Assembly (NCBI RefSeq): GCF_025998535.1
Contig: NZ_AP024233.1
Location: 2,612,001-2,676,000, forward strand
DNA length: 64,000 nt
Direction: 5' to 3'
Source of the DNA: Desulfolithobacter dissulfuricans
GTDB taxonomy: Bacteria > Desulfobacterota > Desulfobulbia > Desulfobulbales > Desulfobulbaceae
The stretch's first letter is position 1; each line of letters starts with the position of its first letter. Below, piece by piece: positions 1 through 64,000 of this stretch. The translations under genes and the position numbers were made by a program. The notes under the pieces are model-generated. The model made no database searches. It was not told the origin of the DNA and saw only the letters and a list, made by a program, of their open reading frames with translations.

Positions 1-23
1 TAGGATTGAACTTTTTTTGCCAT
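1..23 (-). CDS. rplK: 50S ribosomal protein L11 (N-terminal fragment, runs off the window)
   Basis: Reading leftwards from the ATG at 21-23 the codons give MAKKVQS, the usual start of ribosomal protein L11, before the window ends. A strong GGAGG ribosome-binding site lies a few bases upstream, between this start and the nusG stop. L11 binds 23S rRNA at the GTPase-associated centre. The nusG-rplK order is the standard bacterial arrangement. Only seven codons are visible, so the call rests on the start sequence plus synteny. Confidence 0.8.
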
Positions 24-55
24 TGGTTACTCCTCCAAGCAAACAGGGCTGGAGC

Positions 56-586
56 CTAATTTTTGCTGACTTGTATATATTCGAGCTCAACCGGAGTTTC
101 GCGGCCAAAGATGGAAACCATGACCCTGACCCGTCCCTTGTCCGGATAAACCTCGTCGATAACGCCCTGGAAGTTGGCAAAGGGCCCGTCGGTGACCCGG
201 ATCACGTCGCCCACCTCGAAAACAACCTTGGGCTTGGGCTTGGTGGCCCCTTCCTTGATGCGTCCGATGATCTTGTTGGCCTCTTCTTCCATCAGAGGCA
301 TTGGGTTCAGATTGTCGCCAACAAAACCGGAGATGCGCGGTGTATCGTGAACGATGTGCCAGGTCTGGTCATTGAGTTCCATCTGCACCAGGATATAACC
401 CGGAAAGAACTTTCTTGACGATGTCTTGCGGGCACCCTTGACCATTTCGACCACCTGCTCGGTGGGGACCAGAATCTCGCCGAAATACTCTTCAAGACCG
501 GCCGAGCGAATACGCTCCTCCAGGGTGGCCTTGACCTTGTCTTCATACCCCGTATGGGTATGAACTATGTACCAGTGTTTTGCCAT
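56..586 (-). CDS. nusG: Transcription termination/antitermination factor NusG
   Basis: A 176-residue protein opening MAKHWYIVHTHTGYEDKV, typical of the NusG NGN domain, which binds RNA polymerase and promotes processive elongation and Rho function. The C-terminal KOW domain is visible around residues 125-150 (VGDVIRVTDGPFANFQGVI). The length matches the family. It follows secE by 26 bases and precedes rplK by about 30, the conserved secE-nusG-rplK order, so all are probably cotranscribed. Confidence 0.97.
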   Translation of the reverse strand: MAKHWYIVHTHTGYEDKVKATLEERIRSAGLEEYFGEILVPTEQVVEMVKGARKTSSRKFFPGYILVQMELNDQTWHIVHDTPRISGFVGDNLNPMPLMEEEANKIIGRIKEGATKPKPKVVFEVGDVIRVTDGPFANFQGVIDEVYPDKGRVRVMVSIFGRETPVELEYIQVSKN

Positions 587-612
587 TGAATCAGCCTGTG
601 CGATACGGCAGC

Positions 613-882
613 CTATCGAAGAACCATGGAGACAAGCTTACCAAGAAGAAGGTCCACGGAACCAAGATACATGGATATGACGATAACCAGAACAATGACA
701 AAGCCGGTCAGACCAGCGGTGACCTTTTTATCAGGCCAGACAACCTTCTTGAACTCGGCCTGCACCTCAAGGAGAAATTCCCTGACAGCCGCCGGCGAGA
801 AAGAGGTTTTTTTCATTTCAGCAGATTCAGCCTGAACCACCTGTCGGCTTTTATTGCTGCGACCTTTTTTCTTGCTTGCCAT
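613..882 (-). CDS. secE: Preprotein translocase subunit SecE
   Basis: SecE is the small essential subunit that stabilises SecY in the Sec translocon. The protein (89 residues from the start MASKKKGRSNK) has a basic, polar N-terminus, then the amphipathic region REFLLEVQAEFKKVVWPDKK with the family signature VVWP, then one hydrophobic helix (GLTGFVIVLVIVISMYL). The reading frame extends eight codons further upstream (to 906), but the MASKKK start fits the family better. It lies between tRNA-Trp and nusG as in many bacteria. Confidence 0.93.
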   Translation of the reverse strand: MASKKKGRSNKSRQVVQAESAEMKKTSFSPAAVREFLLEVQAEFKKVVWPDKKVTAGLTGFVIVLVIVISMYLGSVDLLLGKLVSMVLR

Positions 883-930
883 AATAATCCGATTTCCTGG
901 CTGCACCTTCCAGGCAGTTAAAAAAAAAGA

Positions 931-1007
931 TGGCAGGCCAGGAGGGACTCGAACCCCCAGCCCTCGGATTTGGAGTCCGATGCTCTACCAATTAGAGCTA
1001 CTGGCCT
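931..1007 (-). tRNA. tRNA-Trp (CCA anticodon)
   Basis: Read on the minus strand the sequence folds as a cloverleaf. The acceptor is AGGCCAG pairing with CTGGCCT, with discriminator G and an encoded CCA. The anticodon stem TCGGA/TCCGA holds the loop CTCCAAA, and the T-arm carries TTCGAGT. It sits between rpmG and secE, a common location for tRNA-Trp. Confidence 0.96.
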
Positions 1008-1116
1008 GCGCAAATATGTATCAAGTATTACGGGCGTCGCATCGCTGCCGGCGCTGACAGGGCAGCACACCTTGCGCCCTGCCCTGTCAGCGCCGCCAAA
1101 GGCAGCCCTGAAGAAA

Positions 1117-1266
1117 CTACTTGGTTTCCCTGTGCAGTGTATGCGAACGACAGAACGGACAGTACTTCTTCAACTCCAGCTTATGGGGAATGGTACGCTT
1201 GTTCTTGGTCGTGGAATAGTTGCGCCGCTTGCACTCCGTGCAGGCAAGCGTGATAATATCTCTCAT
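1117..1266 (-). CDS. rpmG: 50S ribosomal protein L33
   Basis: A 49-codon gene. The translation starts [17 protein letters not shown] and contains CxxC pairs (CTEC near the N-terminus and CPFC near residue 37), the four-cysteine zinc-binding form of L33. The C-terminus HTLHRETK is typical of the family. L33 is a small 50S protein near the E site. It lies between tuf and tRNA-Trp/secE, the usual arrangement outside the gammaproteobacteria. Because it has four cysteines, it is the zinc-requiring type rather than the C-minus paralogue. Confidence 0.95.
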
Positions 1267-1285
1267 TGCTCTGGCCCCGATATAT

Positions 1286-1317
1286 AATACTCAGCAGGCC
1301 GGAGCCTGCTGAGTATT
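1286..1317 (-). other. Strong hairpin between tuf and rpmG
   Basis: A 14-bp perfect inverted repeat (arms AATACTCAGCAGGC and its complement) with a 4-nt loop. On the minus strand it lies between the tuf stop and the rpmG start. No T-run follows on the minus strand, so it looks more like a partial attenuator or an RNA-processing/stability stem than a full terminator. Confidence 0.6.
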
Positions 1318-1366
1318 CTTTAAAAACCGCTCATACCTGGTGGCGGACAGTTGCCGCTGTCAGGAA

Positions 1367-2557
1367 TTACTCGATAATTTCGCTGACCACGCCGGCACCT
1401 ACGGTACGACCACCTTCACGGATTGCAAAACGAAGTCCCTCTTCCATTGCAATCGGGGTGATCAGCTCCGCTGTAATGTGCACGTTGTCACCGGGCATAA
1501 CCATCTCAACTCCGTCCTCAAGCGTTACAACACCGGTTACATCCGTGGTCCGGAAGTAGAACTGCGGGCGATAGCCGTTGAAGAACGGGGTGTGACGACC
1601 ACCCTCTTCCTTGGTCAGAATGTAGGCCTCAGCCTTGAATTTCTTGTGCGGAGTGATCGAGCCCGGGGCGGCAAGTACCTGGCCGCGCTCAACCTCGTCA
1701 CGCTTCACACCACGCAGCAGGGCGCCGATGTTATCACCTGCCTGACCCTCGTCAAGCAGCTTCCGGAACATCTCCACACCGGTTACCGTGGTCTTCTGGG
1801 TCGGACGAATTCCGACAATCTCCACCTCGTCGCCAACATGGATCACTCCACGCTCGACACGACCGGTGGCCACTGTACCACGACCGGAGATGGAGAAAAC
1901 GTCCTCCACAGGCATAAGGAAGGGCTTGTCAACGTCACGCTCCGGTTCCGGCACGTAGTTGTCAATGGCCTCCATCAGCTCCCAGATACACTTGGACTTC
2001 TCGGGATCTTCCGGATTCTCCAGAGCCTGCAGAGCGGATCCATGGATGATCGGAATGTCGTCGCCAGGGAAGTCATACTTGTCCAGCAGCTCGCGCAGCT
2101 CCATCTCGACCAGCTCGATAAGCTCCTCGTCGTCAACCATGTCGCACTTGTTCAGAAAGACGACAATGGCAGGAACACCTACCTGGCGCGCCAGCAGGAT
2201 GTGCTCACGGGTCTGGGGCATGGGACCGTCGTCGGCTCCAACCACCAGGATGGCGCCGTCCATCTGCGCCGCACCGGTGATCATGTTCTTGATATAATCG
2301 GCATGGCCCGGGCAGTCCACATGGGCATAATGCCGCTTGTCGGTCTCATACTCGACATGGGCGGTCGCAATGGTGATACCACGCTCTTTCTCTTCGGGCG
2401 CCTTGTCGATCTCACCAAAATCGGTGAACTCTGCCTGACCCTTGGTGGCGAGCACGCGGGTGATTGCAGCGGTCAGGGTTGTCTTGCCGTGATCGATGTG
2501 ACCGATCGTGCCCACGTTGACATGCGGCTTTGTCCGCTCAAATTTTTCCTTAGCCAT
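1367..2557 (-). CDS. tuf: Translation elongation factor Tu
   Basis: A 396-residue EF-Tu, the GTPase that delivers aminoacyl-tRNA to the ribosome. The GTP-binding motifs are all present: G1 GHIDHGKT (about residues 18-25), DCPGHADY (G3), NKCD (G4) and GSAL (G5). Domains II and III follow, ending [11 protein letters not shown]. The length is canonical. Four tRNA genes lie immediately upstream on the same strand, the conserved thrU-tyrU-glyT-thrT-tufB order, so tRNAs and tuf probably share a transcript. A second tuf copy elsewhere cannot be excluded. Confidence 0.99.
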
Positions 2558-2624
2558 CTCAGTGTCTCCTCAGACAAATGTTCGATGTCACAGCCGATAG
2601 CAGCAAAACAAACCGGCTGAAAGC

Positions 2625-2699
2625 TGGAGCCCACGACCGGACTTGAACCGGTGACTTCCTCCTTACCAAGGAGGTACTCTACCACTGAGTTACGTGGGC
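2625..2699 (-). tRNA. tRNA-Thr (GGT anticodon)
   Basis: Minus-strand cloverleaf: acceptor GCCCACG/CGTGGGC, anticodon stem CCTCC/GGAGG with loop TTGGTAA (GGT), T-arm with TTCAAGT, and an encoded CCA. It is the tRNA immediately upstream of tuf. Confidence 0.95.
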
Positions 2700-2752
2700 T
2701 CGCCTACAGATTTTACAAATACAACAAAGCCCCGTCGTTATCCGGAGATAAA

Positions 2753-2828
2753 TGGAGCGGGAAACGAGTCTCGAACTCGCAACCCTCAGCTTGGAAGGCT
2801 GATGCTCTACCAATTGAGCTATTCCCGC
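2753..2828 (-). tRNA. tRNA-Gly (TCC anticodon)
   Basis: Minus-strand cloverleaf: acceptor GCGGGAA/TTCCCGC, anticodon stem CAGCC/(A)GCTG region with loop containing TCC, T-loop TTCGAGA, and an encoded CCA. It is third in the four-tRNA cluster ahead of tuf. Confidence 0.95.
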
Positions 2829-2892
2829 CCGAAACTTGCGAATAACGTGGAGCGATATATTCAGACAGACCCGAGGGCTGTCAACACCATCA

Positions 2893-2976
2893 TGGTGGAG
2901 GGGGAGGATTCGAACCTCCGAAGGCTTCGCCGACAGATTTACAGTCTGTTCCCTTTGGCCGCTCGGGAACCCCTCC
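2893..2976 (-). tRNA. tRNA-Tyr (GTA anticodon)
   Basis: Minus-strand class II tRNA of 84 nt with a long variable arm: acceptor GGAGGGG/CCCCTCC, anticodon stem CAGAC/ATCTG with anticodon GTA, T-loop TTCGAAT, discriminator A and an encoded CCA. Confidence 0.95.
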
Positions 2977-2996
2977 ACATATCGTCTTCTACTATC

Positions 2997-3072
2997 TGGA
3001 GCTGGCGATGGGACTCGAACCCGCAACCTGCTGATTACAAATCAGCTGCTCTGCCAATTGAGCTACGCCAGC
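2997..3072 (-). tRNA. tRNA-Thr (TGT anticodon)
   Basis: Minus-strand cloverleaf: acceptor GCTGGCG/CGCCAGC, anticodon stem CTGAT/ATCAG with anticodon TGT, T-loop TTCGAGT, and an encoded CCA. It is the first tRNA of the Thr-Tyr-Gly-Thr-tuf cluster. Confidence 0.95.
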
Positions 3073-3261
3073 GTTGAACCCTGCAAATATACCCTCTCTT
3101 TTCTGAAAAGCAATCTTTTTTTTCATTCAAAGTGTTTTTTTTACCACCTGAATCTCTGGTACCGGGACTCCGGGTTCAGGACCTTGTCCAGGTGAGTCAG
3201 GAGGAGTTCATCCAGCCATGGGCCTGGAACTGCGCCAATGGACATCCTGCTCTGGAAACAG

Positions 3262-3291
3262 AAAAGCCGGAGGCAGAGGCCCCCGGCTTTT
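3262..3291 (-). terminator. Rho-independent terminator after qmoC
   Basis: An inverted repeat with arms AAAAGCCGG and CCGGCTTTT separated by a short GC-rich loop lies 25 bases past the qmoC stop. The AT ends of the arms provide a U-tract in either direction, so it can also shield the convergent or neighbouring tRNA/tuf region. Confidence 0.75.
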
Positions 3292-3315
3292 CAGCAATCC
3301 TGTGCAGCCGACTTC

Positions 3316-4527
3316 TCAGTCGTCGTTCAGTGGATTCTTCACATAGGCCGATTCGCGATAGCGCTCAAAAGCCATGGCAAAGGTCCGGTAAACCAGATGG
3401 GCGAACTTGGTATAGGGCATGTACATGAACAGCATCATGACAGATACCAGGTGCAGGTAGTAGGTCACATAACCGATGGATGCCAGCCCGATCAGCCGGA
3501 AAATTTCAGCAGCCAGGCCGGTAACGCCCACACCCATGATCATCCAGATCAGGAACCAGTCATAGAAGGTCCGGGAAGCCTGCCCATCGGCTTCCATCTG
3601 GCTCCGGTTGCCCCACAGGATACCGATACCGACGATGAGAGCGATGGCGGCGACATTGGCCAGGATCTTGACCGGATTCCACATGGACATGGGACCATGC
3701 AGCTGCGGCCAGATTATGCCAAGCACGTCCTGAACAAAGGCGGAGTAGGCCGTGACAAAGAACAGGGCCAGGAAGGAGAGCAGGAGCGGCAGATGGCCGC
3801 GAACCCGGTCATAGTTGGCCTTGCACTCACGGAAACGGTTGTGCTGGATGATCTCCTGAACCGAAGGCCAGAGGAATTCCTTGATAAACTGCGGTACGGA
3901 CGGACGGTACAGGGCCTCACCGACACCGGAATACTCTTCCATCTTTTTCCACATGTTGGTCACACCCTTGTACGAAGCATACAGGGCCAGACCGGCGGCA
4001 GGAAGCATGATCAGGTCAATGAAGAGAACATTCTTTGCCAGGTAGCGCCATTCCCAGTGACCGAAGAAATGTCCGTAGCCGGCATGGGCGAACTGTTCGG
4101 CAGACGGGATGTGCATGCCGCCGGAGATGAGCCACATGACGAAGACGACCACGGCCGGAATGCCGATGAGAATGGGCAGATTCTTGCCGGAGCTTGCCAG
4201 CTTCGCCAGCCCGGACGGCCAGCCGAAATACTTGTACATATAGGCCCGGATGGCACCGAGCACGTCACCGGGCTTGGCACCCCGCGGACAATAGGCGGTA
4301 CAGTCACCACACTGATGGCAGAGCAGGACGTTGGGATCGCCAATGAGCTTGTCTTTCAGACCCCACTGGGCAAATACCATTTCACGCCTGGGAAAGGGAT
4401 TGTCATCGGAAGAGAGCGGGCAGACAACAGAGCAGGTTGCGCACTGGAAACACTTTTTCAAAGTGTCACCACCCGCACTCTTCATGTCCTTGATAAAATC
4501 GAGATCGGGTTGCACGTTCATAGACAT
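3316..4527 (-). CDS. qmoC: Quinone-interacting membrane-bound oxidoreductase subunit QmoC
   Basis: QmoC is the membrane subunit of the Qmo complex, which links the menaquinone pool to APS reductase. The 403-residue protein starts with an HdrC-like ferredoxin part carrying two 4Fe-4S motifs (CFQCATCSVVCP near residue 27 and CHQCGDCTAYCP near residue 71). It continues into a HdrE/NarI-like cytochrome b part with about six hydrophobic helices and several histidines that can bind haem b. The ATG at 4527 has a strong AGGAGGAG ribosome-binding site. It is the last gene of the apr-qmo unit and is separated from qmoB by 129 bases holding a hairpin. Confidence 0.97.
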   Translation of the reverse strand: MSMNVQPDLDFIKDMKSAGGDTLKKCFQCATCSVVCPLSSDDNPFPRREMVFAQWGLKDKLIGDPNVLLCHQCGDCTAYCPRGAKPGDVLGAIRAYMYKYFGWPSGLAKLASSGKNLPILIGIPAVVVFVMWLISGGMHIPSAEQFAHAGYGHFFGHWEWRYLAKNVLFIDLIMLPAAGLALYASYKGVTNMWKKMEEYSGVGEALYRPSVPQFIKEFLWPSVQEIIQHNRFRECKANYDRVRGHLPLLLSFLALFFVTAYSAFVQDVLGIIWPQLHGPMSMWNPVKILANVAAIALIVGIGILWGNRSQMEADGQASRTFYDWFLIWMIMGVGVTGLAAEIFRLIGLASIGYVTYYLHLVSVMMLFMYMPYTKFAHLVYRTFAMAFERYRESAYVKNPLNDD

Positions 4528-4597
4528 TTTCTCCTCCTGTCATGAAAACTGTTACTTGTATAGCGCAACAAAGGTTCTATACCAGAAAATTCCAAAC

Positions 4598-4635
4598 GTT
4601 GCCATCCGGTACCATGAATTGGCCCGGATGGCAAC
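4598..4635 (-). other. Hairpin in the qmoB-qmoC gap
   Basis: A perfect 12-bp inverted repeat (GTTGCCATCCGG and its complement) with a 14-nt loop lies in the 129-bp gap between qmoB and qmoC. It is not followed by a long T-run, so it may tune mRNA stability or processing rather than stop transcription. Confidence 0.55.
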
Positions 4636-4656
4636 CGGTTCTACACGACAGTGAGG

Positions 4657-6918
4657 TTAGAAGCCCTTGAACGGGTTCGGACCAAGCTCCATGATCTCCT
4701 CAACAAACTCCTCCAGGAGTTCGGGGAGCTTGTCGTAATCGGAAATGGCAATCTGCCGTACCGCACAACGCTCTGGCTCGAGACCAAGGGTTCCAAGGGT
4801 TTCACCGATGTTTTCCATCCGGCGGTTGGCAATCTCAGAGCCCTTGACGAAGTGGCACTGGTAATCATCGCCCCACTTGCAGCCAAGGAGAATGGCACCG
4901 TCCATACCGGAGGACAGGGCGTCCTTGATCCAGGCCATGTTGACCGAACCGAGGCAGCGAACCGGGATGAAGCGGATAAGCCGGTTGAGCTTGTTGCGAT
5001 GCATGCCCGACATATCGAGGGCCGGGTACGCATCGTTCTCGCAGACAAAGGCGATGATACGCAGTTTGTCGTCATCGTCTTCCGGAACCTCGACCGCCTT
5101 GACCATGGATCCGATGAGATCGATGTTGTAGTCGGCAAAGCCGATGATACGCTCGGGACACGCGCCCATACAGGTACCGCAGCGACGGCAGCGGGTCGGG
5201 TTGGGCAGCGGGGTACCCTTCTCATCATCGTCCAGGGCACCGAACGGACACTCCTCAGTGCACCGCTTACACTGGGTACAGCGCTGGAAGAAAAAGTCCG
5301 GATAGGTCTTGTCACCGGACCGGGGATGAACGGCAACACCACGGTCCGCGCACTCGATAGCCTGGATGGCCTTGAGCGCGGCGCCGGTGGCGTCGTCGAT
5401 GGTCTCTTCCATGGTTTCAGCCTTACGCACGCCACCGCAGGTGTAGATACCGGTCCGGCGGGTCTCGTAAGGGAAGCAGATGAAGTGTGAATCGGCATAG
5501 CCGTCAAAGAGCTCCAGATCCAGGAAGGCCGGACCCTGACGATAGGCCAGGTTGATGGTGGGCTCGTCCACGGTTGTGGGAACCATACCGGCAGCCAGAA
5601 CGACCATGTCCACCTCGAGATCCAGATCCTCGCCCAGCAGGGTATCCTGAGCCTTGACCACCAGCCCGTTGTTGCCTTCTTCCACCTGGGTGACAGCTGC
5701 CTTGGTCAGGAAAATTCCGTCATCCTGCTGCATGTTCTTGTAGAACAGCTCGGTATGGCCCGGAGTCCGCATGTGCTGATACAGGATAAAAGCCTGTCCG
5801 TCAGGATTGTCCTCGCGAACATACTTTGCCTGCTTCAATGCAACCATGGATGTTACAGAGTTACAGTACGGAAAATCCTTGTCATTATCAGCCCCGCCAG
5901 GGCTCTGAATGAAGGCAACCCTGGCCGGGACCTTGCCCTGCTTGGCCAGTTTTTCAAACTCGGCATTGGTGACCACGTTGCTGAGTTTTCCGTAGCCGAG
6001 ATGCTCATACTCGGAGACATCTGCCGGACGCCATCCTGTCGCCAGGATAACCGCACCAAAGGTCTCGCCGTCGGGATTCCTCTCGGTATACGGTTTGAGC
6101 CCGGCGTTAGGATCTTCCATCTCACCCTTGTCGATCAGGTCCTGCTCATCCACACCGACCTTGGCAGGGGCATCCCACTCGGTCTTGGTACCGGCGGGCT
6201 TGAGGGTGACGTTGAAATCCCCGGGAGCGCCACCTATACGGGCGACCTCGGTGGAGGTCTTGACAGTAATATTGGGATCCGCTTCCACTGCAGCAATCAG
6301 CTGGTCAATGGTGGGATTCTCAAGTTCACTGTAGGGGTACGCGGTGGGGAACTGCTTCCGCCAGCCACGAGCCTTGCCACCAAGCTCTGCCTCTTTCTCG
6401 ACGATGGTGGCCTCGTAGCCCATCTTGGAAGCTTCCAGGGCAGCGGTCAGACCAGCGATACCACCACCCATTACCAGAACCTTTTTTACCAGGGTTTCAG
6501 GTTTGTACGGTTCAGGCAACTCGGTTTTCTGGGCCCGGGTGACGGCCATGCGGACATAGTCCTCACCCATTTCCTGCAGAAACTCGTCTACTCCTTCTGC
6601 AGCCTCTTCACCTTCTTCGGGCTCACCGGCGGTCCAGGCCACCTGCTCACGCAGGTTGGCACGAACGGTAATGATTTCATCACCGAAAGTGAACTCCTTC
6701 TGCATGACCCGGGGCGAACAGGCACAGACAACAACGGTGTTCACGCCCTTGTCGGCAATATCCTTCTCGATCAGTGCCCGACCTTCGGCGCCGCACAGAC
6801 AGCCATGGTCGACCATCTCGATACCTGTCTCAGAGGCCGCCTCCTTGAGTCCGTCGACGTCAAGGACATCGCCGATACCACAACCTGTACAGAGATATGC
6901 TCCATATACTTTATCCAT
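4657..6918 (-). CDS. qmoB: Quinone-interacting membrane-bound oxidoreductase subunit QmoB
   Basis: QmoB (753 residues) is a soluble flavo-iron-sulfur subunit of the Qmo complex, related to heterodisulfide reductase HdrA with an MvhD-like extension. Visible parts: an N-terminal cysteine-rich region, an FAD-binding Rossmann motif VMGGGIAGLTAALEA near residue 150, two 4Fe-4S motifs (CTQCKRCTEECP and CRRCGTCMGACP near residues 555 and 585), and a C-terminal MvhD-like domain with conserved cysteines (VRCLGSVN, LLGCKWGDDYQC). This architecture has prompted proposals of electron bifurcation or confurcation. The start has a GGAGGAAGG site and lies 11 bases after qmoA, so the two are coupled. Confidence 0.97.
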   Translation of the reverse strand: MDKVYGAYLCTGCGIGDVLDVDGLKEAASETGIEMVDHGCLCGAEGRALIEKDIADKGVNTVVVCACSPRVMQKEFTFGDEIITVRANLREQVAWTAGEPEEGEEAAEGVDEFLQEMGEDYVRMAVTRAQKTELPEPYKPETLVKKVLVMGGGIAGLTAALEASKMGYEATIVEKEAELGGKARGWRKQFPTAYPYSELENPTIDQLIAAVEADPNITVKTSTEVARIGGAPGDFNVTLKPAGTKTEWDAPAKVGVDEQDLIDKGEMEDPNAGLKPYTERNPDGETFGAVILATGWRPADVSEYEHLGYGKLSNVVTNAEFEKLAKQGKVPARVAFIQSPGGADNDKDFPYCNSVTSMVALKQAKYVREDNPDGQAFILYQHMRTPGHTELFYKNMQQDDGIFLTKAAVTQVEEGNNGLVVKAQDTLLGEDLDLEVDMVVLAAGMVPTTVDEPTINLAYRQGPAFLDLELFDGYADSHFICFPYETRRTGIYTCGGVRKAETMEETIDDATGAALKAIQAIECADRGVAVHPRSGDKTYPDFFFQRCTQCKRCTEECPFGALDDDEKGTPLPNPTRCRRCGTCMGACPERIIGFADYNIDLIGSMVKAVEVPEDDDDKLRIIAFVCENDAYPALDMSGMHRNKLNRLIRFIPVRCLGSVNMAWIKDALSSGMDGAILLGCKWGDDYQCHFVKGSEIANRRMENIGETLGTLGLEPERCAVRQIAISDYDKLPELLEEFVEEIMELGPNPFKGF

Positions 6919-6929
6919 TGACCTTCCTC

Positions 6930-8183
6930 CTACCGTCCGATCTGAATTGCTTTGAGAGCTGCTGCAGTAGATGACTGACCACAGGTGTACACATCAGCAG
7001 CTGACTTGGCACAGCCGGCAGCAATCATTCCCTTGTCAGGCTCGGAAACAACAAATCCGTTACCGTCCATGTTGACGCCCAGTGCCTTGCCCTGTTCGCC
7101 AAGCGCCGGCTGCATGCCGGTCGCCAGCACACAGAGGTCAACTTTCTGCTGGATCTTGGCACCGCTCACGGCATTTTCAGCCACAACGGTTACGCCACCG
7201 TCATCCTCGGGAATGATATCGGCAACCTTGCCCTTGATAAACTGGGCATTTTCATCGGCCATGAGCTTCTCGCGAAACTTCTCATACTTTCCGGGAGTAC
7301 GGAGATCAATGTAGAACACATAGATCTTGGCTTCGGGATACCGCTCGCGGATATACGTCATCTGCTTGAAGGTAGCCATGCAGCAGATATAGGAGCAATA
7401 CTCGAGATGGTTCTCATCACGGGAGCCGGCACACTGAACAAAGGCGATGGACTCGGGTTCCTTGTCGTCACCGGGACGAACGATCTTGCCGCCGGTGGGC
7501 CCGTTGGGAGCCGCCATCCGCTCCATCATCATGTTGGTGATAATGGCACTGGACTGACCGAACTTGAGGTTGTCCATCTTGGTGGCATCGTAGGGATTCC
7601 AGCCAGTTGCCCAGACAATGGAGCCCACGGTGACGGTAAAGGTCTCCGGCTGCATGTCCAGATCAATGGCATTGTACTTACAGGCACCCTTGATCGCCTC
7701 AAGACACTCGGGCGAGCAGGCATCCTTGGCCAGGACATAACGGCGCGGAAACGCCATCTCATGAGGCAGGAAGATCGCCTTGGTCTTGTCCATGCCGAAG
7801 TTGAAGGCATTGTCGATCTCGTCCGTACACACCTCGGCGCAGTCGCCACAGGCTGTGCAGTTCGAGTTGACGTAACGCGGAGCGGTCTCCAGCGTTACTT
7901 CGTAGTTGCCCGGGCCACCGCTGACCGATTTGACTGTGGTCATGGTGTAGGGTTTGATTCTCCGGTTGTCCTTGACCCGCTTGAAGTTGATCTCCAGACC
8001 ACACGTAGGGGGACAAAGTTTGGGGAAATACTGATTGAGCTGGGCTACACGCCCTCCGAAGTACGGATTCTTATCGATAAGAATAACATCATTACCGACC
8101 TCCGCAGCTTCCAGAGCGGCCGTCAGGCCACTTATTCCGCCGCCCACAACCAGTACCGCACCAGTTCCTGCAGTGTCACTCAT
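6930..8183 (-). CDS. qmoA: Quinone-interacting membrane-bound oxidoreductase subunit QmoA
   Basis: A 417-residue HdrA-like flavoprotein. The N-terminal dinucleotide motif VLVVGGGISGLTAALEA is followed by the CPPTCGLE segment and a CTACGDCAEVC iron-sulfur motif, and a second nucleotide-binding region lies towards the C-terminus. QmoA and QmoB together are thought to receive electrons from QmoC and quinol and pass them to AprAB. The start at 8183 (MSDTAGTG) was chosen because GGAGG lies 7 bases upstream. The open frame extends another 17 codons without a better site. It is separated from aprA by a 169-bp gap holding a terminator-like stem. Confidence 0.97.
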   Translation of the reverse strand: MSDTAGTGAVLVVGGGISGLTAALEAAEVGNDVILIDKNPYFGGRVAQLNQYFPKLCPPTCGLEINFKRVKDNRRIKPYTMTTVKSVSGGPGNYEVTLETAPRYVNSNCTACGDCAEVCTDEIDNAFNFGMDKTKAIFLPHEMAFPRRYVLAKDACSPECLEAIKGACKYNAIDLDMQPETFTVTVGSIVWATGWNPYDATKMDNLKFGQSSAIITNMMMERMAAPNGPTGGKIVRPGDDKEPESIAFVQCAGSRDENHLEYCSYICCMATFKQMTYIRERYPEAKIYVFYIDLRTPGKYEKFREKLMADENAQFIKGKVADIIPEDDGGVTVVAENAVSGAKIQQKVDLCVLATGMQPALGEQGKALGVNMDGNGFVVSEPDKGMIAAGCAKSAADVYTCGQSSTAAALKAIQIGR

Positions 8184-8290
8184 GCCAATCCTCCATAACT
8201 GCTGGTATTGATGAAAGGTGATTTCTGGCTCCATTGACAGGAAGTTTCACTCCTTCCGGCCAACGCAAACAAAAAGCTGCCGCGTATATG

Positions 8291-8323
8291 AAAAATCTCC
8301 AGGCCCAATCGGGCCTGGAGATT
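8291..8323 (-). terminator. Terminator-like hairpin between aprA and qmoA
   Basis: A 13-bp perfect GC-rich inverted repeat (arms AATCTCCAGGCCC and complement) ends on the minus strand in a short T-run (five T). It lies just after the aprA stop. Partial read-through would make aprBA more abundant than qmoABC, as expected for a highly expressed soluble enzyme followed by a membrane complex. Confidence 0.8.
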
Positions 8324-8352
8324 CTCTCTAACAGATCAGTATGACTGATTAA

Positions 8353-10368
8353 TTACAGCCACGGATCGGTCTCGATGATGTTGATGCACTCAACCTTCTC
8401 GCACTTCCACTCACCGGCCTTGGGATCATAAGTGGAGTTGACGAAGCAACGCCAGTTCTCATCATCGCAGGTCGGGAAGTCGGACCGATAGTAGAAGCCC
8501 GGATAACGGGATTCCTCACGGAACTGGATGTGACGGATATGAGCCTCAACACACCAGATACGATGGTAGTTCTCCCAGGCACGCATGAGCTCATGCAGGT
8601 CGCCGGCAGCCATCTTCTCTGCGTCCTCACGCAGCATTTCGAGCAGATCCATGCAGATGCCGAGCAGCTTGCCGGAGGTCATGTAGTAGGTAGCTACACC
8701 ACCACCGTACTCATCGGTGGCCTTCATCAGGCGCATCATGAGGCCGGCAGGCTTGCAGTAGTTCGGGTTGACGTCGGCATGGGTGGAAGCGCCAACGAAC
8801 TCGTGGTACCGCTTGACCGGTGCGTAAATCTCATCGGCCAGCTCCTGAGCGGTCTGGGCCAGCTCCGGAGTAAAGTCGGCGTTATCGCGGCAGTACTTAA
8901 CCATCTGCTTGGCAACGATACGACCCTCGGCATGGGAACCGGAGGAGAACTTATGACCGGAAGCGCCAACACCGTCACCGGCGGTGAACAGGCCATTAAC
9001 CGTGGTCATACGGTTGTAGCCCCACTTGTACTGATGCGAACGCGGACCATCTACATCCGGAACCCAGTCTTCGTTCGGGCCGGAGGTCCAGATGCCGCAG
9101 CAGCCGGAATGAGAACCGAGCATGTACGGCTCGGTCGGCATGATCTCGGAACCAACCTTCTCGGGCTCGATGTTCATACCGGCCCACAGACCAGCCTGAC
9201 CAACGGACATATCGAGGAAGTCTTCCCAGGCCTCGGACTCGAGATGCTTCCAGAGCTTCTTGACTTCCTTCTCGGATTTGCCGGCAGCGCGGGCTTCGTC
9301 AAGGAAGGCGTTCAGAGCTACGTCGGTAGCCATGTAGATCGGACCACGACCAGCCTTCAGCTCATTGAGCATCAGGTGGTTACGCAGGCAGGTCGGGGTA
9401 ACAGCGGACTCACCGTACGGCATGTACTTCTTGAGCTCTTCCTTGGCTGCATCGGAACCAGCGTAGAACTCGCCCAGACCGTTGGATACCTTGGCCTTGA
9501 ACAGCAGGAACCATGCACCAACCGGTCCGTAACCATCCTTGAAGCGGGACGGGGTGAAGCGGTTTTCCATCATGGTCAGGGTAGCACCTACCTGAGCACA
9601 CATGGTGTAGGTGGAACCAGCATTCCAAACCGGGTACCATGCACGACCCTTACCTTCACCGGTGGACCGCGGACGGAAGATGTTTACAGCGCCACCGCAG
9701 GCTACCAGAGCAGTCTTGCACTTGAAGACATGTACTTTGTTCTCACGGGTGGAGAAGCCGACAGCACCGGCGATGGTGTTCTCGCGGTTCTTGTCGAGCA
9801 GCATCTTCACGATGAAGACACGCTCCATGATGTTCTCCTCACCAAGGGCGGTCTTGGCCGGCTCGGCCACGATGCACTTGTAGGACTCACCGTTGATCAT
9901 GATCTGCCACTTACCGGTACGTACCGGGGTACCACCCTCACGCAGGGAAGGAGCAGGCTTGGCGCCGTCCAGGTTGGATCCGTCCTCAGCTTTCTTCCAG
10001 ATGGGCAGACCCCACTCCTCGAACAGCTTGACAGACTCGTCAACGTGACGGCCGAGATCGTAGATCAGGTCCTCACGAACAACACCCATCAGGTCGTTAC
10101 GTACCATCTTGACATAGTCTTCGATGGCGTTCTCGCCGATGTAGGTGTTGATAGCGGACAGACCCTGGGCAACAGCACCAGACCGCTCGAGAGCAGCCTT
10201 GTCTACCAGAATGATCTTCATATCCTCGGGGGCCCACTTCTTGATTTCGAAAGCGGTACCACAGGCGGCCATACCACCACCAACGATAAGAACATCACAC
10301 TCATGCTCTACAACTTCAGGATCCACTACGGCGGGCAGCTCGCCTTTCGGCTTATTCGGTAATGCCAT
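8353..10368 (-). CDS. aprA: Adenylylsulfate (APS) reductase subunit alpha
   Basis: AprA is the FAD-containing catalytic subunit that interconverts adenosine 5'-phosphosulfate and sulfite plus AMP in the cytoplasm. The 671-residue length is standard. The FAD-binding motif VLIVGGGMAACGTAFEI is near residue 28. The characteristic AprA stretches NRFTPSRFKDGYGPVGAWF and GDGVGASGHKFSSGSHAEGR are present, and the C-terminus is the typical WKCEKVECINIIETDPWL. It is 64 bases downstream of aprB and has a good AGAGGAG site. Confidence 0.99.
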   Translation of the reverse strand: MALPNKPKGELPAVVDPEVVEHECDVLIVGGGMAACGTAFEIKKWAPEDMKIILVDKAALERSGAVAQGLSAINTYIGENAIEDYVKMVRNDLMGVVREDLIYDLGRHVDESVKLFEEWGLPIWKKAEDGSNLDGAKPAPSLREGGTPVRTGKWQIMINGESYKCIVAEPAKTALGEENIMERVFIVKMLLDKNRENTIAGAVGFSTRENKVHVFKCKTALVACGGAVNIFRPRSTGEGKGRAWYPVWNAGSTYTMCAQVGATLTMMENRFTPSRFKDGYGPVGAWFLLFKAKVSNGLGEFYAGSDAAKEELKKYMPYGESAVTPTCLRNHLMLNELKAGRGPIYMATDVALNAFLDEARAAGKSEKEVKKLWKHLESEAWEDFLDMSVGQAGLWAGMNIEPEKVGSEIMPTEPYMLGSHSGCCGIWTSGPNEDWVPDVDGPRSHQYKWGYNRMTTVNGLFTAGDGVGASGHKFSSGSHAEGRIVAKQMVKYCRDNADFTPELAQTAQELADEIYAPVKRYHEFVGASTHADVNPNYCKPAGLMMRLMKATDEYGGGVATYYMTSGKLLGICMDLLEMLREDAEKMAAGDLHELMRAWENYHRIWCVEAHIRHIQFREESRYPGFYYRSDFPTCDDENWRCFVNSTYDPKAGEWKCEKVECINIIETDPWL

Positions 10369-10432
10369 ATTTCTATCTCCTCTAATAGATATTCAGAATA
10401 GAATTTTTACAGGTATTCAATTACTGAAAAAC

Positions 10433-10858
10433 TTATGCCAGCTTGGTCGGGCTCGGCAGTTCACCCTCGAGGAGCAGACGCTCGTCGTCCAGGTTCTCGC
10501 CCCTCTCGCCGACATAGGCATTGGCAGCACCCTCAGCCGTGGTCCGGATCGGGAATTTGAAACGTTTGATGTTACCATTACGGAACTTAACGGTCCACAT
10601 AATGGAGTCAGAACTCCGCATGGGATGCACCTGACCGCCCATGGGTACGAAGTCATCGTAACCACGAACCATGATTGCACCCTGCGGGCAGATCTTCACG
10701 CAGGAGTAGCACTCCCAGCATGCGTCCGGCTCCTGATTGTACGCCTTCATCTCTTCCTTGTTCAGGACCATGAGATCGTTCGGACAGATGTACATGCAGG
10801 CCGTCTTGTCACCGCCCTTGCAACCATCGCATTTTGAAGGATCTACAAAACTTGGCAT
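10433..10858 (-). CDS. aprB: Adenylylsulfate (APS) reductase subunit beta
   Basis: AprB (141 residues) carries the two 4Fe-4S clusters that wire electrons from the Qmo complex to the AprA flavin. Motifs seen: CDGCKGGDKTACMYICP near residue 10 and CWECYSCVKICP near residue 47. The C-terminal tail, which wraps around AprA in known structures, is present. The ATG has a GAGGAGG site. It is the first gene of the apr-qmo unit, about 225 bases downstream of a near-consensus promoter. The sulfate adenylyltransferase gene is not in this window. Confidence 0.98.
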   Translation of the reverse strand: MPSFVDPSKCDGCKGGDKTACMYICPNDLMVLNKEEMKAYNQEPDACWECYSCVKICPQGAIMVRGYDDFVPMGGQVHPMRSSDSIMWTVKFRNGNIKRFKFPIRTTAEGAANAYVGERGENLDDERLLLEGELPSPTKLA

Positions 10859-11057
10859 TAATCTACCTCCTCACTTTGATTTTCCTTTATGGCTGCGCCC
10901 CTGCGAAGCCAATTACCCCAGTTAACAGAACCAAACAGTACAGGTCCGGAATCCCTGCGAAATCCGCAAAAACACCCTCCCCGCAACTGCATGTGACCAA
11001 AAAGACAACTTATTCATCTTACTACCTTTTTTCGCCACTGCTCACTGAGGCGTAAAA

Positions 11058-11075
11058 AATGAATAATCACTCATT
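11058..11075. promoter_or_regulatory. Operator-like palindrome in the apr leader
   Basis: An 18-bp imperfect palindrome (minus strand AATGAGTGATTATTCATT, seven of nine positions paired) falls just downstream of the predicted transcription start. Its form resembles sites bound by TetR-type repressors, but the binding protein is unknown. Confidence 0.5.
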
Positions 11076-11089
11076 TTTAGTCGAATAAC

Positions 11090-11118
11090 CTTATAATTTG
11101 TTGCCTACTCAATGTCAA
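11090..11118 (-). promoter_or_regulatory. Sigma-70-type promoter for aprBA-qmoABC
   Basis: On the minus strand a TTGACA -35 box (11113-11118) is separated by exactly 17 bases from TATAAG (11090-11095). Both boxes and the spacing are close to consensus, fitting the high expression expected for APS reductase. The transcript would start near 11083 and have a leader of about 225 nt. Confidence 0.8.
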
Positions 11119-11362
11119 GCAAAAAGGTTGCAACCCACCTGACTGAAATTTTGAATTATCTGATCAATTAAATTCTTTAAAACAGATCCCGGCTACCCTC
11201 TTTGCCGAGCCGGGAACTGCAGGTGCACATCCGTGACGACAAGAGGTCGGCGCAAAGGACTGGTGGTCAACGTTTTCAGCTTTTTTCACCCTGACAGGAT
11301 GCGTCGATGAAACCAGGCATTTTACCTGGAAGGGAATTGATTCTAGAGTATTGCTTCCCCTG

Positions 11363-13545
11363 TCACTCCGAATAGGAATTTCTGACCAGTACCTCACGGG
11401 GCCTCGAACCATCGGCCGGCCCTACAATACCCTCCCGCTCCATCATTTCGATCATCCGCGCCGCCCGGTTGTACCCAACCCGTAGCCGCCGCTGAACCAT
11501 GGAGATCGAGGCCTGACCGGTCTCGGTGACCACAGCCACAGCCTCGTCATACTTTTCATCATACTCTTCGGGAGAACCGTCTTGACCAGGCTCCTCTTCC
11601 TCCACCACCTTGAGCACGGATTCATCATACTCGGCACTACCCTGCCCCTTGAGATACTCGATGATCCGTTCGGTCTCCTCCTCGGAGATAAAGGCACCGT
11701 GGATCCGCTGTAGCTTAGCGGCCCCTGGCGGCAGGAAAAGCATGTCCCCGTTGCCGAGAAGATGTTCGGCCCCGGAACCGTCGAGAATGGTCCTGGAATC
11801 CACTTTGGAGGACACCTTGAAAGAAATCCGGGTGGGGAAGTTGGCCTTGATGAGCCCGGTCAGGACATCCACCGAAGGTCGCTGGGTGGCAAGGATGATA
11901 TGCATGCCTGCGGCTCTCGCCATCTGGGCAAGGCGGGCAATGGAAGACTCCACGTCCTTGCTGGCCACCATCATCAGGTCGGCCAGCTCATCGACAATGA
12001 TGATGATATAGGGCAGTTTCTCCTCGGCCACCTCGTTGTAGGTAAGGAAGGACTTGACCCGCTTTTCCTCCAGTAGCTTGTAGCGGCGCTCCATCTCGCG
12101 CACGGCCCAGATAAGGGCCCTGGAGGCCATTTTCGGCTCCACCACCACAGGATGGAGTAGATGGGGAATCCCTTCGTACACCGAGAGCTCGATACGCTTG
12201 GGATCCACCATCAGAAGCCGCACTTCTTCCGGGGTAGACTTGAAGAGAATCGAAGCGATAAAGGCATTGATGGCCACCGACTTGCCGGCACCGGTGGCCC
12301 CGGCGATGAGCAGATGGGGCATTCGGGCCAGATCAGCGACCACCGGCCTGCCGATCACGTCCACGCCCAGGGCGAGGCTCAGCTTGGAGGCCGATTGCCG
12401 GTAGGTCTCACTGAGAAGAATATCGCAGAGAAACACTGTTTTACGTTTGGGATTGGGAATCTCAATGCCAATGGCCGCCTTTCCGGGAATGGACCCGACG
12501 ATACGGACCCGGTCCACCTTGAGAACCATGGCCAGGTCATCGGCCAGGGACACGATCTTGTTGATCTTGATCCCGGGGCCGGGGCAAACTCATAGGTGGT
12601 GACCACAGGACCGGGCGAGATGCCCTCCACCGAGCCCTGGACTCCGAAATCGCGCAGCTTGTCGGTGAGGATACGGCTGACCTTGTAGTAATGCTCCCGA
12701 TCCACTTCCACCTCGCTGGGTTCATGCCGATCGAGCAGAGTCAGAGGAGGCAGATGGTATTCCCCGCCCTTGAGGGGCTGAAGTGCAAATTCCTCTTCCG
12801 GATCCGGCAGTTCTATCCGGGCCGGGGCATGCACGTCAGGCTTTTTCCCTTCCTGCAACTGCGGGGGTGCGTCGTCTTGAGGGACTTCCACTCTGACCAC
12901 TGGCTCCTTTCTGGACCGTGCCGGCCTCTTTCCCTGCCCGCTCCGTCCTTTTTTCAGGGACAGACGGCGCAAAGCGCCACGCAAGGAACCACGCAGCCAG
13001 TTCCACAGACATTGTCCGGCTGCGGTCGGTGAAAATCGCACCGCGGCCATGAGAGAAAAGAGGAGCACCAGAAGGAGGATAAGAACCGACCCTACCGGGC
13101 CGGTAAACGTCCCCAGCAACCGCCAGACTATCTGGCCGAGATAGCCGCCCGGGGTAATGAAGCTGGCCGGAAAAAGAAGCTGATGCACGGTGGCCAGCAG
13201 GCCGGAGGTGGAAATGAGGATCCCGGTGATCCCGGCGACAATAGCGGGAATTCTATTGACGGTCTCGCCCGGCACAAAGGTGGCCACTGCGGTATAGAGC
13301 AGAATCGCCACCGGAAAAAACGCAGTCAGACCGAAAAAGGAAAAGAGGTAATGGGCCACATAGTAGCCAAAACTACCGCACCAGTTGGCAGATGGATCCT
13401 GCAGACCGGGCTCTTCCCCCAGCAGAGGGAGACTGTAACTCAGCAGACAGAGAAGCAGAAAAGCTGCCAGGAACAGGCTGACCAGGGCCGTGGCCTCCTC
13501 GCGGAACCGGTACCCTGTATTTTTTTTTGCGGCAGGAGATGCCAT
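11363..13545 (-). pseudogene. ftsK: DNA translocase FtsK, interrupted by a one-base frameshift
   Basis: FtsK is the septal DNA pump that clears and resolves chromosomes at division. The N-terminal frame (13545 down to about 12575) has four hydrophobic helices, a proline/charged linker and the start of the motor domain (GPVVTTYEFAPAPG). The motor continues in another frame from about 12575, with Walker A GATGAGKSV, Walker B IIIIVDELADLM and the C-terminal winged-helix gamma domain, ending REVLVRNSYSE. Restoring one base in the run at 12571-12585 gives a continuous protein of about 727 residues. FtsK is usually essential, so an assembly indel is more likely than a true pseudogene. Confidence 0.93.
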
Positions 13546-13840
13546 AATTTCCAGAGAGATACTGCCGAGCGGCGCATGAATTTCAGGTTGACGGGAAACA
13601 GGGCCTCACGGCGGCCACCACAGCCGCTCCCCCGACAAAAAAATACCTGGATGCCCGGAAAAGACCAGAAACGCTCAAACCCTGCTGCCCAAGGATTTAG
13701 CCAACTGTGCCAACTATGTACACCAGCCGGCGAGAAAAAGCAAAGCAGAGTATTTCCCTACCGTAACTTGACCACCCCACATCTCGTTGATACCATAGAA
13801 TAAACCGGCAGTACAAACCAGCCCCTGAACCACCGGGATC

Positions 13841-14044
13841 ATGACGATATCACCCGCCCCGCCAGAGGGCCTCCTGCCCGAATTTTCCGCGCTTCTGAAA
13901 AGCAAGGACATACCGGGTTATATCCAGCGACTCGCCCGCGAAGGCCCGGACTGGTACATGGACCTGCAGCTGCCAGTGCTGAGCATGCACCTGCAACCTG
14001 TCGCCAGCCTTCCTGGAACAAGTCTTCCACCCCGGATCCAGTAG
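13841..14044 (+). CDS. Small uncharacterised reading frame
   Basis: A 67-codon frame between ftsK and nusB. Its product (MTISPAPPEGLLPEFSALL...) contains a plausible helical, charged central part with codon choice like the neighbouring genes, and ends just after a proline-rich stretch. No family is recognised and no good ribosome-binding site is visible. It may be a remnant of a longer gene or chance coding. The rest of 13546-14371 shows no gene I can support. Confidence 0.25.
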   Translation: MTISPAPPEGLLPEFSALLKSKDIPGYIQRLAREGPDWYMDLQLPVLSMHLQPVASLPGTSLPPRIQ

Positions 14045-14371
14045 TTGGTTCGCACTCCCGGTCACTACCGGATCCCGGTGTAATCCCAGGAGAATCTGAC
14101 ACCCGTACCTGGGCCATGACAAATACTGCTGAACATGACGAAAATTGGCGTCAATGGCCGGATCGTCGGACTATGGACTTTTTCCCTGCCAGGCGAAAAC
14201 ATAATGGAGCAAAACTGGCTCAGGCTCACAGCGGATGGAGCTTACCGAGTATCAGCTACCATGGAACTGGCATTTGGCGCCAATACAGCCACAGACAGCG
14301 GCGATCCCACCAGGGGGTCACCGTCAGATTCCACGCAAGCTTCTGAACAGGCAGATAAGACAAAAGAAATT

Positions 14372-14543
14372 CTGATTACCATCAATCTTCAGCATTGAAA
14401 CCGGTGTCGACCTCATCCGTTTCACGGGACGCCATAAACCCGTCCCTGGGGGCTTGACTGTGGCCATCCAGGCCACAGACACCCGTGAAACAAGTGAGGC
14501 CGACACCTTCAGGCATCGGTGGCTGAATTTCAGTGGTAATCAC
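14372..14543 (-). mobile_element. Miniature inverted-repeat element, GTGATTACCA family, copy A
   Basis: A 172-bp element whose right end is GTGATTACCACTG (read on minus) and whose left end is CTGATTACCATCA. It is flanked on both sides by the same ten bases AAAAGAAATT (14362-14371 and 14544-14553), the mark of a transposition event. Its interior closely matches copy C at 27181-27343 in opposite orientation, including the paired arms around GTTTCACGGG and an inner GTGGCC/GGCCAC stem. It encodes no transposase. Confidence 0.85.
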
Positions 14544-14608
14544 AAAAGAAATTATGCTGGCACTGAATGTCGACAAAGAACTGACAACCCGTGGTTGCCG
14601 TGCGCTGG

Positions 14609-15370
14609 TTATTCCGCCGCGGCGGCGTCGAGAATGCCGTTGATGAAGGCGACCGAGTCGGGGTTGGAGTAGTGCTTGGCGATCTCCAGGGCCTCGTTGA
14701 TGGCGACCCGGGTGGGGACATCGTCACTTGCGTTCATCTCCAGAAGGGCGATGCGAAGGATATTGCGATCGACGATGGACATGCGTTCAAGACGCCAGTT
14801 ATGGGAGTGGGTGGTAATCTGCTGATCGAGATCCTCGAACTGGCGGCAGACCCCCTGACCAAGAAAGCGGACATAGGCAAAGAGCTGGGCCAGCGATTGC
14901 AGGCAACCCTGGAAATGGTCCAGGCCCTCCACCAGCTGCGCGACGTCAAAACCGCACTGGTCGAGCGCCGGAGAACTCAGTAGAACAAGGGCCTGGTGGC
15001 AGAAGGAGCGCAGCTCGTTTTTCATCTGCCGGCTGAGCCGGGTGCTTTCATCCAGCTCATGCAGACTGTAGTACTCACTGACCGTAACACAGAAGCGGCG
15101 CAGCTCACCATACAGGGGCTGGTCATCACCCTGCTTGTCGATGTCGGCATGGGCCTGCAGCCGCTGGACCAGGGTCCGCAGTTCAGGAACCAGAATTTCC
15201 GGTTCATTGCAGCAGCCGAAGATGCCCTGGGTCACCAGCCGCTCCAGGGACCAGGCGACAAACCGCTCCAGTTCCGTGTCGACCTGCTCAGCGGTTCGGG
15301 CAAGTCCCTGGAAATCGTGTTCAAAGAGAAACTGGAGCGCTATTTCCCTGGATTTACGTCGAAGACCCAT
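14609..15370 (-). CDS. nusB: Transcription antitermination protein NusB, enlarged
   Basis: NusB binds boxA RNA with NusE (S10) during rRNA antitermination. The N-terminal helix (RRKSREIALQFLFEHDFQG) and the C-terminal half (NWRLERMSIVDRNILRIALLEM, VPTRVAINEALEIAKHYSNPDS, FINGILD) are clearly NusB. The protein is 253 residues against about 140-165 for most homologues. The extra residues, about 30 to 150, form a helical insertion with no recognised domain. It is the last gene of the rib cluster, after ribH, a common pairing. Confidence 0.9.
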   Translation of the reverse strand: MGLRRKSREIALQFLFEHDFQGLARTAEQVDTELERFVAWSLERLVTQGIFGCCNEPEILVPELRTLVQRLQAHADIDKQGDDQPLYGELRRFCVTVSEYYSLHELDESTRLSRQMKNELRSFCHQALVLLSSPALDQCGFDVAQLVEGLDHFQGCLQSLAQLFAYVRFLGQGVCRQFEDLDQQITTHSHNWRLERMSIVDRNILRIALLEMNASDDVPTRVAINEALEIAKHYSNPDSVAFINGILDAAAAE

Positions 15371-15440
15371 AGAAATGTCGGGTAGTAGGAATTAGAATTC
15401 AAAAAAGAGACGATATTGCCTGAAGGCGGCCGGAGGTCGA

Positions 15441-15905
15441 TCAGATGGCATCCATGAGGTCGATCATCTCCAGGGCGGCAATAGCCACCTCGGCTCCCTT
15501 GTTACCGGCCTTGGAACCGGCCCGTTCGATGGCCTGTTCAATGGTTTCGGTGGTCAGGACACCGAAAAGCACCGGGATACCGGCATCGAGCATGACCTGG
15601 GCCGTGCCCTTGGCCACCTCACCGGCCACGTAATCAAAATGCGGCGTTGCCCCGCGGATAACCACGCCCAGGGTAATCACGGCATCGTACTTGCCTGATT
15701 TCGCCATCTTCTGGGCGACCAGTGGAATCTCGAAGGCTCCGGGAACCCGGGCCACGTCGATATCGTTGTCGCTGACCCCGGAGCGAACCAGGGCATCAAT
15801 GGCTCCTTCCAGCAGTTTTTCCGAGATAAACGAATTGAAGCGGGCAACTATAATACCAAGCTTCTTTCCATCGCCACGCAGGTTTCCTTCAAAATAATTG
15901 GCCAT
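15441..15905 (-). CDS. ribH: 6,7-dimethyl-8-ribityllumazine synthase
   Basis: Lumazine synthase joins the ribityl-aminouracil and the dihydroxybutanone phosphate made by RibBA, the penultimate step of riboflavin synthesis. The 154-residue protein has the family motifs [10 protein letters not shown] (N-terminus), VPGAFEIPL near residue 55, and [17 protein letters not shown] near residue 80 with the catalytic histidine. The C-terminus has [16 protein letters not shown]. It lies downstream of ribBA across a 378-bp structured gap and upstream of nusB. Confidence 0.97.
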
Positions 15906-15965
15906 GAGTCACAGTTAGGCTGAGGTTATTCTTTTACCTGGATCCTGTAGTTATCCGGCATTCAA

Positions 15966-16122
15966 ACGTCGATACAGGCACATCTGCGGCGTCGGCATCA
16001 CCGGTTCCGTATTCGACGTACCGCAGGTAAGCGAAGACTCCGAGTACGCCTACGCTGGAATCGACTCGGAGGCTCGCAGGCTCGCTTACCTGCCTCCTTG
16101 CATCCGCACCTGTCTCGACGTT
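15966..16122. repeat. Structured nested inverted repeat between ribBA and ribH
   Basis: Nested pairings cover this stretch: ACGTCGATACAGG (about 15966-15978) with the complementary arm near 16109-16122, and inside it GCAGGTAAGCGA (16023-16034) with TCGCTTACCTGC (16082-16093), plus CTCCGAG/CTCGGAG. The 378-bp gap 15906-16283 holds no gene. It does not show the conserved core of an FMN riboswitch. It looks like an intergenic repeat or a cruciform-forming element. Confidence 0.6.
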
Positions 16123-16283
16123 CTCGGTGCACGAACAGTGATGCGGCGAGACCGCATGACGACTGCAGGATTCAGGTTATATTATTTTTCTTCAGACAGG
16201 GTGAGAGCACCCTGCACCATTTGCCCCGGCAGAGACCGGAGTTCCGCGGCAGATCCTGCCCAGCAGGCTGCAGTCGCTCTTTT

Positions 16284-17516
16284 TCAGGACTGTTCGCCGT
16301 ACAGCTCCAGGATATGCCCCATTTTGTCGCGCTTACAGCGGAGGTATTCCTTGTTTTCCGGTTCGCAGACCACCTCGATGGGCAACCGGCCGACTACTTC
16401 CAGGCCATACCCTTCCAGACCTACGATTTTTTTTGGATTGTTGGTCAGCAACCGCATCTTGCGGACCCCGAGATCACGGAGGATCTGGGCCCCGATACCG
16501 TAATCCCGCAGGTCCGGTTTGAAGCCGAGCTGGACATTGGCTTCCACCGTATCAAGTCCTTCCTCGTCCTGCAGATTGTAGGCCTTGATCTTGTTGACCA
16601 GGCCAATACCGCGCCCTTCCTGGCGCATGTACAGAATGACCCCCTTGCCTTCCTGGTCCACCATCCGCATGGCGGCGTGGAGTTGGGCTCCGCAGTCGCA
16701 CCGGGCCGAACCGAACACGTCGCCGGTGAGACACTCGGAATGAACCCGGACCATGACCGGTTCGTCAGGAGAGATTTCTCCTTTGACCAGAGCCACATGC
16801 TCATGCTGGTCCACATCGTTTTTATAGGCTATAACCCGGAACTCGCCGGCATGATAGGTAGGCAGCCTGGCCTCGGCAGCCCGATGCACCAGGGTATCCT
16901 CACGCAGCCGGTAAGCAACCAGGTCTGCGATGGTGGCAATCTTGAGCCCGTGTTTCTCTGCAAACTTCTCCAGGTCCGGCATCCGGGCCATGGTGCCGTC
17001 TTCATTCATGATCTCGCAGATGATTCCCGCGGTCCGCATGCCGGCGAGCCGGGCCAGGTCTACCGAGCCCTCGGTCTGACCCGTCCGGACCAGGACCCCA
17101 CCCTCACGGGCCCGCAGCGGAAAAATATGGCCAGGGCTGACTATATCGCTGGGCTTGGCGTCGGGATTAACCGCGGCCTGAATGGTACGGGCCCGATCGG
17201 CTGCGGAGATACCAGTGGTCACCCCGGTGCGGGCCTCGATGGAAATAGTGAACCCGGTGCCGTACTGGGACTGGTTGTTCTGCACCATCATGGGCAACTG
17301 GAGCTGTTCGATGATGTCCGGGCTCATGGCCAGACAGATCAGCCCGCGGCCGTAGGTGGCCATGAAATTGATGGCCTCCGGGGTCACCGCTTCGGCGGCC
17401 ATGCAGAGATCGCCTTCGTTTTCCCGGTCTTCGTCATCAACCAGGATGATCATCTTGCCGGCTTTGATATCTTCAATTACTTCTTCAATGGGACTGACTG
17501 CCATTTTTCTGCTCAC
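16284..17516 (-). CDS. ribBA: Bifunctional 3,4-dihydroxy-2-butanone-4-phosphate synthase / GTP cyclohydrolase II
   Basis: RibBA supplies both branch precursors of riboflavin. The N-terminal RibB half (residues 1-205) shows [16 protein letters not shown] (metal-binding acidic loop), [15 protein letters not shown] and [16 protein letters not shown]. The RibA half has [23 protein letters not shown] (zinc cysteines) and [19 protein letters not shown]. The C-terminus matches RibA (RLPIEV... [17 protein letters not shown]). The 410-residue length is standard. It follows ribE by 68 bases. Confidence 0.98.
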
Positions 17517-17584
17517 AGGTTGCGCTTTGCAGCATTCTTTTCTTTTTTACTGCTCCGACCGGTCCTCAAGACCCGGTCAGCAGA

Positions 17585-18241
17585 TTATCGTAAAAATCCG
17601 TGTTCAGCCAGAAAGGCGGGGTTGATGCCCCCGGCCTCTCCACCGGTTTCATCTCCTGCGGCAAGCAGCTTCTCCACGTACTTACCGATGATATCCACCT
17701 CGATATTCACCATGTCTCCCGGCCCCAGGCTGCCCAGGGTTGTCACCTTGAGGGTATGGGGAATAATGGATACAGAAAACCGGTTCCCCTTGCAGGAGTT
17801 CACCGTCAGGCTGACACCGTTGATGGCGATGGAACCTTTCTCAATAACATATTTTGCCAGACTTGGGGGCAAAGAAAATGAAAACAGGGTAAAATCACCG
17901 GCTGCCCGCCGCTCTTCCACCCGGGCCCGGGCATCAACGTGACCGGACACCAGGTGCCCGCCCAGCCGGTCGGCCAGACGCAGGGCCCGTTCCAGGTTGA
18001 CCCGGCTGCCCACCTGCAGCTCACCAAGCCCGGTGCGCGACAGGCTCTCGGGCGAGACATCGACCATGAACCGGCGCCCCTTGATGTCACGGGCCGTGAG
18101 ACAGGCCCCATTGACAGCAATGGACTCCCCTTCCTCGGGATCGGTCAGATCAAAATCCGCCTCCAGGCAGAAAACCATGCCCCCGCCTGCAGGCCGTTTT
18201 TCCACCACTGTGCCAAGTCCCTGAATAATACCGGTAAACAT
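17585..18241 (-). CDS. ribE: Riboflavin synthase subunit alpha
   Basis: Riboflavin synthase dismutates two lumazine molecules into riboflavin. The protein (218 residues) begins MFTGIIQGLGTV, the diagnostic N-terminus, and has the two internally related lumazine-binding barrels: GESIAVNGACLTA with VSPESLSRT in the first, and KGSIAINGVSLTVN with IPHTLKVTTLG in the second. Called ribE in this nomenclature (ribC in some). It heads the ribE-ribBA-ribH-nusB part of the operon; no ribD is present in the window. Confidence 0.97.
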   Translation of the reverse strand: MFTGIIQGLGTVVEKRPAGGGMVFCLEADFDLTDPEEGESIAVNGACLTARDIKGRRFMVDVSPESLSRTGLGELQVGSRVNLERALRLADRLGGHLVSGHVDARARVEERRAAGDFTLFSFSLPPSLAKYVIEKGSIAINGVSLTVNSCKGNRFSVSIIPHTLKVTTLGSLGPGDMVNIEVDIIGKYVEKLLAAGDETGGEAGGINPAFLAEHGFLR

Positions 18242-18359
18242 ATTTTTTCCCTTTTACTGTTCCGGGGCTTAAGACAGGACTGTCACTTACAGAGAGCTCT
18301 TCCGTAGCCCCGGGACCAGGACACCCGCGCGGACGACGCCGGCGGATGCCTGCTTTTTG

Positions 18360-18977
18360 TCAGCCCTGTCCCTGCTCAACCTGAGCGGCCCGCTCCTCGA
18401 ACTCCTTTGCCAGCCGCTTATGCTTGAAGTTGGCGTGGATGGAGGCCGCGGTCCGGTAGGCATCGGCAGCGGCAGAATTATCACCCTTTTCCATGAACAC
18501 CTCGGCCAGGACTTCCAGGATCTGCACGGTTCCCTGGGGGTTGCGGACCATCTTGTAATGATCGAGGATGTCGAAGAGCACTTCCAGGGCCTTGTCCAGC
18601 TGACCGGTGCGCCGATAGCAGACCGCCAGCTTCTTGTTCAGGGCCAGGATGGAGAAGGAGTCTTCTTTTTTCTCGCAGATGGCATAGGACCGCAGGTAAT
18701 GGTCAATGGCCATCTGGTACTCTTCCTTTTCCAGGCAGACATCACCGAGCCGGTCCGAGGCGTTGGCTATCCCCAGTTCATCATTCTGCTCCTCAAACCC
18801 CTTAAGGGCATTGTGGAAACAGATCGCTGCCTGGGCCAGTTCACCATTTTTCAGAAAATCGCGGCCTTCCTTGTAATCCCGTTTGGCCGGATCCTTGATA
18901 ATCTCTTCTTCCTGGCCCGCCGGTTTACCGTCCACGGGACCAAGAGAGTTCAGAGGTTGAATCTGTTCGCTTACCAT
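18360..18977 (-). CDS. Tetratricopeptide-repeat protein
   Basis: A 205-residue soluble protein with about four TPR-type helix pairs (for example EGRDFLKNGELAQAAICFHNALKGFEE and AEVFMEKGDNSAAADAYRTAASIHANF). TPR proteins act as scaffolds, and no enzyme domain is seen. The start at 18977 (MVSEQIQPLNS) has AGGAG nine bases upstream. The frame is open for another 26 codons. It lies between the HEAT-like gene and ribE on the same strand. Its partner is unknown. Confidence 0.85.
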   Translation of the reverse strand: MVSEQIQPLNSLGPVDGKPAGQEEEIIKDPAKRDYKEGRDFLKNGELAQAAICFHNALKGFEEQNDELGIANASDRLGDVCLEKEEYQMAIDHYLRSYAICEKKEDSFSILALNKKLAVCYRRTGQLDKALEVLFDILDHYKMVRNPQGTVQILEVLAEVFMEKGDNSAAADAYRTAASIHANFKHKRLAKEFEERAAQVEQGQG

Positions 18978-19087
18978 GAAACTACTCCTGTGTTGTCGGA
19001 CACCTGCGTTCCGATATTCAAGTTCTTCGCTGTCTTGCCTGTCTGTCCTGCCCAACCTGGCTTCGCCGGGCCAGGCAGAGGGCCTGG

Positions 19088-20221
19088 TCAGTCGCTGTTT
19101 ATCAGTTCCACCGCCCGGGTTGCCTGCTCGCCCACCGTGGTCTCCACCGGCCGTCCCTGCTCATAGATGGTTATCGGGGTCTGGTCGCCCTGCAGGCCCA
19201 TCACCTGGAAGGCTGCCTCCTTTGCCTTGATACGCCCGAGCAGGCGGGCCATGAGTCCGCGCATGGTCGGGCTGTCGTGGCCCAGGAAATGGAAGGTGGA
19301 ATAAAACGGTGTCTTGCGGATCAGGTCGGGGCGCACGGCGGCAATCTCGCCCAGGGACCAGATCACCGCTTCCTGGGTGGAGCGGTCGCCCATGAAGCCC
19401 AGCAGGTGCCGGGTAAAGGCGCCAAAGATATCCGGCCGGGCGGCGACGATGGAGCCAATGGCCTCGATCATCCCCCAAGGGGTGGCGGCCGAATCGGCGC
19501 AGGCCTCGAACAGCCGGTGGAGCAGATCGGCGACCTGGCCCGGTTCCCGGGCGGACACCCGGGCCGCGACCTGGCCCATGATCCAGGCGGTATGATACCG
19601 GCTGGCCTCCACGGGATCATAGAGTAACCGCTGGAGAAAACGCAGGGTACGGCCATCGTCCAGGCAGAGATCCACCAGCACGTCGATCTCTTCCTTGGCG
19701 GCCAGTTCCCGGACCTGCTGCTTGCTGGCCCGCATTTTCCGGCGCTTGGGATCCCGACGTGGTTCCGGAGCCGGCGGCGTTACGGTCTTAGCGGCCGCAC
19801 CCTCCTGCCGAGCCAGGGCCTCCTGCTTCTCCCGGAATCGCTCGGCAATCTCGGCCACTTCCTTGTGCAACCGGACAAAGTACAGGACCCCGCGAACCGC
19901 CCGACCATCCAGGTTGCGCTTGGGCACCACCTGGTGAGTCACATCATCATAATCTTCCACTCGGCCTGTCAGATAATCGTCCTCGGGCATCAGCTCCCAG
20001 GCCAGATCCCACTCGTCATTGCAGGCGTAGACCAGGCATTCCACCATGGCGGCACCGATGTTGTGGCCGGTGGCATCGCAGACGTAAATGGCGCCGCAGT
20101 CACAGCGGCCGACCGGGAACTCGGTCATCTTCCGCTGGGCCGCCTCGGTGGGCCGACCCACATCCATGCCGCAGAACGGGCACCAGGGCTTGAGGGTTTC
20201 CCCGCTTTCCTTGCTACTCAT
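19088..20221 (-). CDS. HEAT-like repeat protein with an N-terminal zinc-finger-like region
   Basis: A 377-residue protein. The N-terminus holds CPFCGMDVG and RCDCGAIYVCD, two cysteine pairs suggesting a zinc knuckle. A charged linker rich in basic residues (about 135-165) follows, then alpha-helical repeats (VDLLHRLFEAC, AVIWSLGEIAAVRPDLI) of PBS-lyase/HEAT type. I believe relatives occur in sulfate reducers (a DVU0298-like family), but this is from memory. Its start overlaps the stop of the upstream TPR gene, so the pair is translationally coupled. Function unknown. Confidence 0.8.
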   Translation of the reverse strand: MSSKESGETLKPWCPFCGMDVGRPTEAAQRKMTEFPVGRCDCGAIYVCDATGHNIGAAMVECLVYACNDEWDLAWELMPEDDYLTGRVEDYDDVTHQVVPKRNLDGRAVRGVLYFVRLHKEVAEIAERFREKQEALARQEGAAAKTVTPPAPEPRRDPKRRKMRASKQQVRELAAKEEIDVLVDLCLDDGRTLRFLQRLLYDPVEASRYHTAWIMGQVAARVSAREPGQVADLLHRLFEACADSAATPWGMIEAIGSIVAARPDIFGAFTRHLLGFMGDRSTQEAVIWSLGEIAAVRPDLIRKTPFYSTFHFLGHDSPTMRGLMARLLGRIKAKEAAFQVMGLQGDQTPITIYEQGRPVETTVGEQATRAVELINSD

Positions 20222-20856
20222 CAGCCAGCCAGTTTGTCTTCCAGCGCCTTGGCGAACCGGGGATCCACCGAATAGCCCAGTTCACGCGCCTTTTCAAGAT
20301 TCTGCTTCGACTCCTGATACTCACCCTTGAAATAGAGCGCCACCGCCAGATTGTTGCGGGCCATGGCCGAGTCGGGTTCCAGGGTCACGGCCTGCCGGGC
20401 TGCCTCCACGGCCTTGTCGTCTTCCTCGTTCATGGTGTAGGCCGAGGTCAGGTTGATCCAGGCGGTGACCAGTTCCGGGTCGATCTGGGTGGCCCGGGTG
20501 AAGCTCTCTATGGCCTCGGAGAGTCGCTGCTGCTGCTGGCGAATCAGGCCGATGTTGGCATGGGCCTCGGCCATGTTGGGCGCTATCTCCAGGGCCTTTT
20601 CATTGAGCTCCAGGGCTTTGTCCACCTCGCCCCGGTCAAAGTAGATCGCTCCGAGATTGATATAGCTCTCAACGGCCTGCTCATCGAGTTCGATGGCCCG
20701 CTCCAGTTCGCGGATGGCGTCATCGACCCGGCCGGCCTGGCGGTAGACCAGGCCGAGCTGGTGATGGGCGATCACGTTTTCCGGCTTTTCCGCCACCACC
20801 TTTTCCAACTCTTCGATAACAGTGTTGAGATCCACTGTTTTCTGTACATCAGACAT
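20221..20856 (-). CDS. Tetratricopeptide-repeat protein
   Basis: A 211-residue protein made almost entirely of TPR units (about five), each showing the pattern A-x-x-x-L-G-x-x-Y-x-x-x-G-x-x-x-x-A (HHQLGLVYRQAGRVDDAI, YINLGAIYFDRGEVDKAL, RNNLAVALYFKGEYQES). There is no signal peptide or membrane segment, so it is probably cytoplasmic. It follows ribF by 160 bases and overlaps the HEAT-like gene. The TPR-HEAT-TPR trio may work as one assembly. Confidence 0.88.
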   Translation of the reverse strand: MSDVQKTVDLNTVIEELEKVVAEKPENVIAHHQLGLVYRQAGRVDDAIRELERAIELDEQAVESYINLGAIYFDRGEVDKALELNEKALEIAPNMAEAHANIGLIRQQQQRLSEAIESFTRATQIDPELVTAWINLTSAYTMNEEDDKAVEAARQAVTLEPDSAMARNNLAVALYFKGEYQESKQNLEKARELGYSVDPRFAKALEDKLAG

Positions 20857-21016
20857 AAGTTATCCCTTTATTCGAAATTCCTTCCCTTGAGGTGGATGCG
20901 GGCAACCCTCACCACCCTTTCATATCCGGTTCAACTGTTTAACTGAAATATTGTAATCATCAACGCACCCGGGGCAAGGCAAAAACTGGTCCGGCCGCTG
21001 AACCCGGGCATAGAAA

Positions 21017-21979
21017 CTATCCATCTTCACAGCTCAGGATACGCTCCCGCCGCACCTCTTCGAGAACCTGGTGGGCGCTTTCGATGTCCTGGCGGATCTG
21101 GGCGGCAAGCTCCGAAGGACCACTGAATTTCTTCTCTCCCCGCAGATGCTGGAGCAGATTGAGCTTGATGGACTTGCCGTAGATATCTTTACTGAAATCG
21201 AAGATATGGGTTTCGGCCACCAGTGTGCTGTCTCCAAAGGTCGGATTATATCCGATATTTGAGACCCCGCCATACATCTTGCCGTCATAGACCACCTGGG
21301 TCACGTACACGCCCCGTTTCGGACAGAGGTCCTCCTCGTTGAGCTGGAGATTGGCGGTGGGAAAGCCGACCACCGGCCCGCCGCGCTGTTTTCCCCGCTG
21401 GACGGTACCTCGGATCTGGTAGCAGCGGCCGAGCAGCTGACGCACATCCTGCATCCGTCCCTCCGCAACCAGCTCCCTAATCTTGGTCGAGGAGACCAGC
21501 ATGCCGTTTTCGTAATGGGCCTCGACCACCGTGACCGGGAATCCCTTGAGCCGGCCCTGCTCCCTGAGAAAATCGATGTTCCCCTGCCTCCCCTTGCCAA
21601 AAGCATAATCGTAGCCGACCACCAACTCGCTCACGCCGATGGTATCCACCAGGATCCGGTCCACGAAATCCTGGGCCGTGGTGGTGGCGAACTGGCGGTC
21701 AAAGGGAATGATGAGCAGCACATCGATACCGGCCTGGGCGATCAGTTCCTTTTTCTGCTCCAGAGTGGAGATCAGTTTGATCCCCTCGGGTCGCAGAACT
21801 TTCAGGGGATGGGGATCAAAAGTCACCACCACGCTGGTTCCCTTGCTGCGGAAAGCCCGGCCCATGACCTCGGCGAACAGTATCTGATGCCCGATATGCA
21901 CCCCGTCGAAATTACCTATGGTCACGCAGGCCCTGGGAAAGGGCTTTTGTATCTGGGAAAGATCAGTATATATTTCCAT
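21017..21979 (-). CDS. ribF: Bifunctional riboflavin kinase / FAD synthetase
   Basis: RibF phosphorylates riboflavin to FMN and adenylates FMN to FAD. The 320-residue protein has the N-terminal nucleotidyltransferase motif CVTIGNFDGVHIGHQ (residues 19-33) and GYDYAFGKGRQG. The flavokinase part has RGKQRGGPVVGFPTANL and GVYVTQVVYDGKMYGGVSNIG. The length is standard. It is upstream of the TPR/HEAT genes and ribE-ribBA-ribH on the same strand, so most flavin genes are clustered. This fits the heavy flavin demand of AprA, QmoA and QmoB. Confidence 0.97.
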   Translation of the reverse strand: MEIYTDLSQIQKPFPRACVTIGNFDGVHIGHQILFAEVMGRAFRSKGTSVVVTFDPHPLKVLRPEGIKLISTLEQKKELIAQAGIDVLLIIPFDRQFATTTAQDFVDRILVDTIGVSELVVGYDYAFGKGRQGNIDFLREQGRLKGFPVTVVEAHYENGMLVSSTKIRELVAEGRMQDVRQLLGRCYQIRGTVQRGKQRGGPVVGFPTANLQLNEEDLCPKRGVYVTQVVYDGKMYGGVSNIGYNPTFGDSTLVAETHIFDFSKDIYGKSIKLNLLQHLRGEKKFSGPSELAAQIRQDIESAHQVLEEVRRERILSCEDG

Positions 21980-22195
21980 GGGATGTCCTGAACATACCTT
22001 CCAGGTTGAAAGAGCAGGTAGCGCCGGGCCCGGAAACCGGTCTCCGGATGCCGCCCCTACTATAATCCACGTTTCTTCGAAGACAAAGCGGGATATGTAC
22101 CCTTTCTGAAGAAAACTCGCAAACAGTTCATGCGTAACTGATCCGGCCGAAAAGACGACAATGTGTTTTTTCTGGCTTTTGCCCCAAAGAAATAC

Positions 22196-22226
22196 TTGAC
22201 AAAAATGGCCGGGAAGTGCATATTCG
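22196..22226 (+). promoter_or_regulatory. Promoter for tRNA-Leu
   Basis: TTGACA at 22196-22201, followed after 17 bases by CATATT (22219-22224), or after 19 by TATTCG. It ends 12 bases before the tRNA, suitable for a short tRNA leader. Confidence 0.65.
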
Positions 22227-22237
22227 CAACCGTCAGT

Positions 22238-22324
22238 GCCGAAGTGGCGGAATTGGTAGACGCGCTAGGTTCAGGGTCTAGTGGGCGTATGCTCGTGGGA
22301 GTTCGACTCTCCCCTTCGGCACCA
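22238..22324 (+). tRNA. tRNA-Leu (CAG anticodon)
   Basis: An 87-nt class II tRNA: acceptor GCCGAAG/CTTCGGC, anticodon stem with loop containing CAG, a long variable arm, T-loop TTCGACT, discriminator A and an encoded CCA. It stands alone with its own promoter and terminator. Confidence 0.97.
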
Positions 22325-22337
22325 CCGGAAAAATACA

Positions 22338-22369
22338 GGGCCGCAACCATCCAGGTTGCGGCCCTTTTT
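22338..22369 (+). terminator. Rho-independent terminator after tRNA-Leu
   Basis: GGGCCGCAACC pairs with GGTTGCGGCCC across a short loop, followed by TTTTT. It lies 13 bases after the tRNA CCA end. Confidence 0.93.
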
Positions 22370-22432
22370 CGTTGCAGGACTTCCGGCCCATGCCTGCCTC
22401 CTGAATCAGTGACGGATGAGTTATTGTTTTTT

Positions 22433-22823
22433 GTGATTACCACCAAAGCTCAGCTTGAAGAGAAGATACCAACGCCTGGCGCCACGGAGCCGGGCAGCAA
22501 TAAAAAACGCCTGGACTTCTCGTTCCTCCGCTCCTGCGGTGAACGTTCCATCACCCCAGGTACCGCTCCCGCGGTACCCTGATGTACCTGGCAGGGATGG
22601 CCCATGGTTCGCAAGGCCCGCAGACAACCATTGCAGAGACCAGAAGCTCCGACACCTGTTTCGGGCATCACCCCGCAGAGCGGGGCATTGCCTGCTGCCA
22701 CTTCGTCGGCTACCTGGTCACCTGCGTGACACCGCAGAGCGGTGATCACGAGTTTTCCACAGGTAGAGAGAAGAAGCGATGTTGTCCCTTATATGGTGAC
22801 AGCTGAGCTTTGGTGGTAATCAC
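22433..22823. mobile_element. Miniature inverted-repeat element, GTGATTACCA family, copy B
   Basis: A 391-bp non-coding element with perfect 23-bp terminal inverted repeats at 22433-22455 and 22801-22823 (beginning GTGATTACCACCAAAGC). The ten bases ATTGTTTTTT stand directly outside both ends (22423-22432 and 22824-22833), a clear target duplication. The outer bases match copies A and C, but the interior differs. It holds several short palindromes of the form CCGC-loop-GCGG (about 22528-22539, 22559-22578, 22671-22685, 22730-22744). There is no transposase frame. Confidence 0.88.
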
Positions 22824-22918
22824 ATTGTTTTTTTGTTATCTGATTTGAATCACAATCAAAAAGGACAGGTACCATTGGGTGTGGCAAATCATCTGTCGTA
22901 ATGGGGCCGCCCTTCGGG

Positions 22919-23016
22919 AGCTGGAATTTCACCGCATCCGCTGCGTCATCAACGATTGATAGAGCGTCACTCTCATCAATGGGCCTCTTCCTTGCCTATG
23001 CGGCGAAATTCCAGCT
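22919..23016. repeat. 98-bp palindromic element (AGCTGGAATTTC ends)
   Basis: AGCTGGAATTTC at the left end is the exact complement of GAAATTCCAGCT at the right end, and the pairing continues inward with CCGCAT/ATGCGG after one mismatch. The element occupies the gap before the hydrolase gene. No flanking duplication was seen. Confidence 0.65.
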
Positions 23017-23028
23017 TCACTGATTCAG

Positions 23029-23868
23029 GTGCCTGTTTTTTTCGCCGATCTTCCGGCAAACGGCCTCAGAATGCTTATAGATTATGGCATGTCCCATGTA
23101 AGGTCGCTTCATATCACCTCTTTCCGTGCCAACAGTCCTGTGCCCGGTCGAGCCGCGAGGTGGCTGGATTCCAGCGAAACCGGGGGCCGGGAGAGGGTCC
23201 TTCTTCTCCATGGCCTGGCCCGGACCTCGCGATCCATGCGCCGACTGGGACAGCGTCTTGCCGAAGCAGGATACCTGGTGAGCACGGTCGGCTATCCCTC
23301 GCGCAGAAAAAGTGTTGCCGCATCCGCCGTCACCGTCCGGCGGGTCATTGCCCGCTACCGGGCCACGGAGAAGACAACCCTTCACTTCGTCACCCATTCC
23401 CTGGGCAGTATTGTCCTGCGCCTTGCCTTTGCAGAGCAGCTGCCGGACAATCTTGGCCGGGTGGTCATGCTCAGCCCACCCAACCAGGGCAGCGAGATCG
23501 TCGACCGTTTCCGTGACTGGTGGCTCTTCAGGGCCATTAACGGACCGGCCGGGGCTGAACTGGGTACCGGGCCGGACAGCCTGCCAAACAGACTGGGGCC
23601 GGTCCGCTGGCCAACCGGGGTTATTACCGGCAACCGACCTGCCATGTACGATCGATGGCTCGCCCGGCTGATCCCGGGCGAAAATGACGGCAAGGTGGCG
23701 GTCGAACGGGCCCCGGTGGAGGGGATGAACGACTTCCTGGTTGTCCCGGCCAGCCATTCCTTTATCATGAACAACAGGGAAGTGATCCGCCAGACGATCT
23801 TTTTTCTCAAGCATGGCCGGTTCGACCATTCCGGCCCTTCTCCGCCTCCGGGCGATGCAGGAACATGA
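23029..23868 (+). CDS. Alpha/beta-hydrolase (lipase/esterase-like)
   Basis: A protein of up to 279 residues with the alpha/beta-hydrolase landmarks: oxyanion segment LLHGLARTSRSMRRLG (about residues 58-73), nucleophile elbow THSLGS (about 121-126), and a late histidine in VPASHSFIMNN. No signal peptide is evident, and the substrate is unknown. The start is uncertain: the frame opens with GTG at 23029, with ATG alternatives at 23071 and 23089, and none has a clear ribosome-binding site. The stop overlaps the rhomboid gene by four bases (ATGA), so the two are coupled. Confidence 0.82.
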   Translation: MPVFFADLPANGLRMLIDYGMSHVRSLHITSFRANSPVPGRAARWLDSSETGGRERVLLLHGLARTSRSMRRLGQRLAEAGYLVSTVGYPSRRKSVAASAVTVRRVIARYRATEKTTLHFVTHSLGSIVLRLAFAEQLPDNLGRVVMLSPPNQGSEIVDRFRDWWLFRAINGPAGAELGTGPDSLPNRLGPVRWPTGVITGNRPAMYDRWLARLIPGENDGKVAVERAPVEGMNDFLVVPASHSFIMNNREVIRQTIFFLKHGRFDHSGPSPPPGDAGT

Positions 23869-24818
23869 ACCAGAATCACTCCCCCCTGCCGGATAAAACC
23901 GGTGAAGAACAAGATACGTACGAGAACGAGCTGGTACCGGTCTGCACCGGTCCCCCTGAGTACCTTCTGGACTGCTCCCTGGTCCTCAGCGCCACCTCCA
24001 TAGCTCACCAGGTCGATCTCCAGGACCGGACCATACTGGTCTCGCCTGCGGACGAAGCCTGGGCCAGGCACCATCTCCGGCAATGGCTCGAAGAAAACAG
24101 GGACTGGCCCCCGCCTCCCAATAACCTGCAGCAACAGCCCCGGACAACCGACAACCCGCCTACCCTGCTGACCATCGGAGCGCTGGCCATTTTCCACTGG
24201 ATAACCGGTCCCTGGCAGGCCGGGTCCACATGGTTCAGGGCCGGCGCCATCGACAGCCAGGCCATCCTGGAGGGCAGCCAGTGGTGGCGCCTGGTTACGG
24301 CCATGACCCTGCATGCCGACCCCAACCACCTGCTGGGTAACTGCCTCATCGGCGGTTTCATGGTCCACCTGCTCTGCCGGACCATCGGTTACGGTTCGGC
24401 CTGGGCTCTCATTATCCTCACGGGAACCGTGGCCAATTACTTCAATATCGTCCTGCGTTCCACCCCGCATTATTCGGTTGGTTTTTCCACCGCCGTGTTC
24501 GCTACCATCGGCATCTTCAGTGGCCTGCAGCTCATGACCGGCCGCTGGGGCTGGGTCCGGGGCCTGATCGTACCCCTGGGGGCCGGGGCGAGCCTGCTTG
24601 CCTTCCTGGGCACCGAGGGAAAACAGACCGACCTGGGAGCCCACCTGTTCGGATTCGCCTGCGGCCTGGCCGCAGGCATCCTGGTCCAACGCGCGCTGCC
24701 GTTTCTGCCCGGCTGGAGCAACCGCTCGTCCACCCAGCTCATCATCTACCTGGCCTCCATCGGCCTGGTCCTTATCTGCTGGACCCTGGCCCTGCACTCG
24801 AGCGGCGGACCGCCCTGA
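23865..24818 (+). CDS. Rhomboid-family intramembrane serine protease
   Basis: Rhomboids cut transmembrane substrates inside the bilayer. The 317-residue protein has a soluble N-terminal region of about 95 residues with no recognised domain, then about six to seven hydrophobic helices. The signatures are present: HADPNHLLGNC (helix 2, conserved His/Asn region), the catalytic serine in HYSVGFSTAVF (about residue 208) and the catalytic histidine in LGAHLFGFACG (about residue 258). It is coupled to the upstream hydrolase and followed by hflKC. Substrate unknown. Confidence 0.9.
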   Translation: MNQNHSPLPDKTGEEQDTYENELVPVCTGPPEYLLDCSLVLSATSIAHQVDLQDRTILVSPADEAWARHHLRQWLEENRDWPPPPNNLQQQPRTTDNPPTLLTIGALAIFHWITGPWQAGSTWFRAGAIDSQAILEGSQWWRLVTAMTLHADPNHLLGNCLIGGFMVHLLCRTIGYGSAWALIILTGTVANYFNIVLRSTPHYSVGFSTAVFATIGIFSGLQLMTGRWGWVRGLIVPLGAGASLLAFLGTEGKQTDLGAHLFGFACGLAAGILVQRALPFLPGWSNRSSTQLIIYLASIGLVLICWTLALHSSGGPP

Positions 24819-24954
24819 TACGAAAATCGACAGGGTCATACCGTTATTCGTTGTACGTTTGACCCATCCATGTCAAAATTACACTCAGATGACAACCGGG
24901 ATGGCCGGCGTCATCCCAACCTGACCATCACAACCACTAAGGATACGTATCTCC

Positions 24955-26067
24955 ATGAATGGACAACAACCTCCCTGGGGCCAGAAGAAGGGACCTTCCT
25001 CGCCGGAAGACATCCTCGCAGCCCTGATCCAGAAAATCCGTGACAACTTCAGCGGGTCGAAACAGCCGCCCGGCAACCAACCGGACAGCGGTTCCTCTCC
25101 TTCGGGCAAGGAACCCAACTTCTTTGCCGGACTCAGCAAGGTCGCCATGCTCATCGGTGCCATCATGCTGGTCCAGGTCGTCTACTCATCGTTTTTCACC
25201 ATCAACCCCGGCGAGGTGGGCGTGATCCTGCGCTTTGGCCAGTACAACCGCTCAACCAACCCGGGCCTGCACTTCAAACTTCCCTACATGGAAGAGCTGA
25301 TCAAGGTCGACGTGGAGTCGGTCCGCAAGGAGGAGTTCGGATTCCGGACCAGGAGCCCGGGCAAGACCTCCATCTTCAACAAACGCGGTTTTGACATGGA
25401 GTCGCTCATGCTCACCGGTGACAAGAACGTCATCGACGTGGCCTGGATCGTCCAGTACAAGGTCGCTGACCCGGTCCAATTCCTGTTCAAGGTGCGCAAC
25501 GTCCCCCAGGCGGTCCGCGACGCCTCGGAGATGGTCACCCGGCGAATCGTCGGCAACATGGACTTCGACTATGTCCTCTCCAACCGTGAAATCCTGGCCG
25601 CCGATGCCAAGCGTGAGCTGCAGGGCGAACTGGACAACCTGGAATGCGGGGTCATCATCGTCACCCTGCAGCTCCTGGACATCAACCCGCCCGATCCGGT
25701 CAAGCCCGCCTTCAACGAGGTCAACGAGGCCGACCAGGACATGAAACGGCTGGTGAACGAGGCCGAGGAGACCTACAACCGGGTGATTCCCAAGGCCCGG
25801 GGCAGTGCCAAGCAGATCGTTGAAGAGGCTCACGGCTACGCGGTCCAGCGGATCAACGAGGCCAAGGGTGAAACCGAGCGTTTCAAGGCCATTGTCAAGG
25901 AATACCTGCAGGCCAAGGAAGTCACCCGACGCCGGATGTATCTCGAGGCCATGCGCGACATCCTGCCCGGCGTCGACCATGTCTACGTGATGGACAAGAA
26001 GCAGCAGAACCTGCTGCCGTTTCTGAACCTGTCCGGATCCGGCATGAAAGAGGCCACCGGTAAATAA
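24955..26067 (+). CDS. hflK: FtsH protease modulator HflK
   Basis: HflK and HflC form a large membrane-anchored SPFH/prohibitin cage around the FtsH protease. This 370-residue protein has a Gly/Pro/Gln-rich N-terminal segment, one transmembrane helix (VAMLIGAIMLVQVVYSSFF, about residues 63-81), then the SPFH domain starting FTINPGEVGVILRFGQ. A helical coiled-coil part rich in Glu and Arg precedes the C-terminus DHVYVMDKKQQNLLPFLNL. The order hflK-hflC is standard, and hflC follows after 95 bases. Confidence 0.95.
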   Translation: MNGQQPPWGQKKGPSSPEDILAALIQKIRDNFSGSKQPPGNQPDSGSSPSGKEPNFFAGLSKVAMLIGAIMLVQVVYSSFFTINPGEVGVILRFGQYNRSTNPGLHFKLPYMEELIKVDVESVRKEEFGFRTRSPGKTSIFNKRGFDMESLMLTGDKNVIDVAWIVQYKVADPVQFLFKVRNVPQAVRDASEMVTRRIVGNMDFDYVLSNREILAADAKRELQGELDNLECGVIIVTLQLLDINPPDPVKPAFNEVNEADQDMKRLVNEAEETYNRVIPKARGSAKQIVEEAHGYAVQRINEAKGETERFKAIVKEYLQAKEVTRRRMYLEAMRDILPGVDHVYVMDKKQQNLLPFLNLSGSGMKEATGK

Positions 26068-26162
26068 GCCCCGGCGTTGTGACCCGCACCCCAGCCGGCA
26101 GTCGCAGCCCCTGGAGACCGGGTGGCCGTCCTTACAACAAGAATGGAAAAAGAAAGAATATC

Positions 26163-27110
26163 ATGAAACAGCTCGTAAAAGTCTTTGTACTCATCCTCAT
26201 CGGTGTTCTCATCGCCACAGTCTGGGATGGTTTCTACATCCTCAAGGAGGGCCAACAGGCCGTCCTGACCCAGTTTGGCCGGCCCGTGGGACAACCGATC
26301 ACCGAAGCGGGGCTGAAGCTTAAAACCCCGTTTATTCAACATGTTCAGTATTTTGAGAAGAAAATCCTGATCTGGGATGGCGACCCGAACCAGATTCCCA
26401 CCAACGATAAAACCTTTATCTACCTCGACAACACCGCCCGCTGGCGGATATCCAATGCCCTGCGCTTTCTCCAGGCGGTGGGTACTGAAAACCGGGCCCA
26501 GAGCCTGCTCGATGACATCATCAACGGTACGGTACGCGACCTGGTGAACAAGAACAACCTGATCGAGATCATCCGCAGCTCGGACTGGTCCCCGGATTAC
26601 ATGGTGTCCAGCGTCCGGGCCGGAGACGCCGTGGTTCAGCCGCCCAAGTACGGCCGGGACAAGATCAGCGAGATGGTTCTGGCCGCAGCCTCCAAGGTCA
26701 CCCCGCAGTACGGGATCGAGCTGATCGATGTCATGTTCAAGCGGGTCAACTATATCGAATCGGTACGAAAGAAAGTGTATGACCGAATGATTTCGGAACG
26801 GAAAAGGATAGCGGCAGAGAAGCGCTCCCTGGGAGAGGGACGCAAGGCGGAGATCCTGGGCCGGGTGGATCGGGAACTCAAGGAGATCACCTCGTCAGCC
26901 CAGCGTGAAGCGACGGCCATCCGGGGCAAGGCGGACGCCGAGGCCACCCGTATTTACGGCGAGACATTTTCTAAATATCCGGAGTTCTATGCCTTTCAGC
27001 AGACGCTGGAAAGCTACCGAGACATTATCACCAGCAATACCTCTCTGATATTGTCGTCTGACTCGGATCTGTTCCATTATCTGGAAACCATTGAGCCGGA
27101 CAAAAAATAA
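26163..27110 (+). CDS. hflC: FtsH protease modulator HflC
   Basis: A 315-residue SPFH-domain partner of HflK. The start MKQLVKVFVLILIGVLIATV gives an N-terminal membrane anchor. The domain opens FYILKEGQQAVLTQFGRPVG and includes VDVMFKRVNYIESVRKKVYDRM and the coiled-coil ITSSAQREATAIRGKADAEATRIY typical of HflC. The ATG at 26163 was chosen over the earlier in-frame ATG at 26079, which would add a non-conserved basic tail. A terminator follows 36 bases after the stop. Confidence 0.94.
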   Translation: MKQLVKVFVLILIGVLIATVWDGFYILKEGQQAVLTQFGRPVGQPITEAGLKLKTPFIQHVQYFEKKILIWDGDPNQIPTNDKTFIYLDNTARWRISNALRFLQAVGTENRAQSLLDDIINGTVRDLVNKNNLIEIIRSSDWSPDYMVSSVRAGDAVVQPPKYGRDKISEMVLAAASKVTPQYGIELIDVMFKRVNYIESVRKKVYDRMISERKRIAAEKRSLGEGRKAEILGRVDRELKEITSSAQREATAIRGKADAEATRIYGETFSKYPEFYAFQQTLESYRDIITSNTSLILSSDSDLFHYLETIEPDKK

Positions 27111-27145
27111 CAGAAATCGACAGGCGGATCGAGAAACCCTTTTTT

Positions 27146-27180
27146 CTGTTCCCGGCTTCGGCCGGGAACAGTTTTTTTTT
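27146..27180 (+). terminator. Rho-independent terminator after hflC
   Basis: An 11-bp stem (CTGTTCCCGGC and complement) with a TTCG tetraloop, followed by nine T. The T-run directly abuts the left end of inverted-repeat element copy C, as if the element inserted into the U-tract. Confidence 0.95.
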
Positions 27181-27343
27181 GTGATTACCACTGAAATTCA
27201 GCCACCGATGGATGAAGGTGTCGGCCTCACTTGTTTCACGGGTTTCTGTGGCCTGGATGGCCACAGTCAAGCCCCCAGGGACGGGTTTATAGCGTCCCGT
27301 GAAACAAGTGAGGTCTACAATGCCAAAGATTGATGGTAATCAG
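27181..27343 (+). mobile_element. Miniature inverted-repeat element, GTGATTACCA family, copy C
   Basis: A 163-bp element from GTGATTACCACTG to GATGGTAATCAG, highly similar to copy A in reverse orientation. An 18-bp perfect internal inverted repeat (27225-27242 with 27296-27313, arms beginning CCTCACTTG) encloses a CTGTGGCC/GGCCACAG stem. The flanks are T-rich (GTTTTTTTTT on the left, ATGTTTTTTG on the right) but are not an exact duplication. Confidence 0.8.
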
Positions 27344-27412
27344 ATGTTTTTTGCTTTTCGGACCGGACAGAGGAGCGGTCAATCCAGAAGCCGGCCAGGA
27401 AATCCGGCCCTG

Positions 27413-27489
27413 GTGTCTGTCCATAAATGATATTTCGGAGTCTCCGCTTACCTGATCTCGAACGAAAATCTCCGTTTATGGACAGACAC
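27413..27489. repeat. 77-bp palindromic element (GTGTCTGTCCATAAA ends)
   Basis: A perfect 15-bp inverted repeat, GTGTCTGTCCATAAA at 27413-27427 and its complement at 27475-27489, encloses a CGGAG/CTCCG mini-palindrome. It ends two bases before the stop codon of the minus-strand zinc-ribbon gene. It could serve as that gene's 3' structure or be a small inserted element. Confidence 0.7.
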
Positions 27490-27491
27490 TA

Positions 27492-28163
27492 TCACTCGAT
27501 CACCACCCCGGGGCCCTCGTCGGCAAAGAAGGGCCGCTGCTCGGGTCCGTAGGGTATCCGGCCCTTTTCCTCCACCAGCTTCAGAAACCGGTCCAGGTCC
27601 TCTTCTGAAACCAGCTCGTCGATCTCCAGCCTGTCAAAACGGCAGTTGCAGTGGATAAGCTGCCCACCGCACCAGGGACAGACCTCCACCGGGCAGCCGA
27701 ACTCATGGACCTCGCCGGTGACGGCGTGACAGGCCGGGCACACATCACGGTCCATGCCCAGCGGTTCGTAGCGCGGAAAGGAACCCGGTTTGGCACAGGT
27801 TCGCTTGAAGTCCTCGGGCCCGGGAAGGCTGAAGAACTCCAGCAGTTTCCGGTCGACGAAACCATCGGCCAGTCTGCCGTGAAACTCGATACCCTCGCTG
27901 GAAACCAGGTAGAGATAGCCGCTGTGACCGGTGATAAGGGCCAGCAGAAATACTCCCCGGGACCGCCCCACCAGGCGGATATCCCGGGCCCAGTCATCCC
28001 GGGCCTCGGGCAGATAGCTGTAGAACTCGTGCAGGAGATCCAGGGCGATCCGGTCGTCCCGGTACTCGTCCAGAAGATCTCTGGCCTCGCGCAGCCGCTC
28101 GTCAGGAACCGCGTATTCCATCAGCAGACGGATTTTTTCCCGCTGCTCTCTCAATTCATCCAT
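27492..28163 (-). CDS. Uncharacterised protein with zinc-ribbon cysteines
   Basis: A 223-residue protein. The N-terminal half is helical and charged, with a patch VFLLALITGHSGYLYLVSSEG. The C-terminal half contains CPACHAVTGEVHEFGCP followed by CPWCGGQLIHCNC, seven cysteines suited to bind zinc. The closing acidic stretch reads EIDELVSEEDLDRFLKLVEE. No family name is recognised. Its start overlaps the end of thiE by eight bases, so it is translationally coupled to the thiamine gene, though a role in thiamine metabolism is only a guess from context. Confidence 0.85.
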   Translation of the reverse strand: MDELREQREKIRLLMEYAVPDERLREARDLLDEYRDDRIALDLLHEFYSYLPEARDDWARDIRLVGRSRGVFLLALITGHSGYLYLVSSEGIEFHGRLADGFVDRKLLEFFSLPGPEDFKRTCAKPGSFPRYEPLGMDRDVCPACHAVTGEVHEFGCPVEVCPWCGGQLIHCNCRFDRLEIDELVSEEDLDRFLKLVEEKGRIPYGPEQRPFFADEGPGVVIE

Positions 28164-28850
28164 CTCGTTCCTCCAGGGCCGTGGTGATCCGGCTTATCAG
28201 GCGGGCGGTCTCTGCCGCCATGTCTTCGGCGTCGGTGACGGCGGTAACCACCGCGATACGCCTGGCACCGGCACGGACAAGGTCTTCGACGTGATGCTCC
28301 TTGATCCCTCCCATCACCGTGAACGGGAGCGAACAGTGCCTGGAATAGGCCTCTATGGCCTCCGGGCCGATAAACTCCGCCAGCCCGTCCTTGGTCCCGG
28401 TGGGATAGATCGGACCGATATTGTAGTACGAAAGGACCAGTTCGCTTCGCTGTTCCTGCTGGCCAAGGCGTCTGGCCTGCTCCTCGGTGTTGCACGACTG
28501 ACCGATGACCAAGTCCGGAGCCAGGCGGCGGATCTCTTCCGGGGGCAGATCGTTCTGACCCACATGCAGTCCGTCCGCCCCGGACATCAGGGCGATATCG
28601 AGCCGGTCGTTCACCAGGAAAAGCGCCCCGGCCTCTGTGGTTCTCCGGCGAAAATAGCGGGCTTTTTCCAGCAACCGGCGATCGGAAGAGTCCTTATCCC
28701 GCAGTTGGACGATCTTCGCCCCCCGGCCAGCACGCTGTCGAGCCACTGCTCGTCGCTCCGCCCGTGGGCCAGCCGTTCACATGAAACCGGATAGAGGGTG
28801 ACATCCTCGATAAACTGCCGCATTCGGCGGTGATACAGTTCACTGTTCAT
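28156..28850 (-). pseudogene. thiE: Thiamine-phosphate synthase ThiE, interrupted by a one-base frameshift
   Basis: ThiE couples the thiazole and pyrimidine moieties to make thiamine phosphate. The start MNSELYHRRMRQFIEDVTLY (28850) and the segment ending DSVLAGG lie in one frame. From about 28720 the conserved core continues in another frame (KIVQLRDKD, FLVNDRLDIALMSGADGLHVGQ, LVIGQSCNTEEQA, VMGGIKEHHVEDLVRAGARRIAVVTAVT). The break is in a run of six C (plus strand, about 28714-28720), where one extra base would restore a product of about 231 residues. All catalytic motifs are intact, so a sequence error is likelier than decay. Confidence 0.9.
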
Positions 28851-29159
28851 GGATATAATAACACTGTCTTTCAGATGGGGAAAGGAGGGTCGACCCCATT
28901 GATCTTGATTTTTTTCTGAAAACCGGATAAATTGAGTACTGCAGTTTTTCTCAGGAGACACTACTTCTACCTGGACCAGGAAACCTCTGCAGTCGGCTCT
29001 GCCCTGCTGCCGTGCCGCCTCACTGTACCCCAACAGGTCATCTCGCGCATCGTTTTTCCTGGCTTGCCCCTCTTATCCGAACCGGCCGCTGCAAACTCAT
29101 ATCCCGACTCTTTTGACCGCCGGCTCGACACCGTGACACCCATTGACAAGGACAACGCC

Positions 29160-30464
29160 ATGACCCGAAAAATTCATACTGAACGTACCGCTGAGCTGAA
29201 AATCGATGGCAAAACCTACACCCTGCCCATCATCGAGGGATCCGAGGGTGACCGGGCCATCGATATAAGCCGGCTGCTCCAGGAGACCGGCTACATGACC
29301 CTTGATACCGGGTACAAAAACACCGGTTCCTGCGCCAGCACCATCACCTATCTCGACGGCAACAAGGGTATTCTCCGCTACCGGGGCTACGCCATCGAAG
29401 AGTTGGCTGAAAAATGTTCGTTCGTCGAGGTGGCCTACCTCCTGATCCACGACAAGCTGCCCAATACCGAAGAGCTCAATGCCTTCAAATCGCTACTGGA
29501 ACGCTTTGCCCTGATCCACGAGGACATGATCCACTTCTTTGATCATTTTCCCTCCCATGCCTCGCCCATGTCCATTCTCTCGGTCATGGTCAACTCGCTC
29601 TGCAACTACTACCCCGAGATGAGCGATGACCCGCTGGAGAACATCGACATGACCGCGGCCCGTCTCATCTCAAAGATCCGGACCATTGCCGCCTTTTCCT
29701 ACAAAAAATCCATGGGTCATCCGCTGGTCTATCCGCGGCACGACCTCTCCTACTGCGGTAACTTCCTGAACATGATGTTCGACAAGCCAGTCAAGCCCTA
29801 CACGGTTCGGCCCGAGGTCGTGGCCACCCTCAACAAGCTGCTCATCCTCCACGCCGATCACGAGCAGAACTGCTCCACTTCCACCGTCCGTCTGGTGGGC
29901 AGCGCAGGGGTCAATCTGTACGCCTCCATCGCCGCCGGCATCAATGCCCTGTGGGGCCCTCTGCACGGCGGTGCCAACGAGGCGGTTATCCAGATGCTCG
30001 AGGCCATCCACGCCGACAACAATGATTTTGAAAAGTATATCAACAAGGCCAAGGACAAGAACGATCCTTTCCGGCTTTCCGGCTTCGGGCACCGGGTCTA
30101 CAAGACCTATGATCCACGCGGAACCATCATCAAAAAGGCCTGCGACGAAATACTCACGGTCCTCAACATCTCCGACCCGCTGCTGGACATTGCCCGCAAA
30201 CTCGAGGAGATCGCGCTCAGCGACGAGTATTTCATCAAACGCAACCTCTACCCCAACGTGGATTTCTATTCAGGAATCATCTACCGCGCCATAGGCATAC
30301 CCACCAACATGTTCACGGTTATGTTCGCCCTGGGCCGGCTGCCGGGCTGGATCGCCCAGTGGAAGGAAATGCGGGAGGACCCGAGCACCAAGATCGGCCG
30401 CCCCAGGCAGGTCTATGTCGGCGAGCCGGAACGCCCCTTTATCCCACTGGAAAAACGGGATTGA
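29160..30464 (+). CDS. gltA: Citrate synthase
   Basis: Condenses acetyl-CoA and oxaloacetate. The 434-residue protein has the type II bacterial form: LPIIEGSEGDRAIDISRL near the N-terminus, DTGYKNTGSCASTITYLDGNKGILRYRGY, the active-site ILHADHEQNCSTSTVRLVGS (His), GPLHGGANEAVIQML (His) and FRLSGFGHRVYKTYDPR, with the catalytic Asp later in FYSGIIYRAIGIP. The ATG at 29160 follows AAGGA, while the frame opens much earlier without conserved sequence. It is divergent from thiE. In this group the enzyme may serve biosynthesis or an oxidative cycle, which the window cannot decide. Confidence 0.96.
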   Translation: MTRKIHTERTAELKIDGKTYTLPIIEGSEGDRAIDISRLLQETGYMTLDTGYKNTGSCASTITYLDGNKGILRYRGYAIEELAEKCSFVEVAYLLIHDKLPNTEELNAFKSLLERFALIHEDMIHFFDHFPSHASPMSILSVMVNSLCNYYPEMSDDPLENIDMTAARLISKIRTIAAFSYKKSMGHPLVYPRHDLSYCGNFLNMMFDKPVKPYTVRPEVVATLNKLLILHADHEQNCSTSTVRLVGSAGVNLYASIAAGINALWGPLHGGANEAVIQMLEAIHADNNDFEKYINKAKDKNDPFRLSGFGHRVYKTYDPRGTIIKKACDEILTVLNISDPLLDIARKLEEIALSDEYFIKRNLYPNVDFYSGIIYRAIGIPTNMFTVMFALGRLPGWIAQWKEMREDPSTKIGRPRQVYVGEPERPFIPLEKRD

Positions 30465-30491
30465 AACATCCGCGGCTGCGGCAAGAAAAAC

Positions 30492-30875
30492 TCAGGCCTC
30501 GCTGACGGTATTGTGGAGGATGAAATATCTCAGGGAGGATTTCTGCTGATCCGAAAGCTCGCCGAATCGCAGGGAGAAACGTTTGACCTGGACCGCCCTA
30601 AAGGGCGCGTCCGGGTCAAGCGTCGAGTCGTTGACAATGGAGGCGGGAATATCCTTGAGTAGAAAGTCATCACTGCCCAGGAAGATGTCCAGGCGAAGGT
30701 TGCGGTCCGGCTCCCGGCCGAACACCGCATAATGGACGGCCATGCCGCCTTCGCTGATATCAACAATAGCGCCGGGAACAGCACCGATAAAGGCCAGCGC
30801 CCCATCCTTGACCCGGTACCTTGGAAATCGACGGCGGTCAGTCACAGACGGCACACCTTGGTGTTGTCCAGTCAA
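30492..30875 (-). CDS. PilZ-domain protein (c-di-GMP receptor-like)
   Basis: A 127-residue protein. DRRRFPRYRVKDGALAF contains the RxxxR box and DISEGGMAVHY the DxSxxG motif, the two c-di-GMP contacts of PilZ domains. The rest is a beta-barrel-like sequence ending in a short helix. It starts with TTG at 30875, preceded by AGGGGG at six bases. The 43-residue gene just upstream ends 14 bases before. A second PilZ gene of similar length lies at 51991-52353, so these are probably paralogues. The pathway controlled is unknown. Confidence 0.88.
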   Translation of the reverse strand: MTGQHQGVPSVTDRRRFPRYRVKDGALAFIGAVPGAIVDISEGGMAVHYAVFGREPDRNLRLDIFLGSDDFLLKDIPASIVNDSTLDPDAPFRAVQVKRFSLRFGELSDQQKSSLRYFILHNTVSEA

Positions 30876-30889
30876 TAGCTGCCCCCTGC

Positions 30890-31021
30890 TCAGTCAAGCG
30901 CATTATAGCTCTGGTTAACAATCTGACAGTACTCTTTAACCAGCTGCCATCGTTCCGCGGGTCGCATCCGAAAATAAAACGGACTCAACATCAGTATGCG
31001 AATGGCTTCTCTTGGACTCAT
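30890..31021 (-). CDS. Small uncharacterised protein (43 residues)
   Basis: From the ATG at 31021 the product is MSPREAIRILMLSPFYFRMR... ending in VNQSYNALD. GGAG lies six bases upstream of the start, and the stop is 14 bases before the PilZ start, so it looks like a true small gene in a two-gene operon. It has a hydrophobic, aromatic middle and a basic patch (RMRPAERWQLVKEY). No family recognised. An upstream in-frame start at 31087 is possible. Confidence 0.6.
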   Translation of the reverse strand: MSPREAIRILMLSPFYFRMRPAERWQLVKEYCQIVNQSYNALD

Positions 31022-31287
31022 GCTCTGCTCCGGAATGGTTTCTCTTACCCTGACTAACTGCAAGAACGGGGCCAGAAAAACCCTCAACGTATAATCAGCA
31101 AGTTACGCCGTATCTCGCCAAACACCAACACCGCCCGGGCTCCTTTTCCCGCATAGCGGAAAAAAGGGTGGCAGACGATCGGCTTTCCGGAAAATAAAGC
31201 GCGTATCCCGCTGATTATCTGTAAAATTCAGATTTTGAACGTTCTACAACAAATTGACTCTTTTGCAAGGAAAAATCTGCCCGGCTC

Positions 31288-33980
31288 CTAAGCTTTGCCA
31301 AGATTTTGACTGACCGTCAGGTTGACCGAAAGAGGAACCGCCAGCTCCATGACCGTTTCCATGGCCTGTTGCAGAAGATCCCGGGTAACGTCGAGCTCCT
31401 TTTTCGGCACTTCAAGTACCAGTTCGTCATGGATCTGCAGGATCATCCTGGCGGCCAGCTTCTGCTCGCGCAACTCCCGGTCCACCCGGAGCATGGCCAG
31501 CTTGATGATATCGGCCGCCGTCCCCTGGATGGGAGTATTGATGGCCGTCCTCTCGGCGAACTCCCGCTTGGTCCGGTTGCGGCTGTTGATTTCAGGCAAC
31601 TGTCGCCGACGGCCGAGCAGGGTGGTCACATAGCCCTGTTCATGGGCCCTGGCAATGATCTCCTCCATGAACTTTCTGACCCCGGCATAATGTTCAAAAT
31701 ACCGGTCTATGAAGGTCTGGGCCTCCTTGCGACTGATCTGCAGCTGGCTGGCCAGGCCGTAACTGGACATGCCGTAGACAATACCGAAATTGATCGTCTT
31801 GGCCACCCGCCGCATCTCGGGGGTGATTAATTCCGGAGAGACGAAAAAAATCTCTGCAGCGGTCCGCCGGTGGATATCCTCGCCGTTGCGGAAGGCCTCA
31901 AGCAGGGCCTCATCGCGGGAATAATGGGCCAGAACCCTGAGATCTATCTGCGAATAGTCTCCGGAGAGCAGCAGACAGCCGCCGGCAGCCACAAAGGCAG
32001 AGCGGATCCGCTGCCCCTCCTCGGAGCGTACCGGAATGTTCTGCAGATTGGGATTACTTGAGCTGAGCCGACCGGTGGCGGTACCGCACTGGTTGAACGA
32101 GGTATGGATCCGTCCGGTGTCCGGATGCCTGAGCCTGGCCAGCTTGTCGATATAGGTGGACTTGAGCTTGGCCAGGTTGCGGTACGCAAGTATCAGTCCC
32201 GGCAGCTCGTGCTGGGCCGCCAGCCGCTCCAGCACCTTGACGTCGGTGGAGTAGCCGGTCTTGGTCTTGCGCCCCCGGGGCAGTTTAAGTTTTTCAAACA
32301 GGATCTCGCCCAGCTGCTGGGTCGAATTGATATTGAACTCCTCACCGGCCAGAGCATAGATCTCACCCTTGAGCTTTTCCAGTTTTTCGGCAAATTCAGC
32401 GGACAGGGCGGAGAGCAGGTCCATGTCCACCTCGATTCCGGCACGCTCCATCCGGGAGAGTACCGGGATAAGCGGTCCCTCCAGGTCGGCAAACAGGGAC
32501 CAGAGCGCAAGCTTCTCCAGCTGGGGCTTCTGCAGTTCAAAAAGCTGCAGGGAGCCGTAGACATCCTCGCAGCTGTAGTTCTTGGCCTGCTCGAGCCCCA
32601 CCCGGGCAAAAGCGTCCTCACGTTTATCCCCCCGACCACGTCGGCAAAGGAGGTCATCTGCAGATCGATCTCCTGGCACAGGTCATCGAGCCCATAGGAC
32701 CGCCGGCCCGGATCCAGCAGCCAGGCACCCACCATGGTGTCATAAAGCGGACCCGCAAGCTCGACACCGCCGTTTTTGGGGTCGGCCAGCACCGAGTAGT
32801 CGTATTTGAGATTATGGCCCACCTTGGGCAGCTCGGGATCCTCGAAAAAAGGCCTGAGCGCCTTCAGGAGTTCTTCCTGGTCCAGTTGACCGGCCACCGG
32901 TTCGCCGTTTTCGTCCCGGTGGCCGCAGGGCAGATACCAGACCCTGTCAGCGGATATGGCAAGCGATATCCCCACAAGCCTGGCCCGCAAAGGATCAAGC
33001 GACGTGGTCTCGGTGTCCAGGACCAGAAGATCGGCCCGGCCAAGCTCGGCGACCACCCGAGCCAGCTTTTCCCTGTCCTGCACCAGCTGAAAATTTCCCG
33101 TATCCACGGCCACCGCCGGCGCATCCGCCTTGAGCAGGGTATAGAACTCCAGTTCGGTGAGGAGTTCGCGCAGCCGTTCGGTTTCCGTGGCCTGGACACA
33201 GTAGGCCTCGGGATCGGCTGGTACCTCCACATCATGGCGCAACCGGATCAGATCCCGGGAGAGGAAAGCGTCCTCGCGGTGAGCGATCAGCCGTTCCTTG
33301 AGCTTGGACTTTTTCATGGAATCCACCGCCGCATAGACTCCTTCCAGGGTCCCGTATTCGCGGATAAGCTTCTGGGCGGTCTTGGGCCCCACCCCGGGCA
33401 CCCCGGGAATGTTGTCCGAACTGTCGCCGGTGAGGGCGAAATAATCGAGCAGCTGATGCGGCTCGAGGCCATATTTCGCAAGGACCGCGGCCACGTCCAT
33501 GAGCTTATCGCTCATGGGATCCCACATCACCACCTGCTCGGAGACCAGCTGCAGCAGGTCCTTGTCCCCGGAAACGATCACCACCCGGCAGCCGGCCGCC
33601 ACCAGGTTGTCCACCGCCGAGGCGATCAGATCATCGGCCTCCATGTCGTCATGTTCAAGAGCTGGGATGTGATAGGCCTTGACGATTTCCCGCACATAGG
33701 GAATCTGCGGCTGCAGATCATCGGGCATGGGCGGACGGTTGGCCTTGTACTCGGGATAGATGCGGTGCCGGAACACCGGGCCTCTCGTATCAAAAGCCAC
33801 CGCCAGGCACTGGGGCTGCTTTTCCCGGATGATACGGCGAAGAATGGTGGTAAAGCCATAGACGGCGTGGGTGGGCAGACCGCTGGAGTTGGCCAGGGGG
33901 CGGATGGCGTGATAAGCCCGGTAAATATAGGCAGAGCCATCGACCAGATAGACCTGCCGGAAGTTTTCCTGAGAGACCAT
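31288..33980 (-). pseudogene. polA: DNA polymerase I, interrupted by a one-base frameshift
   Basis: Pol I fills gaps and removes primers. From MVSQENFRQVYLVDGSAYIYRAYHAI (33980) the first frame covers the 5'-3' exonuclease domain (ADDLIAS, VSGDKDLLQL, NIPGVPGVGPKTA) and the 3'-5' exonuclease domain (LVLDTETTSLDPLRAR keeps the catalytic D and E). The polymerase domain continues in another frame from about 32640 (SGDYSQIDLRVLAHYS, RRVAKTINFGIVYGMSSYG, ILQIHDELVLEVP). The switch is at a run of six C at about 32628-32633, where one extra base gives about 897 residues. Confidence 0.93.
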
Positions 33981-34186
33981 GAACTGTATTGTCTGTGAAA
34001 AAGGCTGGCAGCATTGTCCACTGCCGGATATTGCACCGATCCTGGTACTGATATTTCGAAGCTCGACTGGCTGACCGGGGACCGGGGCAAGAGGATATGG
34101 ACGACCTGTGGCTGGAATCTTCATCCCCGCTCGGTTGCCGGACCGGTCAGGACATGATTAAACCTGTTTTTTCCACTGCCTACAAC

Positions 34187-34213
34187 AAAAAAACCCCTGC
34201 CTTGCGGCAGGGG
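34187..34213 (-). terminator. Terminator of the hibernation-factor gene
   Basis: On the minus strand CCCCTGCC-GCAA-GGCAGGGG is followed by seven T, 28 bases after the stop of the gene at 34242-34784. It is a canonical intrinsic terminator. Confidence 0.93.
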
Positions 34214-34241
34214 TCCATCTTCAATCCGGTATGTAACTCAA

Positions 34242-34784
34242 TCAGGCCTTGGCCATCCGGACCCAGCTTGCCTGGGGCCCCTTGTCTCCACTGGTGATCG
34301 CCAGCATCACGGCGTCACCTTCGCTGAGCTGATGCATGGAAACATCGCGCAGCACATTCTCATGAAAAAACACCTCATCGTCATCCGGGGTGGTGATAAA
34401 ACCATAGGCATCCTCGGGAAAAAGTTTTTTGATGGTCCCGGACACATTGCCGGCCACAATGGCCTCAGACACCTTGACGTTCTTGTGGTTCTGTTTCTTG
34501 CGGACGATTTCCTTGAGCCTGAGTCCTAAGACATCAAAGGCTTCCACCAGTATCGGACGCACCTTCTCACCCCAGCGCTTGACCACTACAGTGTCATTGG
34601 GCACAGAAGCGACCAGCCGGACTTCATAACCACCCTCCTTATAGCCGGGGGTAGCTTCGATGGTCACTCGAAGATGAAGAACGAAGTTGGCATAATGGCG
34701 AACAAGTTTTGCCTTCTCCTCTTCAATCTTTTCCAGCCATCCTTTCCGCATGTCGAGATTTCTGGCCTCAACTTTCAGTTCCAT
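34242..34784 (-). CDS. HPF/RaiA-like ribosome-binding domain fused to a cold-shock domain
   Basis: A 180-residue protein. Residues 1-100 resemble the S30AE/HPF fold (MELKVEARNLDMRKGWLEKIEEEKAKL, with basic and charged pattern), known in hibernation factors that sit in the 30S mRNA channel. Residues 112-180 are a cold-shock/OB domain (GTIKKLFPEDAYGFITTPDDDEVFFHENVL, with RNP1-like YGFIT and RNP2-like VFFHE). It could bind ribosomes and RNA together. The HPF part is partly diverged. It stands alone with its own terminator. Confidence 0.85.
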   Translation of the reverse strand: MELKVEARNLDMRKGWLEKIEEEKAKLVRHYANFVLHLRVTIEATPGYKEGGYEVRLVASVPNDTVVVKRWGEKVRPILVEAFDVLGLRLKEIVRKKQNHKNVKVSEAIVAGNVSGTIKKLFPEDAYGFITTPDDDEVFFHENVLRDVSMHQLSEGDAVMLAITSGDKGPQASWVRMAKA

Positions 34785-35117
34785 ACAGATCCTCCACTGT
34801 TATCAAGCGTCAGTGGCACCATGCCACTGCCTAAACGCAAAAATAGAGTGAATCGCCCCTCCGGACCCTGTATTTCCCGCTGTCTTTCCTGGAGAATAAA
34901 AATCTGCCGGCCGGGAGCTGAACAACCAGGATATCTTTTCGAACCGGCAGAAGGCCCGGATACGGGCAGAGGAGAGGTGAAAGGAGAAAGAAAAAAGGGC
35001 ATTATCAGAAGAACATCTTTTAACCATGCCTTAATTATAGTCACAGGCCCCCGGTGAAATCAAGGTCAGCATGACATTTTCTTGACGCCCGTGGATCAAT
35101 CCGGGTACTCTCCGGCC

Positions 35118-36083
35118 ATGCATACGAAAAAGACAGCCGTCCTGCTGCTCAACCTCGGTGGCCCGGGAAAGCAGGAGGATGTGGAACCCTTTCTGTACAA
35201 CCTGTTTTCCGACCGGCAGATTATCCGTCTTGGCCCCTGGTTCCTGCAAAAATTCATCGCCCGCAGGATCGCCCGCAAAAGGGCGCCCAAGTCCAGGGAA
35301 AGTTACCGGAAAATCGGCGGCGGCTCCCCTATTCTGGCCATCACGAAGCAACAGGCCAGAGCCCTGGAAGAGGCCCTGGGGAACAGTGGCGACTATCTGG
35401 TGCGGAGCTGCATGCGGTACTGGCACCCTTTTGCCAGCGAGATCCTGCCGGAACTGGCCCGGGAAGGTGTCGGCGAGATCATCGCCCTCCCCCTCTATCC
35501 CCAGTATTCGGTGGCCACCACCGGCTCCTCCCTCACCGACCTGAACCGGACCGCCGATAGACTGAAGCTGCCCTTCACCATCCGGGAGATCCGTTCCTGG
35601 CCGGACCAGCCGCAATACATCAGGTGCCTGGCAGGCCGGATCCGGGAAGGGCTCGGCAGATTCAAAAGCACGCCCGAGGTGGTGTACAGTGCCCACAGCC
35701 TGCCGCAGAAATTCATCGACGAGGGCGACCCCTATGTCGATGACCTCCACAAAACCATCTCCGCCCTGGAGAAGATCACCGGCATCCAGGGTCATCTCTG
35801 CTACCAGAGCCGCAGCGGGCCGGTTGAATGGCTTGAGCCATCCACACCCGACATGCTCCGCCGACTTGCCTCCTCGGGCTGCAGGAACATCCTCATGGTG
35901 CCGATATCCTTTGTCTCGGACCATGTGGAGACCCTGTACGAGATCGACATGCTCTACCGGGACATGGCAGCAGAACTGGGCATGGAACTGCGCTCCACCC
36001 GGGCCCTGAACGATGACCCGGAATTCATTGGCGCGCTGCGGGACCTGGTGCTCAGCCAGCCCAGCGCTCCAGCTGCGATGTGA
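35118..36083 (+). CDS. hemH: Ferrochelatase
   Basis: Inserts ferrous iron into protoporphyrin IX or, in sulfate reducers using the sirohaem-linked route, may act on coproporphyrin-type substrates. The 321-residue protein starts MHTKKTAVLLLNLGGPG and has the hallmark segments YSAHSLPQKFIDEGDPY (metal-binding His) and CYQSRSGPVEWLEPSTPDML, then VPISFVSDHVETLYEID with the second catalytic region. An earlier start at 35082 is possible. It is convergent with rodA. No other haem genes are nearby. Confidence 0.95.
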   Translation: MHTKKTAVLLLNLGGPGKQEDVEPFLYNLFSDRQIIRLGPWFLQKFIARRIARKRAPKSRESYRKIGGGSPILAITKQQARALEEALGNSGDYLVRSCMRYWHPFASEILPELAREGVGEIIALPLYPQYSVATTGSSLTDLNRTADRLKLPFTIREIRSWPDQPQYIRCLAGRIREGLGRFKSTPEVVYSAHSLPQKFIDEGDPYVDDLHKTISALEKITGIQGHLCYQSRSGPVEWLEPSTPDMLRRLASSGCRNILMVPISFVSDHVETLYEIDMLYRDMAAELGMELRSTRALNDDPEFIGALRDLVLSQPSAPAAM

Positions 36084-36388
36084 TCCCTCCCGGGGACACC
36101 ATCGCTCGCCAGCCACGGGACGCCAAGTATTCCCCCGCCGCAGGACCGCCGACCGCGACCGCAACTTATACGCCCCAGGCGTCACCCCGCAGGAGCGGGA
36201 CTGGACCGTCAGGGGTCTGGCACTCCCTGTCAGAATACATGACACCGCAGAGCAGAGGTCACGAGATCAAGTAAAGGGGAAGAACACTCCGGAGCGGCGA
36301 GCACGGAATCGGGAAGGTGCAAGGGCCTGTCCCGGTGCGGTAAAAAGCCGGAGGACGGGAGACACTGTCTTCTTAAGGCAGCCCGGAT
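36084..36388. other. Non-coding gap between hemH and rodA
   Basis: No supported gene. Two short palindrome-like motifs, CACCCCGCAGGAGCGGG (from about 36183) and GACACCGCAGAGC (36241-36253), resemble two in the interior of element copy B (22669-22685 and 22728-22740), in the same order and with nearly the same spacing (58 against 59 bases). This suggests a diverged relative of that interior. Confidence 0.4.
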
Positions 36389-37498
36389 TTATTTTTCCTG
36401 GAAACGGCGCATCCGGATATTCATCAGGATGCCAAGGCTGATCAGGGTGGTGAGCAGGGAAGAGCCGCCGTAACTGAACATAGGCAGAGGAATGCCCACC
36501 ACCGGCAGAAAGCCCATGATCATGAACAGGTTGATGACCGCCTGCCAGAAAATGAGCATCACCAGGCCAAAGGCCAGCAGCACGCCGAACTTGTCCCGGG
36601 CAGTGAGGGCGATGTTCAGTCCCCAGAGCAGCATGAAAAAATAGCAGCTCAGAAAAAACAGACTGCCGGCAAAGCCCCATTCTTCGGCCCAGACCGAAAA
36701 GGCAAAGTCCGTATGCCGCTCCGGCAGAAAATGGAGATGCCCCTGGGTGCCCTCCAGGAAGCCCTTGCCGAAGATCTGGCCACTGCCCACAGCGATTTTG
36801 GACTGGGTGATCTGGTAGCCGTGGTTCATGGGATCGGACTCTGGATTGAGAAAAGTTTCTATCCGTCGGCGCTGGTAGGGTTTCAGCAGGAAACGGTAGA
36901 TGATCAGCCCGGCTGAAATCCCGGCACCGCCAAGAATACCCACGGTTGTCCAGCGCAGTTTCACAAACAGGGTCATGGAAACAAAGATAATCCCCAGCAT
37001 CAGCGCGGTCCCGAGATCCGGCTGGATCATGATCAGGACAAAGGGCAAGGCCGTGAGCAGAGCCGGACGGATCAGATCCCGTACCCGGTAGCCGTTCTGA
37101 TTTTCTGTCTGCGAGTAACAACTGGCAAGCACTATCACCAGCACCAGTTTGGCAGGCTCCGAGGGCTGGAGGTGAAAAAATCCCAGGTTGATCCAGCGCT
37201 GGGTCCCGGCCACGGTAGAGACAAAGAAATCGGTATAGAGCAGGAGCAGCAGTACCGCCCCATAGAGGACATAGCCCAGCTTTTCCAGCTCCCGGTAGTC
37301 AAAACTGATCAGGATGGTGATCAGTCCCAGCCCTGCCCCGTAGAAGAGCAGCTGCTTGTAGAACGTGGACGACGGATCCGGCCCGCCGTTCCAGGTGGAG
37401 CTGTACAGGTTGGCCAGGGCCATACCGGCGACCAGCAGCAGCATGACCAGCATGACCCAGTCGAAATGATGAATGAGACGACGATCAAAGCGCAGCAT
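36389..37498 (-). CDS. rodA: Rod-shape peptidoglycan glycosyltransferase RodA
   Basis: RodA (SEDS family) polymerises lipid II for lateral wall growth with its partner PBP2. The 369-residue protein has about ten hydrophobic helices. SEDS signatures include LGFFHLQPSEPAKLVLVI (QPSE), ALPFVLIMIQPDLGTALML with the catalytic-loop Asp, the long periplasmic loop around QSKIAVGSGQIFGKGFLEGTQG, and GIPLPMFSYGGSSLLTTL. It is the last gene of mreBCD-mrdA-rodA and is separated from mrdA by a 162-bp inverted-repeat element. Confidence 0.97.
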   Translation of the reverse strand: MLRFDRRLIHHFDWVMLVMLLLVAGMALANLYSSTWNGGPDPSSTFYKQLLFYGAGLGLITILISFDYRELEKLGYVLYGAVLLLLLYTDFFVSTVAGTQRWINLGFFHLQPSEPAKLVLVIVLASCYSQTENQNGYRVRDLIRPALLTALPFVLIMIQPDLGTALMLGIIFVSMTLFVKLRWTTVGILGGAGISAGLIIYRFLLKPYQRRRIETFLNPESDPMNHGYQITQSKIAVGSGQIFGKGFLEGTQGHLHFLPERHTDFAFSVWAEEWGFAGSLFFLSCYFFMLLWGLNIALTARDKFGVLLAFGLVMLIFWQAVINLFMIMGFLPVVGIPLPMFSYGGSSLLTTLISLGILMNIRMRRFQEK

Positions 37499-37524
37499 GA
37501 GCGATATATTTAAACTCCTGAAAT

Positions 37525-37686
37525 CAATGTCATTAACTTAACAGATCATAGTACTACGAAGCGCACGAAGAACACGAAGTTTTTCCTAAATTGAGGTTTT
37601 TCTTTTTTCTTCGTGCACTTCGTATCCTTGGTGGTTCAGAAACAAGCTGATAATCGGCTGAACATTTTCTTAAGTTGATGACATTG
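37525..37686. mobile_element. 162-bp terminal-inverted-repeat element between mrdA and rodA
   Basis: CAATGTCATTAACTTAA at the left end matches the complement of TTAAGTTGATGACATTG at the right end (16 of 17). Inside, ACGAAGCGCACGAAG (37556-37570) pairs with CTTCGTGCACTTCGT (37609-37623). There is no coding potential. It fills nearly all of the 204-bp gap inside the cell-shape operon. CTGAAAT occurs just left of the element and again three bases right of it, a possible but imperfect duplication. Confidence 0.7.
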
Positions 37687-37702
37687 TTTCTGAAATTGAC
37701 GG

Positions 37703-39685
37703 TTAGGGTTTAGCCATATCGGCTACAAGCCGGGTCGGCAGAACCACCATGCTTATCTTGTCCGGATCCTGCAGACGGTCCTGAAAATATTTTTCCAGCA
37801 GTGCCCTGGCCACCGGGGCGGCCGCCGAACCTCCGTGCAGGCCATGTTCCACCAGGACGGTAACCGCGATTTCCGGATTTTCCGCCGGAGCAAAGCAGGT
37901 AAACCAGGCGTGGTCACGGTACTTGTAGGGAATATCTTCTTCCTTGAGATGCTGGTACTGCTTGAGGCGCACCACCTGGGCGGTTCCGGTTTTTCCGGCC
38001 ACGGTGATATTTGCCAGCCTGGCCCGCCGGCCGGTGGCGTGCTTGCCGTTGACCGCCTCGACCAGGGCCTGACGGATCAGACGCAGGTTCTTGCCCTGAC
38101 CGGCGAACCGGGCCCGGACCTCGAGCTCGAACTGCTCCAGCACGTTACCCTCCGGGTCAACAACCTGTTCGATCAGGGCGGGCTTGTACTGCGTCCCTCC
38201 GTTGGCCACAGTGGCGGTCATGACCGCGATCTGCAGCGGTGTGGCCAGGTCAAAACCCTGTCCTATGGCCACCGACAAAGTTTCCCCTTCCTGCCAGTTC
38301 CTGCCGGTCCGCCTTTTTTTCCAGGCCGCGGTGGGAATGAGGCCCGGGCGTTCATGCTCCATCTCCACCCCGGTCTTTTTGCCCAGCCCCAGCCGGACGG
38401 CATAAGAGGCCAGCCGGTCCACCCCGAGCCGCTGTCCCACCTGATAGAAGTAGACATCACACGACTCGGCCAGGGCCCGCTTGAGATTCACCGCCCCGTG
38501 CCCGGCTCGTTTCCAGCACCGGTAGGTCCGGTTGCCGAACCGGTAATAGCCGGGACAATAGATAATGGTATCCTGGCTGATCACCCCTTCGGCCAGCCCG
38601 GCAATGGCGGTGACGATCTTATACGTCGAGGCAGGAGGATATTCTCCCTGGACCACTTTGTTGAGCAGGGGTTTGTGGGGATTTTCGAGCATCTCCTGCC
38701 AGTCCTTGTGGGAAATACCGCCGATAAACTTGTCCAGGGCCAGGGCCGGGGAGCTGGCAGCAGCCAACAGACGGCCCGAATTGACCTCGATGACGACCAC
38801 GGCTCCGGAATAATCCTGGCTTTCCATAACCTCCTCGGCGGTCTGCTGGAGATCCACATCCAGGGTCAGGTGAAGATCATTACCGGGCAGCGGTTCGATC
38901 CCCTTGAGATTCTTCTGTTCAAACCCCAGGGCATTGACCTCCATGTAGTGACGGCCTTTTTCACCCCGCAGATCCTTTTCCCGTATTTTTTCCAGCCCCA
39001 TCTTGCCGATCAGGTCACCACCCCGGTAGACGCCGGGTTCGGACCGGGCCAGCTCCTTTTTGTTGATTTCCCCGAGATAGCCGATGATATGGGAGGCCAG
39101 GTTGCCGTAATGATAGACCCGCAGAGGCACCACCTCGATCTTGATTCCGGGCAGCTCCAGTCGGTTGTTCTCGATATAGGCCACCTTTTCCCAGTCGATA
39201 TCCTCTGCCAGCCGGATGGGGATATGGCCGGGTGCCGCCGCCATCCGCCGAACCCGCTTGAGCAGTTCCGACGAGTCCACCTCCAGGATCCGCGAGACCT
39301 TTTTGAACAGCTCATCATCGATGGTGTTGTCTTCCCGCAGCCATACCACGTTGAACGACGGCCGGTTGGTGACGATCTCCCGTCCCTTGCGGTCAAAGAT
39401 ATTGCCTCGGGGCGCGGCCACCTCCACATAGCGGACCCGGTTGCTGTCCGCCATCCGGGCATACTCCTCGCCTTTCTGGATCTGCAGATACCAGAGACGG
39501 GCAATAAGAATGGAAAAAAAGGTGATAAGCACAACCGAGGCGACCAGGGTTCGCTTGCGGAGAAAATCCAACTCTCCCTCGTCCCGGGGCGTGATCTTAC
39601 CCAGCGGTGCGTCACGCCTGCGGGCCGCCTGCTTCAGTGGATCGTCCCGTTTCTTGTTTTTCCTGCTTTTTCTGAGATTTTTCAT
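37703..39685 (-). CDS. mrdA: Penicillin-binding protein 2 (rod-shape transpeptidase)
   Basis: PBP2 cross-links peptidoglycan in the elongasome with RodA. The 660-residue protein has a basic cytoplasmic tail, one membrane anchor (VASVVLITFFSILIARLWYL), the dimerisation/pedestal domain, and a transpeptidase domain with the Ser in YPPASTYKIVTAIAG (SxxK), SCD (SxN-like motif AESCDVYFYQVG) and KTGTAQVV (KTG). It is followed by a C-terminal tail. It lies nine bases downstream of mreD. The absence of any break argues that the gene is functional. Confidence 0.97.
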   Translation of the reverse strand: MKNLRKSRKNKKRDDPLKQAARRRDAPLGKITPRDEGELDFLRKRTLVASVVLITFFSILIARLWYLQIQKGEEYARMADSNRVRYVEVAAPRGNIFDRKGREIVTNRPSFNVVWLREDNTIDDELFKKVSRILEVDSSELLKRVRRMAAAPGHIPIRLAEDIDWEKVAYIENNRLELPGIKIEVVPLRVYHYGNLASHIIGYLGEINKKELARSEPGVYRGGDLIGKMGLEKIREKDLRGEKGRHYMEVNALGFEQKNLKGIEPLPGNDLHLTLDVDLQQTAEEVMESQDYSGAVVVIEVNSGRLLAAASSPALALDKFIGGISHKDWQEMLENPHKPLLNKVVQGEYPPASTYKIVTAIAGLAEGVISQDTIIYCPGYYRFGNRTYRCWKRAGHGAVNLKRALAESCDVYFYQVGQRLGVDRLASYAVRLGLGKKTGVEMEHERPGLIPTAAWKKRRTGRNWQEGETLSVAIGQGFDLATPLQIAVMTATVANGGTQYKPALIEQVVDPEGNVLEQFELEVRARFAGQGKNLRLIRQALVEAVNGKHATGRRARLANITVAGKTGTAQVVRLKQYQHLKEEDIPYKYRDHAWFTCFAPAENPEIAVTVLVEHGLHGGSAAAPVARALLEKYFQDRLQDPDKISMVVLPTRLVADMAKP

Positions 39686-39693
39686 GACAGAAT

Positions 39694-40227
39694 TCAGCGG
39701 TACCGGTTACCGGACCGGACCCGGAGCTTCTGAAACGGATTCAGCCCCCCTTCAAGGCGACCCTTGATAAACTCGAAGAAGCGAAACAGCGGCAGGGCGA
39801 ACAGGGCCACCAGAGTAGCCCGCAGGAGCATGAGCAGCCAGGACCAGGGAATCAGGGCATCGGGTTCAAAGAGGTTGAGCATCAGATAGACAATCCAGGA
39901 GACAAACAGATAGACCACGCCGATCAGCGGAATGCGGTACAGGGATTCCTTGACTGGCATACGCTCGGACATAAAACGAAGCAGGAAAAAACCGCCAAGA
40001 CAGATGCCGGGATAGGTACCGATAACCACACCGGAAACCACATCAAGCATCCAGCAGAGCGGCAGAAGAACGATCAGCCCCCGCAGCAGGTCAACCCGGC
40101 AAGCCAGCCAGGCGACAAGGACAAAATAGAGATCCGGGGCGGCCGGCCAGGTGGGACCGGTCATGAACACCGTGGTCTGCAGCGCAACCAGCAGCAGCCC
40201 GATCCCTGTAAAGACGACGACGCTCAT
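39694..40227 (-). CDS. mreD: Rod shape-determining protein MreD
   Basis: A 177-residue integral membrane protein with about five hydrophobic helices. MreD helps link MreB/MreC to wall synthases. Sequence conservation in this family is low, so the call leans on length, topology (LLVALQTTVFMTG, DLYFVLVAWLACR, LLRGLIVLLPLCWMLDVVSG) and position between mreC and mrdA. Its start overlaps the mreC stop by four bases (ATGA), a sign of coupled translation. Confidence 0.9.
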   Translation of the reverse strand: MSVVVFTGIGLLLVALQTTVFMTGPTWPAAPDLYFVLVAWLACRVDLLRGLIVLLPLCWMLDVVSGVVIGTYPGICLGGFFLLRFMSERMPVKESLYRIPLIGVVYLFVSWIVYLMLNLFEPDALIPWSWLLMLLRATLVALFALPLFRFFEFIKGRLEGGLNPFQKLRVRSGNRYR

Positions 40228-41084
40228 GGCTGCTCGTCGACAAATGGAGTGTCCTTCTCAATAACCAGCAGCTCTTCCAGGGTCGAGAAATCCGCCGCCG
40301 GCCGTACCTCTATCTCCAGGAACATGCCCCGCCGACGACGAACCACCTTGGACACCACACCCACAGGCAGACCGGGCGGAAAAAGGCCGCCATAGCCAGC
40401 GGTGACCACATGGTCCCCCTCCTTAACGTCCACGGTCTTCAGGATATAGTCGAGCCGGTACCTCAGCGAGCCGGTTCCCTTGAGAATCCCCCGGACCCGG
40501 GATTCCTGGAGCAGAACATCCAGGGCACTGGAGGGGGCAATGGCCAGCAGCACCTTGGAATAGTTGGGCGAGGTGGTGAAGATCTGCCCGACAATACCGT
40601 CTCCGGTCACCACCGGCATCCCCTTCATCACCCCATCAGAGGTCCCGCGGTCAATCACCACGGTCCGGAACCAGAGCGAGGGATCCTTGCCGACAACGGT
40701 GGCCGCCACCATAGGCAGGTCATGGTTCATCTTGAAGTCGAGCAGTTTACGGAGCCGGGCATTGGTGGCCACGGCCTCCCGACTGCGATAGGCGGCCGCC
40801 CTGCATTCCCGCAGCTCGGCCCACAACCGCTCATTTTCTTCCCGGACCCCGATCAGGTCCACGTAGCGGGACTTTAGATCACTGAAATAACCGGTCACCC
40901 CGGTCAGGTATTTCTGAACCGGACCGGTGGTCTCGGCCACCAGCTTGTGCAGCAGGCCGAAACGCTGGGGACCCAGAGTGGAGACAATGAGAATGAGGGC
41001 AAGCGTCAACAGCAGTCCACTGAGGACAACTATCCTGATTGTCCTGGAACGACCATTACGTTTCCTGCTCCCCTTTTTACGCAT
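40224..41084 (-). CDS. mreC: Rod shape-determining protein MreC
   Basis: A 286-residue bitopic protein: basic cytoplasmic tail (MRKKGSRKRNGRSRTIR), one membrane helix (VVLSGLLLTLALILIVSTL), a short coiled coil (LIGVREENERLWAELRECRAAA), then the periplasmic beta-rich domain with VVGKDPSLWFRTVVIDRG, MPVVTGDGIVGQI and GDHVVTAGYGGLFPPGLPVGVV. MreC forms filaments that activate PBP2/RodA. It follows mreB by 71 bases. Confidence 0.96.
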   Translation of the reverse strand: MRKKGSRKRNGRSRTIRIVVLSGLLLTLALILIVSTLGPQRFGLLHKLVAETTGPVQKYLTGVTGYFSDLKSRYVDLIGVREENERLWAELRECRAAAYRSREAVATNARLRKLLDFKMNHDLPMVAATVVGKDPSLWFRTVVIDRGTSDGVMKGMPVVTGDGIVGQIFTTSPNYSKVLLAIAPSSALDVLLQESRVRGILKGTGSLRYRLDYILKTVDVKEGDHVVTAGYGGLFPPGLPVGVVSKVVRRRRGMFLEIEVRPAADFSTLEELLVIEKDTPFVDEQP

Positions 41085-41155
41085 CGGGTCAGGTGACTTA
41101 AATGATAGTGAAAAGAAGCGGGCAAGGCGGCTTCAGGCTTTGAAAAGGCACCGGG

Positions 41156-42199
<1,044 letters not shown>

Positions 42200-42375
42200 T
42201 CACCTGTAAAAAGCCAAATATGGTACGAGGCCTCCTGCTGAACCTTATACGCAGAAGTGTCGTTTTGCCGGACTACGGCCACATCGAGAACCGATTACAA
42301 AAAATATATTGTACCAATGGGACTCGGTGTTGGCAACAGATATACCCGCCCGAAGAGAAAAGAGACGATTAACAC

Positions 42376-42405
42376 TTGACAGCCAGGCTCGGATCATGGT
42401 AATTG
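42376..42405 (+). promoter_or_regulatory. Promoter for tRNA-Ala
   Basis: TTGACA at 42376-42381, followed after 18 bases by TAATTG (42400-42405). It ends about 18 bases ahead of the tRNA, fitting a short tRNA leader. Confidence 0.55.
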
Positions 42406-42423
42406 AGTCGCTGTCCAACACAT

Positions 42424-42498
<75 letters not shown>

Positions 42499-42510
42499 AG
42501 AATTACAAAA

Positions 42511-42542
42511 GGTTACGAGACACATCTCGTAACCTTTTTTTT
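42511..42542 (+). terminator. Terminator after tRNA-Ala
   Basis: GGTTACGAGA pairs with TCTCGTAACC over a short loop and is followed by eight T. It lies 12 bases after the tRNA. Confidence 0.95.
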
Positions 42543-43107
42543 GGTCCAGAGGTTAGGCCGAAGTTTTGCTCTAATGGTTGACAAATCATATTCAATCACA
42601 GTGGATGCGTTTGAGGAAAGCTCTGCTTGCCTTGAGGTTGCATCGCCGTCTTGCCCCCTTGTTCCATAGCCGGTGTCTCACCAATAATATTCTTGAACTT
42701 CTGTACAAAATTACACATTGACATTCCGGCGGGTATCCCCTAACCTGAAACCAAGACACAAAGGTCTCGGGTCAATCATAGTGCATCTCCTCCGACCAGC
42801 CCGCTGACACATTATGCCCTCTTCTCTTCTGGTCTCATTCTTTATCACCTCTTCTGGTTTCAACAAGCCAACGAGCTGATTTCATATCATCGACCCTACA
42901 AAGAAGAGCCCTGGAAGAAGGAAGCTCTTCCATGAATGCAGATAACCTGCAGCGGTCATCAGCTCAGACTTCCTCCTTTTCTCGAACATACTCCGCGAAA
43001 AGCGACACCCCTTGCGATGTCACTCCGGACAGTCTTTCCCTTTCTACTCCCATAATGAGTAACTTCCTGCTGACTCATTGTCTTTTTTACATGAGGACGA
43101 AAATATC
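42543..43107. other. Gap between tRNA-Ala and the sensor kinase
   Basis: 565 bp with no intact gene. It is lower in GC than its surroundings. A short minus-strand frame that may be a remnant of a regulator lies at 42596-42724 (listed separately). The final stretch carries the GAGGA ribosome-binding site for the kinase. Confidence 0.6.
42596..42724 (-). pseudogene. Possible remnant of an AraC-type DNA-binding domain
   Basis: The 42-codon frame reads MSMCNFVQKFKNIIGETPAM and then a glutamine-rich tail. The segment FVQKFKNIIGETP resembles the last helix of AraC/XylS HTH domains (F-x-x-x-F-K-x-x-x-G-x-T-P). No upstream part of such a protein is present. The similarity is short, so this is a weak call. 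Confidence 0.25.
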
Positions 43108-45641
43108 ATGAGCCTGACTCTCATCGTTTCCTTAGCTATACGTCTCATGGCCATGGCCTGGTCCATTGTCCTGCTGCGCCGGATGAGAGACTGGCGGATG
43201 AGCTTTTTGACCGTGATGCTAGGGTTGATGGCCCTGCGCCAGGGACTCACCCTGATGACAGGGAACCACTGGACTGTCTCCGGCATCGGCCATTTAACCG
43301 AGCTTCCCGGACTGGTAGTCAGCTTCATGGCGCTGCTGACTGTTTTTTTCCTGGAACGCATTATCACCGAACAAAAACGAACAGAGAATCATATTCAGCA
43401 TCTGCAGCGTGTTCTGAAGGCGATCCGAGACGTCAACCAGCTCATTGCCAGACAAAAAGACCAGAAAGAACTGCTGCAGGAGACCTGCGAGATCCTTGCT
43501 CGAACCAGAAATTACAAGTTGGTATGGATAGGGCTGGTTCAAAAAGGTACAAAAGAGATTCTGGTCGCCGCAAAGGCCGGTCTCGAAGAAGGGTATCTGC
43601 AAAACATAAAGATAACCTGGGACGATTCAGCAACCGGCGAAGGCCCCACCGGTACCGCTGTCAAAACAAAAAAACCCTGTACAATGCGCAACATCACAAG
43701 GGATCCCCGATACCTGCCCTGGCGGAAGAGGCACTCAGGCGGGGCTATGCCTCATCGGCTGCCATTCCCATGGTTCATGAAAACAGGGTATTTGGTGCGC
43801 TCAATGTGTATTCATCTCTTCCGGATGCCTTTGACGAAGAAGAGATGGCTCTGCTGATCGAGGTTGCCGGGGACATTGCCTTTGCCCTCCAGGCTATTGA
43901 ACTGGACCTAAAACGCAGACAGGCCGAAGCGCTGCGCCACAAAAGCGAGGCGCGCCTGGCTACCATTCTCGATATCGCTGTCGATGCCATCGTCTCGGTG
44001 AACCAGGACCAGCGCATCACCCTGTTCAACCAAGGCGCAGAGAAAATTTTTGGCTACCAGGCAAAAGAAGTTCTGGGGCAGTCGCATGATATCCTCCTCC
44101 CTGAACATATGATTGCAACACACCGGCAACTCATCAACGACTTTGACGGGATGATTTCCTCCACCCGTCAGATGGGGAAATCGAGACCGGAAATTCTCGG
44201 CAAGCGGAAGGACGGCAGCACGTTTCCTGCCGATGCCAGTATCTCAAGGCTGGTATTTGGAGAAGAGACCACATATACAGTCATATTACGTGATATCACT
44301 GAGCTCAAAAAAGCAGAGGCGCTCCAGGAGGGACGGAACATGGTCCTTGAAAAACTGGCAAAGGGCGCCTCCCTGGAGGAAGTACTTTCAATCCTGGTTG
44401 CAATTTCCAGGAAATATAATCCTGGAATGTTCTGTTCGGTATTGCTCCTCGATCAAGAGAAGAAACATCTCTTCCATGGAGCGGCATCCGGCTTGCCAGA
44501 CTTTTACAATGAAGCCATTCATGGCCTCAAGATAGGCCCCGGTGTCGGTTCCTGCGGAACTGCTGCATACACGGGCAAACGAGTGATTGTCGAGGACATC
44601 ATGACCCACCCCTACTGGGTTCCGTTCCGGGAGCTTGGCAGAAAAGCCGGATTGAGAGCCTGCTGGTCCGAGCCCATTCTGTCTTCCACGGGCCAGATAT
44701 TGGGGACCTTTGCCCTGTACTATAGTGAACCGCTGGCACCTAACTCCGCGGACCTGGAATTCATCAAGTCAACGGCACACCTGGCGGGTATCGCAATAGA
44801 AAAAAAACAGACAGAAGACGCGCTGCAAAGGGCGTACGATGATTTGGAAATCAAGGTGGCGGAACGAACCAGGGAACTGGCCCTGGCCAACAGCCAGCTC
44901 AAGGAACTGGACCGGCTCAAGTCTGAATTTCTTGCCACCATGAGCCATGAACTCAGGACCCCGCTCAACTCCATCATCGGCTTTGTCGGCATCATACTCA
45001 AAGGCATAGCCGGAGACATTAACGAGGAGCAGAAAAAACAGCTTTCCATGGTGTATACCTCAGCCAAACATCTTCTGGCCCTGATCAATAATATTCTGGA
45101 TCTCTCCCGGATTGAGTCCGGCAAATATGAAACCTCCCTGGAGACCGTCAGGCTTGAAGAGGTTGTTGCAGAAGTGGAGCAAACATTGTCGCCAATGGTT
45201 TCGCAAAAGGGTATACAGCTCATCAAGGAACTGCCCCGGGAGATGCCGGAAATCTACACTGACCGGCAGAAGGTGCTGCAGATCCTCCTGAATCTGGCCA
45301 ACAATGCCGTGAAATTCACCGATAAGGGCGAAGTGAGAATTACCTGCACGATAGATGACAACACAGTGAAAATAAGCGTGTCCGATACGGGCACAGGAAT
45401 CAAAGAGGAAAATATGGTCTATCTTTTTGAGGCGTTTCGGCAGATCGACGGCACGGCACGGCGCAGATATGAGGGGGCTGGACTGGGGTTGCACCTATGC
45501 CGGAAGCTGGTGACTCTGCTTGGAGGAGAGATATGGGCGCAAAGCGAATATGGAAAAGGTTCCATATTCACGTTTACCCTGCCTGTCAGATTGCAGGAAG
45601 GAGAACCGCATGAAAAAAAAGATCTTGATCGTAGAGGATAA
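43108..45641 (+). pseudogene. Membrane sensor histidine kinase (GAF-PAS-GAF-HisKA-HATPase), one-base frameshift
   Basis: Frame one (43108 to about 43728) encodes about three membrane helices, a short coiled coil and the start of a GAF domain (LVWIGLVQKGTKEILVAAKAG, PCTMRNITRDPRYLPWR). The GAF domain then continues in another frame (EEALRRGYASSAAIPMV), followed by a PAS domain (ILDIAVDAIVSVNQDQRITLFN), a second GAF (VGSCGTAAYTGKRVIVEDI), HisKA (ATMSHELRTPLNSI, phospho-His) and HATPase (LANNAVKFTDKGE; DTGTGIKEENM). Adding one G at 43721-43725 joins them into about 845 residues. It overlaps the response-regulator gene downstream. The signal is unknown. Confidence 0.9.
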
Positions 45642-45972
45642 CGAACAGAATATGTATCTGGCAACGTTCCTACTGGAACGAAGCGGCTACGAGACTATCC
45701 AGGCCTGGAACGGGCTTGAAGGACTGGAAAAGGCACAGACAGACAAGCCGGACCTGATACTCATGGACATCCAGCTTCCCGAAATGGATGGGTACGAGGC
45801 CACCAGAAGAATAAAGAGTATGGCAGACATCAACCAGATTCCCATCGTGGCCGTAACCTCCTATGCCATGCCGGGAGACCGGGAAAAGGCCCAGGCATTG
45901 GGCTGTGCAGGCTACATAGAAAAGCCATTTGATCCGGAAATCTTTGTGTCAGAAATCGAGAAATATTTTTAA
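45610..45972 (+). CDS. Single-domain response regulator (receiver only)
   Basis: A 120-residue CheY/DivK-like receiver: MKKKILIVEDNEQNMYLATFLL has the acidic pair, DLILMDIQLPEMDGYEATRRI the phospho-acceptor Asp (about residue 53), VAVTSYAMPGD the Thr/Ser, and CAGYIEKPFDPEIF the Lys. There is no output domain, so it probably relays phosphate. AAGGAG lies just upstream of the ATG at 45610. It overlaps the end of the kinase gene and precedes the hybrid kinase by 16 bases, forming one operon. Confidence 0.95.
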   Translation: MKKKILIVEDNEQNMYLATFLLERSGYETIQAWNGLEGLEKAQTDKPDLILMDIQLPEMDGYEATRRIKSMADINQIPIVAVTSYAMPGDREKAQALGCAGYIEKPFDPEIFVSEIEKYF

Positions 45973-45988
45973 GTTACAAGGTGTATTA

Positions 45989-48016
45989 ATGAAAATTCTG
46001 GTTGTCGATGATCTCAGCGAAAATCGCTATATGCTGCAAGTGCTGCTGCAGGGATATGGGTATGAAGTGCAGACCGCCACAGATGGTGTCGATGCCCTGA
46101 AAAAGGCCTGTCGGGATGACTTTGACATGATTATTTCCGACATCCTGATGCCCAGAATGGATGGTTTTCAGCTCTGCAGGGAGGTGAAAAAAGACAAAAA
46201 ACTTAAGAAAATAGCCTTTCTCTTCTACACCGCCACCTACACCGAACCCAGCGATAAGGAGTTCGCCCTGAGCCTGGGTGCGGAACGGTTCGTTGTCAAA
46301 CCTACCGAGCCGGACGAGTTCATCAACATTGTGCTGGATGTCGTCAACAAACGCAGGATAGGAGCCCTGAAAGCGCCCAAAGAACCGATTGAAGAAGAGG
46401 AAGTTTATCTGAAGGAATATAATCAGCGGCTGATCAGGAAACTCGAAGAAAAAATGCTGGACCTCGAGCAGGCGAACAAGGGGTTGAGAGAATCGGAAGC
46501 AAAGTACAGGGATCTGATAAACAATGCCAGCGATGCAGTAGTGGTTTTTGAAAAAACCGGCACAATACATTTTGTCAATCCGAGCTTCTACGAGATGACA
46601 GGTTACACTGCTGATGAAGTAAAAAAGCTGCACTTCAGCGACCTGATTCATCCCCGTGATTTAAAAATGTGTTCTGAGAATTTCAGAAAAAGAATGGCCG
46701 GAGAAGATATTCCCAGAAATTATGAGCTGCGGATTCGGAGCAAATCAGGAAAGACGATATATATAGACAACAATGCCAGTACCATAAAAAAAGAAGGCCG
46801 GATCACAGGGATATTGAGCATCATGCGGAACATCACCGCGCGAAAGCGGGCCGAGGAAGAAAAAGAAAAGCTGAAAACACAGCTGCTGCACATGCAGAAA
46901 CAGGAGGCTCTTGGTACGCTGGCGGGTGGCATTGCCCACGATTTCAACAATATCCTGACCGCTATACTGGGATATGCTACACTTGTCAGAGACAGTTTAC
47001 CCGAGAATGGCCGTGCGCAAAGAGACCTGGGTCAGGTCCTCAAGGCCGGGGAGCGCGCCAAAAATCTGGTTCAGCAGATTCTCACATTCAGCCGGCAGGC
47101 TGAACAGGAATGCCATCCGGTTCAGGTCCACCTGATCGTGAAAGAGGCTCTCAAGTTATTGCGGGCCTCCATTCCGAAAACCATAGAAATCCGCCAGCGT
47201 ATCTGCACAGAAGATACAACCATCCTGGCTGACCCCACAAAAATCCATCAGGTAATGATGAATCTCTGCACCAATGCCTACCAGGCCATGCGCGATCACG
47301 GCGGTGTCCTGGAGGTGCGGCTTGAACCTGTTGCCGTTAATGCCGATCTTGTCAGGATGAATCCAGAGCTAAAGACCGGACCGTACCTGAGGCTTACCGT
47401 CAGTGACACAGGCCACGGCATGGACGACGCCACGCTGAGACGGATTTTTGAACCATATTTCTCGACCAAAAAAAAGCAGGGCGGGACCGGCCTGGGCCTT
47501 GCCGTGGTCCATGGGATTGTCTCCGGTCTTGGCGGGACGATTTCCGTAGAGAGCAAACTGGAGACCGGGACCACGTTTCATGTTTATTTTCCGCTGGCTG
47601 ATCAAGCGGAAACATCTAAGGGTTTTCCGGATCCAGAACCTGTTCCCGGAGGCACAGAGAGTATTTTATACGTTGACGACGAACAGCCAATAGCCCATCT
47701 CGGCCAGCGGATGCTGGAGTCCCTTGGCTACGATGTCACCTCCTGCACCAGCAGTGTTGAAGCACTGGATATCTTCAGTCGCCGGCCGGATAAATTTGAC
47801 CTCGTAATCACCGACCAGACCATGCCGACCATGACCGGAGTGGATCTGGCCATGGAACTGATGCGTATCCGCCCTGAGATTCCGGTAATCCTTTATACTG
47901 GTTTTGACGAAATGGTTACTCCGGAACTGGCCAGACAAATAGGCATACAGAAGCTTATGATGAAGCCTGTTGCGAAAAACGAACTGGCATCTGTTATCAG
48001 AAAAATTCTGGACTGA
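45989..48016 (+). CDS. Hybrid histidine kinase (REC-PAS-HisKA-HATPase-REC)
   Basis: A 675-residue soluble protein. Domains in order: receiver (MKILVVDDLSENRYMLQVLL, Asp in MIISDILMPRMDG), a coiled coil (about 145-165), PAS (DLINNASDAVVVFEKTGTIHFVNPSF), HisKA (GTLAGGIAHDFNNILTAILGY, phospho-His), HATPase (NLCTNAYQAM, DTGHGMDD, GTGLGLAVVHGI) and a C-terminal receiver (ILYVDDEQPIAHLGQ, VITDQTMPTMTG, KPVAKNEL). There are no membrane helices. The start MKILVV was chosen 16 bases after the previous gene. It probably receives or passes phosphate with its two neighbours. Confidence 0.95.
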   Translation: MKILVVDDLSENRYMLQVLLQGYGYEVQTATDGVDALKKACRDDFDMIISDILMPRMDGFQLCREVKKDKKLKKIAFLFYTATYTEPSDKEFALSLGAERFVVKPTEPDEFINIVLDVVNKRRIGALKAPKEPIEEEEVYLKEYNQRLIRKLEEKMLDLEQANKGLRESEAKYRDLINNASDAVVVFEKTGTIHFVNPSFYEMTGYTADEVKKLHFSDLIHPRDLKMCSENFRKRMAGEDIPRNYELRIRSKSGKTIYIDNNASTIKKEGRITGILSIMRNITARKRAEEEKEKLKTQLLHMQKQEALGTLAGGIAHDFNNILTAILGYATLVRDSLPENGRAQRDLGQVLKAGERAKNLVQQILTFSRQAEQECHPVQVHLIVKEALKLLRASIPKTIEIRQRICTEDTTILADPTKIHQVMMNLCTNAYQAMRDHGGVLEVRLEPVAVNADLVRMNPELKTGPYLRLTVSDTGHGMDDATLRRIFEPYFSTKKKQGGTGLGLAVVHGIVSGLGGTISVESKLETGTTFHVYFPLADQAETSKGFPDPEPVPGGTESILYVDDEQPIAHLGQRMLESLGYDVTSCTSSVEALDIFSRRPDKFDLVITDQTMPTMTGVDLAMELMRIRPEIPVILYTGFDEMVTPELARQIGIQKLMMKPVAKNELASVIRKILD

Positions 48017-48124
48017 CAGGGACGATCCATGAAGTGACAGAAACAGTGGACACAAATTGACGATCCATTAAACTGTTCGGAGAGGGATTGATTTTCTGGT
48101 AAAAAAATAGAGAGGAGAACTTCC

Positions 48125-48280
48125 TTGGGCAAAAAAAATATCAAACGGGATCTACTCAAGCTTGCCGTTGCCCTGATTGCATTTGCTGCCCTGTGCTACG
48201 GCATTTATTATGTCAGTAAAGGGGTAGACAGGGAGAACAAATATACCCATCCGATCACCCGGCCCGGCGCGAGCTGGTAG
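48125..48280 (+). CDS. Small single-pass membrane protein (TTG start)
   Basis: A 51-residue frame starting with TTG at 48125, nine bases after GAGGAGAA. The product has a basic N-terminus (GKKNIKRDLLK), one hydrophobic helix (LAVALIAFAALCYGIYYV) and a polar tail ending RPGASW. Its ribosome-binding site and amino-acid pattern support a real gene. No family is recognised. It lies 108 bases after the hybrid kinase on the same strand and could be a late member of that operon. Confidence 0.65.
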   Translation: MGKKNIKRDLLKLAVALIAFAALCYGIYYVSKGVDRENKYTHPITRPGASW

Positions 48281-48329
48281 GAGCCGACCAGCCGGCCGAT
48301 GACTTTTACGCACTGAGCGCCAGGCAGGA

Positions 48330-49913
48330 TCAATCCTCGGTCTTTTTCAGGGCATCACCAATAGAAAGCGCGTAAGGATGATGTTTGCGAAGGAAAACGG
48401 GCATCCTGTTCCGAGCCTGTCGAGCCTGCTCCATGGTGTCGTAGGTTCCATAAAAGACAAAGAGCACCGGTGGCGTGGTCTTCTTGCGCAAGATAAAGAG
48501 CTGATCCATGATGGCATAATAATCGTCCCTGGCAAGCATCTGCTTAAGATTTTCTTCTGCCTGCGCCGACGTCAACATCATCAGCTGAATGGTATACTTG
48601 TTGCGATAGGCACCTGCCACCCAACCGGCAGTGGCTCCCAGGCGCTCTCGGAACAAATTTTCTCCGCTGCGGTCTGCAACCGGCGCACCGGTCTTTTCTT
48701 CAGCTTGCTTCGCGCCAGCCGTTTCTGGCGAAACAGGCTGCGCACTTTCCGAACGCGGCTGGAGCGTGGCGTCCATTTCAGCCGGCTTTGCCTGGTCATT
48801 ACCCTGTCCGCTGTTCCCACCTGATTCTCTGACAACGGATTCCTGCTCTGCCCTGCCCTTTTCCTCTGGAGCAGGCTCTTCAGGCGTGAGGGTTTGTCTT
48901 TCACTGGTTGCTGAAGGTACAGCAGGGGCTGCCGGTCCCCTGGAAACCAGGCTCGCATCATCTCCCCCACGAAACAAAAGCAGAAGCAGAACCAGCACAA
49001 AAAGTGCTGCCCCTGTGCCCCATACCATTTTTCTGTCCTTGAAAATTTCCGGCGGCAGGGAAAGTGGAAGAGCAATTTTCTTCCCGTCCTTTTCGCTCCG
49101 CGTCCCTTTTGCCGGCCCGCTGTCATCATCTTTTACATGATCAAGCAACACGAGAAACGATTTTTCCGTGCACGAGGTCTGCAGCGCCTCTTCGGCGAGG
49201 ATATTGGTCAGACGCAGGTTCCCTTTGGCAGCAGAAAATATCTTATCAACAGCTCCCTCTGTAAAAATATCCTGATGCGCTTCATCAGGCAGCCCTGCGG
49301 CCTGCAGGCGAAATTTCAGATACTGTCCTGTCTCTTCCCGGGAGAGAGGCTCCAGAAAATACCCACCATTGGTATCAATGCCCGAACAAAAAACAGTAAG
49401 CTGCTCAAGGTTGATATCAAGTCCTGGCCGGCCAGCCAGCAAAATGGTGAGAACTCCGCTCTCTTCTGTCTCGCAGAGAACCTTGAGCAGCCGCTCAAGG
49501 GTGGCAAGAAAAAGCTTTTCCGCCTCATCGATAATGACAACGACCCGCTGACCTGCCTTGTGCCGGCGCTCAAGCTGGGCGCGGAACTCCCGGGTCAGAC
49601 TGCGATCCGGATCTTCGGCCGGTGGCATCCCCAGGTCATAACAGACAACCCGCATCAGGTCGTCAAAGGAACCAACGGGATTGTCGAGATAAACCACATC
49701 AACCCTGTCGCCAAGCCGCGTTGTCAAAATCCTGCAGATCAGCGTTTTCCCGGACCCTTCACTGCCGACAAGCTTGATCAGCGGCCTGCCGGATTCGATA
49801 TCAGTCACCAGGGAATCCAGGATGGCGTCCCTGCCGGCGCCGGGGAAAAACACTTCTGGATCAGGCGGTTCCTGAAATGGCGACTTATTCAGATGAAAAT
49901 GTTCAAGATACAT
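48330..49913 (-). CDS. ExeA/GspA-like AAA ATPase with membrane helix and SPOR-like C-terminus
   Basis: A 527-residue protein. Residues 1-270 form an ExeA-type AAA+ ATPase: MYLEHFHLNKSPFQEPPDPEVFF, Walker A LVGSEGSGKT, Walker B VVVIIDEAEKL and arginine-rich C-terminal helices. A single hydrophobic helix (about 298-318, ALFVLVLLLLLF) follows. A Pro/Glu/Ala-rich linker leads to a C-terminal domain (TIQLMMLTSAQAEENLKQML, then FYGTYDTMEQARQARNRMP) of SPOR/DamX type, which would bind septal or denuded peptidoglycan. Such proteins (GspA, MshM, DamX-like) help assemble envelope machines or division sites. No secretion genes are adjacent. Confidence 0.85.
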   Translation of the reverse strand: MYLEHFHLNKSPFQEPPDPEVFFPGAGRDAILDSLVTDIESGRPLIKLVGSEGSGKTLICRILTTRLGDRVDVVYLDNPVGSFDDLMRVVCYDLGMPPAEDPDRSLTREFRAQLERRHKAGQRVVVIIDEAEKLFLATLERLLKVLCETEESGVLTILLAGRPGLDINLEQLTVFCSGIDTNGGYFLEPLSREETGQYLKFRLQAAGLPDEAHQDIFTEGAVDKIFSAAKGNLRLTNILAEEALQTSCTEKSFLVLLDHVKDDDSGPAKGTRSEKDGKKIALPLSLPPEIFKDRKMVWGTGAALFVLVLLLLLFRGGDDASLVSRGPAAPAVPSATSERQTLTPEEPAPEEKGRAEQESVVRESGGNSGQGNDQAKPAEMDATLQPRSESAQPVSPETAGAKQAEEKTGAPVADRSGENLFRERLGATAGWVAGAYRNKYTIQLMMLTSAQAEENLKQMLARDDYYAIMDQLFILRKKTTPPVLFVFYGTYDTMEQARQARNRMPVFLRKHHPYALSIGDALKKTED

Positions 49914-50204
49914 GACAACAACACACCTTGCTCCAGTTTGCAGCTTTCTTCCAGGAAGATCCGGCCCCGGCAGCTGCCGGAACCTTACCTGCCAAAACAG
50001 GCAGTTTATGGGTAATTATCAATAAATTATCGTATCCTGTAAACCATTTTCCACAGATTTCTGTTTTTTACCCACTCTCCGGGCCGGGGACCGTAAAATG
50101 AGATGTTTATTCCTCCCCCGGTTTCCGTTCAGCCCATTTCCGTGTAGAATGATTTTTGAGAATGTATCCTGGGAAAAACCACAGTTTATGACTGGAGATA
50201 GTGA

Positions 50205-51845
50205 ATGAATGGCGCCCAACTGCTTGTCAGGTCCCTTGAAAACGAAGGAGTTACCCATATTTTCGGTATACCCGGCGAGGAGAATCTCGCCTTTCTCGAT
50301 GCCCTGCGCACGTCATCGATCAAACTGATCCTGACCCGCCATGAACAGGCTGCCGGTTTCATGGCCGCGACCTGGGGCCGGCTCACAGGACGTCCCGGAG
50401 TCTGCCTGGCGACCCTGGGTCCCGGGGCAACCAACTTTGTAACATCGGTCTCCTATGCCCTGCTGGGCGGCATGCCGGTCCTGTTCATCACCGGCCAGAA
50501 ACCGATCAAGAAATCCAAGCAGGGCCGGTTTCAGATCATCGACGTGGTGGGTATGATGGAGCCCATCACCAAGATGACCAAACAGATCGTCGGTGCCGAC
50601 TCCATTCCAGCCCTGGTCCGGGAGGCTTTTCGGGTGGCGGTGGAGGAAAAACCGGGTCCGGTGCACCTGGAACTGCCCGAGGATATCGCCGCCGAGTCTT
50701 CCGAGTCCGAGGTCTTTCCTGTAACCTGGCCCCGGCCGCCCCAGGCCGGACCGGAGGCGCTGGCAGAGGTGGCGGACATTATCCAGCAGGCCAAAAATCC
50801 CCTGCTCCTGATCGCGGCCGCGGCCAACCGGCGCGTGACATGCGGTGCCCTCGAGGACTTCATAGAACGGACCGGGATCTATTTTTTCAGCACCCAGATG
50901 GGCAAGGGCGTGGTCAACGAATATCATCAGCGCTCCCTGGGCTGCGCGGCTCTCTCTGACCAGGACTATGTCCACTGCGCCATCGACCATGCCGATGTCA
51001 TCATCAACGTCGGCCACGACGTGGTGGAAAAGCCGCCCTTTTTCATGACCAGGAACGGTGTCCGGGTCATCCATCTCAATTACTTCACTGCGGCCCTTGA
51101 CCAGGTCTATTTTCCCCAGCACGAGATCATCGGCGACATCTGCACCACACTGACAGGGCTTGGTGCGCTCATCCGCCCGGATTCCCTGGGCGGAGACGGT
51201 TATTTCGAGCGTATACGCCGGGCCATCGAGAAAAATGTCTATCAGGAACAGCCACCCTATCTTTTCCCCTATACCCCGCAGCACCTGGTGGCGGAGATCC
51301 GGGCCATCATGCCCGAGGATTCCATTCTTTCCCTGGACAACGGCATGTACAAAATCTGGTTTGCGAGGAATTACCGGGCCACCTGCTCCTGCTCGGTCCT
51401 GCTCGACAACGCGCTGGCCACCATGGGAGCAGGGTTACCGGTGGCCATTGCGGCCAAGATGCTCAACCCGGACCGGAAGGTGGTGGCGGTCTGCGGGGAC
51501 GGTGGCTTCATGATGAATTCCCAGGAAATGGAGACCGCGGTCCGGCTGGGACTCGACCTGACGGTCCTCCTCCTGCGCGACGACGGACTCGGCATGATCC
51601 GCTGGAAACAGGCGGGCATGGGTCTGACTGAATTTGGCCTTGACTTCGGCAATCCAGATTTTGTCCGCTACGCGGAAAGCTATGGGGCCCAAGGGCATCG
51701 GGTGACCAGGGAGGGGCAACTCGGCACCCTGCTCAAGCAATGTCTCAATTCCCCCGGGATCCATCTCATCGACCTGCCGGTGGACTACCGGGAAAATAAA
51801 ACCGTTCTCATCGAGGAACTGCGACAGAAGAGCTGCATCATATAA
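50205..51845 (+). CDS. Thiamine-diphosphate enzyme, acetolactate-synthase large-subunit-like
   Basis: A 546-residue ThDP-dependent enzyme. The catalytic Glu lies in LILTRHEQAAGFMA (about residue 47). The PYR domain glycine-rich LATLGPGATNF is present, a central domain follows, and the cofactor motif begins GDGGFMMNSQEMETAV and closes with RDDGLGMIRWKQ, which keeps the second metal ligand as Asp as in catabolic AlsS enzymes. The overall pattern is closest to AlsS-type acetolactate synthases. No small regulatory subunit (ilvN) is adjacent, so a catabolic or oxalyl/other 2-keto acid role is possible. The ATG at 50205 has GGAG nearby. Confidence 0.85.
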   Translation: MNGAQLLVRSLENEGVTHIFGIPGEENLAFLDALRTSSIKLILTRHEQAAGFMAATWGRLTGRPGVCLATLGPGATNFVTSVSYALLGGMPVLFITGQKPIKKSKQGRFQIIDVVGMMEPITKMTKQIVGADSIPALVREAFRVAVEEKPGPVHLELPEDIAAESSESEVFPVTWPRPPQAGPEALAEVADIIQQAKNPLLLIAAAANRRVTCGALEDFIERTGIYFFSTQMGKGVVNEYHQRSLGCAALSDQDYVHCAIDHADVIINVGHDVVEKPPFFMTRNGVRVIHLNYFTAALDQVYFPQHEIIGDICTTLTGLGALIRPDSLGGDGYFERIRRAIEKNVYQEQPPYLFPYTPQHLVAEIRAIMPEDSILSLDNGMYKIWFARNYRATCSCSVLLDNALATMGAGLPVAIAAKMLNPDRKVVAVCGDGGFMMNSQEMETAVRLGLDLTVLLLRDDGLGMIRWKQAGMGLTEFGLDFGNPDFVRYAESYGAQGHRVTREGQLGTLLKQCLNSPGIHLIDLPVDYRENKTVLIEELRQKSCII

Positions 51846-51881
51846 GATCACAGCGGGCAAGAGGCAAGAGACTTCAGCCAG

Positions 51882-51912
51882 TTGACAACCATGGCCCTGG
51901 CAGGTATATAAT
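51882..51912 (+). promoter_or_regulatory. Promoter for the PilZ gene
   Basis: TTGACA (51882-51887) with TATATA 17 bases on (51905-51910), or TATAAT with a 19-base spacer (51907-51912). It lies 79 bases before the PilZ start. Confidence 0.7.
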
Positions 51913-51990
51913 AGATAACTTCTATAAGTATTATATAACTTCCAGAATGTTCTGCCCGACAACCGTCCCCCAGCCCCAAGGAGAACAGGT

Positions 51991-52353
51991 ATGCAACCGG
52001 ACCAGGAACGCCGTCGTCACCCTCGGTTTCTTGTGAAGGAGGGAACCCTTGCCATCAATGACCAAATTGTCGGTCCGGTCATCAACATCAGTCTGGGCGG
52101 CATGGCATTCGAGTACTACGACAACGACATGCGGGATGCCCAGGAGATGGACATGGGCATCTTTTTCAGCGAAACCGGTTTTCTGCTTACCAACCTGACC
52201 AGTGAAGCGGTCTACGAGGAAACGGTTGATTCCAGTGTCAGCTTTCTTCCTCTTACCCGCAAACGCACCTCGATCAAATTTGTCGATCTCACCCCGACCC
52301 AGCGCCAGAAGCTGCTGCGTTTCATAGAAAACCACACCTGTGGACTGGCCTGA
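51991..52353 (+). CDS. PilZ-domain protein (c-di-GMP receptor-like)
   Basis: A 120-residue protein. The N-terminal MQPDQERRRHPRFLVKEGTLA provides the RxxxR box, and VINISLGGMAFEY the N/DxSxxG box. A beta-rich body and a C-terminal helix (TPTQRQKLLRFIENH) complete the PilZ fold. AAGGAG precedes the ATG. Its sequence and length resemble the PilZ gene at 30492-30875, suggesting paralogues. It has its own promoter, so it is not part of the upstream enzyme gene's unit. Confidence 0.9.
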   Translation: MQPDQERRRHPRFLVKEGTLAINDQIVGPVINISLGGMAFEYYDNDMRDAQEMDMGIFFSETGFLLTNLTSEAVYEETVDSSVSFLPLTRKRTSIKFVDLTPTQRQKLLRFIENHTCGLA

Positions 52354-52525
52354 GCCCCGAGACCACCGGAATTACGGGTTCTGCGGCCGAGACGCCAAAG
52401 AGTGGTCCGGAAGGATTGCCCGGCCCCCAACACCCGGCCCGAGCCCTACGCCAACCCAGGCAACAGCGTCCTGACATCCGGCCGAGCCGGCTTCTCTGAT
52501 TCCTGAACAGCCTTCACACACGACC

Positions 52526-53218
52526 ATGCCTGTATTTCAGCTGCCACGGGAACCTCTCTTTCCGTCCCCCGATCTTGCCGAACCCGGCGGCCTTCTGGCC
52601 GTAGGTGGCGATCTCTCTCCAGCCCGTCTTCTGGCCGCCTATCGCGAAGGTATTTTTCCCTGGTATTCAGAAGGGGAACCGATCCTCTGGTGGTCACCGG
52701 CGCCTCGCCTGGTGCTCTTTCCGGAAAAGTTCCACCTGCCCCGCCGCCTGGCCCGTACCATACGCAGGAAAACCTTTCGGGTAACCGCGGACACCGCTTT
52801 CCGGGATGTGATCAGTTCCTGCGGCACCCTGAGGGAGAAATCCGGTGAGGGAACCTGGATAACCAGGGACATGCTTGAGGCCTACTGCCGCCTCCATGAA
52901 CTGGGATACGCCCACTCCATCGAATGCTGGCAGGACGATACCCTGACCGGCGGGCTGTACGGGGTCTGCCTGGACCGGGTTTTCTTTGGGGAATCCATGT
53001 TCACCAGGGTCCGCGACAGTTCCAAAGTTGCGCTGGCAGCCCTGATCGAGCATGCAATCGCCACCGGGATTGCCATGATTGACTGCCAGATGACCACCGA
53101 TCACCTGCTCCGCTTCGGGGCCCGGGAAGTATCAAGGGAAAGATTTCAGGAGTTGCTTGACAGGTATATTGACGGGTTGCAGCCACAAAAAAAATGGCGC
53201 CTGCACTCGACCGACTAG
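52526..53218 (+). CDS. aat: Leucyl/phenylalanyl-tRNA--protein transferase
   Basis: Aat adds Leu or Phe from tRNA to proteins with N-terminal Arg or Lys, marking them for ClpS/ClpAP decay (N-degron pathway). The 230-residue protein has the family signatures FPSPDLAEPGGLLAVGGDLSP, REGIFPWYSEGEPILWWSPAPR, AHSIECWQDDTLTGGLYGV and FFGESMFTRVRDSSKVAL. A C-terminal ILDCQ-like segment (AMIDCQMTTDHLL) matches the GNAT-fold substrate pocket. The length is standard. It is convergent with the rel gene. Confidence 0.97.
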   Translation: MPVFQLPREPLFPSPDLAEPGGLLAVGGDLSPARLLAAYREGIFPWYSEGEPILWWSPAPRLVLFPEKFHLPRRLARTIRRKTFRVTADTAFRDVISSCGTLREKSGEGTWITRDMLEAYCRLHELGYAHSIECWQDDTLTGGLYGVCLDRVFFGESMFTRVRDSSKVALAALIEHAIATGIAMIDCQMTTDHLLRFGAREVSRERFQELLDRYIDGLQPQKKWRLHSTD

Positions 53219-53511
53219 GAGGAAAGTCGGCTGCTACAGGCGCCCGCCAGGAAGGAGGAGGTTCGCTGGTATTGCCTCTACCCTTGAAAAAAGTTGGCAA
53301 CACGTTTCCGAAATTCCAGGCCGCTCCAGCAACTGGCCCGGCTCCTGTCTTTTCGGAATCGATCAAGGGGGAAGAACACCTGTACCGGCGCTGATATTTA
53401 GTGCCGTTACATATCCGAACTCACCTTTACTATAACTACCACATTGTGTCTGTCAAGCGAAAAAGATAACTTTTCCCACCAGACAAAAACTAACCTAGTG
53501 ATTTCAAGATA

Positions 53512-55617
53512 TTATTGTTCGAGATCGAACTCATAGGGAAGAGTTGAACGGCGAAAATGCTTGATGATTTTCTTCAGAGATTGAAGATTGCCCACCCGGA
53601 AATTTACCTCCCAGGCCTGCTCGCCGCCGGGGGTGCCGCCCAGGGCGACAATATCGTCGATCTTCATCTCCTCCGGGGCCACGGAAAGGAGCATGAACAG
53701 CCGATGCCTGGTGGCGGCCAGGATAATGAGCTTCTGCGGTTTGGTCACCCTGGTTTCCCGCATTTTCCAGCGCACCTCCACCGCATCTTCGCGCTGGAAC
53801 TTCAACTTCTGTAACCGGTGACAGTCCTTGCGGTGGAGAGAGAGTCCCCGTTCGCTCAACAGGCCGATAACCCCCTTGTCCAACGGTGACGGCTTGCAGC
53901 AGGCGGAGGACTTGACAACCACCGGATCCACGGTGGACAGCTCGATCCTGTTAAACACGCCCGTGGGCAGCTGCAGGGTCTCGCGGCCGGCATACAACCC
54001 GTGGCGCATCTCGTAGATAAGTTCCCGCAGCCGGACTCTCCCCTCGCCCACCTGGAGATAGAGGTCCTCCATGGAGTCGATCCCGAAATAGGCCAGGATA
54101 TCAGCCATGCCTTTTTTTTCGATCACCTCCAGAGGCAGGCCGTAGCGGCGCATCTCCTGCTCGAGCACCGAGCGACCGATCTCGCGGGAAACCGCCTGGC
54201 GACGCTGACGGAAGGCCTTGGCCAGTTCAGAACGGGCCCGAGGGGTCTGGCAGAGTTTCTGGATATCCGGGTCAAAGCTGACCGGAGTCTCCTGGCGAAT
54301 GATCTTCACCACATCCCCGTCTTTTAAGACCGTGTCCGGCTCAACCCTCCGGTTACCGATAAGGGCGGCGAGACAGGAGTGGCCAATGGCGGTATGGACC
54401 CGAAAGGCAAAATCAAGCACAATGGAATTCACCGGCAGACAGATGAGGTCACCCTGGGGGGTGTAGGTATAGATCTCCTTGCGGCCGCTGGCCGCGATCA
54501 TGTCCCGGTAGGACACGGAGTCCTCGCTGCCGAGGATATCAAACATCTCCTTGATCTCCCGCACAAAACGGCTGCGCTCCTTGCCGCCCGTGGTCCAGTC
54601 TCGAACCAGGCCCCGCTGGGCCCGGCGGGCCATCTCCTCGGTCCGGATCTTGAAAAGAAATTTCCGGCCTTCAATGTTTGCCCGGGCATGGAGTCCCTGG
54701 TAGCCGGAAGGTTTGGGGTTAGCGATGAAGTCTCGGATGGTGCGGGGAATGGGCGGATAGATGCTGTTGAGTGTTCCCAGAGCCTGGTAGCATTCGCCCC
54801 GGCTGGCGGCAACGATGAGAAACTCCTGGGGGTTTTCGATCTCTTTTATCAGGATCCGGTGGCGTATATCATAATAGCCCCACAGCCCCTTGGTTCGCAG
54901 GGTCACGGTGGCATTGATCCCCTCGCTGTCCAGGGCCTTCTGGACCTGATCCCGAATGGTCAGGGCCTTGGGATCGCTGCGCAGCTTATTGATATGAAGC
55001 TGGAGCTTGTTGCCCTGCCGGGGAAACTTGTAGGCCAGGGCCAGATTATAGAGCTCGCGCTTGATGGCAAAGAGCCCGAGGATGGTGGCCAGCGGTGCGT
55101 AGATATCCAGGGTCTCGTCGGCTATCTTCTGGCGCTTGTGCCGGGGCATGGATGACAGGGTCCGCAGGTTATGCAGCCGGTCGGCCAGCTTGACCACCAT
55201 AACCTCCGGTTTGGCTGCGGCCCCGGAAAATATCTTGCGGTGAACCAGCTTTTTGAAGGTCTGCTTGTCGCCGGTATAATGGGTGACCTTGGTACACCCC
55301 TCAACGATGGCCTCCACATTGGCCCCGAATTTCCTGCGCAGCAACTCAGCGGTCACATACTCCACATCCTCCATGGTATCGTGGAGCAGAGCGGCGGCCA
55401 GGATCTCCGCGCTGCGGATATCGAGCTCCTCGGCCAGGATCTTGGCCACATGGCAGGGATGCATGATATAGGGATCACCGGAGCGGCGCCATTGATTTTC
55501 ATGGGCCTGACAGGCAAAATCCAGCGCCTCCCAGAACACGCTGGTCTCAGGACCGGTGCCGATAAAAGACGCCATCTCCTGACGATATTTCTCTATATCA
55601 AATTTCCGATACTGCAT
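53512..55617 (-). CDS. RelA/SpoT homologue, hydrolase intact and synthetase apparently degenerate
   Basis: The (p)ppGpp-metabolism family. The HD hydrolase domain is complete (GDPYIMHPCHVAKIL, AALLHDTMEDVEYV, VVKLADRLHNLRT). The synthetase-like region keeps ANPKPSGYQGLHA and a KIRTEEM tail, but the positions of the usual catalytic residues (D in DLxAxR and E in ExQxRT) seem replaced: QEFLIVAASRG and LFKIRT. A TGS domain (IYTYTPQGDLICLPVNSIVLDFAF) and a helical/zinc-finger-like region with SACCKP and HRKDC follow. No clear ACT domain is seen. The frame allows a start at 55662; 55617 (MQYRKFDIEKY) was chosen. Confidence 0.9.
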   Translation of the reverse strand: MQYRKFDIEKYRQEMASFIGTGPETSVFWEALDFACQAHENQWRRSGDPYIMHPCHVAKILAEELDIRSAEILAAALLHDTMEDVEYVTAELLRRKFGANVEAIVEGCTKVTHYTGDKQTFKKLVHRKIFSGAAAKPEVMVVKLADRLHNLRTLSSMPRHKRQKIADETLDIYAPLATILGLFAIKRELYNLALAYKFPRQGNKLQLHINKLRSDPKALTIRDQVQKALDSEGINATVTLRTKGLWGYYDIRHRILIKEIENPQEFLIVAASRGECYQALGTLNSIYPPIPRTIRDFIANPKPSGYQGLHARANIEGRKFLFKIRTEEMARRAQRGLVRDWTTGGKERSRFVREIKEMFDILGSEDSVSYRDMIAASGRKEIYTYTPQGDLICLPVNSIVLDFAFRVHTAIGHSCLAALIGNRRVEPDTVLKDGDVVKIIRQETPVSFDPDIQKLCQTPRARSELAKAFRQRRQAVSREIGRSVLEQEMRRYGLPLEVIEKKGMADILAYFGIDSMEDLYLQVGEGRVRLRELIYEMRHGLYAGRETLQLPTGVFNRIELSTVDPVVVKSSACCKPSPLDKGVIGLLSERGLSLHRKDCHRLQKLKFQREDAVEVRWKMRETRVTKPQKLIILAATRHRLFMLLSVAPEEMKIDDIVALGGTPGGEQAWEVNFRVGNLQSLKKIIKHFRRSTLPYEFDLEQ

Positions 55618-55878
55618 ACTCTGCCATACATCCGACTTGATGGAATAACCATCATGCACCAATCAACCGGTGGCCACGGTTTTGCCCCGGAAAAATTCCT
55701 TCTGCATGATTTCTATCAATGGTGTACAATAGACACGAACAGTACACCACGCAACCTGCCCACTGTAGCAGAAGAGCGGTGGTGAACAAAGAAAAAACAG
55801 GCCGGTTGCCGGAAGATTCCCATAAGCCCCATTTCCTGCCAGCAGATAAAAAAAAATCAAGAGAAACAACATCCCTAC

Positions 55879-58098
55879 ATGCCAAGAAAAAGATCATCAC
55901 GTCGTAAAACCGCCCATACTTCCTCCAAAATCAAACATTCCGGCAAAACAGCCTCCGGACAGATCCAGCTTGCGGATCAGATTCTGGCCTTTCTCAGTTC
56001 CTTGAAAAAGGGAGCCTCACTGGCCCATATCCTGTCGGCCCTGGAACTGCCCCGCATGCAGCGACAGGCGGTTCGCGACCTGCTCGACAGCCTGGTCCGC
56101 TCCGGCAAGCTGGAACAGCAGGGCAAAAAGTTCCTGCTGGCCAGCGATGCCGGACTCCTCACCGCCACCCTGGACGTCACTGCCCGGGGGTTTGGCTTTG
56201 CCACCGTGGAAGATACAATACCGCGGGAAAATGACATCTTCATTGCCCAGTCCCACATGAACGGTGCCAGCCACGGAGACACGGTGCTGGTCCGGATCAT
56301 CGGCAAATCCCGGGGCCGCCTTGAGGGTCGGGTGGTCAAGGTGGTCAAACGTGGCCTGACCAGGCTCTGCGGGGTCTACACCGCGGCCGGCAAGATGGGC
56401 CACGTGACGCCGGACAATGAAAAACTGCCTTTCACGGTCACCGTCCGCCGCTCCAATACCCACGGCGCCCGCGACGGCGAGGCAGTGCTCCTGCAGATCA
56501 TCGATTACGGCACCGGCAGCCATCCTCCCGAGGGCAAGGTCCTCGAGGTGCTGGGCGACCCGCTTTCTGTACCGGTGCAGATCCGGATGGCCATCGAACA
56601 GTTCGAGCTGGACCGCATGTTTCCCCGGGAAGTACTGGAAGCTACAGCAGCGCTTGAACCCCTGACTACCTGTGACGAAGGCCGGGCCGACCTGCGTCAT
56701 ATTCAGCATGTCACCATTGATGGCGAGACAGCCAAGGACTTCGACGATGCCATTGCTGTAGAGGAGACAACCAGTGGATACCGGCTCTATGTTTCCATTG
56801 CCGATGTCAGCCATTATGTCACCCCCGGTTCGACGATCGATAAAGAGGCCTATAAACGGGGCACCAGTGTCTATCTGCCAAACCTTGTCCTGCCCATGCT
56901 CCCGGAACGGCTCTCCAACGATCTCTGCAGCCTGGTTCCTGATCAGGACCGGCCCGCCTTCACCGCAATTCTCGACTTTGACCGGGAGGGAAACCGGATA
57001 GGAGAAAAATATACAAAATCCATGATCCGCTCCCACCAGCGGTTCACCTATAACACGGTAAACGCCATCCTGTACCTGCGGGACAACCAGGTGCGCAACC
57101 GGTACCGGCACCTGCTGCCCATGCTGGACAATGCCAGACGGCTGGCCACCCTGCTCTTTGATCGCCGCATGCGCAGGGGCAGTCTCGGCTTCAACATCCC
57201 GGAACCTTTCGTCCTGCTCGACGGCGACAGGATAGTCTCCATCACCCGGGCCGAACGGAACCAGGCCCACCAATTGATCGAGGAGTACATGCTGGCCGCC
57301 AACGAGGCCGTGGCTCAGACCATGGCCGAAGCCGGGGAGCCGGTCCTCTACCGGGTGCACGAATACCCGGACCCGGCCAAGGTGGAGCAGTTCACCGAGG
57401 CGGCCCAGTCCCTGGGTCTGGAACTGCCGAAGACCTCCAACGAACCGGCCTGGTTCGCCCGGATCCTGGACGAGGCCCACAAATCACCGGCCGAGTATGT
57501 CATCAACAATCTCCTCCTGCGCACCATGCAGCAGGCCCGTTATTCACCGGAAAATCTCGGCCATTTCGGACTGGCAGCGGAGTATTATCTCCACTTCACC
57601 TCGCCCATCCGCCGCTATCCCGACCTGGTCGCCCACCGGGCCCTGCAGCATCTCCTGACCAGGAAAAAGGGGGAAAGGCAAAAACCGCTTGTTCCCAAGG
57701 GCACCACCCTGGCCGATGCGGCCCTGTATCTCTCGAAACGGGAGCGGATCGCGGTAAATATCGAGCGCAACGTCCAGTCCCGGCTCAATGTCCTCTTTCT
57801 TAAAGACCGGGTTGGCGAGACCTTTGATGCCATCATTTCCGGGGTCACCCCCTTTGGCCTGTTCGTGGAACTGCTGGAATATTTCATCAGCGGCGCGGTC
57901 CCGGTTCGTGAAATGCAAGACGATTATTACATCCATGACAGCCGGGCCAACCGGCTGATCGGCGAACGCACCGGTATCACCTACCAGCTGGGTGACCTGC
58001 TCCGGGTTCGGCTCGATCATGTGGACATACTGGCCAAACGTCTCACCTTTTCCATCTCTGCCGAAATGGCCGACACCGCCGAGGGACAGGCGGACTGA
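55879..58098 (+). CDS. rnr: Ribonuclease R
   Basis: A processive 3'-5' exoribonuclease. The 739-residue protein has a basic N-terminus (MPRKRSSRRKTAHTSSKIKH), a winged-helix region, cold-shock domains, the RNB catalytic domain (DGETAKDFDDAIAVEET has the metal-binding Asp residues; YVSIADVSHYV; LCSLVPDQDRPAF; HFTSPIRRYPDLVAHRAL) and a C-terminal S1 domain (GETFDAIISGVTPFGLFVEL). The length is at the short end of the family. It precedes znuC by 31 bases, perhaps on the same transcript. Confidence 0.96.
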   Translation: MPRKRSSRRKTAHTSSKIKHSGKTASGQIQLADQILAFLSSLKKGASLAHILSALELPRMQRQAVRDLLDSLVRSGKLEQQGKKFLLASDAGLLTATLDVTARGFGFATVEDTIPRENDIFIAQSHMNGASHGDTVLVRIIGKSRGRLEGRVVKVVKRGLTRLCGVYTAAGKMGHVTPDNEKLPFTVTVRRSNTHGARDGEAVLLQIIDYGTGSHPPEGKVLEVLGDPLSVPVQIRMAIEQFELDRMFPREVLEATAALEPLTTCDEGRADLRHIQHVTIDGETAKDFDDAIAVEETTSGYRLYVSIADVSHYVTPGSTIDKEAYKRGTSVYLPNLVLPMLPERLSNDLCSLVPDQDRPAFTAILDFDREGNRIGEKYTKSMIRSHQRFTYNTVNAILYLRDNQVRNRYRHLLPMLDNARRLATLLFDRRMRRGSLGFNIPEPFVLLDGDRIVSITRAERNQAHQLIEEYMLAANEAVAQTMAEAGEPVLYRVHEYPDPAKVEQFTEAAQSLGLELPKTSNEPAWFARILDEAHKSPAEYVINNLLLRTMQQARYSPENLGHFGLAAEYYLHFTSPIRRYPDLVAHRALQHLLTRKKGERQKPLVPKGTTLADAALYLSKRERIAVNIERNVQSRLNVLFLKDRVGETFDAIISGVTPFGLFVELLEYFISGAVPVREMQDDYYIHDSRANRLIGERTGITYQLGDLLRVRLDHVDILAKRLTFSISAEMADTAEGQAD

Positions 58099-58129
58099 CC
58101 CGATTCCCAGCCACCAGCAGAGGATCTCC

Positions 58130-58912
58130 ATGACCAAGAAGAACGCCCGGCCGGGAAAGTCGGTTATCGTCATCCGGGATCTCAGCTTTTCCTACGGGGA
58201 ACGGCTGATTCTCGAGAACGTGAACCTGGTCATCCATGAGCGGGAGATGATCGGTATCATCGGCCCCAACGGCGGCGGCAAGACCACCCTGCTCAAACTG
58301 ATTCTCGGCCTGCTCAAACCGGACCGGGGCTCCGTCCTGGTCTTTGGCCAGCCACCGGAAAAAGTGGCCCACCGGATCGGCTATGTGCCGCAGCACATGC
58401 AGTTTGATGACCGTTTCCCCGTCTCGGTTCTTGACGTGGTACTCATGGGGCTGGCCGGCCGCGGCGGCCTGGGGCCCCTGCCCGGAAAGATGAAGGAAAA
58501 AGCCCTGCAGACCCTGGATCGGGTCGAACTGAGTGCATATGCGCACCATCCCTTTGCCGGCCTTTCCGGCGGCCAGCGCCAGCGGGTCCTCATCGCCAGG
58601 GCCCTGGCCGGGGAACCCGAGATGCTCCTTTTTGACGAACCCACGGCCAACGTGGACTCCAGGGCCGGGGAAAAACTCTACGCCATCCTGCACCAGCTCA
58701 ACCAGGAGATGACCATCCTGGTGGTGTCCCATGACATCGGTTTTGTCAACCAGCAGATAACCTCAGTGGTCTGTGTCAACCAGCAGGTTCAGATCCATCC
58801 GACCAGCGAACTGGCCGGCCACAACATCATTGATCTCTACGGGCGGGACATTGCTCTGATCCGCCACGACCACCGCTGCTCGCCGGAGGGACACTCATGC
58901 TCCAGTTCCTGA
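58130..58912 (+). CDS. znuC: Zinc/manganese-type ABC transporter, ATP-binding protein
   Basis: A 260-residue ABC ATPase: Walker A GPNGGGKTTLLKL, Q-loop YVPQHMQFDD, signature LSGGQRQRVLIARAL, Walker B MLLFDEPTANVD, H-loop VVSHDIGFV. The sequence (VLDVVLMGLAGRGGLGPL) matches the ZnuC/TroB-type subfamily for divalent metal uptake. The end of the protein is rich in His/Cys (HDHRCSPEGHSCS), suitable for metal binding. It overlaps znuB by 16 bases, and no periplasmic binding protein gene is present in the window. Confidence 0.9.
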   Translation: MTKKNARPGKSVIVIRDLSFSYGERLILENVNLVIHEREMIGIIGPNGGGKTTLLKLILGLLKPDRGSVLVFGQPPEKVAHRIGYVPQHMQFDDRFPVSVLDVVLMGLAGRGGLGPLPGKMKEKALQTLDRVELSAYAHHPFAGLSGGQRQRVLIARALAGEPEMLLFDEPTANVDSRAGEKLYAILHQLNQEMTILVVSHDIGFVNQQITSVVCVNQQVQIHPTSELAGHNIIDLYGRDIALIRHDHRCSPEGHSCSSS

Positions 58913-59763
58913 GAGACTTTCAGCAGTTCACCTTCCTCCAGCACGCCCTGCTGGCCGGCATGCTGGCCTCGGTGGCCTGCGGCGTCGTCGGCTCCTATGT
59001 CACGGTCCGGCGCATGACCTATGTCACCGGCGCCATTGCCCACTGCACGCTGGGAGGCATGGGTATTGCCCGCTACCTGCAGAAAACCCGCGATATTGAC
59101 TGGTGCAGCCCGCTGCTCGGCGCCATTCTGGCGGCCCTTGCGGCGGCACTTGCCATCTCCTTCATGCAGCATCGGACAAAAGCACGGCAGGACAGCGTTC
59201 TGAGCGGTATCTGGGCCGTGGGCATGGCGGTTGGCATCCTCTTTATCGCCCGGACTCCAGGATACAACGAGGACCTGATGAGTTATCTCTTCGGAGACAT
59301 TCTTATGGTTTCCAGCACCGACCTGCTGCTGATCACTCTGCTCGACCTGCTGGTCCTGGGAACCATCTATCTCTGCTATCCGCGCCTGCTGGCCATCAGC
59401 TTTGATGAGGAGTTCGCCCGCCTCACCGGTATCCGGGTCGAACTGTACAACACCCTGTTTCTCTGCCTGGTTGCCCTGACCGTTGTGCTCCTGGTTCAGG
59501 TGGTGGGCATCGTCCTGGTGGTAGCCCTCCTCGCCCTGCCGGCGGCAGCCGCCTCAAGGCTCACCTTCCGGTTACCGGCCATGATGCTTGTCAGCGTGTT
59601 TTTTTCCATGCTGGCCACCAGCGGGGGGCTGGCCCTGAGTTATGGACCGGACCTGCCCACCGGGGCCACCATCATTCTTATCTGCGCGGCCATCTTTGCA
59701 ACCAGCGGCCTCCTGCAGCGTCTTGGCCTCTGGTCCGGCAACCGCTCCGGATCTTTGCCTTGA
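58897..59763 (+). CDS. znuB: Zinc/manganese-type ABC transporter, permease
   Basis: A 288-residue membrane protein with about seven to eight hydrophobic helices of the ABC-3 family. Conserved stretches: LAGMLASVACGVVGSYVTVRRMTYVTGAIAHCTLGGMGIA near the N-terminus and VVGIVLVVALLALPAAAASRL near residue 210. The start overlaps the end of znuC, so it is the coupled permease partner. Metal specificity (Zn or Mn) cannot be fixed without the binding protein. Confidence 0.92.
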   Translation: MLQFLRDFQQFTFLQHALLAGMLASVACGVVGSYVTVRRMTYVTGAIAHCTLGGMGIARYLQKTRDIDWCSPLLGAILAALAAALAISFMQHRTKARQDSVLSGIWAVGMAVGILFIARTPGYNEDLMSYLFGDILMVSSTDLLLITLLDLLVLGTIYLCYPRLLAISFDEEFARLTGIRVELYNTLFLCLVALTVVLLVQVVGIVLVVALLALPAAAASRLTFRLPAMMLVSVFFSMLATSGGLALSYGPDLPTGATIILICAAIFATSGLLQRLGLWSGNRSGSLP

Positions 59764-59944
59764 CGAAAATCCGCTTTTCAAATAAAGATGAAGGTGATTT
59801 TCCGCCTGATTTCTCAGAAGCGGAGAAACGGCCTGTTCCGGAGCGGAGCTTTTTTGCTCAGAGCCGCGGCTCCCAGGAAAAAGAGCACCGCTCCCGCCCG
59901 GACACGCGCATGATTATTTTCCTTTTCCGACAGAGGTACTTCCC

Positions 59945-60466
59945 ATGGAAGAGACAAGCTGGATCACTAAGATCATTACCAACCCCTATGCCCTGGTGCC
60001 CACCCTGCTCCTTTTATTTGCACTCTTCATGTGGCTGCGCAGCCAGCTGACCATCAGGAAACTGCACAGAGACATCAAGAAACTGCGCGAACACCTGCAC
60101 ACCAAGCTGGAAATCGACTCGGAAGAGATGGAACGGCGCAAGAAAGAGATGGAGCGCCTCAAGCAGGAACGGGACAACCTCCGCAATATGGTTCAGGTAC
60201 TCAACCAGAAACCGGGCAAACAGGAAATCCGCCAGGCCCATATTTACCAGAAGGCCATCGACATCATGTTCGAGAAGGCGCCCGGCTTTGCCCCGGCCTG
60301 GCAGATCACCCTGAAGGAAGCTGAAGAAGAGATGAAAAATGCCGAAAAAGGCATTATTCCCTTTTTCAAGCGGTTCAAGGGCTCCACGGGTCTGCCCAGC
60401 GGCGACTCGGACAGGTCCAGGGACAGGAAATCCACCCTTGAACTGGAAGACCCTGCAGCTTCCTGA
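59945..60466 (+). CDS. Membrane-anchored coiled-coil protein, uncharacterised
   Basis: A 173-residue protein: an N-terminal hydrophobic helix (ALVPTLLLLFALFMWL, about residues 16-31), then a long charged coiled coil (SEEMERRKKEMERLKQERDNLRNMV), a shorter helix and a polar, Arg/Asp/Ser-rich tail. No domain is recognised. It lies between znuB and trmJ on the plus strand, with 181 and 38 bases on its sides. It may be part of a transcript with trmJ. Function unknown. Confidence 0.8.
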   Translation: MEETSWITKIITNPYALVPTLLLLFALFMWLRSQLTIRKLHRDIKKLREHLHTKLEIDSEEMERRKKEMERLKQERDNLRNMVQVLNQKPGKQEIRQAHIYQKAIDIMFEKAPGFAPAWQITLKEAEEEMKNAEKGIIPFFKRFKGSTGLPSGDSDRSRDRKSTLELEDPAAS

Positions 60467-60504
60467 AATCCCATCTGCCAGAAAGACCACTCCCCAGACC
60501 TGCC

Positions 60505-61263
60505 ATGGAACCTGATGCACAGCAACCCGGCATGCTGCCCGGCTCGGCCCTGATTCTGGTCGGGCCGCGCTACCCGGAAAACATTGGCGCTTCGGCACGG
60601 ATTGCGTGCAATTTCGGTATCGAGCAGCTCATCGTTGTCAGCAGGGAAGAACCTGACCAGGAACGGATGCTCAAGATGGCCACCCACAAGGCCGCCCATC
60701 TCATCCATTCCCTGCAACGCGTTGAGACCACTGCGGCCGCGGCCGAGCCATTCCAGTTCATAGTCGGGACCACTGCCCGCCAGGGCCGACACCGGGTCCT
60801 GGAAAAGACGCCCCGGGAGGTCATGGATGAACTGGCGCCCCTGGCCAGGGGCGGTAACCGCATAGCGCTCATGTTCGGGCCCGAGAACACCGGGCTCACC
60901 AACGAGGACCTGGATCTCTGCCAGTTCCAGTCCACCATTCCCACGGTCAACTTTTCCTCACTCAACCTGGCCCAGGCCGTGGCCATTCACTGCTACGAAC
61001 TCTCCATGGCCCTGACCGGAGCCAAAAGCCATCCGCCCGCGGATGCCGAGTATGCCAACTCCTTTGAACTCGAGGGCATGTATGAGCATATCGAGGAGGC
61101 CCTGACCAGGATCACCTTCATCCACGACACCAACCGGACTTACTGGATGCGCAATATCCGCCAGTTCCTGAGCCGGGTCAAGCTGAAGAAAAAGGAAGCC
61201 AGCATGATCCGCGGCATCTGCCGCAAACTGCTCTGGCATGAAAAGGAATCAGTGGAAGGATAG
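60505..61263 (+). CDS. trmJ: tRNA (cytidine/uridine-2'-O-)-methyltransferase TrmJ
   Basis: A SpoU-class (SPOUT) methyltransferase of 252 residues that 2'-O-methylates position 32 in the tRNA anticodon loop, with SAM bound in a knot. Motifs: ILVGPRYPENIGASARIACNFG (motif 1), MFGPENTGLTNEDLDLC (motif 2) and VNFSSLNLAQAVAIHCYEL (motif 3). A C-terminal helical extension (ALTRITFIHDTNRTYWMRNIRQFL) is typical of TrmJ. It is convergent with the endonuclease III-like gene, whose stop lies 72 bases on. Confidence 0.94.
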   Translation: MEPDAQQPGMLPGSALILVGPRYPENIGASARIACNFGIEQLIVVSREEPDQERMLKMATHKAAHLIHSLQRVETTAAAAEPFQFIVGTTARQGRHRVLEKTPREVMDELAPLARGGNRIALMFGPENTGLTNEDLDLCQFQSTIPTVNFSSLNLAQAVAIHCYELSMALTGAKSHPPADAEYANSFELEGMYEHIEEALTRITFIHDTNRTYWMRNIRQFLSRVKLKKKEASMIRGICRKLLWHEKESVEG

Positions 61264-61334
61264 ACGGGAGGTGCGCTCCCTCTGCCGGGGAGAAAGGTTG
61301 AGCCCCCTGTCCGGAATGCCCCTGAAAGGTAAAC

Positions 61335-61979
61335 CTACAGTCCCTCCAGGGGGCAGGCGGCACAGTTCGGCCTGGACTTTTTGCAGAATTCTTTCCCCAC
61401 CCGCACCAGCAGGGCGTGATATTCGTTGAACAGCGCCACGTCTTCCTCCAGATTGTCCATGAACAGTTCCTGGAGCTCGTAATAGCCGAAACTCTCATCG
61501 ACCAGCTCATGCCGGAAAAGGATACGGTGGGTATAGGCGTCGATAACGAACACCGGCTGACCGGCAGCATAAAGGATAATGGAATCCGCGGTTTCCGGAC
61601 CGATGCCCTTGACCGCGAGCAGTTCTTCGCGCAGGCGTTCCCTGGGCAGGGAGAGAAAATACGCCAGGTCCCCGCCCCAGTTGTCCCTGATATGGGCAAA
61701 CAGATTCTGCAGCCGACCGGCCTTGATATTATAATAACCGGACGGACGGATATACCCGGCCAGGCTTTCCCTGTCCAGGGCTGCCATGGCCTCAAAGCTC
61801 ATCAGACCGGCATCCTTGAGATTGGTGATGGCCTTTTCCACATTCTGCCAGTTGGTATTCTGGGTCAGCACTGCCCCCACCATGACCTCGAACGGAGTAT
61901 CACCAGGCCACCAGTTCTGCGGGCCGAAATGATCCAGGAGACGGGTATATATTTGCTCAAGAAGCCGGGCTGTAGTCAT
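61335..61979 (-). CDS. Endonuclease III-like DNA glycosylase (HhH-GPD), one iron-sulfur cysteine absent
   Basis: A 214-residue HhH-GPD protein. The N-terminus (MTTARLLEQIYTRLLDHFGPQNWWPG) is followed by the hairpin LLAVKGIGPETADSIILYAAGQPVFVIDAYTHRI, with the catalytic Asp in VFVIDAYTHR. The C-terminal cluster motif reads CKKSRPNCAACPLEGL and stops where the fourth cysteine of the usual C-x6-C-x2-C-x5-C would come. It could be a MagIII-type or degenerate-cluster member. The substrate is unclear. Confidence 0.85.
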   Translation of the reverse strand: MTTARLLEQIYTRLLDHFGPQNWWPGDTPFEVMVGAVLTQNTNWQNVEKAITNLKDAGLMSFEAMAALDRESLAGYIRPSGYYNIKAGRLQNLFAHIRDNWGGDLAYFLSLPRERLREELLAVKGIGPETADSIILYAAGQPVFVIDAYTHRILFRHELVDESFGYYELQELFMDNLEEDVALFNEYHALLVRVGKEFCKKSRPNCAACPLEGL

Positions 61980-62007
61980 GGTACCATCCTGTTTTTTTCA
62001 ACCGGGT

Positions 62008-63093
62008 TCAGTCTCCCAGACAGATACCGATTTCCCGAGCGGTCATGACCTTGTCGCTCTCCAGATCAACCATCTTGCGGGAGCTGACCGCCTCGGCCAG
62101 GGGCACTGCCGACATGCAGGGGGGCGTCCAGGCCACCATGTGATCAAAGGTGCCAGCTTCAGCCATCCGAACAGCTGCCGCACCAAAACGAAGGGCCAGC
62201 AGCCGGTCAAAGGTGGTCGGCGAGCCGCCACGCTGCAGATGCCCCAGAACCAGGGAACGGGTATCCTTACCCAGTTTTTCCCGGATCTGCCGGGCCACCC
62301 GTTCGCCGATCCCGCCCAACACTACCTCCTGGCGTCCCAGTTCCCCCTTTTCCTTGACGACAACCGTGCCGTCCTTGGCCTTGGCCCCCTCGGCCACCAC
62401 GACAATGGAGTAGTGCTTATCGTGGAGTTCGTTATCGGTTATCTTTTCGCAGACCTTATCGATATCAAAGGGAACCTCGGGGATGAGGATAACATCGGCC
62501 CCGCCGGAGATTCCTGAGTAGAGCGCGATCCAGCCCGATTCCCGCCCCATAACCTCCACCACCATGACCCGGTCGTGGGACTTGGCGGTGGAGTGGAGCT
62601 TGTCCAGGGCCTCGGTGGCGGTGGCCACCGCGGTATCAAAACCAAAGGTCCGGTCGGTGGCCTTGAGATCGTTGTCGATGGTCTTTGGTACCCCGATGAC
62701 CGGCATACCCTTCTGGGCAAACCGGTGGGCTATCTCCAGACTGCCATCCCCTCCCACGGCAATGTGGCAGTAGAATCCCATCCGTTTGAAGTTTTCCAGC
62801 ACCCGGTTGGAGACATCCACCACCTTGACCTCGCCGGCCAGGTTGGTAATCGGCATGGCAAAGGGATTTTCCTTGTTGGTGGAGCCGAGAATGGTACCGC
62901 CGATGGGAGTAATGCCCTCCACTTCCTTGGGAGTCAGGCGGACCAGGTCATCGTAGTCAAGCAGGCCCCGGTAGCCGCTGCGGCTGCCATAGACCTCCCA
63001 GCCCCGCATGGAAGCCGACTTGACCACCGCATAGATGACAGCGTTGAGGCCCGGCGCATCGCCTCCACCTGTGGAAATAACTATCTTACGCAT
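62008..63093 (-). CDS. pfkA: 6-phosphofructokinase
   Basis: Phosphorylates fructose 6-phosphate in glycolysis. The 361-residue protein starts MRKIVISTGGGDAPGLNAVI and has IAVGGDGSLEIAHRF, the PKTIDNDL catalytic loop, the GRESGWIALYSGI hinge and MVVEVMGRE. The combination GGDGS with PKTIDND (Gly in the phosphate-donor loop but Lys instead of Gly in the other) is typical of the ATP-dependent group III clade, though PPi use cannot be excluded. The ATG at 63093 follows a GGGGGA-rich site. Longer in-frame starts (to 63231) lack conservation. Confidence 0.95.
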   Translation of the reverse strand: MRKIVISTGGGDAPGLNAVIYAVVKSASMRGWEVYGSRSGYRGLLDYDDLVRLTPKEVEGITPIGGTILGSTNKENPFAMPITNLAGEVKVVDVSNRVLENFKRMGFYCHIAVGGDGSLEIAHRFAQKGMPVIGVPKTIDNDLKATDRTFGFDTAVATATEALDKLHSTAKSHDRVMVVEVMGRESGWIALYSGISGGADVILIPEVPFDIDKVCEKITDNELHDKHYSIVVVAEGAKAKDGTVVVKEKGELGRQEVVLGGIGERVARQIREKLGKDTRSLVLGHLQRGGSPTTFDRLLALRFGAAAVRMAEAGTFDHMVAWTPPCMSAVPLAEAVSSRKMVDLESDKVMTAREIGICLGD

Positions 63094-63292
63094 GCTTCCC
63101 CCCTGGGTGTTCTGTGAAAAGTACCTGATACCGACTGGTTGTCTCAATTGTAGGGAGTAGTACCCCTTTTGGCAACCTCTTTTGCTCCGCCGTGGCCCTG
63201 CCCCAACGCCACCTTCCCAGCAAAACAACATCCCGAAAGAGGAAATTTCGTGGACCTCACCCGGACACGGCAGGAATCATTTTCATTTACAG

Positions 63293-63321
63293 TTGACTTC
63301 CGTGGCGAAGTGTCGTATTCT
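63293..63321 (+). promoter_or_regulatory. Promoter of the HesB-like selenoprotein gene
   Basis: TTGACT (63293-63298), a 17-base spacer, then TATTCT (63316-63321). A leader follows with a short hairpin (ATCCTG/CAGGAT) and a T-rich stretch, and then AGGAGG six bases before the ATG. Confidence 0.75.
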
Positions 63322-63397
63322 ATTTAAGATAAAATAGAGACAACTACATCCTGAACCAGGATGTTGGGATTTTTTTCAATACTGCAAGGAGGATGTC

Positions 63398-63733
63398 ATG
63401 CTCGAAGTGACAAGTTCTGCAATCCAGAACTTAAAAAATTATCTCTCACAAAATAACATTGACTCGGCGGTCCGGGTCGCCCTGATGCAGGGTGGCTGAG
63501 CTGGTCCCTCTCTGGGTCTGGCTCTGGATGAGCCTAAAGAAAACGATCAGAAGTTTGAAGAAGACGGCCTGACCTTCCTGGTGGAGCAGGGACTTCTCTC
63601 TTCGTGCGGCAATATCAAGATCGACTTCATCGATGCCGGTTACCGTTCCGGATTCTCCATCACCTCGACCAACCCGGTTGGCGGTGGAGGAGGATGCAGC
63701 TCGGGTTCCTGCGGTTCAGGATCCTGCGGCTGA
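63398..63733 (+). CDS. HesB/IscA-like selenoprotein (in-frame TGA read as selenocysteine)
   Basis: The frame starts MLEVTSSAIQNLKNYLSQNN with AGGAGG upstream, and TGA occurs in frame at codon 34 (63497-63499). It then continues AGPSLGLALDEPKENDQKF to a normal stop. 111 codons follow the HesB/IscA fold (FIDAGYRSGFSI; C-terminal CSSGSCGSGSC cysteines). Codon 34 aligns with the first conserved metal-ligand Cys of IscA (QGGU-xGPS), the usual Sec site in HesB-like selenoproteins. A candidate SECIS hairpin lies 20 bases on. It probably serves iron-sulfur or redox chemistry. Confidence 0.85.
63520..63534 (+). promoter_or_regulatory. Candidate bacterial SECIS hairpin
   Basis: GGCTC (63520-63524), loop TGGAT, GAGCC (63530-63534). 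The loop starts 26 bases after the TGA, within the spacing expected for SelB-bound SECIS stems, and has a G in its second position as the bacterial consensus requires. It is inside the coding region, as normal for bacteria. Confidence 0.65.
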
Positions 63734-63756
63734 TCACCCTGCCACAACTCGTCAGA

Positions 63757-63835
63757 TCGAGTAGGGTGAGGCAAGGTAATTAAGCTTGCCTCATCCCTCT
63801 CACAGAACCGTACGTACGGGCCTCGTATACGGCTC
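63757..63835 (-). ncRNA. 3' end of a group II intron (domains V and VI)
   Basis: On the minus strand, 63805-63835 reads GAGCCGTATACGAGG and returns to CGTACGTACGGTTC, a stem-bulge hairpin like catalytic domain V. It is followed by a domain-VI-like helix (about 63757-63804, GATGAGGCAAG pairing with CTTGCCTCA) and the sequence CCCTACTCGAT near 63757-63766, which looks like the intron 3' end. The element runs out of the window on the right. Confidence 0.75.
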
Positions 63836-63850
63836 CTGTTTATTTTTCCT

Positions 63851-64000
63851 TCATACTGAAACAGAAATTCCGGTCTGTACAGATGCGAGGTCAAAGAGCC
63901 CCATTTCCCCATGCAGGCAGCTGTTGGGAAGGGCATAATGGCTCAGTGGACTTGCTGCATTGGCCCAGGAGTTCATCTTGATACTTTTGAACTCTCCTCT
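63851..64000 (-). CDS. Group II intron reverse transcriptase/maturase (C-terminal fragment)
   Basis: A minus-strand frame open at the window edge reads RGEFKSIKMNSW, then ALPNSCLHGEMGLFDL, and stops at 63851. The pattern (x-Y/F-ALPN-x-x-x-H-x-x-GLF-x-L) resembles the DNA-binding/maturase C-terminus of intron-encoded proteins. It lies just upstream of the domain V hairpin, as expected for an ORF in domain IV. Only about 49 residues are visible. Confidence 0.6.
   Translation of the reverse strand, partial: RGEFKSIKMNSWANAASPLSHYALPNSCLHGEMGLFDLASVQTGISVSV

Follow-up and report, generated by a model that had tools for sequence, protein, structure and literature searches.

An IscA/HesB-family selenoprotein gene in Desulfolithobacter dissulfuricans with selenocysteine predicted at the first conserved cysteine position

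The last part of the window—the whole stretch of 64,000 nucleotides that was analysed—raises the question of how a TGA codon lying within a conserved reading frame is read, and what the product would do for its host if the codon specifies selenocysteine (Sec). With that codon translated as Sec, positions 63398-63733 of the plus strand form one gene of the IscA/HesB family, 111 residues and a stop: translation begins at the ATG at 63398, passes the TGA at 63497-63499 as codon 34 and ends at the final TGA at 63731-63733, leaving the product with a Cys-rich Gly/Ser C-terminal tail (GGGGGCSSGSCGSGSCG) in which the cysteines are spaced C-x4-C-x4-C. A first, sequence-only reading of this DNA had placed the in-frame TGA in conserved sequence with exact coordinates, and the same TGA recurs in 65 collected sequences, 63 of them distinct. 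It had also expected ordinary annotation to call two fragments or to miss the gene: the ORF list contains no plus-strand ORF of at least 60 amino acids at this place under the standard code, so that naive ORF calling would indeed pass it over, yet NCBIfam now has a model for the subfamily. The features of the gene and its leader are these:

63398..63733, plus strand: IscA/HesB-family selenoprotein gene, Sec predicted at codon 34 (translation, NF038090, PF01521, model match to IscA structures)
63497..63499, plus strand: UGA codon for the predicted Sec34 (opposite the first conserved Cys of E. coli IscA in the alignment; TGA or Cys codon in the collected homologues)
63520..63534, plus strand: candidate bacterial SECIS upper stem-loop GGCUC-UGGAU-GAGCC (pairing in Sec versus Cys rows, pair counts, energy, spacing)
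63293..63321, plus strand: sigma-70-type promoter-like site TTGACT-17-TATTCT (similar sites in Sec rows)
63386..63392, plus strand: ribosome-binding site AAGGAGG (direct reading)
63346..63376, plus strand: 5'-leader hairpin (63346-63364), then T7 (63370-63376) (leader z = -2.6 in the window)

Comparisons with relatives draw on rows from 81 loci (L022-L102, the window's own locus L029 included), from which 65 Sec entries, the window's own sequence among them, and 15 Cys entries were kept; distinct over 48 nt, these comprise 63 Sec rows and 15 Cys rows. Identical rows were dropped by 93 nt, 48 nt or protein, as was one spurious reading frame in L086, and the Sec rows represent the best-scoring loci, not a random draw. 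An alignment of homologues had been proposed as a check on codon 34, and the collected rows do carry Sec or Cys there, as does the separately found L030 (Cys), though the pattern by which rows were found accepted TGA or a Cys codon alone and would miss other residues at this position.

The signals for expression are well formed, in keeping with the good ribosome-binding site and near-consensus promoter reported from the sequence: AAGGAGG lies 5 nt before the ATG, and the promoter-like site has 9/12 matches. Of 42 Sec rows, 40 have a site of the form TTGAC-N-(16-18)-TAnnnT in the 250 nt upstream, against 0.9 expected from shuffles, as do 4 of 12 Cys rows, against 0.24 expected. The terminator-like hairpin and T7 between promoter and start codon are possibly an attenuator or an mRNA-stability hairpin; leaders with z below -1.5 number 13/42 among the Sec rows versus 2/42 among control stretches, with mean z of -1.0 versus -0.07. 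A conserved attenuator was considered and left as a lead, the leaders sharing no sequence by eye and a T-run lying near a hairpin only in some of them, and a match of the leader to the Rfam family BTncRNA_FopS (24.1 bits against a gathering score of 56) was taken as chance.

The family assignment is provided by NF038090 (IscA_HesB_Se, NCBIfam), which covers residues 1-102 over the full model with 148.3 bits (E 6.6e-44) against a cut-off of 85 and thus places the protein squarely inside the family by score, with no difference in what was compared; the HesB/IscA-like selenoprotein of a described family that had been recognised from the letters is the right assignment. The Pfam model of the HesB/IscA fold, PF01521, is likewise passed (33.5 bits, cut-off 26.3), and TIGR00049 is approached (54.6 bits, cut-off 58.8). 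TIGR01911 (HesB_rel_seleno), at 42 bits under a cut-off of 66.35, represents a different subfamily of HesB-like selenoproteins. The equivalog models of IscA, SufA and ErpA give 38.3 of 150.6, 39.2 of 136.2 and 31.8 of 117 bits, none reaching its cut-off; the gene product is not filed under any of these three names and may work in an A-type-carrier-like manner. An AlphaFold2 monomer model, built with Cys in place of Sec, has a mean pLDDT of 81.9, with residues 96-111 below 50, and in a Foldseek search of the PDB the best six fold matches of this model are IscA/SufA structures (E 4.4e-07 to 5.1e-06, TM 0.63-0.70), Allochromatium DsrR (2k4z) being ranked ninth.

Classic A-type carriers have three Cys ligands in the pattern C-x(~63)-C-G-C. 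The window protein shares the fold and the first-ligand position of E. coli IscA and SufA (1r94, 1s98, 2d2a), residue 34 aligning with the Cys of SGCSG in IscA (1r94), which is the first conserved Cys and bears out the earlier placement of the TGA at a metal-ligand position. It differs from them in carrying Sec for Cys as the first ligand, in a C-x4-C-x4-C tail where C-G-C is absent, and in an extra Cys70, so that the three-Cys pattern is not found. The sequence U34-A-G-P corresponds to the UxGP motif given for HesB-like selenoproteins in the broad sense in Table 1 of PMC13188914, and in this respect the protein resembles the HesB-like selenoproteins of that source and of PMC1794560, whose Table 3 has HesB-like entries for several Deltaproteobacteria and none for Desulfotalea psychrophila.

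The host, a sulfur-metabolising member of the Desulfobulbaceae, to which the closest named homologues of the gene belong as well, carries the window in a single contig of 3,596,428 bases, and its genome contains the Sec machinery whose presence had been predicted from the TGA. SelB (380.2 bits), selA (637.4 bits) and selD (351.8 bits) all score above curated cut-offs, and a tRNA-Sec reaches 73 bits where the gathering score is 47, with ARAGORN independently assigning the anticodon tca (UCA). With an in-frame TGA close to its start, the host selD (L011, G000:C1:2931160-2932086) counts as a selenoprotein gene too. In Table 2 of PMC12013277, Desulfolithobacter dissulfuricans GF1 (GCA_025998535.1) is credited with 22 known selenoprotein genes, 22 detected and 0 new; of 298 selenoprotein genes in its 20 test genomes, that work found just 195 correctly annotated. 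The GF1 proteomics paper PMC9751629 mentions none of selenoprotein, HesB, selenocysteine or selenium in its main text. The family and the recoding mechanism are thus already known, in print or in curated models, and the gene is probably catalogued among the GF1 selenoproteins; as a discovery it amounts to little, adding one well-formed gene to an established selenoprotein family.

What the locus does offer is a clear example of how the contrast between Sec and Cys genes can narrow a SECIS element to 15 nucleotides. The hairpin GGCTC-TGGAT-GAGCC (5 bp, 63520-63534) is fully paired in all 63 distinct Sec rows versus 1 of 15 Cys rows; without the distant relative L079 (Bacteroidota), which was kept among the Cys rows, the latter figure is 1/14, and with L030, a sixteenth Cys gene from outside the row pattern whose hairpin is broken (3/5 pairs), it is 1/16. 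The loop UGGAU has 5 nt with G at its second position, begins 25 nt after the UGA and closes a stem of 5 bp, and the energy is -7.6 kcal/mol as a 15-mer and -8.8 with flanks. The bSECIS model of PMC13188914 calls for a loop of 3-9 nt, a stem of 4-16 bp, a G within the first two positions of the loop, a distance of 16-37 nt from the UGA and a minimum free energy of at most -7.5 kcal/mol, and this hairpin falls within all of these limits, that of energy only narrowly.

Across the 63 Sec rows, the second pair is G-C 47 times and G-U 16 times, the third C-G 61 times and U-A twice, and sliding the partner strand by one column lowers the paired cells from 100% to about 41%. Codon choice is frozen as well: Ala42 is GCT, Leu43 CTG and Glu45 GAG in all 42 of the first Sec rows, whereas the codon of the equally invariant Ala8 varies (GCT 17, GCA 11, GCG 11, GCC 3 in 42 Sec rows), and in L095 the protein reads AE in place of DE with the hairpin still kept. 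A two-sided compensatory change, GGTTC/GAACC, is confined to L099 and L101 (2/63 rows), both of family f26, and although the covariation score of the short hairpin is reached by only 1 of 500 shuffles, its two further pair types are reached by 500 of 500, which is no excess; the evidence for the proposed element thus rests on conservation and the Sec/Cys contrast, not on covariation. Selection keeping the TGA, the SECIS and the reading frame together is supported by these comparisons.

A SECIS-like hairpin had been claimed at the outset with no place given, and the claim holds in so far as the conserved 5-bp hairpin exists, yet that hairpin, and not the lowest-energy local fold, is the structure kept best among the rows. 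Computed over the local 60 nt, the lowest-energy fold does not stand out from shuffled sequence (z -1.46, equalled by 22 of 200 shuffles). It is a longer stem starting at the UGA; counted together with a 2-pair helix, this stem has 88.1% of cells paired versus 100% for the short hairpin, four pairs failing in 12-24 of the 63 rows each, and it was therefore rejected as the core element. The longer stem nevertheless has a covariation score of 0.117 and nine two-sided-change cells, reached by 0 of 500 shuffles, and may serve as a lower stem; the best structure containing the conserved hairpin has -14.8 kcal/mol and the free minimum -16.7.

From these observations, SelB with Sec-tRNA(Sec) would decode the UGA at codon 34 under the direction of the SECIS hairpin 25 nt downstream, and that the codon is decoded as Sec we regard as nearly certain. 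The product would be a protein of the IscA/HesB fold, that of A-type carriers, with Sec replacing the first conserved cysteine. In a dimer, Sec34 and Cys residues of the mobile, Cys-rich tail could hold between them an iron or Fe-S centre, which the protein would then hand to client apoproteins, in a host whose genome has matches to scaffolds of the NifU/IscU type and none of the SufB/SufD type. Taken as a whole, this account of a functional gene for a Sec-containing protein with the IscA/HesB fold, explained as an A-type carrier, is very likely; for the narrower proposal of a function like that of an A-type Fe-S carrier our preference is modest, the missing C-G-C tail and the disorder of the tail in the monomer model, built with Cys for Sec, being points against it. 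NF038090 and PF01521 each have one match in the host genome, and the window gene is the only A-type-carrier homologue found there. NifU_N has three matches, and SUFBD_core has none at E 0.001, whereas all 14 control genomes match it; host Fe-S assembly probably proceeds on NifU/IscU-type scaffolds.

The main rival to the carrier role is that the selenol acts as a redox catalyst, Sec34 forming a selenenylsulfide with a tail Cys or with Cys70 in a thiol/persulfide or peroxide reductase, a role that would match most selenoproteins known so far. The flexible Cys-rich tail and the clade-conserved Cys70 would provide the partners, the ClpB-like chaperone gene that lies downstream on the plus strand in 17 of 28 named loci (L052-L079) is a hint of stress, and the majority of uncharacterised selenoproteins are likely redox proteins according to PMC13188914. 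Against it, fold and Sec position are those of A-type carriers, no UxxC or CxxU motif surrounds Sec34 (UAGP), the more distant Sec members L085-L102 lack Cys70, and the carrier role would otherwise be vacant, this being the only A-type homologue found in the host genome; we consider redox catalysis unlikely.

Less probable still is that the same selenoprotein binds or moves other metals or metalloids (Hg, As, excess Fe) instead of serving Fe-S building. Selenolates are strong binders of soft metals, which speaks for such a role, as does one crystal form of E. coli IscA that is, by its structure title, a mercury derivative; metal-related selenoproteins are also described in PMC13188914. The identified neighbours (HhH-GPD, phosphofructokinase and ClpB-like) include no metal-resistance gene, an argument whose weak point is that other ORFs in the relatives are unannotated. 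That the TGA is a true stop, through sequencing error or in a decaying pseudogene, is scarcely credible and already contradicted: some relatives do have an additional Cys copy, but the same TGA with the fully paired hairpin stands in 63/63 distinct TGA rows and in dozens of genome records, frame and protein are conserved on either side of it, and the host has the full Sec machinery.

The gene also raises the question of whether Fe-S biogenesis of Desulfobulbales is selenium-dependent through Sec in the only A-type carrier. In a profile survey, 90 of 96 genomes (the host's own included) have a family match, as do 171 of 296 in a phylum sample. Exactly one match is present in 39 of the surveyed genomes and bears TGA in 36 of them, the single matches in G009, G023 and G095 being without TGA and that in G007 having TAA besides TGA. 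PF01521 was set aside as a survey tool in favour of NF038090; it matched only 17 of 42 family genomes, many of which have NF038090 members, so that its silence says little.

Nine loci (L022, L036, L038, L040, L042, L065, L085, L093, L096) contain a Sec copy and a Cys copy as neighbours, and these loci supply 9 of the 15 Cys rows. A protein tree built from 79 rows, residue 34 being masked, requires eight Sec/Cys label changes, at least six of them on well-supported branches; it is unrooted and short (110 columns) and does not by itself give the direction of change. In L070 the Cys gene still has a perfect hairpin and clusters with two Sec genes, while in L022 and L038 the Cys copy is a single base short of an intact SECIS hairpin; the perfect hairpin of L070 and the near-perfect one of L022 suggest a change from Sec to Cys. 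Such a change in the HesB-like family, with a SECIS-like remnant, has been reported in PMC1794560 (two events in Table 1; Figure 4 legend). Within a partial literature search, nothing turned up on a repeated occurrence of adjacent Sec and Cys HesB genes, which we do not take as absence from print, and the identifier NF038090 was not found in the literature searched. We put forward only tentatively the wider idea that in the host, and in most of those relatives that have one family member only, the sole A-type Fe-S carrier is a selenoprotein and Fe-S delivery is selenium-dependent, with repeated escape by duplication into a Sec/Cys neighbour pair or by a Sec-to-Cys swap, the pairs being possibly selenium-responsive isoforms.

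The surroundings of the gene are partly shared with relatives and partly disturbed by a group II intron, the two neighbouring features in the window being these:

62008..63093, minus strand: 6-phosphofructokinase, divergent neighbour (PF00365, 346.2 bits)
63771..63837, minus strand: group II intron 3' domains D5/D6, outside the selenoprotein gene (RF00029, 39.1 bits, just below the gathering score of 40)

A phosphofructokinase homologue lies on the minus strand on the same side in 17 of the 28 named loci and an HhH-GPD (endonuclease-III-like) homologue on the minus strand in 15, as counted in flanks of at most 3 kb, many of them truncated where a contig ends; L070, L073-L075 and L077-L079 have neither of these nor a ClpB-like neighbour. 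The window keeps both upstream genes, and the minus-strand intron separates the selenoprotein gene from the ClpB-like gene. The sequence shared by four intron copies, the window's included, reaches to a point near 63756, which leaves 22 nt between it and the stop codon, and the selenoprotein gene is thus intact. The intron spans 63756-64000 and continues past the window to at least window coordinate 65761 (L103), with a reverse transcriptase/maturase ORF and domains D1-D4 in the adjoining genome. Matches to its 74-nt 3' end number 33 in the 3.6-Mb genome, 17 of them identical and 16 at 96%, and several of these lie 2.09-2.11 kb apart, suggesting head-to-tail arrays.
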